Shown piece after piece: positions 1 through 25,968 of a stretch of DNA of 25,968 nucleotides. The notes beneath the pieces are model-generated. The model was not told the origin of the DNA. It was given only the letters and a program-made list of their open reading frames with translations, and did no database searches. Both the position numbers and the translations under genes were made by a program. This DNA is from a virus. The stretch spans positions 1-25,968 of the IMG/VR virus record IMGVR_UViG_3300015371_000150; one strand, 5' to 3'. How positions within the stretch are numbered: position 1 is the first letter of the stretch; each line of letters starts with the position of its first letter.

Positions 1-927
1 GAGCGGCAGATAGGGCCACGCTGCAATCTCCGATCCTGTCGGGATCGTCGGTGGAAACGTCGCCGGTTTGTTGGTGATGTCGGCCCAGTCAGACGCACCG
101 TCAGCACCGTCAGCGCCGGGCGGTCCCTGAATGCCCTGCTCGCCTTGAATGCCCTGAATGCCTTGGTCGCCCTGATCGCCTTTATCGCCCTTATCGCCTT
201 TATCGCCCTTATCGCCCTGCTCACCTTGAATGCCTTGGATGCCCTGATCGCCTGCCTCCGCCAGCAGGTCCCACTTGTCGGGGTTGGCGACGGGGTCTTC
301 GTTGAGGTTGTCGACCAGTGCCACGTAGCTCGAGCCGTTGAACTGCACGCCGTCGTGCTCGCCATACTGAGTGGCCGCGTTCCAGTCGCCGATCCAGTGA
401 ACACCCGGGATACCTTGCGGACCCGGTGGGCCGATCTGACCGCCGCGACCGGGGTTGGTCACCACCCACTGCTGCGTGTTGCCGTCGTCGTAGTAGACGA
501 AGAAAAACCCGGTGATCGTGTCGAACCAGAGATCGCATGGCACCGCCGTGGTCGGTGGCACCGGACTGGTTGTGAGCTTGGGTACCGCCGTTATGTCGAA
601 CTGCGTCGGTGTCGGACCCGACGCAGGAGACGGCGCAGCAATCGACGCCGGGACATCCTGCACCCAGACGCCACCGCCCGTCGATTTCGACTTGAAGGTG
701 AACGTAAATCCGGTGTCGAAGTTATGCCACTGGTCACCGACCTCAGGATGCTCTGGCGGCGTCGCCGCTGGTCGGACGAACGACGTCGGGATTTCCTGCA
801 CCCAAACGCCGCCTCCCGGCGGCGTCGGCCTTGCGACGAAGCTGAAGATAAATCCCGTGTTGGGATCACGCCAGCGATCACCGACTGTCGGCGAACTCGG
901 TGGCGTCATGGGGACAGCATGGGCCAT
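1..927 (-). CDS. Collagen-like tail fibre/appendage protein (partial, C-terminus outside window)
   Basis: A leftward gene of which the first 309 residues are visible. Three copies of a short module (around residues 16-46, 64-94 and 131-159) share a GDxW...TGFxFxF...GGGVWVQ pattern and probably form small beta-rich units. Residues 177-224 (WIGDWNAATQY... FNGSSYVAL...KWDLL) look like a CBM5/12 chitin-binding-type module, common in phage fibres. Gly-X-Y collagen repeats follow (GPPGPQGIPG near 167-175, then GDQ/GDK/GIQ triplets at 226-279), which should trimerise. The start is the ATG at 927, just beyond the terminator that follows the coat gene. It is probably a virion fibre contacting host or surface sugar. 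The tip domain is not visible, so specificity is unknown. Confidence 0.8.
   Translation of the reverse strand, partial: MAHAVPMTPPSSPTVGDRWRDPNTGFIFSFVARPTPPGGGVWVQEIPTSFVRPAATPPEHPEVGDQWHNFDTGFTFTFKSKSTGGGVWVQDVPASIAAPSPASGPTPTQFDITAVPKLTTSPVPPTTAVPCDLWFDTITGFFFVYYDDGNTQQWVVTNPGRGGQIGPPGPQGIPGVHWIGDWNAATQYGEHDGVQFNGSSYVALVDNLNEDPVANPDKWDLLAEAGDQGIQGIQGEQGDKGDKGDKGDKGDQGDQGIQGIQGEQGIQGPPGADGADGASDWADITNKPATFPPTIPTGSEIAAWPYLPL
120..262 (-). repeat. Collagen-coding triplet repeat (9-bp periodicity)
   Basis: The DNA encoding the Gly-X-Y stretch is a low-complexity tandem array with 9- and 18-base periodicity (alternating GGCGATAAG and GGCGATAAA units on the minus strand). Such tracts can expand or contract by slippage and would change fibre length without breaking frame. 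Confidence 0.8.
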
Positions 928-945
928 GAGTACCCTGTTAAGAGG

Positions 946-978
946 GAAAAAGTCGGCTTGACAATTCGTCAAGCCGAC
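946..978 (-). terminator. Rho-independent terminator after the coat gene
   Basis: An 11-bp perfect stem (952-962 with 968-978, arm GTCGGCTTGAC, 5-base loop) is followed on the minus strand by TTTTTCCCTCTT. It lies between the coat gene stop and the fibre start. A second inverted repeat (980-988 with 1008-1016, AAAACCCCG/CGGGGTTTT) overlaps the coat stop codon and may make this a tandem terminator. It would lower fibre expression relative to coat. Confidence 0.85.
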
Positions 979-1014
979 CAAAACCCCGACCTTCCACGGT
1001 GCCGACGCGGGGTT

Positions 1015-2022
1015 TTACGGTGCCGGTGTAACGATAGCCTGCGCCAACGCAACGCCGTCGACCACCTTGTAGCCGTAGACCTGCAAGCCGCGCAGGATTT
1101 GGCCGAAGGTGTGCTCGGACCGCAACGTCTCGACCTTGGAAACTTGCGAGGCGAAGGTCAGTCCGTGCGCATGACCGGCGTAGAACACCCACTCACCCGC
1201 CGCCAGCGCCGGGGGACCGGTAATCGGGCCCTTGGGTAGAAGGTTGGACACGTAGATCGTGAAACGATCAACCATGCCCAGCCGTCCGTTACGCAGCATC
1301 GACACGCTGTCACCGGACAGATACGCCTGCCGCAGTTCCGATTGCTTGATCTTGGTTGCGGCCCACGTGGGAATGACGGCCCAGCGCCCTTCTTCGGGCA
1401 CGTTCTGCTCGTCGAGCGCCTGCCCCATGCGCAGCAGCATGTCGAGGATCGACACCGAAGACGCAGGGGTGCCGGTCAGGGACGAACAAGCGACGGGGGT
1501 GCCGGTGACACCGAGGTTGATCGACGCGCTGATCTTGCCAGCGGTCGCCCCCCGGTTGGCCGCATCGGCCTGTCCGAGGATGCCGAGCAGAACGTCGGCA
1601 TCGATCTTGATCTTCATCTGCTGGCTGGCGTCGTCGGACCACATGCCCAGCAGGTTGAGGTCGGACTGCACCTCCATCACGTCGTCGAGGATGGTGGCGA
1701 AGTATTTGCCCTTGTTGATCAGCAGATCGATGATGTTGGAGCTCGGGCGCTCCACGACGATGCCGCCATCGGAGAGGTAATCATTGATGGTGATCGTCGG
1801 CTTGGTGCGAATGTGCACCGTATCGCCTTGGTTCTTAATCTCGCCTTCGTAGGCGGTGTTGCTGATCGCAGCCAGCACGGTCGAGGCGTAAAATTTCTCG
1901 AGTAGCTTGCCCGACCAAATCTCAGGAATGACGGTATGCGAGTAAGCCGGAGAGGGCGTGAGAGACCCGACCGGATAGATGGCAGGCGTGGTGCCTGATC
2001 CAGCGAGAGGATAGACGGCCAT
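1015..2022 (-). CDS. Major capsid (coat) protein, HK97-fold, P22-coat-like
   Basis: 335 residues, the usual size for a podovirus coat. The opening TPSPAYSHTVIPEIWSGKLLEKFYASTVL, split here as an IPEIWS...FYAST pattern, the following GDTVHIRTKP strand and the ...NKGKYFATILDDV segment are typical of P22-type/HK97-fold coat proteins. It assembles the capsid shell on the scaffold encoded just upstream. The start at 2022 has an AGGAG Shine-Dalgarno six bases upstream, part of which lies in a hairpin at 2031-2050. The gene follows the putative scaffold by 31 bases and ends in a terminator, the expected order portal-scaffold-coat. Confidence is high for coat protein; the exact subfamily is from pattern memory. 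Confidence 0.85.
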   Translation of the reverse strand: MAVYPLAGSGTTPAIYPVGSLTPSPAYSHTVIPEIWSGKLLEKFYASTVLAAISNTAYEGEIKNQGDTVHIRTKPTITINDYLSDGGIVVERPSSNIIDLLINKGKYFATILDDVMEVQSDLNLLGMWSDDASQQMKIKIDADVLLGILGQADAANRGATAGKISASINLGVTGTPVACSSLTGTPASSVSILDMLLRMGQALDEQNVPEEGRWAVIPTWAATKIKQSELRQAYLSGDSVSMLRNGRLGMVDRFTIYVSNLLPKGPITGPPALAAGEWVFYAGHAHGLTFASQVSKVETLRSEHTFGQILRGLQVYGYKVVDGVALAQAIVTPAP

Positions 2023-2030
2023 GGGAGGCT

Positions 2031-2050
2031 CCTGCGGCTAGCGCCGCAGG
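2031..2050 (-). promoter_or_regulatory. Hairpin overlapping the coat gene Shine-Dalgarno
   Basis: CCTGCGGC-GCTA-GCCGCAGG forms a perfect 8-bp stem on the minus strand. The 3' arm ends in AGG, the first bases of the AGGAG that serves the coat ATG at 2022. It sits in the whole 31-base gap between scaffold and coat, so it could tune coat translation or cut/stabilise the mRNA. It has no T tract and is not a terminator. Confidence 0.55.
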
Positions 2051-2053
2051 TCC

Positions 2054-3145
2054 CTAGTGGCCTTGCAGCGTCGTCGCCGTGCGAGGGTTGACCTGAATGC
2101 GTCCTTCGCGCTGTGCCGACATCAGGTCAGCCTCAGTCGCGATGCGCTCTGCATCCCGTCCACGGAACTTTCCGCTGGCGACGTCCATGTAGAACTGGGA
2201 AATGCCCTCGGCAGTCCAGACGGGTTTGCCTGCGGGTGCAATAGCAGCCGCTCGGGCCCTGCCGGGAGCCGCCAACTGCTCGAGCGTTACGCGAGGAGGT
2301 GGAGAAGCAGGCCCCCCACCGTGCGGTGGCGGGGCGTGTCCTCCCGCCTGCTGGCGGGCCTGAGCAGCTGCCGGGTCAGTGGCAGCCTCCTCTGCAAGAT
2401 ACCCCTGAAAGAAAGCTGCGACACGGTTGCTATCGCCTGCGTACCACGCTCTCTGGAGTAGCTCTTGCCGGTTGAGACCGGAATATACGTCCGGTCGTTT
2501 CGTCCACGCAATAAAATTCGGATCGCGGTTGAGGTCCTGCCAGCCCGGCACCGCGTTATCCATGCTGCCGTGCATGCGGGAGAGGAACTGCTTGCTGGTT
2601 TCGTTCGCCGTCGTCTCAACCTGCGCCTGCACCTGACCGACCGTTTGCGCGATGGGCTTGAGCATCGGTGCCACCGCCTCTTGGGCGGCACGCTTGATGA
2701 CGTCGATGAGGTCCGCGCCATAGTCGTCGATGTCCTTTTGCGACAGCAGAGTGGGAAGTTCTCCCTCGCCGGGCAGCGGCGCGGGCCGATGAACCTCGGC
2801 GGTGAGCTCGCGCATACGGTCATCGTACTGCTGCTGGGTCTCGTTCCACCGGCGCTGGTCGGCGTCGTAGCGGCCCTTCAGTGCCTTGAAGCGGTTCTCC
2901 CAGTTGACCGAGCCATCTGGGTTCGTCTCAGAAAGCTGAGGCTGCTCCAGCGGTAATTCGCCCTGTCCATTAGGCGGTGGAGTGCCGTTGGGCGGTGCAT
3001 CGCCTTCAGCAGGTGGGGCTGCATAAGTTGCGGTATGAGCCGCTGCACCGCGTGCGATGACGGCGGCGACCGACGGCGGCAGCGAGACATTGGGGTCAAC
3101 CCGGTCAGCGGGCATCTGCGGGGTGGACTGGGGCGTGTCGGGCAT
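2054..3145 (-). CDS. Putative scaffolding protein
   Basis: 363 residues, highly charged and rich in Pro, Ala and Gln, with a Pro-rich N-terminus (about 40-80), a central helical/coiled region (NRFKALKGRYDADQRRWNE... and KRAAQEAVAPMLKPIAQTV) and a Pro/Gly linker near 270-285. Composition and position directly upstream of the coat gene fit a scaffold that co-assembles with coat and is later removed. I chose the ATG at 3145 (MPDTPQ) because GGAGAG lies nine bases upstream; an in-frame TTG at 3163 would overlap that site. The 5' end overlaps the previous gene by 41 bases. No catalytic motif is visible, so a protease role is unlikely. Confidence 0.65.
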   Translation of the reverse strand: MPDTPQSTPQMPADRVDPNVSLPPSVAAVIARGAAAHTATYAAPPAEGDAPPNGTPPPNGQGELPLEQPQLSETNPDGSVNWENRFKALKGRYDADQRRWNETQQQYDDRMRELTAEVHRPAPLPGEGELPTLLSQKDIDDYGADLIDVIKRAAQEAVAPMLKPIAQTVGQVQAQVETTANETSKQFLSRMHGSMDNAVPGWQDLNRDPNFIAWTKRPDVYSGLNRQELLQRAWYAGDSNRVAAFFQGYLAEEAATDPAAAQARQQAGGHAPPPHGGGPASPPPRVTLEQLAAPGRARAAAIAPAGKPVWTAEGISQFYMDVASGKFRGRDAERIATEADLMSAQREGRIQVNPRTATTLQGH

Positions 3146-3392
3146 TGGTGTCTCTCCGTTCAAACGTGCCGCGCATCTCAGTGCACTCGTAGAGGTGCTT
3201 CCTCAGCTGCTGCACGGTTTTTACTTTGCCTTGAGCGCGGAACAGATCGTGTGGCGCGTCGCCGGACAGCATCTCGGCAATGGCCTGCACCTCGTAAGCG
3301 CGGAATGCCTCACACAACATCTGAAACTGGTTGGGCGCAATACCTTTGAGCGCCGTCGCCGCCATCACGAGGTCGACCAACGGTGTCGCCAT
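3105..3392 (-). CDS. Small head-region protein of unknown function (95 aa)
   Basis: 95 residues, mainly helical (MATPLVDLVMAATALKG..., MLCEAFRAYEVQAIAEML), with no transmembrane segment and no recognised motif. The ATG overlaps the stop of the preceding gene (TGATG), implying coupled translation, and its own Shine-Dalgarno is weak. The last 41 bases overlap the scaffold gene in another frame. Position between portal and scaffold suggests a virion assembly role. It is a real gene judging from its place in an unbroken chain of coupled leftward genes; function is unknown. Confidence 0.65.
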   Translation of the reverse strand: MATPLVDLVMAATALKGIAPNQFQMLCEAFRAYEVQAIAEMLSGDAPHDLFRAQGKVKTVQQLRKHLYECTEMRGTFERRDTNARHAPVHPADAR

Positions 3393-3631
3393 CAGCGCGT
3401 GACCTTGGTGCCGAGTTCAGCCATGTCGATGATCGTCGAGTACTGGGACGGCGCGTTGGCCCCGCTCGGCGTGAGCTTGGCGTAGTTGCTCATCGAGCGC
3501 TGCCACGGGTTGCCCTTGGTCACCTCGTCCATCGCATGACGCGACGGCAACAGCTGCTGCTTGCCGCCCTTGCCCTTGTGCTGGATCAGGCGGCCAGTGC
3601 CGGGATTGATCTTGCTGGGACCGTATTTCAT
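3392..3631 (-). CDS. Small basic head-region protein (79 aa)
   Basis: 79 residues, basic and Gly/Ser/Pro-rich, beginning MKYGPSKINPGTGRL, with IQHKGKGGKQQLLPSRHAMD in the middle. It reads like a largely unstructured small structural or assembly protein. Its ATG overlaps the stop of the gene before (AATGA) and its stop overlaps the ATG of the next (TGATG), placing it firmly in the portal-scaffold operon. No family is recognised. Confidence 0.6.
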   Translation of the reverse strand: MKYGPSKINPGTGRLIQHKGKGGKQQLLPSRHAMDEVTKGNPWQRSMSNYAKLTPSGANAPSQYSTIIDMAELGTKVTR

Positions 3632-3930
3632 TTGATTTTCGGCATCTTGGGCATCGACGGCATCTTCGGCCCAACCTTGATGTTGGGCGCGGTCGGTGCC
3701 TTGGCGGCGCTCTGCGCCTTGTTCATCGAGATGCCGCCACCGACCTGCGTCGGCTTGCCGGGCACGCCGCCTGCGCCCTTGGGCGGCTTCTGGATGCCGA
3801 ACTCGCCCGCGCCGCCGAAGCTCGAGCCGAGCGATTTGGCGCGCGGCTTGGGCGGTGGCACGGTGCCCTCGCCGCCCTGCCGCAGGGCTGCTGACATGGG
3901 GAGTTTCTTTTTGAAGCCACCGATGGCCAT
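3628..3930 (-). CDS. Low-complexity basic head-region protein (100 aa)
   Basis: 100 residues, very rich in Lys, Pro, Gly and Ala, ending in a repetitive PKMPSMPKMPKIK tail; predicted to be disordered. Start ATG at 3930 has GGGAGG six to seven bases upstream. That Shine-Dalgarno is part of a copy of the TAACCAC...GGTTA dyad (3933-3948). It is coupled to the next gene by an ATGA overlap. It might be a capsid-internal or DNA-contacting protein, but that is inference from composition only. Confidence 0.6.
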   Translation of the reverse strand: MAIGGFKKKLPMSAALRQGGEGTVPPPKPRAKSLGSSFGGAGEFGIQKPPKGAGGVPGKPTQVGGGISMNKAQSAAKAPTAPNIKVGPKMPSMPKMPKIK

Positions 3931-3932
3931 GA

Positions 3933-3948
3933 TAACCTCCCGTGGTTA
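3933..3948 (-). promoter_or_regulatory. TAACCAC-family dyad (copy 1), also carrying stop codon and Shine-Dalgarno
   Basis: On the minus strand the element reads TAACCACGGGAGGTTA, identical to the copy at 12712-12727. Its first three bases are the stop codon of the 108-residue gene and its GGGAGG is the ribosome-binding site of the next. Whether it is bound by a protein here is inference. Confidence 0.5.
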
Positions 3949-4272
3949 AGGCGCGCTCTGGCCGCCCTTGGCGGGCATCGAACCGCGCTGGCCGAACATG
4001 GCGGCCTTGCCGCCCTCGGCGAACTTGGCGTTGCCGCCTGATTTGGTCGGGCCGGAAGTCCCGGCCTTCTGCGGACCGGCATAGTCCTTGTTGGTCGTCG
4101 CTTCGGAGTAGAAGCCGTCGCCCGGCCCGCCCGCCTGCGGCTCCTGCCCACTCGAAATACCGCTCGATCCTTCCTGCGAGGACACACCGGGCTTCTGTGT
4201 CGCCGTACCTTTCGCCGGATGCATCGACGCATTGCCGCCGCTCAAGAACGGCGCGCGATCACCATTGGCCAT
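3946..4272 (-). CDS. Gly/Ser/Ala-rich small head-region protein (108 aa)
   Basis: 108 residues of low complexity, with many Gly, Ser, Ala and Gln and a few aromatic residues, likely disordered. I chose the ATG at 4272 (MANGDRAPF) because the GGGAG is six bases upstream; the in-frame ATG at 4278 would abut the site with no spacer. The portal stop (4275-4277) lies between them, giving tight coupling. It lies immediately downstream of the portal. Function unknown; a minor virion protein is plausible. Confidence 0.6.
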   Translation of the reverse strand: MANGDRAPFLSGGNASMHPAKGTATQKPGVSSQEGSSGISSGQEPQAGGPGDGFYSEATTNKDYAGPQKAGTSGPTKSGGNAKFAEGGKAAMFGQRGSMPAKGGQSAP

Positions 4273-4274
4273 GA

Positions 4275-6497
4275 TCATCTCCCTCGTGGACGTTGAACGA
4301 ACGTGGACGTGCGCGGCGCTTGCGCCTTGGTGCTCTCGCCGCCGGGTTTGCCCTGCTGCTGTGGTGTACTCCCGCCACCGGTCGGTGGTCCACTCACCTG
4401 CGGCGGTCCACCCGCCTTGGGCGGGCCACCGGGTGGCCGCTGGCCATCGCCCGGACCCTTGCCGGGCTCAGGCGGCTCCTGCTCGTGGCCGGGCTTGCCG
4501 CTCTGGGCGGCGAGTGCCTGCGCCTGCGCTTGCTGCTGCTGGAGCTCGTCCTCGGAAGGAACGATTTCCTCGCCGGACATGCCGATGGTGTTCGACACGC
4601 TGCGGAGGACGGCAGCACGCCCCTTGGGACCCATGATCGCCATGTCGATGGGATTGGCGGTCAGCTGCAGGAATTCCAGCTGGCGGGCCCGCATCGTCTC
4701 GCGTTGCATGGCCACGGCGACGCCCTTGGGCGTGACGCTCTCCGTGCCCTTCAGCATACCGGTCTGGTCAGTCAGCAGGATCAGGTCCATCAGGTTGGTG
4801 AGCGCCGGGCTCATCATGTCGCGGTCGAGGTTGGCGCACACCGTCTGGAGAATTTTGCTGGCGTTGCCCATCAGCATGGCAAGACCGGAGGCGGTCCGCC
4901 CGGCACCGCCTCCGGGGGAGTTTCCCGAGAGATAACGCGGGATAGCTGAAACGTCATCGCTCAGGTCGTAAATCGCTTTAAACACGCCTAAGAGTTCTTG
5001 CGCGTTGGATTGCGGTTGGAAAAATTCGATAGGCTTTTCCGTAGAGCTGGCGAGCAGCGGATTGGTGACATGCCATCGCTTCCACGGATAGAGGTCTTCG
5101 CCGGTCTCAAGACCTGCAAGACGCTCATCGTTGACCACCACCTGCGGACCCGAGGCGATGCTGATGTTGTTGACCAGTGATCGAAGAGAGGCATTGCAAA
5201 CCTCCTGCAGATCGGAAATCTGATCAGGAATGGCGTTGCCGATGGGAGTGCCGGGGACCTTCTCCCAGCTGGAGATGTAGTACTTGTGGCGGCGGCGCGG
5301 GCTTACGCTCAGCTGAACCTTGATGAGGTACTGACCGATCATCCACGCCTCGATGGCGTAGTCGCGCAACGGATCGGGAATGTCGACCTCGGAGAAGCCG
5401 TGCTCGATCAGCATGCGGCCTTGTACGTTGCCGGTGTACTGAAGACAGGAAATCATGTGGCTCTGGTTGAACCACGGGTCCTCGCGGCTCTCGAGTTGGG
5501 CACGCGGGCTCTCGGCCATGTCCCATTCCATCGACAACCCGCCGCGACCATAATTGTCGAGCACCGTTCGGATCGCCACCTTGTCGTAACCTTCGACATC
5601 GAGAAGATCGTTGAGGTCCGTTCGCGTCAGTCGGGTGCGCTCGATGATGGCGGCATCCTCGATGTCTGCGGCCCCCGGGGTCCAGTACAGATCGAAAGGC
5701 GAGATGCGCTCCCACCACAGTTTTGGCTTGCGCTGCATGAGAGGTCGGCCCGACGTCCAATCGACCTCGAACACCATGCGGACGCTTGGACCTTTGAGCA
5801 CCGCATACGGGAATAGCGGGATGTCAGTGATAATCTCGGCGAGTGCGCCGTAGAAATTCCCCTCGGTCAGGATTTCGTCGATCTTATCCTCGGCGAGCTT
5901 GGCTTGGTCCTCGCCCATCTTTTTGGCGGCGGTGCGCGCCTTGGCCATCAAGCCCCATAGCCGCTCGCGTATCTGCGTCGGGCCGATCTGCATGCCGATG
6001 GATTGAGCTTCCATCAACTCGCTCTGCATCAGCTGCTGGATCGACTGCTGGATTTCGTCGGGCACCTCGGGGTCGGCCTCGGGCTCCAGTCCCCATGCCC
6101 GGTCGGCTCCGAGGTAGACATCGCGCAGGAGGGAACTGGCACCCCGGCATTTGGCTGCGATCAGCCGGGCGTACACATCGGAGCCGCCGAACTTCCTGAT
6201 CTCCATCAACTTCTGCGGATCGTAGACGCCGTTGAAGGCGCGCATCGCTGACAGCAGTCGCTCGGTCCAACCGACGACAGTGTCGCGGTGACGGCGCATC
6301 ATGTCCCACTCGGTGCGGATAAAACCGACCAATCCCTTGTACTGGTCGGTGCTGGAAACGGCTTGCTGGGCGGAGGCTTGCTGCTGTGCCTCCATCTGGT
6401 CGATGCCCTCGTTCGACACCACGCGCAGCGATGTCGGGTAGCGCTGCGGCATGGGGATCACCGGAGGTTCCGGCTCCGGCGCGAACGGTGGTGGCAT
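4275..6497 (-). CDS. Portal protein, P22-like
   Basis: 740 residues, close to the size of P22-type portals. The N-terminal part contains the helical stretch (SSTDQYKGLVGFIRTEWDMM..., WTERLLSAMRAFNGVYDP) and the KFGGSDVYARLIAAKCRGA segment seen in this family; a core at about 215-600 carries the wing/stem region (including GNAIPDQISDLQEVCNA and SALRYLSG-like AIPRYLSGNSPGG). The last 80 residues are a Gln/Pro/Gly-rich tail. The portal forms the dodecameric DNA gate and binds the terminase for packaging. The ATG at 6497 has GGGGAAG five bases upstream. It heads the leftward head operon and is divergent from the terminase cassette. Confidence 0.85.
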   Translation of the reverse strand: MPPPFAPEPEPPVIPMPQRYPTSLRVVSNEGIDQMEAQQQASAQQAVSSTDQYKGLVGFIRTEWDMMRRHRDTVVGWTERLLSAMRAFNGVYDPQKLMEIRKFGGSDVYARLIAAKCRGASSLLRDVYLGADRAWGLEPEADPEVPDEIQQSIQQLMQSELMEAQSIGMQIGPTQIRERLWGLMAKARTAAKKMGEDQAKLAEDKIDEILTEGNFYGALAEIITDIPLFPYAVLKGPSVRMVFEVDWTSGRPLMQRKPKLWWERISPFDLYWTPGAADIEDAAIIERTRLTRTDLNDLLDVEGYDKVAIRTVLDNYGRGGLSMEWDMAESPRAQLESREDPWFNQSHMISCLQYTGNVQGRMLIEHGFSEVDIPDPLRDYAIEAWMIGQYLIKVQLSVSPRRRHKYYISSWEKVPGTPIGNAIPDQISDLQEVCNASLRSLVNNISIASGPQVVVNDERLAGLETGEDLYPWKRWHVTNPLLASSTEKPIEFFQPQSNAQELLGVFKAIYDLSDDVSAIPRYLSGNSPGGGAGRTASGLAMLMGNASKILQTVCANLDRDMMSPALTNLMDLILLTDQTGMLKGTESVTPKGVAVAMQRETMRARQLEFLQLTANPIDMAIMGPKGRAAVLRSVSNTIGMSGEEIVPSEDELQQQQAQAQALAAQSGKPGHEQEPPEPGKGPGDGQRPPGGPPKAGGPPQVSGPPTGGGSTPQQQGKPGGESTKAQAPRTSTFVQRPRGR

Positions 6498-6585
6498 TCA
6501 AACTTCCCCTGAAACATCCGACACGGCTAGTCAGATATTGCTGGTCATAGTAGTCCTTGCGTAATTTTACCACAAGGAGTGCCCC
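6498..6585. promoter_or_regulatory. Divergent intergenic region, portal versus terminase cassette
   Basis: The 88-base gap separates the leftward portal operon from the rightward terminase genes and is more AT-rich than its surroundings. On the minus strand TTGTGG, 17 bases, TACTAT forms a moderate sigma70-like promoter aimed at the portal. On the plus strand TTGCTG, 18 bases, TAATTT is a weaker candidate for the terminase cassette. Neither is strong enough to be certain. Confidence 0.35.
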
Positions 6586-7074
6586 ATGGCGTTGCCCGTC
6601 CGGCCGGAGCGGGAGATCACCGAGGTCGACATCAGCCGCCTCGCCCGCGAAATAGCCCGTGATTTGCGGCCTTTGGACCTCACGCTGCAGCAGATGCAGA
6701 TCACCCTCGAGCAGTGGGATCGCATCCAGAACAACCCGATTTTTCACACCCGTATGGTCGAGGAGGCACAGCTGTGGACCGCCTCGACCAAGCAGAATGT
6801 CCGCGAGCGGGTCGGGCTCAAGGCGTCGTTCATGGTCGAGGAATTGCTGCTCGACGCCGTCGGCATCGTGCAGGACGCGGGCATCCCCGGAGCGGCGCGG
6901 GTGCAGGCCTTGCAGTTCCTCGCCAAGATGGGTCACCTCGGCGAAGGGCCGGTGACCAAGGATGACGGCTCGGGTCGCGTCGCCATCAACATCTTCATTG
7001 GCGAGAAGAAACTTTCCTATGAAGGCGACACGCCCGTGCTGGAAGGGGAGGCCATCGATGTCGGTAATCCGTAG
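6586..7074 (+). CDS. Putative terminase small subunit
   Basis: 162 residues, largely helical, lying directly before the large terminase. The N-terminus (about 12-60) gives ISRLAREIARDLRPLDLTLQ then a QWDRIQNNPIFHTRMVEEAQLW helix pattern, which resembles small terminase-type proteins of podoviruses as I recall them. The C-terminus (130-162) is a beta-strand-like tail (VAINIFIGEKKLSYEG). It would recognise packaging DNA and recruit the large subunit. Start ATG at 6586 has AGGAG seven bases upstream. No clear HTH can be pointed to, so position weighs heavily in the call. Confidence 0.6.
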   Translation: MALPVRPEREITEVDISRLAREIARDLRPLDLTLQQMQITLEQWDRIQNNPIFHTRMVEEAQLWTASTKQNVRERVGLKASFMVEELLLDAVGIVQDAGIPGAARVQALQFLAKMGHLGEGPVTKDDGSGRVAINIFIGEKKLSYEGDTPVLEGEAIDVGNP

Positions 7075-7081
7075 AGGCTTG

Positions 7082-7099
7082 GCGAACTTTAAAGTTCGC
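7082..7099. repeat. CGAACTTNNAAGTTCG dyad, copy 1 (centre TA)
   Basis: GCGAACTTTAAAGTTCGC, a perfect 18-bp palindrome between the small terminase gene and the 37-residue ORF, ending six bases before that ORF's ATG. It is the only copy inside the virion module. Confidence 0.9.
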
Positions 7100-7104
7100 T
7101 CGCC

Positions 7105-7218
7105 ATGAGATGGCTCTGCATATTCATGCACCACCACTGGATACACATCCGCGGTGGTCTCTATCAGTGCACGCGCTGCAAGACGATCAGCGTCGGTGCA
7201 AACCGGGATAATCCATGA
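7105..7218 (+). CDS. Small cysteine-pair protein (37 aa) coupled to terL
   Basis: A 37-codon ORF beginning MRWLCIFMHHHWIHIRGG and ending LYQCTRCKTISVGANRDNP. It has a CxxC pair and His residues, like a half zinc ribbon. Its TGA overlaps the terL ATG (ATGA), which supports translation. It starts just after a dyad repeat, and there is no convincing Shine-Dalgarno. Similar tiny proteins with W..H.W...LYQC..C are familiar from phage packaging regions, from memory only. Confidence 0.55.
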   Translation: MRWLCIFMHHHWIHIRGGLYQCTRCKTISVGANRDNP

Positions 7219-8666
7219 TCAGCATCGACTTCTCGCCGCCGCCGACCGGCGCGTCGTTCATGATGAGCGACAGCTTCTACCGCATGATCTTGGGCCCGCT
7301 CGGTTCGGGCAAGACCACCACCGTCCTGTTTGAACTGATCCGCCGGGCCTGCGAGCAATGGCCCGGTCCCGATGGCATCCGGCGCACCCGCTTTGCCCTG
7401 CTGCGGCAGACGCTGTCGCAGCTGAAGAACACCGTGCTCAAGGACATCGTCGGCTGGTTCGGCGCGATCTGCGACTGGAAGGTCTCCGAGAGCACCGTCC
7501 ATTTCAGGTTTGGCGATGTCGTGTCCGAATGGATGCTATTGCCATTGGAGACCCCGGAAGATCAGAAAAGAATATTGTCGATGAACTTGACGGGCGCGTT
7601 CGTGTCGGAGGCAATTGAAATCGATTTTGACTTGCTCGTCGCCATCGCCGGTCGGTGCGGCCGTTTTCCACTTCCGGCAGACGGAGGAGCAAAGTGGTAC
7701 GGCGTCGTTCTCGATAGCAACATGCCGACCGAGGGGACGCCATGGCATGAAGCTGTATCATCGCCGCCTCCCGAGTGGCAGATTTTCATCCAGCCGTCTG
7801 GCCTGTCGGAGGACGCCGAGAACCTCAACTGGCTGCTTCAGACGCCCGCGACCCTTGCGCTTCCGCTTGACCATCCCGACCGCTTGGCGAAGGGCCGGGA
7901 ATATTACCAGCGGCTCTCGACGTCGACCAACCCGGCGTGGGTCAAGCGCTATGTAATGGCAGAGTTCGGTCCTGATCCGAGCGGCGCGGCTGTGTACGCC
8001 GGAATGTTCTTCTCGGGCTTTCACTGCCGCGACGAACTCTTGGTCATCCCCGGTGCGCCGCTCCTGATCGGCATGGACCTTGGCCGCGACCCGTGGGCCC
8101 TGCTGGGCCAGATCGACAGCCAGTCGCGCCTGCTCATCCATGAGGAAATCCCCGCCGACGACATTGGACTGAAACTGCAACTGCCGCGTATCCGGCAGGC
8201 CGTCAATGGCCGCCGCTATGTCGGTTGCCCGGTGTGCATCATCTTCGACCCGGCAGGCATGTCGAAGAGCCAGCACGACGAACTCACCTCGTTCGACGTC
8301 ATCCGCTCGTTTGGCTTCATGGCGATGCCCGCGCCGTCGAACCGGCTTGCGCCGAGATTGAATGCCGTCGAGCGCTTCCTGACCGAAAGCCGGGGCGGCA
8401 CGGCGGCAATGCTGATCAACCGCTCGCTCTGCCCAACCTTGGTCGGGGCGTTGAACGGGAACTACCGGTTTGTCTACAACCAGATTGGCGAGAGCCAGCC
8501 GATCCCCGAAAAGAACAAGTGGTCCCACGTCGCCGACGCCCACCAGTATCTGTGTCAGGGCGCGTCGGGCAACACCGCCAGCGCCATCGCGCGCCGCGTG
8601 GTGCGGGCGCGCGATCTGGCTCATATGAAGCGCCGCGCCGCCCCCTCGGCGGCGGGCTGGACCTAA
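7215..8666 (+). CDS. terL: Terminase large subunit (packaging ATPase/nuclease)
   Basis: 483 residues. Walker A is GPLGSGKT at 27-34. The segment after it (RILSMNLTGAFVSEA, ending near 132) matches the region where terminases place the Walker B/catalytic Glu and the coupling motif. The RNase H-like nuclease follows: first acidic residue in LLIGMDLG (D288), second in CIIFDPAG (D345), third in WSHVADAHQY (D441). It drives ATP-powered DNA translocation into the prohead through the portal and cuts concatemers. The start at 7215 is coupled to the small ORF by ATGA. Its stop codon overlaps that of the convergent gene. It runs opposite to the head genes on both sides. Confidence 0.93.
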   Translation: MISIDFSPPPTGASFMMSDSFYRMILGPLGSGKTTTVLFELIRRACEQWPGPDGIRRTRFALLRQTLSQLKNTVLKDIVGWFGAICDWKVSESTVHFRFGDVVSEWMLLPLETPEDQKRILSMNLTGAFVSEAIEIDFDLLVAIAGRCGRFPLPADGGAKWYGVVLDSNMPTEGTPWHEAVSSPPPEWQIFIQPSGLSEDAENLNWLLQTPATLALPLDHPDRLAKGREYYQRLSTSTNPAWVKRYVMAEFGPDPSGAAVYAGMFFSGFHCRDELLVIPGAPLLIGMDLGRDPWALLGQIDSQSRLLIHEEIPADDIGLKLQLPRIRQAVNGRRYVGCPVCIIFDPAGMSKSQHDELTSFDVIRSFGFMAMPAPSNRLAPRLNAVERFLTESRGGTAAMLINRSLCPTLVGALNGNYRFVYNQIGESQPIPEKNKWSHVADAHQYLCQGASGNTASAIARRVVRARDLAHMKRRAAPSAAGWT

Positions 8667-9082
8667 GTGACGATGATGGCGTTGGACGTCGCCGGGGCCG
8701 ACGCCCCGGCTCCATTGGTTGCCACCATGACGCAGGTCGCCGTCTTGCCGACATCGCCCACGGCACGGGTGTAGGTCGCCGCGTTGGTGCCGACGTTGGC
8801 CCCGTCGATCTTCCACTGGTAGGAGCGCGAGGTCGGCGCGCCCTCCCAGTTGCCCAAGGTGCAGCTGAGCGTCGTTCCCGTCTGGCTGATGAACGGCGCA
8901 TCGACCACGACGGGTGGCTGAAGCTGATCGGCAATGTCGGCCATGTCGGCCTCGAACACCGCGATCATCTCCTCCTGCAGGAAGGCAGGGGTGCGCGACA
9001 GGATGAACTCGCGCGCCTCACGGCGAGCTTGAGATTTTAGCTGGCCGTAGAGGTCCTGTGCGTATTGGACGTCGGTGGTCAT
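8663..9082 (-). CDS. Structural-type protein with Ig-like domain (139 aa)
   Basis: 139 residues in two parts. Residues 8-48 are helical (AQDLYGQLKSQARREAREFI, LSRTPAFLQEEMIAVFEADM) and repeat a segment of the neighbouring 152-residue protein. Residues 60-139 look like a bacterial Ig-like fold (SQTGTTLSCTLGNWEG... YQWKIDGANVG... YTRAVGDVGKTATCVMVAT). Such domains are common on phage surface or tail proteins, where they bind carbohydrates weakly. The ATG overlaps the preceding stop (ATGA). Its TAG (8663-8665) overlaps the terL stop, so the two genes converge with no terminator between them. Confidence 0.7.
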   Translation of the reverse strand: MTTDVQYAQDLYGQLKSQARREAREFILSRTPAFLQEEMIAVFEADMADIADQLQPPVVVDAPFISQTGTTLSCTLGNWEGAPTSRSYQWKIDGANVGTNAATYTRAVGDVGKTATCVMVATNGAGASAPATSNAIIVT

Positions 9083-9537
9083 GGAGCGACGCGTCGCGCG
9101 TTGGCGTCACGCCCCGTATCGAGTTCGTTGCGGACCGGCTCGAGCTTCTCGCCCGCGCGGGCAAACTGCGGGCTGCTGTCGGCGATGGCAGGCTTCTGCT
9201 TGGAGACGCGGCCCTGCTCGCCCTGCACGCGGACGAGCGCACCGGGGTCCTCGGCAGGCGGCACCGGCCAATCAGCCTCGATCTTGGTGACCATGTATTC
9301 CTGATAGGCGGCCGGAGTGCGGGCCAGCACGTAGTTGCGTGCCTCGGCAGTCGCCATTGGCTTCAGCTCTTCGTAGAGCAGGTCGGCCTCGGCCGTTTCC
9401 TCGGGGGTCAGCGCGAACTCGCCGACAGTGGGTGCATCGGCGGTGGGCGCGGGCGCGGGCGCGGACGCAACGGGATTAAGATTGGGATTGAGGTTGGGGT
9501 TGAAGTTCGGGTCGGCGGGATACTGCGGTGCGCCCAT
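9079..9537 (-). CDS. Structural-type protein, paralogue of the Ig-domain protein N-terminus (152 aa)
   Basis: 152 residues. The N-terminus has an Asn-Pro repeat (FNPNLNPNLNPV at 12-23) and an Ala/Pro linker. Residues 46-90 (LYEELKPMATAEARNYVLAR then TPAAYQEYMVTKIEAD) align with the first half of the next gene's product. The C-terminus is charged and probably disordered. AGGAG lies seven bases before the ATG at 9537. It is coupled to the next gene by ATGA. The pair probably arose by tandem duplication with later gain of the Ig domain. Function is unknown; a minor virion component is plausible. Confidence 0.65.
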   Translation of the reverse strand: MGAPQYPADPNFNPNLNPNLNPVASAPAPAPTADAPTVGEFALTPEETAEADLLYEELKPMATAEARNYVLARTPAAYQEYMVTKIEADWPVPPAEDPGALVRVQGEQGRVSKQKPAIADSSPQFARAGEKLEPVRNELDTGRDANARRVAP

Positions 9538-9605
9538 GGTGCTCTCCTAGAGGGGGTGACGATCAGGTGGGTCGCCGCTTCGCTGTCGCTCGCGGCGCCC
9601 CTAGA

Positions 9606-9794
9606 TCATAGCAGCCCCTTGGCGGTGAGCAACCACTCTGGCGCAGTCAAAGTCCAGATGTGTTGAGAGGGATGTTTCTCAAGCTCCGCCTGCGACTTCG
9701 GTATCCACGCCTCGTGCGTGCCATCGCTCACCAGCCACGCTTTGCCGGTCTCGTGTTTGAGATCGACGGTGATGTCGACGAGGTCGCTTCTCAT
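9606..9794 (-). CDS. Conserved small phage protein (62 aa)
   Basis: 62 residues: MRSDLVDITVDLKHETGKAW, then a VSDGTHEAWIPKSQAELE segment and a C-terminal WTLTAPEWLLTAKGLL. This compact beta-strand protein is familiar as a small conserved hypothetical of proteobacterial phages and prophages (VDI.V.LKHET.KAWLVSDG pattern, from memory). Its ATG overlaps the preceding stop (ATGA). A 65-base gap to the next gene contains a GC-rich inverted repeat without a T tract. No biochemical role is known to me. Confidence 0.7.
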   Translation of the reverse strand: MRSDLVDITVDLKHETGKAWLVSDGTHEAWIPKSQAELEKHPSQHIWTLTAPEWLLTAKGLL

Positions 9795-10087
9795 CGCCGC
9801 TTCCCGGCAAGCGTCTCGCTGACCCGGCCGGAATTGACGCCGACGCGCAGGCCGATCTGCATCTGGCTGGCGTCGGTTGTTCTGGCGAGGTCGCGGATGC
9901 GCGCCTTGAGCTCAGGCGTGAGCGGCGGCGAACGCGGCTTGGTCATGCGGACCGGCTTGCGCCGCTTCATGTGGCCGATGACGAAGCGGATGCGACGGGC
10001 CATCGGTTTGTCGTGCGGCGCGATCTCGCGGGCAATGATCGTCAAGAGGCCACGGCACTCGGGAATGGTGAGGTGCTTGCGGGTCAT
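9791..10087 (-). CDS. HTH protein of the leftward small-gene operon (98 aa)
   Basis: 98 basic residues. The C-terminal half (LTPELKARIRDLARTTDASQ, MQIGLRVGVNSGRVSETLAG) has the spacing of a resolvase/transposase-type helix-turn-helix: helix, LARTTDAS, helix, GVNSGRVSETL. The N-terminus is MTRKHLTIPECRGLL. It could be a DNA-binding regulator of late genes. I chose the ATG at 10087, which overlaps the preceding stop (ATGA), rather than upstream codons inside the zinc-finger gene. It is also coupled to the following gene by ATGA. Confidence 0.6.
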   Translation of the reverse strand: MTRKHLTIPECRGLLTIIAREIAPHDKPMARRIRFVIGHMKRRKPVRMTKPRSPPLTPELKARIRDLARTTDASQMQIGLRVGVNSGRVSETLAGKRR

Positions 10088-10479
10088 GGGGTCACCTTCA
10101 GCGGGTTGGGGAGTGCGACGACGTTGTAGTCGGGATGCTTGGTCGCCATGTGACGCTGCATGTTGACGAAGCTGCGGTTGCAGCACGGGCAGAGCCCGGC
10201 CTTGGTGCGCGTGCGGTGGCGTTTCAGGTCACGCTGGGCGGCGTTGCGGTCGCGGATCGCCTTCTGCGCTTCCTCGTGCAGCCGGGCATTGGCCTGTTCC
10301 AGTTGCTGGCGCTTGCGGCGCTCGATGTCGACCTCACGCTCGCCTGTGTAATGCCAGCTGTGGCCGTTCGGACAGTAGATCGACTTACGGTCCTTGACCT
10401 CGCGCGCCTTGCGCTCAAGCCCCTCTGGGATGGCGTACTCGATCCAGCAGGAGGGACAAATCACGGTGGCGAGGCTCAT
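10084..10479 (-). CDS. Zinc-binding coiled-coil protein with C2H2 finger (131 aa)
   Basis: 131 residues with two metal sites. The first uses C8, C11 (ICPSC), C36 and H40 (YCPNGH); the second is a classic C2H2 finger, C97-x2-C100-x9-H110-x4-H115 (CPCCNRSFVNMQRHMATKHP). A coiled coil (about 50-88, rich in Glu, Arg and Gln) links them. Proteins with the same CPxC...FYCPxGH-coil layout occur widely in phages, usually unnamed. It is probably a nucleic-acid or protein adaptor. Its ATG overlaps the stop of the upstream gene (ATGA). Confidence 0.65.
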   Translation of the reverse strand: MSLATVICPSCWIEYAIPEGLERKAREVKDRKSIYCPNGHSWHYTGEREVDIERRKRQQLEQANARLHEEAQKAIRDRNAAQRDLKRHRTRTKAGLCPCCNRSFVNMQRHMATKHPDYNVVALPNPLKVTP

Positions 10480-10958
10480 TTGCGATCCTCCAGCCCCAGT
10501 GCCTGTTTCACCGACCAGCCGCGCTGGATGCGGCGGTACACGGTCTGGTAATTCTCTTTTACCTTGTGGGTCGCCATCGCCTCGACCAGCGTCATCCGCT
10601 TGCCGTTGACGGCAATCAGAGGGACGGCACTGCGCGGACCGCCAAACAGCTTGAAGCCCGACTTGGTGAACTTGCGCTGGTAGCGCTCGACCATGGCGTC
10701 GCCCTTGGACTTTTCGAGGCCGATGTTCACCGCCATCAACTCGAAGTCCTTGATGTCGCCCTCGGGCAGGTCGCGCAGGTGATTGCGCTTGGTCTTTTTC
10801 CGATGACGGACCATCGACGCCAGCACGGCCGCACGACCCCGCGCATTGGTGGTGTAGCTGATGAACACGGCACGCTTGCGCTTGTGGGTCAGGATCAGGA
10901 TCGCGGGCTTGAGGGGCATCGGGGTCGGATCGCTTTTAAGGGGGGTGTCGTAAGCCAT
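10476..10958 (-). CDS. GIY-YIG-like protein with C-terminal HTH repeat (160 aa)
   Basis: 160 residues, first gene of the leftward operon. Residues about 29-100 (RAVFISYTTNARGRA... MVRHRKK... DFELMAVNIGLEKSKGDAMVERYQ) have the layout of a GIY-YIG nuclease: strand pair, T.N...R, His, then a Glu in a helix. The opening GIY/YIG motif is degenerate (VFISYTT). The end (MTLVEAMATHKVKENYQTVY, RRIQRGWSVKQALGL) matches the small HTH repeats of homing endonucleases. I chose the ATG at 10958, with GGAG six bases upstream. Alternatives: an inactive relative or unrelated DNA-binding protein. The consensus promoter at 11033-11061 reads into it. Confidence 0.45.
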   Translation of the reverse strand: MAYDTPLKSDPTPMPLKPAILILTHKRKRAVFISYTTNARGRAAVLASMVRHRKKTKRNHLRDLPEGDIKDFELMAVNIGLEKSKGDAMVERYQRKFTKSGFKLFGGPRSAVPLIAVNGKRMTLVEAMATHKVKENYQTVYRRIQRGWSVKQALGLEDRK

Positions 10959-11032
10959 TCTGTACTCCGTCATTAGAACCGGTCTAAAAGGTTTCCCGTG
11001 AAACAACGTAGAACGTTGAGTGGGAAGCCACC

Positions 11033-11061
11033 ATTATAACCGCTGGTGGTTAGGATGTCAA
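11033..11061 (-). promoter_or_regulatory. Consensus sigma70 promoter with operator in the spacer
   Basis: On the minus strand TTGACA (11061-11056), 17 bases, TATAAT (11038-11033): both hexamers match consensus exactly. The spacer is almost filled by a TAACCAC-family dyad at 11037-11052. It should start transcription near 11026, feeding the leftward operon from 10958. A protein bound to the dyad would block RNA polymerase directly. Confidence 0.85.
11037..11052. promoter_or_regulatory. TAACCAC-family dyad (copy 2), operator between -35 and -10
   Basis: On the plus strand TAACCGCTGGTGGTTA, a dyad with one mismatched pair of positions per arm in the left half. It spans the spacer and touches the -10 box of the leftward promoter, a classical repressor position. 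Confidence 0.6.
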
Positions 11062-11103
11062 GTGGTAATTCTTAAAAATTGGGTTCCCAGATTTTTGAGA
11101 TGG

Positions 11104-11133
11104 AAAAAGCGCCCACGGCGGGGGCCGCCGCTT
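11104..11133 (-). terminator. Probable leftward terminator upstream of the promoter
   Basis: On the minus strand AAGCG...CGCTTTTTCC encloses a GC-rich stem (GGCGG/CCGCC), and an outer GAGATGGA/TCCATCTC pairing extends it. The T run after the hairpin points leftward. It would insulate the leftward promoter from antisense transcription. Confidence 0.5.
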
Positions 11134-11153
11134 GTCCATCTCCCGCGTGGCTT

Positions 11154-11171
11154 GCGAACTTTTAAGTTCGC
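11154..11171. repeat. CGAACTTNNAAGTTCG dyad, copy 2 (centre TT)
   Basis: GCGAACTTTTAAGTTCGC in the divergent region, about 120 bases before the 266-residue gene. Unlike most copies it is not next to a ribosome-binding site. Confidence 0.9.
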
Positions 11172-11258
11172 CATCTGCCAGCAATGACAAGTCAAAACTC
11201 TCTGTTACAGCTGCCCTAGTAATAGAAGCATTGCGTGGTGCAATGGCATTCGGTCATT

Positions 11259-11276
11259 GCGAACTTTAAAGTTCGC
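11259..11276. repeat. CGAACTTNNAAGTTCG dyad, copy 3 (centre TA)
   Basis: GCGAACTTTAAAGTTCGC, 17 bases before the ATG of the 266-residue gene and just ahead of its CAGGAGAG ribosome-binding site. Confidence 0.9.
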
Positions 11277-11293
11277 CATTCAGGAGAGCCAAC

Positions 11294-12094
11294 ATGGCTA
11301 AGCAAAGCAATACGATCTCGGCGATTGCTGCCGAGAGCAAGACGGTAGAGAACCTGCCGATCAAGGACTATCGCAAGCACGCGATGTCCATCGCCAACAC
11401 CGCGTCGGAAGGCACGTTGCAGACGACGCTGGCATTGATGGGCTTCTACGGTGCTCGCAAGGGCGGCGAGAAGTTCGACTTCAACACCGAGGTGTTTGTC
11501 CCGTTCTCCGAGGAGTACTACAGGCCGGAGAAGCGCCGCAAGCCGCTGAAGGGCTTCAGCCCGGACGGCAAGCATGAGGCGAAGTCCTCGGCGCTCACCC
11601 AGCTTCGCGGTTACACCCACTTCGTGACCGCTGGCCAGAACAAGACGCACGATCTTTCGAGCGTCGTGAAGGCCGTGCTCGGTGACCTGCGGATCGCCAC
11701 TATCGGCATCGGCGCGAAGGGCGCGTTGGTCACGAAGATCGTCACCGACGCGAAGGGCAAGCTGCCCGTCGCTGGCGACGTCGACAAGGCCGTGGTCGAC
11801 AAGATCACGGTCGAGGACGGCAAGACCAACGCGGTCACCGTGGCGAAGTCGCTGCGCTCGCGGCTCGCGGCGCTCACGGCGGACACGGATTTCGTGGCCG
11901 CTCTGAACCCGACAACGGCGGCGCTGTTCAACGCGCTCACCGAAAGCACGGTCGCTTTCGCTCAGGCCGTGATCGGCACGAAGGCTGGCAAGCCGGGCGA
12001 GGCGGAGGCGAAGGCGAACAACGATCTTCTCGCCGCCGCCGCGAAGCTCGTGGCCCCCGCCGAGAAGACCAAGCGCCGGGCCCGCGCATCGTAA
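11294..12094 (+). CDS. Early protein of unknown function (266 aa)
   Basis: 266 residues, no recognised family. Residues 20-130 look folded (LMGFYGARKGGEKFDFNTEV, FVPFSEEYYRPEKRRK, LRGYTHFVTAGQNKTHDLSS); the C-terminal 90 residues are Ala/Lys-rich helices ending in a basic tail (EKTKRRARAS). CAGGAGAG lies eight bases before the ATG. It stands alone between a dyad repeat and a strong terminator, next to the origin-like region, so it may be an abundant early DNA-binding protein. A segment resembles one in the 247-residue protein at 13844. A single-strand-binding role is possible, but no OB-fold motif can be shown. Confidence 0.7.
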   Translation: MAKQSNTISAIAAESKTVENLPIKDYRKHAMSIANTASEGTLQTTLALMGFYGARKGGEKFDFNTEVFVPFSEEYYRPEKRRKPLKGFSPDGKHEAKSSALTQLRGYTHFVTAGQNKTHDLSSVVKAVLGDLRIATIGIGAKGALVTKIVTDAKGKLPVAGDVDKAVVDKITVEDGKTNAVTVAKSLRSRLAALTADTDFVAALNPTTAALFNALTESTVAFAQAVIGTKAGKPGEAEAKANNDLLAAAAKLVAPAEKTKRRARAS

Positions 12095-12106
12095 TCCTAC
12101 CCACTA

Positions 12107-12134
12107 AACGTCCCCCGCTCCGGCGGGGGACGTT
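12107..12134 (+). terminator. Strong GC-rich terminator hairpin
   Basis: AACGTCCCCCGC (12107-12118) pairs perfectly with 12123-12134, a 12-bp stem with a TCCG loop, followed by CTC and only short T stretches. It lies 12 bases after the 266-residue gene. The flanks also give TTTAG on the minus strand, so it may act in both directions. Confidence 0.75.
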
Positions 12135-12150
12135 CTCATGTCCGCGTTCA

Positions 12151-12178
12151 ACACGGCGAACTTTAAAGTTCGCCGTGT
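12151..12178. repeat. Extended CGAACTTNNAAGTTCG dyad, copy 4 (28-bp perfect palindrome)
   Basis: The 18-bp core at 12156-12173 is extended by five more matching bases on each side (ACACG/CGTGT), giving 28 bp of perfect symmetry. It follows the terminator and precedes the gene-free control region. Confidence 0.9.
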
Positions 12179-12209
12179 GTTTTCGTGTGTACATGGCAGA
12201 CATTCCCAT

Positions 12210-12225
12210 TAACCACGGGTGGTTA
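12210..12225. promoter_or_regulatory. TAACCAC-family dyad (copy 3)
   Basis: TAACCACGGGTGGTTA, inside a longer inverted repeat (12207-12228, CATTAACCAC/GTGGTTAATG around GG). No clear promoter overlaps it. It sits at the left edge of the gene-free region. Confidence 0.6.
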
Positions 12226-12231
12226 ATGAGA

Positions 12232-12262
12232 AGTCTCATTCAGCCTTCGGCTGAAAGAGACT
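12232..12262 (+). other. Hairpin with 14-bp stem ending in GAGACT
   Basis: AGTCTCATTCAGCC pairs with 12249-12262 with one mismatch and a three-base loop. There is no T tract, so a terminator is unlikely. The 3' arm supplies the first six bases of a GAGACTGT word at 12257. Confidence 0.6.
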
Positions 12263-12370
12263 GTGCGGGCGCGTCATGGGCATGGGGGCGCGCGGTAGGT
12301 ATATACCACACGATGTACATTAGAAACTTCCCATTAACCGAGACTGTTGCTCGCGTCAAAGGCAAGGGGG

Positions 12371-12713
12371 GAGCGCTTGATTACGGTCGGATTGAAAATC
12401 GGATTACAGGCGTTGGATTAGCTACGGCAAAATTGTCTATACATTATAGTGAGTTACTCTATTACTATAATATATACCTACGCTGGCTACGTCGATTTAC
12501 AACTAAGCACCCCACGCGAGAATGACTTTGGCCCACAATTTATGGGCCAGACCTAATCTCGCAGGAGGTACCTAGCGCAAACTGCCGTATTTATCGTCGG
12601 ATTAGCCATGTCAAACGAATAAGCCCTTGACATCATTACGATTTAATGGTAAGTTCCTATTTGACATACGTCGGATTAGATACCGAAAAGCGGTGGATTA
12701 GAGCGCTTGATTA
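12371..12713 (+). repeat. Two copies of the 13-mer GAGCGCTTGATTA
   Basis: Identical at 12371-12383 and 12701-12713, bracketing most of the GGATTA iterations. The second copy runs into the TAACCAC dyad before the 86-residue gene. Confidence 0.7.
12516..12562 (+). other. Two-tier stem-loop in the control region
   Basis: Outer GCGAGA (12516-12521) pairs with TCTCGC (12557-12562); inner TGGCCCA (12529-12535) pairs with TGGGCCA (12543-12549); the two are separated by a symmetrical 7-base internal loop. An AGGAGG follows at once (12563-12568) without a usable start codon. It may be a small RNA or a structured origin element. Confidence 0.45.
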
Positions 12714-12727
12714 ACCACGGGAGGTTA
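12712..12727. promoter_or_regulatory. TAACCAC-family dyad (copy 4), containing the Shine-Dalgarno
   Basis: TAACCACGGGAGGTTA; its GGGAGG is seven bases before the ATG at 12732. A protein bound to the DNA, or to the RNA, would sit on the gene's own translation start. Confidence 0.6.
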
Positions 12728-12731
12728 ATAA

Positions 12732-12992
12732 ATGCCGAGGAAACTATCCTATGAACAGAAAATCAATCTCTGCATTCGGCTAATGCAGGGAGAACACCCA
12801 ATTGAACTCGCCGCCAAGTTTCCAGTAAAGGCACACACAATTTGGCGACTGGGAACAACCGTCGAGAGGTTGGAACACACGAGACTGTTTCTCATTGAAC
12901 GCTACGGCAGTGTCGCCGCTGCCGCAGAGGCTTTGCACTTCACAAGCAAAGCGCGGAGGATGCTCCGCACTCACTTCGGCGACGAACTTTAA
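12732..12992 (+). CDS. Small putative HTH protein (86 aa)
   Basis: 86 basic residues: MPRKLSYEQKINLCIRLMQG, then EHPIELAAKFPVKAHTIWRL with the spacing of a transposase/Trp-repressor-like helix-turn-helix, and a second helical stretch GSVAAAAEALHFTSKARRML. It is the first gene after the origin-like region and has a TAACCAC dyad over its ribosome-binding site, so self-regulation is attractive but unproven. The C-terminal EL and stop codon are provided by a CGAACTT dyad. It could be a Cro-like regulator or an origin-binding protein. Confidence 0.6.
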   Translation: MPRKLSYEQKINLCIRLMQGEHPIELAAKFPVKAHTIWRLGTTVERLEHTRLFLIERYGSVAAAAEALHFTSKARRMLRTHFGDEL

Positions 12993-12998
12993 AGTTCG
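12983..12998. repeat. CGAACTTNNAAGTTCG dyad, copy 5 (centre TA, contains stop codon)
   Basis: 16-bp core. Its GAA CTT TAA is the last two codons and stop of the 86-residue gene. The ribosome-binding site of the next gene (AACAGGAG) follows within 20 bases. Confidence 0.9.
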
Positions 12999-13020
12999 CT
13001 CAACTTAACAGGAGAAAGAC

Positions 13021-13494
13021 ATGCCAAAGAGAAAGCCGATAGGGCGCAGCCCTGCCGCTACACCCGAACCAGAGCCTGTCGCATACGTCAGGCTGCGCAA
13101 AGACGGCGAGATGCCCCGGCTAATGCCGTCCGAACATTGGGCAATCCTACAGGACATCGAGAACATGTCCGATGGAGAGTTCTTCATCTACGGATCGACC
13201 TACCACGAGCGCAAGACCGTGCAGGCCGACGAGCTCAACCGCTGCTTCGCCTATCAGGAGCAGCTGTTCATCTCCGACGAGGACACCGTCGATAAGCTGC
13301 ACGCGACCTTGTTGGCGATTGCCGCCGTGCTCGACCGCAAGGTCTGGTCACCCGGCGACCTCGATACCATCGCCAGCATCCTGCGCAACAATGGCTATGC
13401 CGTTGGCGATCCCGAGACCGCGCATGACAGCGGCGAGAACAGCGAGGCTGCTGTCGCTGCCGCGCTGCGTGCCGTGGCCAAGGGCATCCGTTAA
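13021..13494 (+). CDS. Unknown early protein (157 aa)
   Basis: 157 residues with a Pro-rich N-terminus (KRKPIGRSPAATPEPEPVAY), an acidic middle and a helical C-terminus (LHATLLAIAAVLDRKVW..., EAAVAAALRAVAKGIR). No membrane segment or known motif. AACAGGAG lies eight bases before the ATG, downstream of a dyad repeat. Its stop overlaps the next ATG (TAATG). Function unknown. Confidence 0.7.
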   Translation: MPKRKPIGRSPAATPEPEPVAYVRLRKDGEMPRLMPSEHWAILQDIENMSDGEFFIYGSTYHERKTVQADELNRCFAYQEQLFISDEDTVDKLHATLLAIAAVLDRKVWSPGDLDTIASILRNNGYAVGDPETAHDSGENSEAAVAAALRAVAKGIR

Positions 13495-13706
13495 TGACCT
13501 GCCCTGCCCCGACAGGCTACGCCTGTCGTTCCTACGCCAGTATCCGCCTCATCCAGTCGAAGTGGTGGATCATGATCAACACCCCGAGCGGCGACGTCGC
13601 TCGGCTTCTGATGAGCTACGCTACGAAGGAACATGCGGAGCAAGCCATGGCTGTGTTGGGGTATCAACCTGCCCCCAATGCACCCAACGATAACGCTGCC
13701 GCCTAG
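13494..13706 (+). CDS. Unknown small protein (70 aa)
   Basis: 70 residues, beginning MTCPAPTGYACRSYASIRLI and continuing QSKWWIMINTPSGDVARLL then YATKEHAEQAMAVLGYQP, like a small alpha/beta fold. It is translationally coupled to the gene before (TAATG). The last codons (Ala repeats) and the TAG stop lie in a 20-bp perfect palindrome that probably begins a terminator. Confidence 0.6.
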   Translation: MTCPAPTGYACRSYASIRLIQSKWWIMINTPSGDVARLLMSYATKEHAEQAMAVLGYQPAPNAPNDNAAA

Positions 13707-13754
13707 GCGGCAGCATTGTCATCCCGATACGACGGCAGCCTTCGGGCTGCCGTC
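13695..13754 (+). terminator. Tandem hairpins after the 70-residue gene
   Basis: A 20-bp perfect palindrome (13695-13714, GCTGCCGCCTAGGCGGCAGC) is followed by ATTGTCATC; then a 10-bp perfect stem with a TTCG loop (13731-13754, arm GACGGCAGCC). Neither has a good T tract, so termination is likely but may be partial. Confidence 0.55.
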
Positions 13755-13802
13755 AAACCGAGACTGTGTGCCGCGTCAAAGGCACCGCTGCGCGCTAACT
13801 CA

Positions 13803-13820
13803 GCGAACTTATAAGTTCGC
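13803..13820. repeat. CGAACTTNNAAGTTCG dyad, copy 6 (centre AT)
   Basis: GCGAACTTATAAGTTCGC, a perfect palindrome with the centre reversed. It lies before the AACAGGAG of the 247-residue gene. Confidence 0.9.
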
Positions 13821-13843
13821 AAATACCTAACAGGAGAACGTGT

Positions 13844-14587
13844 ATGGCTAGCAAAGACGACAACATCGCTGCCGCCAAGGCAGCTGCCTTCGAGCACATC
13901 TCTGAGATCGGCAAGCGCGAGGGGCAGGGAGCCGTCGCGCGCATCGACCTTGCCGAGTACGTCACCAAGCAGTCGCAGGATGGCGTGTTCGAGCCCGATG
14001 ATGCGGCCGAGGCATGGACCCGCATGTCCGAGGCATCGCTCAAGGAGCAGGACAGCGTCGGCGGCAGTGAGCAGACGTTCAGGCAGCGGGTCAGTGACAT
14101 CCGTCACTTCATCCTGCTCGGCAACAACAAGAACATCGATGGTGTTCAGGCTCTTGCCGACTTCAAGGCGCGCATGCAGGCTATCCGGGCTGATCGCACG
14201 GGGGCAAAGGGGAGGGTGTGGCCGATGATGCTGAAGTTCGCACAGGCGCAGGCTCCCAAGACCAGCACGCTCACGGTCAAAGCGATGGACGAGTGCTGCA
14301 CCTTGCCGCCGCCACCGGCCAAGCCGAAGCGGGTCGAGAAGTTGTGGCGGTTGCGCGAGGCGCTCAATGCCGCCAACGAGCGCTTCGAGGATAAGCGCAT
14401 CCAGCAGGCGATCAGCCTGATCGACGAGACTGTCACTGCTCTCGGCGGCACCAAGTCCCAGCGCCTTGCCGCCAAGAAAGCCGAGGCCAACGCCAGAGAG
14501 AAGGCAAAGAAAGCCGCTGCCAAGGCCAAAAAGATTGCCGCCAAGAGCGGCAACGGCACCAAGAGAAAAGTCACCAACGAACTTTAA
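13844..14587 (+). CDS. Unknown early protein with histone-like Lys/Ala tail (247 aa)
   Basis: 247 residues. The folded part (about 1-190) includes VSDIRHFILLGNNKNIDGVQ, which resembles a segment of the 266-residue protein at 11294. Residues 195-247 are a Lys/Ala-rich tail (AKKAEANAREKAKKAAAKAK then KIAAKSG), like histone H1 or HU-tail sequences, suggesting DNA binding. AACAGGAG precedes the ATG by eight bases. A CGAACTT dyad supplies its final EL and stop. It could be a DNA-coating early protein; no catalytic motif is seen. Confidence 0.7.
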   Translation: MASKDDNIAAAKAAAFEHISEIGKREGQGAVARIDLAEYVTKQSQDGVFEPDDAAEAWTRMSEASLKEQDSVGGSEQTFRQRVSDIRHFILLGNNKNIDGVQALADFKARMQAIRADRTGAKGRVWPMMLKFAQAQAPKTSTLTVKAMDECCTLPPPPAKPKRVEKLWRLREALNAANERFEDKRIQQAISLIDETVTALGGTKSQRLAAKKAEANAREKAKKAAAKAKKIAAKSGNGTKRKVTNEL

Positions 14588-14593
14588 AGTTCG
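14578..14593. repeat. CGAACTTNNAAGTTCG dyad, copy 7 (centre TA, contains stop codon)
   Basis: 16-bp core providing GAA CTT TAA, the end of the 247-residue gene. It is about 95 bases before the next gene, with a terminator in between. Confidence 0.9.
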
Positions 14594-14630
14594 CCCCCTC
14601 CCAACGCCTATGGCGGGGCGACCTCACCTC

Positions 14631-14664
14631 AGGCCAGCGTGTGGGCAGCGCTGGCCTTCCTTTT
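14631..14664 (+). terminator. Rho-independent terminator
   Basis: AGGCCAGCG pairs with CGCTGGCCT (9 bp, nine-base loop), followed by TCCTTTT. It separates the 247-residue gene from the next operon. Confidence 0.75.
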
Positions 14665-14688
14665 CATCCGCCCGAACAGGAGACGACA

Positions 14689-14913
14689 ATGTCAACTCAC
14701 GACGAAGAGCTGTTGCAGCAACGCAACAGGAAGCTGGTGCAGGCCCTGAAGGACGTCCTCGAGGTCGTCGAGAGCGTGCCTGAGAACCTGCGCGTGCAGG
14801 CTGGGCTCTATTCCATCGCTGCCTTCAACATCGCCTACGCTTTGATCGAGCAGGAAGATCGCAGGCTGCAGCGCAGGCTCGATGTGGTCGCCCAGCCCCG
14901 GAGGAAGGCATGA
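14689..14913 (+). CDS. Small helical protein (74 aa)
   Basis: 74 residues, nearly all helix with heptad-like spacing (LLQQRNRKLVQALKDVLEVV ... YALIEQEDRRLQRRL), so probably a coiled-coil oligomer. I chose the ATG at 14689 with AGGAG nine bases upstream; longer in-frame versions would run through the terminator. Coupled to the next gene by ATGA. Function unknown. Confidence 0.65.
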   Translation: MSTHDEELLQQRNRKLVQALKDVLEVVESVPENLRVQAGLYSIAAFNIAYALIEQEDRRLQRRLDVVAQPRRKA

Positions 14914-15200
14914 CCAAGCCCACCTTCCTCGACCACTGGTCGCACGACGAGATCGATAGGTCGGTGCGCGAGATGTACTACAGCGACGAACCGTGGCCGC
15001 TCGTCACCTTCCTGAACAAGTGGAAGGCCAACAAGGTGTCGGCTCCGGCACCGGCGGTCATCCAGCTCGTCTGTGCCTACCGCAACTTGGTCAACGCCAA
15101 CGGGCCGCGCCCGGCCGACGCTCCGGCCAAGCAATGGATACGCACGGTCGAGCGTATGCCGACCGCGCGCAACACATCGACGACAAAACCTAAGGCATAG
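14910..15200 (+). CDS. Unknown small protein (96 aa)
   Basis: 96 residues: MTKPTFLDHWSHDEIDRSVR at the start, an aromatic-rich middle (EMYYSDEPWPLVTFLNKWKA) and a basic tail. Its ATG overlaps the preceding stop. It is followed by a 130-base gap with a stem-loop and a terminator, so it ends the two-gene unit. No family is recognised. Confidence 0.65.
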   Translation: MTKPTFLDHWSHDEIDRSVREMYYSDEPWPLVTFLNKWKANKVSAPAPAVIQLVCAYRNLVNANGPRPADAPAKQWIRTVERMPTARNTSTTKPKA

Positions 15201-15208
15201 ACGGCATC

Positions 15209-15242
15209 GGCCACGTCCCAATGGTGGGATACCCCCGTGGCC
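15209..15242 (+). other. Stem-loop before the terminator
   Basis: Outer GGCCACG/CGTGGCC and inner TCCCA/TGGGA around ATGG, with an asymmetric bulge. It has no T tract and may protect the 3' end or act with the following terminator. Confidence 0.4.
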
Positions 15243-15268
15243 AGATGCCAATCCGAACCTTAGGTCTC

Positions 15269-15304
15269 GTCCCCGCCCGTCGCACACGCGGGCGGGGACT
15301 TCTT
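15269..15304 (+). terminator. Rho-independent terminator
   Basis: GTCCCCGCCCG pairs perfectly with 15289-15299 (11 bp, nine-base loop) and is followed by TTCTT. A GAGACTGT word starts two bases later. Confidence 0.8.
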
Positions 15305-15330
15305 CGAGACTGTCACGCTGGGAGAGAAGC

Positions 15331-15810
15331 ATGTCCGACACGACGACACCACAGCCGCACAATGAGACGCAGCCTGCGATGGTCGACCCGCCGACGCCGC
15401 CATCGCTGCCATCGCCGCCGCCGAAAAAGCTGCCGCATCCCGCCTTCAATCCCTGTGCCGGATGTCCGCGCTGGACGGTGGGGCCGATCATCACCATGGG
15501 CAAGCTGACCCTCAACCATGGCAACTTCCAGATGGCGTGGCGCGGCAAGGTCATCACCGACATCACCATGGCCGAGTATCGCGTCATTGCCCGGCTGGTG
15601 TTGAACCACGGCCATGCCGTGAGCTACCGCCATCTCTACGATGAATTGAAGGGCATGCCGGGCTTCATCGCCGGACCGGGCGAGGATGGCTACCGCAACA
15701 ACATGCGCTCGGCCATCAAGCGCATGCGCCGCAAGTTCACCCGTGTCGACCCGGAGTGGAACCCCATCATCAATCACAGCGCGTTCGGCTATTCGTGGCG
15801 CGAACTTTAA
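15331..15810 (+). CDS. OmpR/PhoB-type winged-helix transcription regulator
   Basis: 159 residues. The N-terminus (1-40) is a Pro-rich linker with no receiver domain; a CAGCPRW cysteine pair follows at 42-45. Residues about 75-158 are a response-regulator C-terminal winged helix: ITMAEYRVIARLVLNHGHAV, SYRHLYDELKG, RNNMRSAIKRMRRKF as recognition helix, and AFGYSWREL as the wing with the typical G-Y-x-W. It probably binds DNA as a phosphorylation-independent regulator, so it is a leading candidate for one of the repeated dyads. The ATG at 15331 has GGGAGAG upstream and lies after a terminator. A dyad copy supplies its final EL and stop. Confidence 0.8.
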   Translation: MSDTTTPQPHNETQPAMVDPPTPPSLPSPPPKKLPHPAFNPCAGCPRWTVGPIITMGKLTLNHGNFQMAWRGKVITDITMAEYRVIARLVLNHGHAVSYRHLYDELKGMPGFIAGPGEDGYRNNMRSAIKRMRRKFTRVDPEWNPIINHSAFGYSWREL

Positions 15811-15817
15811 AGTTCGC
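15800..15817. repeat. CGAACTTNNAAGTTCG dyad, copy 8 (centre TA, contains stop codon)
   Basis: 18-bp perfect palindrome giving the end of the winged-helix gene (GAA CTT TAA). AACAGGAGG of the next gene follows three bases later. Confidence 0.9.
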
Positions 15818-15833
15818 AACAACAGGAGGTTTA

Positions 15834-15941
15834 ATGGAAACTTTGCTCTGGCTGGCATTCCTCTTCATCGGGGTGCCAGCCTTCTGGTACGTCTGCTACA
15901 TGATCGTCAAAGGCTTCGACAAAGGAGGTGGAAGTGACTGA
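15834..15941 (+). CDS. Single-helix membrane protein (35 aa)
   Basis: 35 residues: METLLWLAFLFIGVPAFWYV followed by CYMIVKGFDKGGGSD. One hydrophobic helix covers residues 3-26, with a short Lys/Gly-rich cytoplasmic-type tail. CAGGAGG lies five bases before the ATG. Its end overlaps the next gene, whose Shine-Dalgarno is inside it. Likely an inner-membrane peptide; role unknown. Confidence 0.7.
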   Translation: METLLWLAFLFIGVPAFWYVCYMIVKGFDKGGGSD

Positions 15942-16164
15942 GTACATCATCGAGATGCGCATGAAGCTCAAGCCCGAGATCGGCACCGACGAGGAGGCAA
16001 AGCTGCAGATCGCAACCTTGCTTCACGTCATCAAGCTCTGTGTCGAGGAGACCTCGATGTCCATCGACGACATCGAGATCGGCCTGCTGCGCGACAACGA
16101 GAGCGTCGACCTGCCGGTCGACGACCTCGACCTGCTTCATCCCGAACTGAGGAAAGACAAATGA
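15934..16164 (+). CDS. Acidic small protein, GTG start (76 aa)
   Basis: 76 residues, strongly acidic, starting (M)TEYIIEMRMKLKPEIGTDEE, with a pattern of strand-helix-strand (IATLLHVIKLCVEE, IDDIEIGLLRDNE). I chose the GTG at 15934 because AGGAGG ends five bases upstream; GTG at 15928 would overlap that site. ATGA-coupled to the next gene. Its layout resembles the 58-residue product that follows. Function unknown. Confidence 0.65.
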   Translation: MTEYIIEMRMKLKPEIGTDEEAKLQIATLLHVIKLCVEETSMSIDDIEIGLLRDNESVDLPVDDLDLLHPELRKDK

Positions 16165-16337
16165 GCGAACGTTTCATCATCACATGGACGACCAGCCTTG
16201 AGGCTGCCAACCCCGAGGAGGCAGCGCTCAAGGCGTGGAACATCATGCAGGACCGCAACACAAGAGAGACTGTCGTTGCCGTCATGGACATGAACGCCAA
16301 GCTGGTTCACATCGACACCGAGGAGATACCTCGATGA
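16161..16337 (+). CDS. Small protein (58 aa)
   Basis: 58 residues: MSERFIITWTTSLEAANPEE, then AALKAWNIMQDRNTRETVVA and a final VMDMNAKLVHIDTEEIPR. The strand-helix-strand-strand layout, with EAANPEEAALKAW, resembles small phage proteins that begin by sampling an A-x-x-P-E-E-A-A helix. Overlaps its neighbours by ATGA at both ends. Function unknown. Confidence 0.65.
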   Translation: MSERFIITWTTSLEAANPEEAALKAWNIMQDRNTRETVVAVMDMNAKLVHIDTEEIPR

Positions 16338-16531
16338 TCAAGGTGCGCGAATTGCAATTGCTCACCGCTGCCATCAACCGCGACGGTCCGACTGAGGCAT
16401 TGCTCAAACGTGCCGTGCTGTTATTGGCCGATCAGATTATCGACCTGCAACGTGAGATCGACCGCGTCAATGCGCTCGCCTCTCGTGCCGAGCGTCAATC
16501 GCGCATCGGCGGCATGAGGATCGTACGATGA
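16334..16531 (+). CDS. Small coiled-coil protein (65 aa)
   Basis: 65 residues, helical throughout (MIKVRELQLLTAAINRDGPT ... LLLADQIIDLQREIDRVNAL) with a basic end. Heptad spacing suggests dimerisation. It is coupled to both neighbours by ATGA overlaps. Function unknown. Confidence 0.65.
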   Translation: MIKVRELQLLTAAINRDGPTEALLKRAVLLLADQIIDLQREIDRVNALASRAERQSRIGGMRIVR

Positions 16532-16749
16532 GCAAGATGAACTACGGCAAACGGTTTTCCAACCCGTCAGCGCGCGGTCCCGGCTACAACAGCCAAGCCG
16601 GACAGCACACCTTCAATCCGCAACTGAGCGGTGGAGGATCATCGAGTTACACCCCGAAAGCGTGGCGCGTCGAGATGCGTAAGTGCCCGCCCCAGCCAAA
16701 AAACATGACCCGACAGGAGTATATCGAATGGCTGAAAAACCGAACATGA
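16528..16749 (+). CDS. Gly/Ser-rich small protein (73 aa)
   Basis: 73 residues. The first 45 are rich in Gly, Ser, Asn and Tyr (MSKMNYGKRFSNPSARGPGY...) and probably disordered; the end (NMTRQEYIEWLKNRT) is a short helix. Coupled by ATGA to the genes on both sides. Function unknown. Confidence 0.6.
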   Translation: MSKMNYGKRFSNPSARGPGYNSQAGQHTFNPQLSGGGSSSYTPKAWRVEMRKCPPQPKNMTRQEYIEWLKNRT

Positions 16750-17327
16750 CGGCGCAGTTTAAGAAACTGCGCTGTTCCAAGTGTGGCATCACCATCGATG
16801 CGGGCTGCGCCTGCGACGTAGCCTACGTACCTGCGGGCGAGATCGTTAAGGAAGCGATCAAGCTCAACCCAAACCTGAGCAACCGTGAGATAGCTCGCAA
16901 CATCGGCACGAGCTACGAAACGGTACGTCGAGAGAGAAGAAAATCAGTTGACACAAATGTGTCAACTGAACAAACGCGTGTTGGTAAGGACGGTAAGTCA
17001 TACAAGGCGCACAAAATGCCAGTGCTCGATCCCGAACAACCGATCAAGAAACGTGCCGTCACCAGACGAACGGCGACGCTCGAGGAGCGTATCGAAAAAC
17101 TCGAGCGAACATACAAGCGCATCCTCGAAATACGCAAGCGAGGAGCGATCTCGCACAACCTCTATCGCAGCATCAAAGCGCTGCTCCTGCAACCTGAGAA
17201 TGTGAGCGCAGCCAAACTCCAAACGTTACGTGTCGAATGGGACATATACGGATGGCTCTTGGCTGAGAAGCACCAGTCGACACCGTCGCTCACTGATGTC
17301 GACATATCAAAGGAGAAGGTCAAATGA
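16746..17327 (+). CDS. Zinc-ribbon/HTH DNA-binding protein (193 aa)
   Basis: 193 residues. Residues 10-23 hold a compact cysteine cluster (CSKCG...CAC, C10, C13, C21, C23). Residues 43-65 (NLSNREIARNIGTSYETVRR) are a clear helix-turn-helix of the ParB/transposase style, followed by TRVGKDGKSYKA, a GRDGK-like motif often seen after HTHs in phage ParB-like proteins. The rest is basic and helical, with an EERIEKLERTYKRILEIR coiled coil. I chose the ATG at 16746, coupled to the preceding stop. Probably a DNA-binding regulator or replication factor. A near-perfect 24-bp palindrome lies inside the gene. Confidence 0.7.
   Translation: MTAQFKKLRCSKCGITIDAGCACDVAYVPAGEIVKEAIKLNPNLSNREIARNIGTSYETVRRERRKSVDTNVSTEQTRVGKDGKSYKAHKMPVLDPEQPIKKRAVTRRTATLEERIEKLERTYKRILEIRKRGAISHNLYRSIKALLLQPENVSAAKLQTLRVEWDIYGWLLAEKHQSTPSLTDVDISKEKVK
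16945..16968. repeat. 24-bp imperfect palindrome inside the zinc/HTH gene
   Basis: CAGTTGACACA/TGTGTCAACTG around AA: 11 of 12 positions per arm match. It contains TTGACA in both orientations. Being in a coding sequence right after the HTH, it may be an autoregulatory site or chance. Confidence 0.5.
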
Positions 17328-17590
17328 GTATGTCAGAAGACCGTGAGCTTCGTCGCAATGAGAGGATCGACCGTTTTATTATACTTGGTCGAACCGTTCT
17401 CTCTGATAATTGGGATGACCTTCCAGTCGAGGTCAGGGCAGTCGTGAAGGCTGCCCTGTCCAGCGTCGCGGCGCATCTGGCAAAGGAGCGCGCCAACGGC
17501 AATCTGTTGTCGCGCTCCTCGTCACCCAACGGCTTCCTTACGCTGACTAGCGAAGAGAAGCGGCTGCTGTCTGACTTCAGCAAGTCATAA
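17324..17590 (+). CDS. Unknown helical protein (88 aa)
   Basis: 88 residues: charged N-terminus (MSMSEDRELRRNERIDRFII), then a helical core (VEVRAVVKAALSSVAAHLAK) and a short tail LTLTSEEKRLLSDFSKS. The ATG overlaps the preceding stop; AAAGGAGAAGG lies upstream. An ATG two codons later is equally usable. It ends the unit before a 30-bp palindrome. Function unknown. Confidence 0.65.
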   Translation: MSMSEDRELRRNERIDRFIILGRTVLSDNWDDLPVEVRAVVKAALSSVAAHLAKERANGNLLSRSSSPNGFLTLTSEEKRLLSDFSKS

Positions 17591-17600
17591 CATGAGGGGG

Positions 17601-17630
17601 TGGCCAGCGAACTTTAAAGTTCGCTGGCCA
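17601..17630. repeat. Extended CGAACTTNNAAGTTCG dyad, copy 9 (30-bp perfect palindrome)
   Basis: The 18-bp core (17607-17624) is extended by six matching bases on each side (TGGCCA/TGGCCA), the longest perfect palindrome in the window. It lies between two operons, with CAGGAGG of the next gene 11 bases on. Confidence 0.9.
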
Positions 17631-17651
17631 TTTCTCCTAACAGGAGGTGTT

Positions 17652-17837
17652 ATGACCAAGCGACCGTCCAAGGACGAGGCTGCCGCCATCAACGCCGCAA
17701 AGTTGGTGAAAGAGAAACTCTTCACTCTCACCAACGAGCTACCACCCGCGCATGCCCTCAGCGTGCTCAATGCCGTGGGCATATACTGCATGACGCAGCG
17801 CTTGCGTATCATCAAGCGCATGGAAGGAGAGCCATGA
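17652..17837 (+). CDS. Small helical protein (61 aa)
   Basis: 61 residues: MTKRPSKDEAAAINAAKLVK then two helices (LFTLTNELPPAHALSVLNAV, YCMTQRLRIIKRMEGEP). CAGGAGG lies five bases before the ATG. Coupled by ATGA to the PLD-like gene, so it may be a partner or regulator of that protein. Function unknown. Confidence 0.65.
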   Translation: MTKRPSKDEAAAINAAKLVKEKLFTLTNELPPAHALSVLNAVGIYCMTQRLRIIKRMEGEP

Positions 17838-18592
17838 AACGCTACTACGCTCAGCACGAACTGCCTGATCTGACCGATCTCAATCAGGCAACGATCTACA
17901 ACGATGGGGGACCAAACATTGCCTTGAGTTCCCATCCCCATCGCAAGCGGTGTCATGTGGTCGGCAACACCACCTTGGTGTTCGCCGACCACGCGAGACT
18001 GTTGTGCGACGAGATAGGCAAGTGGCCAGTCGTTATCGGCTGCGTTGCTTGGCTGACCCACAGCGCCATCCTCGATGCCTTGCGTGGGCGCGAGGTCGGC
18101 ATCATTGTTCAGAAGGAAGACTGGCTTAGGCCGGACAGCGACGACTGGACGATGCAGAAGCAACGTTATCAGTACGAGTTGTTGACCGGCGTGCAGGATA
18201 AGCACGCCTTCGGCACGGGCTATAACCAATGCGGGGCCCCTGACATGGACCCCGTGATGTGCTGCGGCATGTTGAACAATCAGTCGGCGGCGGCAGCGCG
18301 CATGCACCACAAGTTCCTCATCTTCGGCCATCTGGTGGAGCGCGAGCATCGTATCGAGGGACGCGAGGAATGGGGTGACATCGAGTACAGCGAGTTCGTG
18401 CCGCAAGCGGTATGGACGGGCTCGTTCAACATGACCCACAACGCGACGCGTTCGCTTGAGAATGCGTTGTTAATCCACGACCCGCGCATTGCTGCCGCTT
18501 ACTTCTGCGAATGGCAGACGGTGCTGGGTCTGGCTGAGCCCCTCGACTGGAACGCGTCGTGGGTGGCGACCAACATGCGGGTTGGTACGTGA
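17834..18592 (+). CDS. Phospholipase D-like protein with one degenerate HKD motif (252 aa)
   Basis: 252 residues. The catalytic block is RMHHKFLIFG (H158, K160) followed by AVWTGSFNMTHNATRSLENA (GS at 196-197, N199, E209, N210), the conserved layout of PLD nucleases such as Nuc. The Asp of HxKx4D is Gly here (G165). Residues 47-100 hold a typical PLD beta-alpha region (VVIGCVAWLTHSAILDALRG... GIIVQKEDW). One HKD per chain implies a dimeric active site. It may cut DNA or RNA, or bind without cutting. It is coupled by ATGA to the 61-residue gene. A role in host DNA breakdown or anti-defence is inference. Confidence 0.75.
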   Translation: MKRYYAQHELPDLTDLNQATIYNDGGPNIALSSHPHRKRCHVVGNTTLVFADHARLLCDEIGKWPVVIGCVAWLTHSAILDALRGREVGIIVQKEDWLRPDSDDWTMQKQRYQYELLTGVQDKHAFGTGYNQCGAPDMDPVMCCGMLNNQSAAAARMHHKFLIFGHLVEREHRIEGREEWGDIEYSEFVPQAVWTGSFNMTHNATRSLENALLIHDPRIAAAYFCEWQTVLGLAEPLDWNASWVATNMRVGT

Positions 18593-18593
18593 G

Positions 18594-18689
18594 ATGCCCC
18601 GCCAAGAAGCGTGGCTAAAGCGAACTTTTAAGTTCGCATTGGCGATCTTTGTCGTCGTCTATGTCACCATCAACAAGTGGCCAATCTGA
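18594..18689 (+). CDS. Possible single-helix membrane peptide (31 aa)
   Basis: 31 codons: MPRQEAWLKRTFKFALAIFV then VVYVTINKWPI, a basic start and one hydrophobic helix (14-26). It begins two bases after the PLD stop. A dyad copy (18620-18637) lies within it and encodes RTFKFA, so the dyad may matter more than the peptide. No good Shine-Dalgarno. Confidence 0.4.
   Translation: MPRQEAWLKRTFKFALAIFVVVYVTINKWPI
18620..18637. repeat. CGAACTTNNAAGTTCG dyad, copy 10 (centre TT)
   Basis: GCGAACTTTTAAGTTCGC between the PLD-like gene and the 109-residue gene, inside the possible 31-codon ORF. Confidence 0.9.
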
Positions 18690-18700
18690 AAGGGATAGCA

Positions 18701-19030
18701 ATGGCAGACGAAATCACAATGAATATGTTCGGCGACCTCGAGGAGGTGGGCGACGAGGAGGGACGCATGGTGGTGCGCATCCTCGGTCATCGCATCGGCA
18801 CCAGCCTCGGCTGGCTGCATGTCGGGGGGCACACCGTCATAATGCCCGAGTTCAAGCGAGAGCCCGGCTTGCTGCACTTCATGCCGGATCGCGACATCCC
18901 CAATCAGGCGGGTGTGATCGTCGACTACTACGCCGGTCTCATGGGCATCATCGAGGAGCCGACGCAGAAGGTGCACGAGCTCAGCGATCTCAAGCTGGTG
19001 TGGTCAACCAAATTGGCGGGGAAGACCTGA
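18701..19030 (+). CDS. Unknown acidic protein (109 aa)
   Basis: 109 residues, beginning MADEITMNMFGDLEEVGDEE, with a beta-rich middle (GRMVVRILGHRIGTSLGWLH, VGGHTVIMPEF) and an acidic/helical end. I chose the ATG at 18701 (AAAGGGAT upstream); an in-frame GTG at 18677 lies within the preceding ORF. Its stop overlaps the next ATG (TGATG). No family recognised. Confidence 0.65.
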   Translation: MADEITMNMFGDLEEVGDEEGRMVVRILGHRIGTSLGWLHVGGHTVIMPEFKREPGLLHFMPDRDIPNQAGVIVDYYAGLMGIIEEPTQKVHELSDLKLVWSTKLAGKT

Positions 19031-19248
19031 TGAGCACGATCAAGCGGTACTGGGCCGGTGATCCGGTCGAGTGCGACATCTGCAACAAGCCGTACAAGAA
19101 CATGATGTACGACGGCAAAACCCAGTTCGGGGGTTGGGCCAACATGTGCCAGCCGTGCTTCAACCGCTACGGCACGGGGTTGGGCACCGGCAAGGGGCAA
19201 CGCTACACCAAACAGGAGGACGGTCGATGGCTGAAGACAGGAGGATGA
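19030..19248 (+). CDS. Zinc-ribbon protein (72 aa)
   Basis: 72 residues with two cysteine pairs 23 residues apart (VECDICNKPY and ANMCQPCFNRYG), a small treble-clef or zinc-ribbon fold. The end is basic and Gly-rich (GTGLGTGKGQRYTKQEDGRW). Coupled to the previous stop, and its last 22 bases overlap the next gene. Probably binds nucleic acid or protein; no catalytic site is seen. Confidence 0.65.
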   Translation: MSTIKRYWAGDPVECDICNKPYKNMMYDGKTQFGGWANMCQPCFNRYGTGLGTGKGQRYTKQEDGRWLKTGG

Positions 19249-19496
19249 AGGCACTTGACGGGTTCATCTGCGCAGGCTGCGGACGAGCTTCGTTCCACAT
19301 GGCATTGGCACCCTACTGCTATCAATGCCATGACGAGATCGACGCCACCAAGGATGATCCCCCTCGGCGGCGCTCGGGCTGGCGTCTCACATTCTGGCTG
19401 ATGTGGGATGCCGTCTTCCATCGCAAGCCCTGCCCGCACATGCAGCGGGCGATGGAGTTGAGCAACCTGCCTGACAAGCGCGAGGATCAGCTGTGA
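19227..19496 (+). CDS. Zinc-ribbon protein (89 aa)
   Basis: 89 residues: MAEDRRMKALDGFICAGCGR at the start, second pair YCYQCHDE at about 35-38, then a basic, Trp-rich segment (RRRSGWRLTFWLMWDAVFHR) and CPHMQRAMEL. I chose the ATG at 19227 because AGGAGG ends seven bases upstream; the ATG at 19245 abuts a second AGGAGG with no spacer. It resembles the preceding gene in type but not clearly in sequence. Function unknown. Confidence 0.6.
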   Translation: MAEDRRMKALDGFICAGCGRASFHMALAPYCYQCHDEIDATKDDPPRRRSGWRLTFWLMWDAVFHRKPCPHMQRAMELSNLPDKREDQL

Positions 19497-19798
19497 GCGA
19501 GCCGATCTACATGATCGGGGGTCATCTCGAGGATTGGGGGTTCATCACCTCCTTCCTCGACACCGATGACCCCCGCCCTGCCATTGAGCAGTTCAATGAA
19601 AACTATATCTCGGGGTGGCGGCCTTTCGAGGGCTTCACCTTCGACATCGTGGAAGGGACGCTCAGCTATCCGGGCGACCCGCCGTACAAGGTGATCAGCG
19701 CGATCAAGTTCCGTGACGAACTGATCCTGCTGTTCCCATCCGCATGGGTGCTGGTCCTGCAACCGGACCAGACATGGCAAGTCTCTCGTATGGACTAG
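19493..19798 (+). CDS. Unknown protein, GTG start (101 aa)
   Basis: 101 residues, acidic and beta-rich, beginning (M)SEPIYMIGGHLEDWGFITS, later GTLSYPGDPPYKVISAIKFR and ELILLFPSAWVLVLQPDQTW. The GTG overlaps the preceding stop (GTGA). The aromatic strands suggest a compact single domain. Function unknown. Confidence 0.65.
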   Translation: MSEPIYMIGGHLEDWGFITSFLDTDDPRPAIEQFNENYISGWRPFEGFTFDIVEGTLSYPGDPPYKVISAIKFRDELILLFPSAWVLVLQPDQTWQVSRMD

Positions 19799-19807
19799 GA
19801 GGAACAT

Positions 19808-20029
19808 ATGCCAGCTGTCAGCTTCGATGACGTCGAGGAGAACGACGTCATCAGGGTATCGGAGGACATGGAGGTATGGCGCAACTGCCTGCTGCTCGTC
19901 GAGGAGGTGAGATCGTGGGGTGTGACCGGGACTGTGTTCTGTCCGCAGGAGGAGGAGTACCCGATGCGCCTGACGTGGGGTGAGATCGCTGCGGTCTATC
20001 GCAAGATCGAGCTAACCACCGGTGGTTAA
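19808..20029 (+). CDS. Small SH3-like acidic protein (73 aa)
   Basis: 73 residues: MPAVSFDDVEENDVIRVSED, then MEVWRNCLLLVEEVRSWGVT and GTVFCPQEEEYPMRLTWGEI. Alternating strands suggest a small beta-barrel. AGGAGG lies six bases before the ATG. The stop codon is inside the TAACCAC dyad (20013-20028). It ends the unit before the promoter at 20045. Function unknown. Confidence 0.65.
   Translation: MPAVSFDDVEENDVIRVSEDMEVWRNCLLLVEEVRSWGVTGTVFCPQEEEYPMRLTWGEIAAVYRKIELTTGG
20013..20028. promoter_or_regulatory. TAACCAC-family dyad (copy 5), perfect palindrome
   Basis: TAACCACCGGTGGTTA, the only copy with full symmetry. It lies 17 bases upstream of the TTGACA of the promoter that follows and contains the stop of the 73-residue gene. 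The position suits a repressor or activator. Confidence 0.65.
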
Positions 20030-20036
20030 GTCGACA

Positions 20037-20073
20037 TTATCCACTTGACATTGTGGATAAACTGTGTCATACT
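20037..20073 (+). promoter_or_regulatory. Sigma70-like promoter within an inverted repeat
   Basis: TTGACA (20045-20050), 17 bases, CATACT (20068-20073) with an extended TGT before it. TTATCCAC (20037-20044) and GTGGATAA (20053-20060) form an inverted repeat on either side of the -35. The minus strand at 20052-20060 reads TTATCCACA, a perfect DnaA-box sequence. Transcription should begin near 20080, inside dyad copy 11. Confidence 0.7.
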
Positions 20074-20077
20074 ATTG

Positions 20078-20095
20078 GCGAACTTAAAAGTTCGG
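20078..20095. repeat. CGAACTTNNAAGTTCG dyad, copy 11 (centre AA)
   Basis: GCGAACTTAAAAGTTCGG. The 16-bp core is intact but the last base merges into GGAGG, the ribosome-binding site of the next gene. It lies at the predicted transcription start. Confidence 0.9.
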
Positions 20096-20102
20096 AGGAA
20101 CC

Positions 20103-20288
20103 ATGACAAAGAAAGACATCACCAAGCTGAAGGAGCGCCTCGAGCACGTGCCGACCAACGGCAACGATGACAAGGAACTGGTCAATGGCAGGCTGATCGA
20201 CCTCAGCGTGGCGATCAGCCTCAAGCGCATTGCCGATGGCATCGAGCAGTTAGTCACGGCATTGGCAGGAGGGAGGCGGCGAACATGA
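20103..20288 (+). CDS. Small charged helical protein (61 aa)
   Basis: 61 residues: MTKKDITKLKERLEHVPTNG, then LVNGRLIDLSVAISLKRIAD and GIEQLVTALAGGRRRT. Amphipathic helices, basic at both ends. GGAGG precedes the ATG. It is the first gene of a promoter-driven unit and is coupled by ATGA to the next. Function unknown. Confidence 0.65.
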   Translation: MTKKDITKLKERLEHVPTNGNDDKELVNGRLIDLSVAISLKRIADGIEQLVTALAGGRRRT

Positions 20289-20416
20289 TCCTGCCCGTCG
20301 GTGGGCTGATGTACCTGACCCGCCGACCGCCAACCTTGCTGGTCATGCACTGGTGCACTGGCAAGCACCGCTACGTGGCCATCATTCGTTGGCGGTCCAA
20401 TCGGAGGCGACGATGA
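20285..20416 (+). CDS. Very small basic protein (43 aa)
   Basis: 43 residues: MILPVGGLMYLTRRPPTLLV, then MHWCTGKHRYVAIIRWRSNR and RRR. A strand-rich, strongly basic peptide. It is supported by ATGA overlaps with the genes on both sides rather than by homology. It may bind RNA or membrane; unknown. Confidence 0.55.
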   Translation: MILPVGGLMYLTRRPPTLLVMHWCTGKHRYVAIIRWRSNRRRR

Positions 20417-20655
20417 TCGGTCCATTCACCGTCGAAGCACTCTTGGTGGTGACCAACCTGATCGCCATGTGGTTCACCGCACCCTGCTTGGTGCGGCCAC
20501 GCTATCCGCTACCCCGCTGGGTTCAGGCAGCGGGGTTCATCGTGTTCACGGTGTCCTTCGCCATGGTCATCGTGGACCTCAACCTATGGCTCGATACGAT
20601 GCCGGAGTTTCGCACCAGCGTGGTGAAGCACTGGCAGGAGAGAGTGGGGAAATGA
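20413..20655 (+). CDS. Two-helix membrane protein (80 aa)
   Basis: 80 residues with two hydrophobic helices, about 5-25 (FTVEALLVVTNLIAMWFTAP) and 38-59 (AGFIVFTVSFAMVIVDLNLW), joined by a short basic loop (RPRYPLPRW). The size and two-span hairpin are compatible with a small holin, but no lysis gene is adjacent, so that is only a possibility. Coupled by ATGA on both sides. Confidence 0.6.
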   Translation: MIGPFTVEALLVVTNLIAMWFTAPCLVRPRYPLPRWVQAAGFIVFTVSFAMVIVDLNLWLDTMPEFRTSVVKHWQERVGK

Positions 20656-20864
20656 ACTTACGCATCGGCAAATACGTGGTGTCGATCTGGTGGGAATTGC
20701 CGCCCATTAAGGTCGGCAGGGACATCCCCAAAAGCAAACCACCAGTGAACTACGATCCGACAGGATTGTGGCGCGACTACTACAACCTGTCGCTCGAAGA
20801 CAAGCTCTATCTCGCCCACATGAAAGAGGAAAGGGACATCCTCAATGACGACAACCGACGCTGA
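20652..20864 (+). CDS. Small protein (70 aa)
   Basis: 70 residues: MNLRIGKYVVSIWWELPPIK then VGRDIPKSKPPVNYDPTGLW and a helical, charged end (LSLEDKLYLAHMKEERDILN). It overlaps the preceding gene by ATGA and the following gene by 20 bases. Function unknown. Confidence 0.6.
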   Translation: MNLRIGKYVVSIWWELPPIKVGRDIPKSKPPVNYDPTGLWRDYYNLSLEDKLYLAHMKEERDILNDDNRR

Positions 20865-21369
20865 TCCCAAGGGCATTTGGGAAACCTCAATGCCGGACGA
20901 CCTGAAGGCGCGCGTGTCCTCGTACGTCGACAACACGCGCTTAATAATGGAGGAGCAGGGCGGCATCAGACCGATGTCGTTCATCGGTGTGGACGATGGC
21001 AAGCAACTGGCCATGTTCCCGTGGGGCCACGTCCCCAGCACCGACATTGCCGTCGCTGCCATGCGAGCGGTGTGCAAGGAAGGCGACGCAGCGTGGATCA
21101 TCGTCATCATGGAAGCCTACATCGTCCAAGGTGACGAGGCCGTGCGCTACCACGCTGCCATCAAGAACGGGCTAGGTGTGCGCAACGTGCCCGGTCGGCA
21201 CGAAGCTATCTGCGTCATGGTCGAGACACGCGAGCGTTCGTGGACCGGCATGGCGATGCAGGAGCGCAACGGAGATCGCCCGACATTCGGCGAGGTGAAG
21301 TTCAAGAGCGCGCCGTTCACGGAAGGTCGCTTCGCCGGGCTGATCAGTCCACGAGGTGAGAAACAGTGA
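20845..21369 (+). CDS. Unknown protein (174 aa)
   Basis: 174 residues, alpha/beta: KARVSSYVDNTRLIMEEQGG, then AVAAMRAVCKEGDAAWIIVI, MEAYIVQGDEAV and CVMVETRERSWTGMAMQERN. It has a repeated strand-helix pattern and no obvious catalytic triad or metal site. The ATG lies in the tail of the previous gene, with AAAGGGA upstream. Its stop overlaps the next start (GTGA). Function unknown. Confidence 0.65.
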   Translation: MTTTDADPKGIWETSMPDDLKARVSSYVDNTRLIMEEQGGIRPMSFIGVDDGKQLAMFPWGHVPSTDIAVAAMRAVCKEGDAAWIIVIMEAYIVQGDEAVRYHAAIKNGLGVRNVPGRHEAICVMVETRERSWTGMAMQERNGDRPTFGEVKFKSAPFTEGRFAGLISPRGEKQ

Positions 21370-21572
21370 GGAGGCTGCCGGTGCCTGTTCCCATCGAACG
21401 GATCGAGGTGGTCGAGTGCCCACACAAGACGTGCGGCATCTTCATCACCAACGTTCCGCAACTGGCACCCGGCAGCGTGTTCATCTGTCCGTTCTGCCGT
21501 AATGGCTTCGAGCCCAACGAGAGAAAAGTTATCAATGTATACAAACTGAACCCACCCTCCCGTAGTCCCTAA
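21366..21572 (+). CDS. Zinc-ribbon protein, GTG start (68 aa)
   Basis: 68 residues with cysteines in EVVECPHKTCGIFI and FICPFCRNGF, a compact zinc ribbon flanked by strands (PVPIERIEVV and KVINVYKLNPPS). The GTG overlaps the preceding stop. Its own stop is inside a TAACCAC dyad (21570-21585). A nucleic-acid or protein adaptor is likely. Confidence 0.65.
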   Translation: MRRLPVPVPIERIEVVECPHKTCGIFITNVPQLAPGSVFICPFCRNGFEPNERKVINVYKLNPPSRSP

Positions 21573-21585
21573 CCACGGGCGGTTA
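21570..21585. promoter_or_regulatory. TAACCAC-family dyad (copy 6)
   Basis: TAACCACGGGCGGTTA; it contains the TAA stop of the zinc-ribbon gene and precedes AACAGGAG of the 150-residue gene. No clear -35/-10 pair was found around it. Confidence 0.55.
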
Positions 21586-21598
21586 ACAGGAGAGACCA

Positions 21599-22051
21599 AT
21601 GGTCACAAAAATCAAGGAACCCGAACTCCACACATGGGATCGGGTTCGCCACCCAATGACCGGCATGAAGCTGCGCAAGCCGAAGTCGATCACGCGCAAG
21701 ATGGTAGAACGCTGGGACATCTGCTACGAGGGCGTCGTATGGTTCGACCATATTGCGCCGAGTGGGCAGTTCCCTCTTAACGATACGTTCATCGAGCAGG
21801 CGTTCTCTCGGCGCATCGTCGAGATGCGCTTCAAGACTGTATGGTTTAGCTGGCTGGCCATACGGGTGTTCAGCGCGTTGTCCAAGCAGACCAAGGGCAA
21901 CGTCACGGCCAACCGGGCGCTCAACGCCAAACTGAAGGAGTTCATGGCGGCGGTCACCCTCGTGAGCTTGCGCGACCTGCCCGAGGGCCTGCGTGCCATC
22001 GAGCATGCCCGGCTGGGCCAGTTGTTCGTCCGCATCTTGGGCGAACTTTAA
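21599..22051 (+). CDS. Unknown basic protein (150 aa)
   Basis: 150 residues: HTWDRVRHPMTGMKLRKPKS near the start, RRIVEMRFKTVWFSWLAIRV in the middle and a helical C-terminus (AKLKEFMAAVTLVSLRDLPE). AACAGGAG lies before the ATG, after a TAACCAC dyad. Its final EL and stop codon come from CGAACTT dyad copy 12. No family recognised. Confidence 0.65.
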   Translation: MVTKIKEPELHTWDRVRHPMTGMKLRKPKSITRKMVERWDICYEGVVWFDHIAPSGQFPLNDTFIEQAFSRRIVEMRFKTVWFSWLAIRVFSALSKQTKGNVTANRALNAKLKEFMAAVTLVSLRDLPEGLRAIEHARLGQLFVRILGEL

Positions 22052-22058
22052 AGTTCGC
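22041..22058. repeat. CGAACTTNNAAGTTCG dyad, copy 12 (centre TA, contains stop codon)
   Basis: GCGAACTTTAAAGTTCGC ends the 150-residue gene (GAA CTT TAA) and runs directly into AGGAGG, the ribosome-binding site of the 498-residue gene. Confidence 0.9.
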
Positions 22059-22068
22059 AGGAGGAGCG

Positions 22069-23565
22069 ATGCCCAAACACTACGCCAATTTGGGGAGGCT
22101 GAACCCCAACAAGCGCCGTCAAGAGCGCATGAAGCAAACTGGTGTCGACGAGGAACGGCTGCCCAGACACCGGTGGAACAAATCAGGCGAGATCACATTG
22201 CCGCCGGGCTCGATCCCGCGCCCGAGCGGCGGCAAGTCGGACGCTTTCGACTTTAGCCAAGCCCTGTTGCAGGGCAATCCCGTTGCCACCAAGGCATTGG
22301 AGAACGCACTGCGTGAGAAGGACGAGGCGAGCTTGGCCGACAAGTTCACCTCGTCGACCTACGAGTGGGCGAAGTTCTTCAAGTTCACGGGTAAAGAAGA
22401 GAAGGCTGTGCTGCCGGTCGTCACGGCCTATCGGCAGGCCATGCGGCAGGCTCATCGCTTCGTGCTCGACAACGACTTCGTCCGCTATGCCACCGAGGTG
22501 TCGAGCCGGACCAAGGCCGAGAAGCTGCTGTACCGATTGCAGTATGCGACGCTGCCTTACGAGAAGACATGGATCGAGTTCGACCTCAAGGTCAAGGTCG
22601 AGGCGATGCGGCGCTTCCATGGATTGGACCCGCGCATCGACGGTGTGTCGCCGCGCTGCGGCATGCTGCTGGAGCGGGTCGATGGTCAGATGTCGACGAT
22701 GACCATCGTCAATGAAGCGCCGGACTGGGCTGAGATGACCGTGCCCAACTTCACGGGCTATCTCTTCTCGCTAGACGAACGGCACCTGCCCTACACGCGC
22801 ACGTACAACGGGCTGACGCCGTTCGACATGCAGGCACGGTTCGCCAAGCTGGCCAACTTCAAGGAGTTCGAGGATGTGATGGCCGAGCCTGATGCACAGG
22901 AGATCATGCGCAAGGTGACGCGTGGCTCGATGTGGGGCTACGCCGGTACGGAGGACAGCGGCATCGTCACCGACACCCGCACGCTGATCAATCAGATCAG
23001 GGTGCCGTCATTCCTCGAGCGGCATGGTGAGATGGCGTTCTCGCGGTTCTACGATTTCTTCGAGTTCGCCAAAGGACAGATGCGCTTCAGCCAGATGCCG
23101 CATGTGACTGAGTTCGTGAACAAGGAGATCGTCGAGTTCGCTGGCATGATGCGTTGGATGGTGTGCGTGCTGGCGATGCTGAACGAGGTGCCGATCCGCA
23201 CCGACCTGATCAAGCCGATGCACAGCATGCGGGCAGGGCTGACGCGACGCGTCCCGGCCTTCGACTATCATCGTGTGACCCTGCGCCTGCCCAAGACAAA
23301 GCCGGTGCCGTGGATTGAGCGGCACCTGAGCAACGTCGAGCGCAAGCATAAGGCGCACGAGGTGCGGGAGCACTGGCGGACGTACATCCACGAGAGTGCC
23401 TGCCCACGCGACACCCACGTGTGGGAGTACGACTACAACGAGGGCTATCGGCTGTGCGGCAAGTGCATGTCGTTCAGTCGCCTGATCCACGAGCACGTGC
23501 GTGGCGATCCCAGCCTCGGCTGGGTGAAGAAAGACTATGTGGTGAAACCCATGAAGCAGGAGTGA
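22069..23565 (+). CDS. Large unknown phage protein with Cys/His-rich C-terminus (498 aa)
   Basis: 498 residues. A basic N-terminus (NPNKRRQERMKQTGVDEERL) precedes a mostly helical body (about 70-400). The C-terminal 90 residues hold NVERKHKAHEVREHWRTYIH, a Cys/His cluster (ACPRDTHVW... LCGKCMSF) and HEHVRGDPSLGWVKKDYVV. I recall the HEVR.HWR...RG..SLGWV.K.Y.V ending from many unnamed tailed-phage proteins, so a conserved nucleic-acid or nucleotide role is possible. AGGAGG lies five bases before the ATG. It is the largest gene in the early region visible in full, which argues for an enzyme or replication factor, but no catalytic motif can be named. Confidence 0.7.
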   Translation: MPKHYANLGRLNPNKRRQERMKQTGVDEERLPRHRWNKSGEITLPPGSIPRPSGGKSDAFDFSQALLQGNPVATKALENALREKDEASLADKFTSSTYEWAKFFKFTGKEEKAVLPVVTAYRQAMRQAHRFVLDNDFVRYATEVSSRTKAEKLLYRLQYATLPYEKTWIEFDLKVKVEAMRRFHGLDPRIDGVSPRCGMLLERVDGQMSTMTIVNEAPDWAEMTVPNFTGYLFSLDERHLPYTRTYNGLTPFDMQARFAKLANFKEFEDVMAEPDAQEIMRKVTRGSMWGYAGTEDSGIVTDTRTLINQIRVPSFLERHGEMAFSRFYDFFEFAKGQMRFSQMPHVTEFVNKEIVEFAGMMRWMVCVLAMLNEVPIRTDLIKPMHSMRAGLTRRVPAFDYHRVTLRLPKTKPVPWIERHLSNVERKHKAHEVREHWRTYIHESACPRDTHVWEYDYNEGYRLCGKCMSFSRLIHEHVRGDPSLGWVKKDYVVKPMKQE

Positions 23566-23567
23566 GC

Positions 23568-23798
23568 ATGACCGACCGAGAAGAACGATTGGAGGAAGCG
23601 CTGCTGCGCATCAAGCAGTGGGCCGAGGCATACCCGGTCGAGATGTTCACGCCATTGCCCGACGCCAAGGTGAAGATGGCAGGGACAGTGTTGGGCTGGG
23701 TCGGCATCGACATAGGCGCGCTGCATGGCATGTGGGCGCGGCACATCCTGAACGGCATCGGTGAGATCGTCGACAACGCACTGAAGGAGGAAACATGA
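23568..23798 (+). CDS. Small helical protein (76 aa)
   Basis: 76 residues: MTDREERLEEALLRIKQWAE then YPVEMFTPLPDAKVKMAGTV and HILNGIGEIVDNALKEET. The charged N-terminal helix suggests dimerisation. AGGAG precedes the ATG, two bases after the 498-residue gene stops, and it is coupled to the next ORF by ATGA. Function unknown. Confidence 0.65.
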   Translation: MTDREERLEEALLRIKQWAEAYPVEMFTPLPDAKVKMAGTVLGWVGIDIGALHGMWARHILNGIGEIVDNALKEET

Positions 23799-23887
23799 CG
23801 AGAGAGGAACTCAACATACTGGTGCTGCTCATTCCACCGACGGCATTCTTGCTGCTCGCGATCTACATGCTGTGGTTCGGACGATGA
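23795..23887 (+). CDS. Single-helix membrane peptide (30 aa)
   Basis: 30 codons: MTREELNILVLLIPPTAFLL then LAIYMLWFGR, one hydrophobic helix (8-28) with a Pro-Pro kink. AAGGAGG lies upstream, and the ATG overlaps the preceding stop. Too short for common ORF cut-offs. Probably a real membrane peptide. Confidence 0.6.
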   Translation: MTREELNILVLLIPPTAFLLLAIYMLWFGR

Positions 23888-23901
23888 ACTGGAGGGGTGA
23901 C

Positions 23902-24120
23902 ATGGACAAGATCGGCATATCCCTCATCGGTCTGACAGTGGTGGTCGTCATCGCTTACTGCGCAGCCCCTGCCGGTGGTGTCCCGAGGGACGAGCAGGCT
24001 CTTGCCGAGGCATATCATTGCGGCATGCTCGACGCATTGCAGGAGAAGGTCAGGCGTGGCCGGGCCTGCGATGAGTACAAATCGATTGCGAGAAAGAAAG
24101 GCGTGGCAGTGCCACCCTGA
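23902..24120 (+). CDS. Small exported or membrane-anchored protein (72 aa)
   Basis: 72 residues: MDKIGISLIGLTVVVVIAYC, an N-terminal hydrophobic helix, then a periplasm-type domain with two cysteines (AEAYHCGMLDALQEKVRRGR, ACDEYKS) that could pair. I chose the ATG at 23902, which has GGAGG six bases upstream; the ATG at 23884 lies before that site. The AYC is a poor lipobox, so anchoring by the helix is more likely than lipidation. A lysis or superinfection role is possible but not shown. Confidence 0.6.
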   Translation: MDKIGISLIGLTVVVVIAYCAAPAGGVPRDEQALAEAYHCGMLDALQEKVRRGRACDEYKSIARKKGVAVPP

Positions 24121-24127
24121 TGAGAAA

Positions 24128-24192
24128 GCGACACGGCATAGAGCACGGGTTCATCCACACACCAAACCCGTGCGTTACCCGAACCGTGTCGC
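24128..24192 (+). ncRNA. Long nested stem-loop in the intergenic region
   Basis: Outer GCGACACGG (24128-24136) pairs perfectly with CCGTGTCGC (24184-24192); inner GCACGGGTT (24143-24151) pairs perfectly with AACCCGTGC (24165-24173). Two perfect 9-bp stems, one inside the other, point to a structured RNA or 3' processing signal. Whether it is an independent ncRNA is unknown. Confidence 0.5.
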
Positions 24193-24195
24193 CTG

Positions 24196-24235
24196 CCCCC
24201 CGCCACTGCTTAACGCTCGCGGCGGGGGGTTCTAT
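24196..24235 (+). terminator. Rho-independent terminator
   Basis: CCCCCCGCC pairs with GGCGGGGGG (9 bp), followed by TTCTAT. It ends the long unit that began near 20080. Confidence 0.8.
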
Positions 24236-24266
24236 CCTGCAAGTGTTGTTAACAGGAGAGAAAGCT

Positions 24267-24761
24267 ATGTGTTACTACTCTTTGACGATGCGTCGTACTG
24301 ACTTCCGTTCTGCCAAGGAGGGTGAAGACCTCACCCTTGCGACGTATGACGGACACGCCGTCGCTCGGGGTAACAGCGATGGCATGGTCGTCTGCATCCG
24401 AGGCGGCAGCGAGGCGCACATCGCCAAGCTGGAGCTTCGAGGGGAGTACGCGAAGGACTACGCGAAGTACTACCCCGAACTCACCAAGCTGACCGGTCAG
24501 CCGGTCGACTGCCGGTTCGTGGAAGCGGGCAACGGCTACTCGTCCGATTGCTTCGTGATCAACGGCGTCAAGTTGCCGATGGTCTATGTCGCACCGGGGA
24601 CCACGTTCTACCTCGGTGAGAAGCGCGGTGTCTCCATCGAGACCCGTCTTGGTGTGGACGATCCGTCCATCGCCCTCGATCATCGCGAGACTGTCGATGA
24701 AATGCCGACGCACGAGCGGGCTACTGCCCGTGCGCGCGGCCTTTGCTCCATCGTCCGCTAG
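24267..24761 (+). CDS. Unknown protein (164 aa)
   Basis: 164 residues: MCYYSLTMRRTDFRSAKEGE, then GMVVCIRGGSEAHIAKLELR, ...GNGYSSDCFVINGVKLPMVY and VAPGTTFYLGEKRGVSIETR. Beta-rich and with a few conserved-looking Gly and Cys residues. I chose the ATG at 24267, AACAGGAG being seven bases upstream; longer versions cross the terminator. It stands alone between a terminator and a structured intergenic region. No family recognised. Confidence 0.65.
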   Translation: MCYYSLTMRRTDFRSAKEGEDLTLATYDGHAVARGNSDGMVVCIRGGSEAHIAKLELRGEYAKDYAKYYPELTKLTGQPVDCRFVEAGNGYSSDCFVINGVKLPMVYVAPGTTFYLGEKRGVSIETRLGVDDPSIALDHRETVDEMPTHERATARARGLCSIVR

Positions 24762-24779
24762 GTAGCGGCTGATGTTCAG

Positions 24780-24915
24780 GCTCGGTTCACACTTCTCCCC
24801 CGTCGTGGAACCGAGGGCCGGGGGTGGTTCGCAGCCACGCGACCGGCGTGCTGCTCGGCTTAGGTACCACACAGACTAGCCGAGGGCTGGCGGCAGTGCC
24901 CCCTGCGCGGCCAGC
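24780..24915 (+). ncRNA. Structured non-coding stretch with three stem-loops
   Basis: A roughly 200-base gap without a gene contains CTCGGTTC/GAACCGAG (24781-24788 with 24808-24815), CTCGGCT/AGCCGAG (24854-24860 with 24878-24884) and a nested GCTGGC/GCCAGC with GCAG/CTGC (24886-24891 with 24910-24915). It does not fold as a tRNA in my reading. It may be a leader RNA for the next gene or a separate RNA. Confidence 0.4.
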
Positions 24916-24925
24916 ACCTTAACCC

Positions 24926-24943
24926 GCGAACTTTTAAGTTCGC
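24926..24943. repeat. CGAACTTNNAAGTTCG dyad, copy 13 (centre TT)
   Basis: GCGAACTTTTAAGTTCGC, followed by TCAACAGGAG of the 115-residue gene. It is the last copy in the window. Confidence 0.9.
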
Positions 24944-24959
24944 TCAACAGGAGACTTTT

Positions 24960-25307
24960 ATGTTCCAGATCACATGCTACGTCGACGATAAGAACCTCGG
25001 AGAGGTGTTCAAACGCCTTGCCGGGATCGGCAGGAACGTGACGCACATCTACATGCCGAACCTCGATCCGAAGCCCAACGGACAAGTGCGTGCGACAGCG
25101 CGCGAGACGCAGGAGTTACTCGCCAAGGAGATCACCAAGCGAGGTTGGAAGGAGTTCAAGGGACCTGACGTCAAGGACGTTCTCGGTAAGCTCGGCATGC
25201 CGACGAGCTCATACTCGTACTTCATTCAGCAACTCGTGAAGGCTGGGTTCGTGAAGAAAGGAAAGATGGACGGCAACATCAAGTCCTACGTTGTCGTGAG
25301 CAAGTAG
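24960..25307 (+). CDS. Winged-helix-like phage protein (115 aa)
   Basis: 115 residues. The N-terminus (MFQITCYVDDKNLGEVFKRL, then VTHIYMPNL) is a ferredoxin-like strand-helix unit; the C-terminus (GPDVKDVLGKLGMPTSSYSY, FIQQLVKAGFVKKGK) has a winged-helix pattern with a small hairpin. AACAGGAG precedes the ATG, after dyad copy 13. It may be a DNA-binding accessory of replication or regulation. It is one base from the next gene, so they are co-transcribed. Confidence 0.65.
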   Translation: MFQITCYVDDKNLGEVFKRLAGIGRNVTHIYMPNLDPKPNGQVRATARETQELLAKEITKRGWKEFKGPDVKDVLGKLGMPTSSYSYFIQQLVKAGFVKKGKMDGNIKSYVVVSK

Positions 25308-25308
25308 C

Positions 25309-25608
25309 ATGGCAAAAGGCACCACACCCAAGGGACCGATGAAGCTCTATCGGTCGTACATGTTTCGGAACAAGGACCCTGCCATCGACGAGTTCAGGAC
25401 CGTCATGCAGGAGGAGTACGGCACGAGCAAGTTGACGCGCAAGATGATGAAGGAGGTCGAGACCCAAGGCGGTCCGACTGCCAGCACCATCCGCAACTGG
25501 TTCGAGGGCGACACCAAACGACCCATGAACGCCACCATCGAGGCAGCGGGCAGAGCGCTCGGTAAGCGGCGTATCTGGGTTGACGACAAGCGCAAAAATG
25601 GAAAGTGA
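25309..25608 (+). CDS. XRE-like HTH protein (99 aa)
   Basis: 99 basic residues. Residues about 27-90 match the helix-turn-helix layout seen in small phage regulators: RTVMQEEYGTSKLTRKMMKE, GGPTASTIRNWFEGDTKRPM, then ATIEAAGRALGKRRIWV. The STIRNWFEG...P...T.EA..RALG part is typical of XRE-type DNA-binding domains. It lies just before the DNA polymerase promoter and is a candidate repressor for one of the repeated dyads. It has no nearby ribosome-binding site of its own, and it starts one base after the previous stop. Confidence 0.7.
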   Translation: MAKGTTPKGPMKLYRSYMFRNKDPAIDEFRTVMQEEYGTSKLTRKMMKEVETQGGPTASTIRNWFEGDTKRPMNATIEAAGRALGKRRIWVDDKRKNGK

Positions 25609-25609
25609 G

Positions 25610-25640
25610 TTGGCGTCTTGGTATCTAGTTAGGGTATAAT
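25610..25640 (+). promoter_or_regulatory. Promoter for the DNA polymerase gene
   Basis: A perfect TATAAT (25635-25640) with TTGGCG 19 bases upstream (25610-25615), a wide spacer. It lies in an AT-rich gap 27 bases before the TTG start. The strong -10 makes it credible in spite of the poor -35. Confidence 0.55.
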
Positions 25641-25666
25641 TAGACACCTGAAGACGGGGGTAAAAG

Positions 25667-25968
25667 TTGACCAACCAAAATTCCCCTCTAAACACCGGTG
25701 ATCTCGCCAGCAACGCTGGCGAGATCATCGCTCTTTTCACTGACTTCGAGACGTTCTACTCGACCACCTACTCTCTGACCAAGATGTCTCCAGCGGAGTA
25801 CATCCTCGATCCATTGTTCGAGGCCATATGCCTCGGCGTCGCCAACCTTACCGGCGACCCCACCCTGATCGACGGTCCAGAAATCCCCCAATTCGTCCAA
25901 AGGCTGAAAGAGTTCCGTGCCACCACCGGCCGACCGATCTGCATGGTCAGCCATAATGCGCAGTTCGA
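25667..25968 (+). CDS. Family A DNA polymerase, N-terminal 3'-5' exonuclease part (partial, TTG start)
   Basis: First 100 residues of a gene that runs off the window. FTDFETFYSTTYSLTKMSPA (D26 and E28) is the exonuclease ExoI motif in the form DFET common to phage family A polymerases, and VSHNAQF at 94-100 is the start of ExoII (HNAxFD). This is the replicative polymerase with proofreading. No ATG is possible upstream: the in-frame codon two before TTG is a stop. TTG at 25667 has GGGGG six bases upstream and is the only reasonable start. A perfect 13-bp hairpin lies at codons 11-20. Confidence 0.85.
   Translation, partial: MTNQNSPLNTGDLASNAGEIIALFTDFETFYSTTYSLTKMSPAEYILDPLFEAICLGVANLTGDPTLIDGPEIPQFVQRLKEFRATTGRPICMVSHNAQF
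25699..25727 (+). promoter_or_regulatory. Perfect hairpin in the 5' coding part of DNA polymerase
   Basis: TGATCTCGCCAGC pairs perfectly with GCTGGCGAGATCA (13 bp) around AAC, from 32 bases after the TTG. In mRNA it could slow early elongation or stabilise the transcript. There is no T tract after it. Confidence 0.6.

Follow-up and report, generated by a model that had tools for sequence, protein, structure and literature searches.

Does the inverted repeat that lies between the two hexamers of a perfect sigma70 promoter in a phage genome serve as an operator, and does it stand alone? We addressed this question for a leftward promoter in a window of 25,968 nucleotides of viral DNA (IMG/VR record IMGVR_UViG_3300015371_000150, positions 1 to 25,968). 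Very probably the palindrome is where a regulator docks to switch the promoter off, and the same regulator perhaps acts at many other places in the genome.

Promoter and dyad in front of the leftward operon

Read on the minus strand, the -35 hexamer TTGACA (11061-11056) is followed by a 17-bp spacer, TCCTAACCACCAGCGGT (11055-11039), and the -10 hexamer TATAAT (11038-11033), which form a leftward promoter of the sigma70 type. The sequence-only reading of this DNA had described two consensus hexamers with a spacer of 17, and this description was borne out: 11061-11033 is the sole instance in the window of a 12/12 sigma70 match with a spacer of 16-18, and 0.0004 such matches with a spacer of 17 would be expected on both strands from base composition. 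From the position of the -10 hexamer, the transcription start is predicted near 11026.

The same reading had the promoter drive a leftward operon ending at 8663, and the operon part of that claim agrees with the gene arrangement, in which six close-packed genes, with overlaps of mostly 4 nt, run from the ATG at 10958 to 8663. The operon end at 8663, where a search for an intrinsic terminator of leftward transcription found none, abuts the convergent end of terL at 8666. The first gene, lead161 (10476-10958, minus strand; 160 aa), has in its C-terminal part a weak likeness to the DNA-binding segment of HNH endonucleases, and the remaining minus-strand ORFs (8663-10479) are 10084-10479, 9791-10087, 9606-9794, 9079-9537 and 8663-9082. 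Just upstream of the promoter, between the divergent operons, a conserved non-coding stretch (11062-11150) consists of AGATGGACA, a GC-rich stretch and AAAATCTGGG, in that order. This stretch is also found at the same place in the related contigs L010, L013, L014, L015, L017 and L020, and in the window its GAGATGG and CCATCTC could pair around a GC-rich stem.

The dyad, TAACCACCAGCGGTTA (TAACC-N6-GGTTA, 16 bp, 11052-11037, minus strand), covers 14 bp of the spacer and the first 2 bp (TA) of the -10 hexamer. It had been placed exactly in the spacer, which holds for 14 of its 16 bp and is slightly loose for the two that belong to the -10.

Dispersed palindromes in the window

A pattern search allowing up to three mismatches found six sites in the window (3933, 11037, 12210, 12712, 20013 and 21570), with 13 strand matches, one of them spurious, against a shuffle mean of 0.78. 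For TAACC-N6-GGTTA as such, six occurrences compare with 0.01 expected. We refer to these sites as B dyads. The five other than the promoter copy lie at or near gene boundaries. The dyad at 3933-3948 (minus strand, TAACCACGGGAGGTTA) contains the stop codon of gene 3946-4272 and a Shine-Dalgarno sequence, and ends 2 nt before the ATG of gene 3628-3930; the one at 12712-12727 (plus strand, also TAACCACGGGAGGTTA) provides a Shine-Dalgarno sequence 4 nt before the ATG of a small HTH-like gene at 12732. In these two sites, the Shine-Dalgarno sequence is the GGGAGG end of the dyad. At 3933 and at 21570-21585 (plus strand, TAACCACGGGCGGTTA, 13 nt before the ATG at 21599), the upstream gene uses the TAA of the dyad to terminate translation, and the 21570 site is identical to the promoter copy at 14 of 16 positions. 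The dyad at 12210-12225 (plus strand, TAACCACGGGTGGTTA) is intergenic, and that at 20013-20028 (plus strand, TAACCACCGGTGGTTA) lies where gene 19808-20029 ends, with a second promoter-like site, TTGACA-17-CATACT (20045-20073, plus strand), 16 bp downstream.

This second site has a palindrome of another family (20079-20094) at its predicted start. Around its -35 hexamer (20035-20065), the DnaA-box-like sequences TTATCCAC and GTGGATAA face each other. The HTH-like gene at 12732 is preceded by a long gap (12385-12705) with an AT-rich stretch and several short repeats of GGATTA; this gap could be a replication origin.

The other family, A, has 13 copies of GCGAACTT-WW-AAGTTCGC in the window, with ends that vary in three and none inside a called gene. 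These 18-bp palindromes (GCGAACTTTAAAGTTCGC), at 7082, 11154, 11259, 12156, 12982, 13803, 14577, 15800, 17607, 18620, 20078, 22041 and 24926, are perfect or near-perfect, and in many cases AACAGGAG and a start codon come next. The relatives have palindromes of their own in the A role: CTTATA-N4-TATAAG in G002, TTAACANNNTGTTAA in G003, TTGACATNATGTCAA in G004, G005 and G008, and TTACC-N6-GGTAA in Rhizobium phage RHph_TM3_14A. In G005, the perfect promoter TTGACATGGTGTCAAGGGGGAAGTATAAT overlaps the A palindrome of that genome.

Promoter and dyad in related phages

A TerL search yielded 29 viral contigs (L010 was also found separately), and the named phage reached by TerL was Rhizobium phage RHph_TM3_14A, with identities of 44% for terL and 58% for the portal protein. 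Relatives were not recovered when viral contigs were searched with lead161 alone, DNA searches of phage records, both near and distant, gave nothing useful, and no terL relative was found in bacterial genomes, hence there was no host or prophage evidence from them. The related sequences come from metagenomes, as contigs whose completeness is unproven; four of them have two designations here (L014 is G003, L020 is G008, L015 is G004, and L013 is G002).

Homologues of lead161 (58-69% identical) are present in L010, L013, L014, L015, L017 and L020 with alignable upstream regions. In L015 the promoter of the homologous gene is TTGACA-TCGCTAACCGCCGGGGT-TAAGCT with the dyad in the spacer, and in L017 it is TTGACA-AACCCCCGAGGTTAAGC-TATATT with a dyad of one mismatch in the spacer. 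The promoters in L010 and L020 are TTGACA-17-TACCAT and TTGACA-17-TACCTT, respectively, and there the dyad (TAACTCCGGGGGTTA or TAACCTCGGGAGTTA) begins one base after the -10 hexamer. In these four relatives the dyad overlaps the core promoter of the homologous gene, two having it in the spacer and two immediately beyond the -10. Such a symmetric site on the core promoter, conserved in relatives, is what an operator would be expected to look like. L014, the relative with the most dyads, has a core promoter of the lead161 gene without a dyad. In L013, the promoter is decayed (TTAACA), and the 58-kb record has no B dyad; an HNH-endonuclease-like ORF (L013:14000-14550) separates this promoter from the first leftward gene.

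The relatives carry a 15-bp version of the dyad, TAAC-YYC-S-GRR-GTTA (TAACNNCNGNNGTTA). This pattern occurs 34 times in G003, 19 times in the 38 kb of G008, 12 times in G004, four times each in G001 and G006, three times each in G005 and G007, and not in G002; the reversed pattern occurs in none of the eight records. With gene positions from a simple gene caller made for this analysis, 27 of the 34 sites in G003 and 17 of the 19 in G008 are at least partly outside genes, as compared with 12-16% of random positions; the effect is weaker in G004 (5 of 12). A recurring layout at the junctions is a TAA stop codon that opens the dyad, a Shine-Dalgarno sequence within it, 1-5 nt, and an ATG.

We also counted overlaps with intergenic promoter matches of at least 10/12 in the window and five related genomes (n=15). 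A B dyad overlaps five of the 15, against 0.83 expected from random intergenic placement (P about 0.0002). When A or B palindromes are counted, the overlap is eight of 15 against 1.67 expected, of which the A part is inflated by construction because the A palindrome contains TTGACA in G004, G005 and G008; the B count is free of this inflation. The configuration of the window is found once more at G004:53152-53124, TTGACA-TCATTAACCCCCGGAGT-TATGAT, with the dyad in the spacer. Promoter occlusion cannot be all that the B sites do, as many of them are not close to a promoter.

IMG/VR matches to TTGACANNNTAACCNNNNNNGGTTATAAT were considered as members of the same network and rejected, as five of them precede phage groEL-like genes, each in an unrelated contig that has one dyad. 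In the unrelated viral contigs L002, L003, L004, L008 and L009, TTGACAnnnTAACCnnnnnnGGTTATAAT precedes a phage groEL-like gene, and L008 agrees with the promoter of the window in 27 of 29 bases.

Search for the regulator

Neither a tyrosine or serine integrase nor a repressor of the HTH_3 type was found in nine records, among which the window is a fragment; control genomes gave matches in the HTH_3 search. A possible DNA-binding regulator is the 86-aa protein encoded at 12732-12992 (plus strand): its start region overlaps a B dyad, and its L013 relative has a resolvase-type HTH score (HTH_7). At the head of the divergent rightward operon, the first gene (11294-12094, plus strand; 266 aa; variable family A4) encodes a candidate partner of the B dyads, by position and co-variation only. 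It belongs to a fast-changing family and is remotely similar to a universal 247-aa protein (13844-14587), which is a candidate regulator of the variable A palindromes. The 247-aa protein is all-helical, is present in every long relative examined, and has no clear PDB match.

Structure predictions for the 247-aa protein and for the first rightward gene of L020 revealed no known DNA-binding fold. The best PDB match of the AlphaFold model was weak for both, with Z 6.8 over 89 residues (rmsd 3.5) for the 247-aa protein and Z 5.9 over 72 (rmsd 2.8) for the L020 gene, values that are common for helical proteins. Both models had the same two proteins as best viral matches, strongly for the 247-aa protein and with E 1.1 for the L020 gene, which hints that the two may be remote paralogs.

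Other proteins were considered as B binders and rejected. The XRE-like 99-aa protein (25309-25608) and its neighbour are both missing from G003, which has the most B sites, and lead161 is retained in G002, which has no B site. The 25309-25608 product looks by eye like an XRE-type helix-turn-helix protein, which no profile confirmed, and the gene pair 25309-25608 and 24960-25307 is common to the window, G004, G005, G008 and L023.

Discussion

We consider it probable, from the sequence comparisons, that a strong sigma70 promoter at 11061-11033 drives the leftward operon (10958-8663), that the spacer of this promoter is an operator, and that the other five B dyads are bound as well, these three being judged together; that the operator-in-promoter reading is right is by itself very likely. 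The spacer would be an operator for a symmetric, dimeric DNA-binding protein. Upon binding of the dyad, this protein would mask the DNA at and between the hexamers, so that the host RNA polymerase could not start; the same protein on the other five dyads at gene junctions could block initiation or a passing polymerase. The configuration had been called that of a tightly repressible promoter. That view gains support because the association of promoter and dyad recurs at the same gene in L015, L017, L010 and L020 and the overlap exceeds chance; repression, its timing, the binding protein and a roadblock role at the junctions are what we infer, and the dyad is one of a dispersed family. It would be one node of a larger, multi-site and phage-specific operator network.

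A quite different role would be that of RNA hairpins that couple translation at gene junctions, with the promoter copy being incidental. The junctions invite this idea, since many sites have TAA as a stop codon and GGAG or GGGG separated from the next ATG by GTTA and 1-5 nt, and the folding energy of the window site at 12712 is -6.4 kcal/mol. The 15-bp site, in contrast, folds at -0.5 kcal/mol only. In RNA, C.A is unpaired and U.G is paired, yet at half-site positions 5/11 and 6/10, in the transcribed orientation and away from starts, C.A is as frequent as U.G (22 versus 19). The innermost C7 and G9 are invariant although they would be loop positions in RNA, a result to be read with the search pattern, which required both; a looser TAAC-N7-GTTA search in G003 gave 38 sites versus 34, only four further. 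An Rfam search gave no match, and the overlap with promoter cores above chance also argues against hairpins, which we regard as an improbable explanation. The pattern of variation fits a protein dimer on duplex DNA rather than an RNA hairpin.

If a protein binds the dyads, it might be an activator or a replication or nucleoid protein, the promoter dyad being one of many coating or origin sites. The spread of sites across early and structural regions in relatives would suit such a protein. Consensus promoters, however, need no activator, the dyad sits between and over the hexamers of a 12/12 promoter, where binding blocks polymerase, and it stays on the core promoter in four relatives despite moving; we hold this explanation to be unlikely. 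Less credible still is that a host regulator reads the dyad, for example CtrA of Alphaproteobacteria. The named relative infects Rhizobium, and CtrA sites are known in alphaproteobacterial phages, but CtrA requires TTAA-N7-TTAA (PMC9437464), a box that the dyad sites do not contain: the window dyads are at most TTAA-N10-TTAA, and the relatives mostly have C or G before TAAC. The dyad sequence also shifts between close relatives, which a phage-encoded partner fits better.

For the preferred reading of the dyads as operators, the nearest functional model is found in mycobacteriophages of Cluster A (L5, Bxb1), in their operator/stoperator system. Both would combine one operator at an early promoter with many dispersed sites, and in both the consensus drifts between relatives (PMC6550527, PMC9283540). 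Cluster A stoperators are 13-bp, asymmetric, directional and monomer-bound (PMC9283540), whereas the sites described here are perfect or near-perfect dyads of 15-16 bp and are not asymmetric elements in one orientation. Cluster A genomes have about 20-30 dispersed sites, as compared with 34 in G003, 19 in the 38 kb of G008, 12 in G004, six in the 26-kb window fragment, three in G005 and none in G002. Cluster A phages are temperate and carry integrase or partition genes, while no tyrosine or serine integrase was found in the nine records, and their repressor has an HTH and a stoperator domain, while only the HTH-like 86-aa protein was seen here.

In lambda pL/oL1 and pR/oR1, too, an operator lies within the 17-bp spacer of a strong sigma70 promoter. 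The lambda operators, however, form clusters of three with CI/Cro as their regulators; here there is one dyad per promoter with a different half-site, TAACC, and no HTH_3 protein was found in the nine records. The start-associated and extended start-associated sequences of Cluster K mycobacteriophages also recur directly before start codons, in part as inverted repeats, but they comprise a 13-bp asymmetric element and 17-bp inverted repeats with a spacer, and no promoter overlap is reported in the parts of the source consulted (PMC3203893). RHph_TM3_14A (MN988472) shares the portal/terminase arrangement and has a palindrome family of its own, TTACC-N6-GGTAA in 26 copies, which differs in sequence; lead161 and the TAAC dyads are absent from it.

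Tentatively, we propose that these podovirus-like phages, in which no integrase was found, may use a genome-wide silencing or timing network with one or two phage-specific palindrome families on early promoters and gene junctions, where the same bases serve as stop codon, Shine-Dalgarno sequence and protein-binding site, and that the specificities may diverge between close relatives as those of immunity groups do. Mycobacteriophages offer the best-known cases of dispersed repressor sites that also act outside promoters. With a second phage group that is unrelated to them, has symmetric sites whose specificities change rapidly, and includes a cultured Rhizobium member, one could test how such networks originate, whether they exist in the absence of lysogeny, and how regulators and their sites co-evolve.
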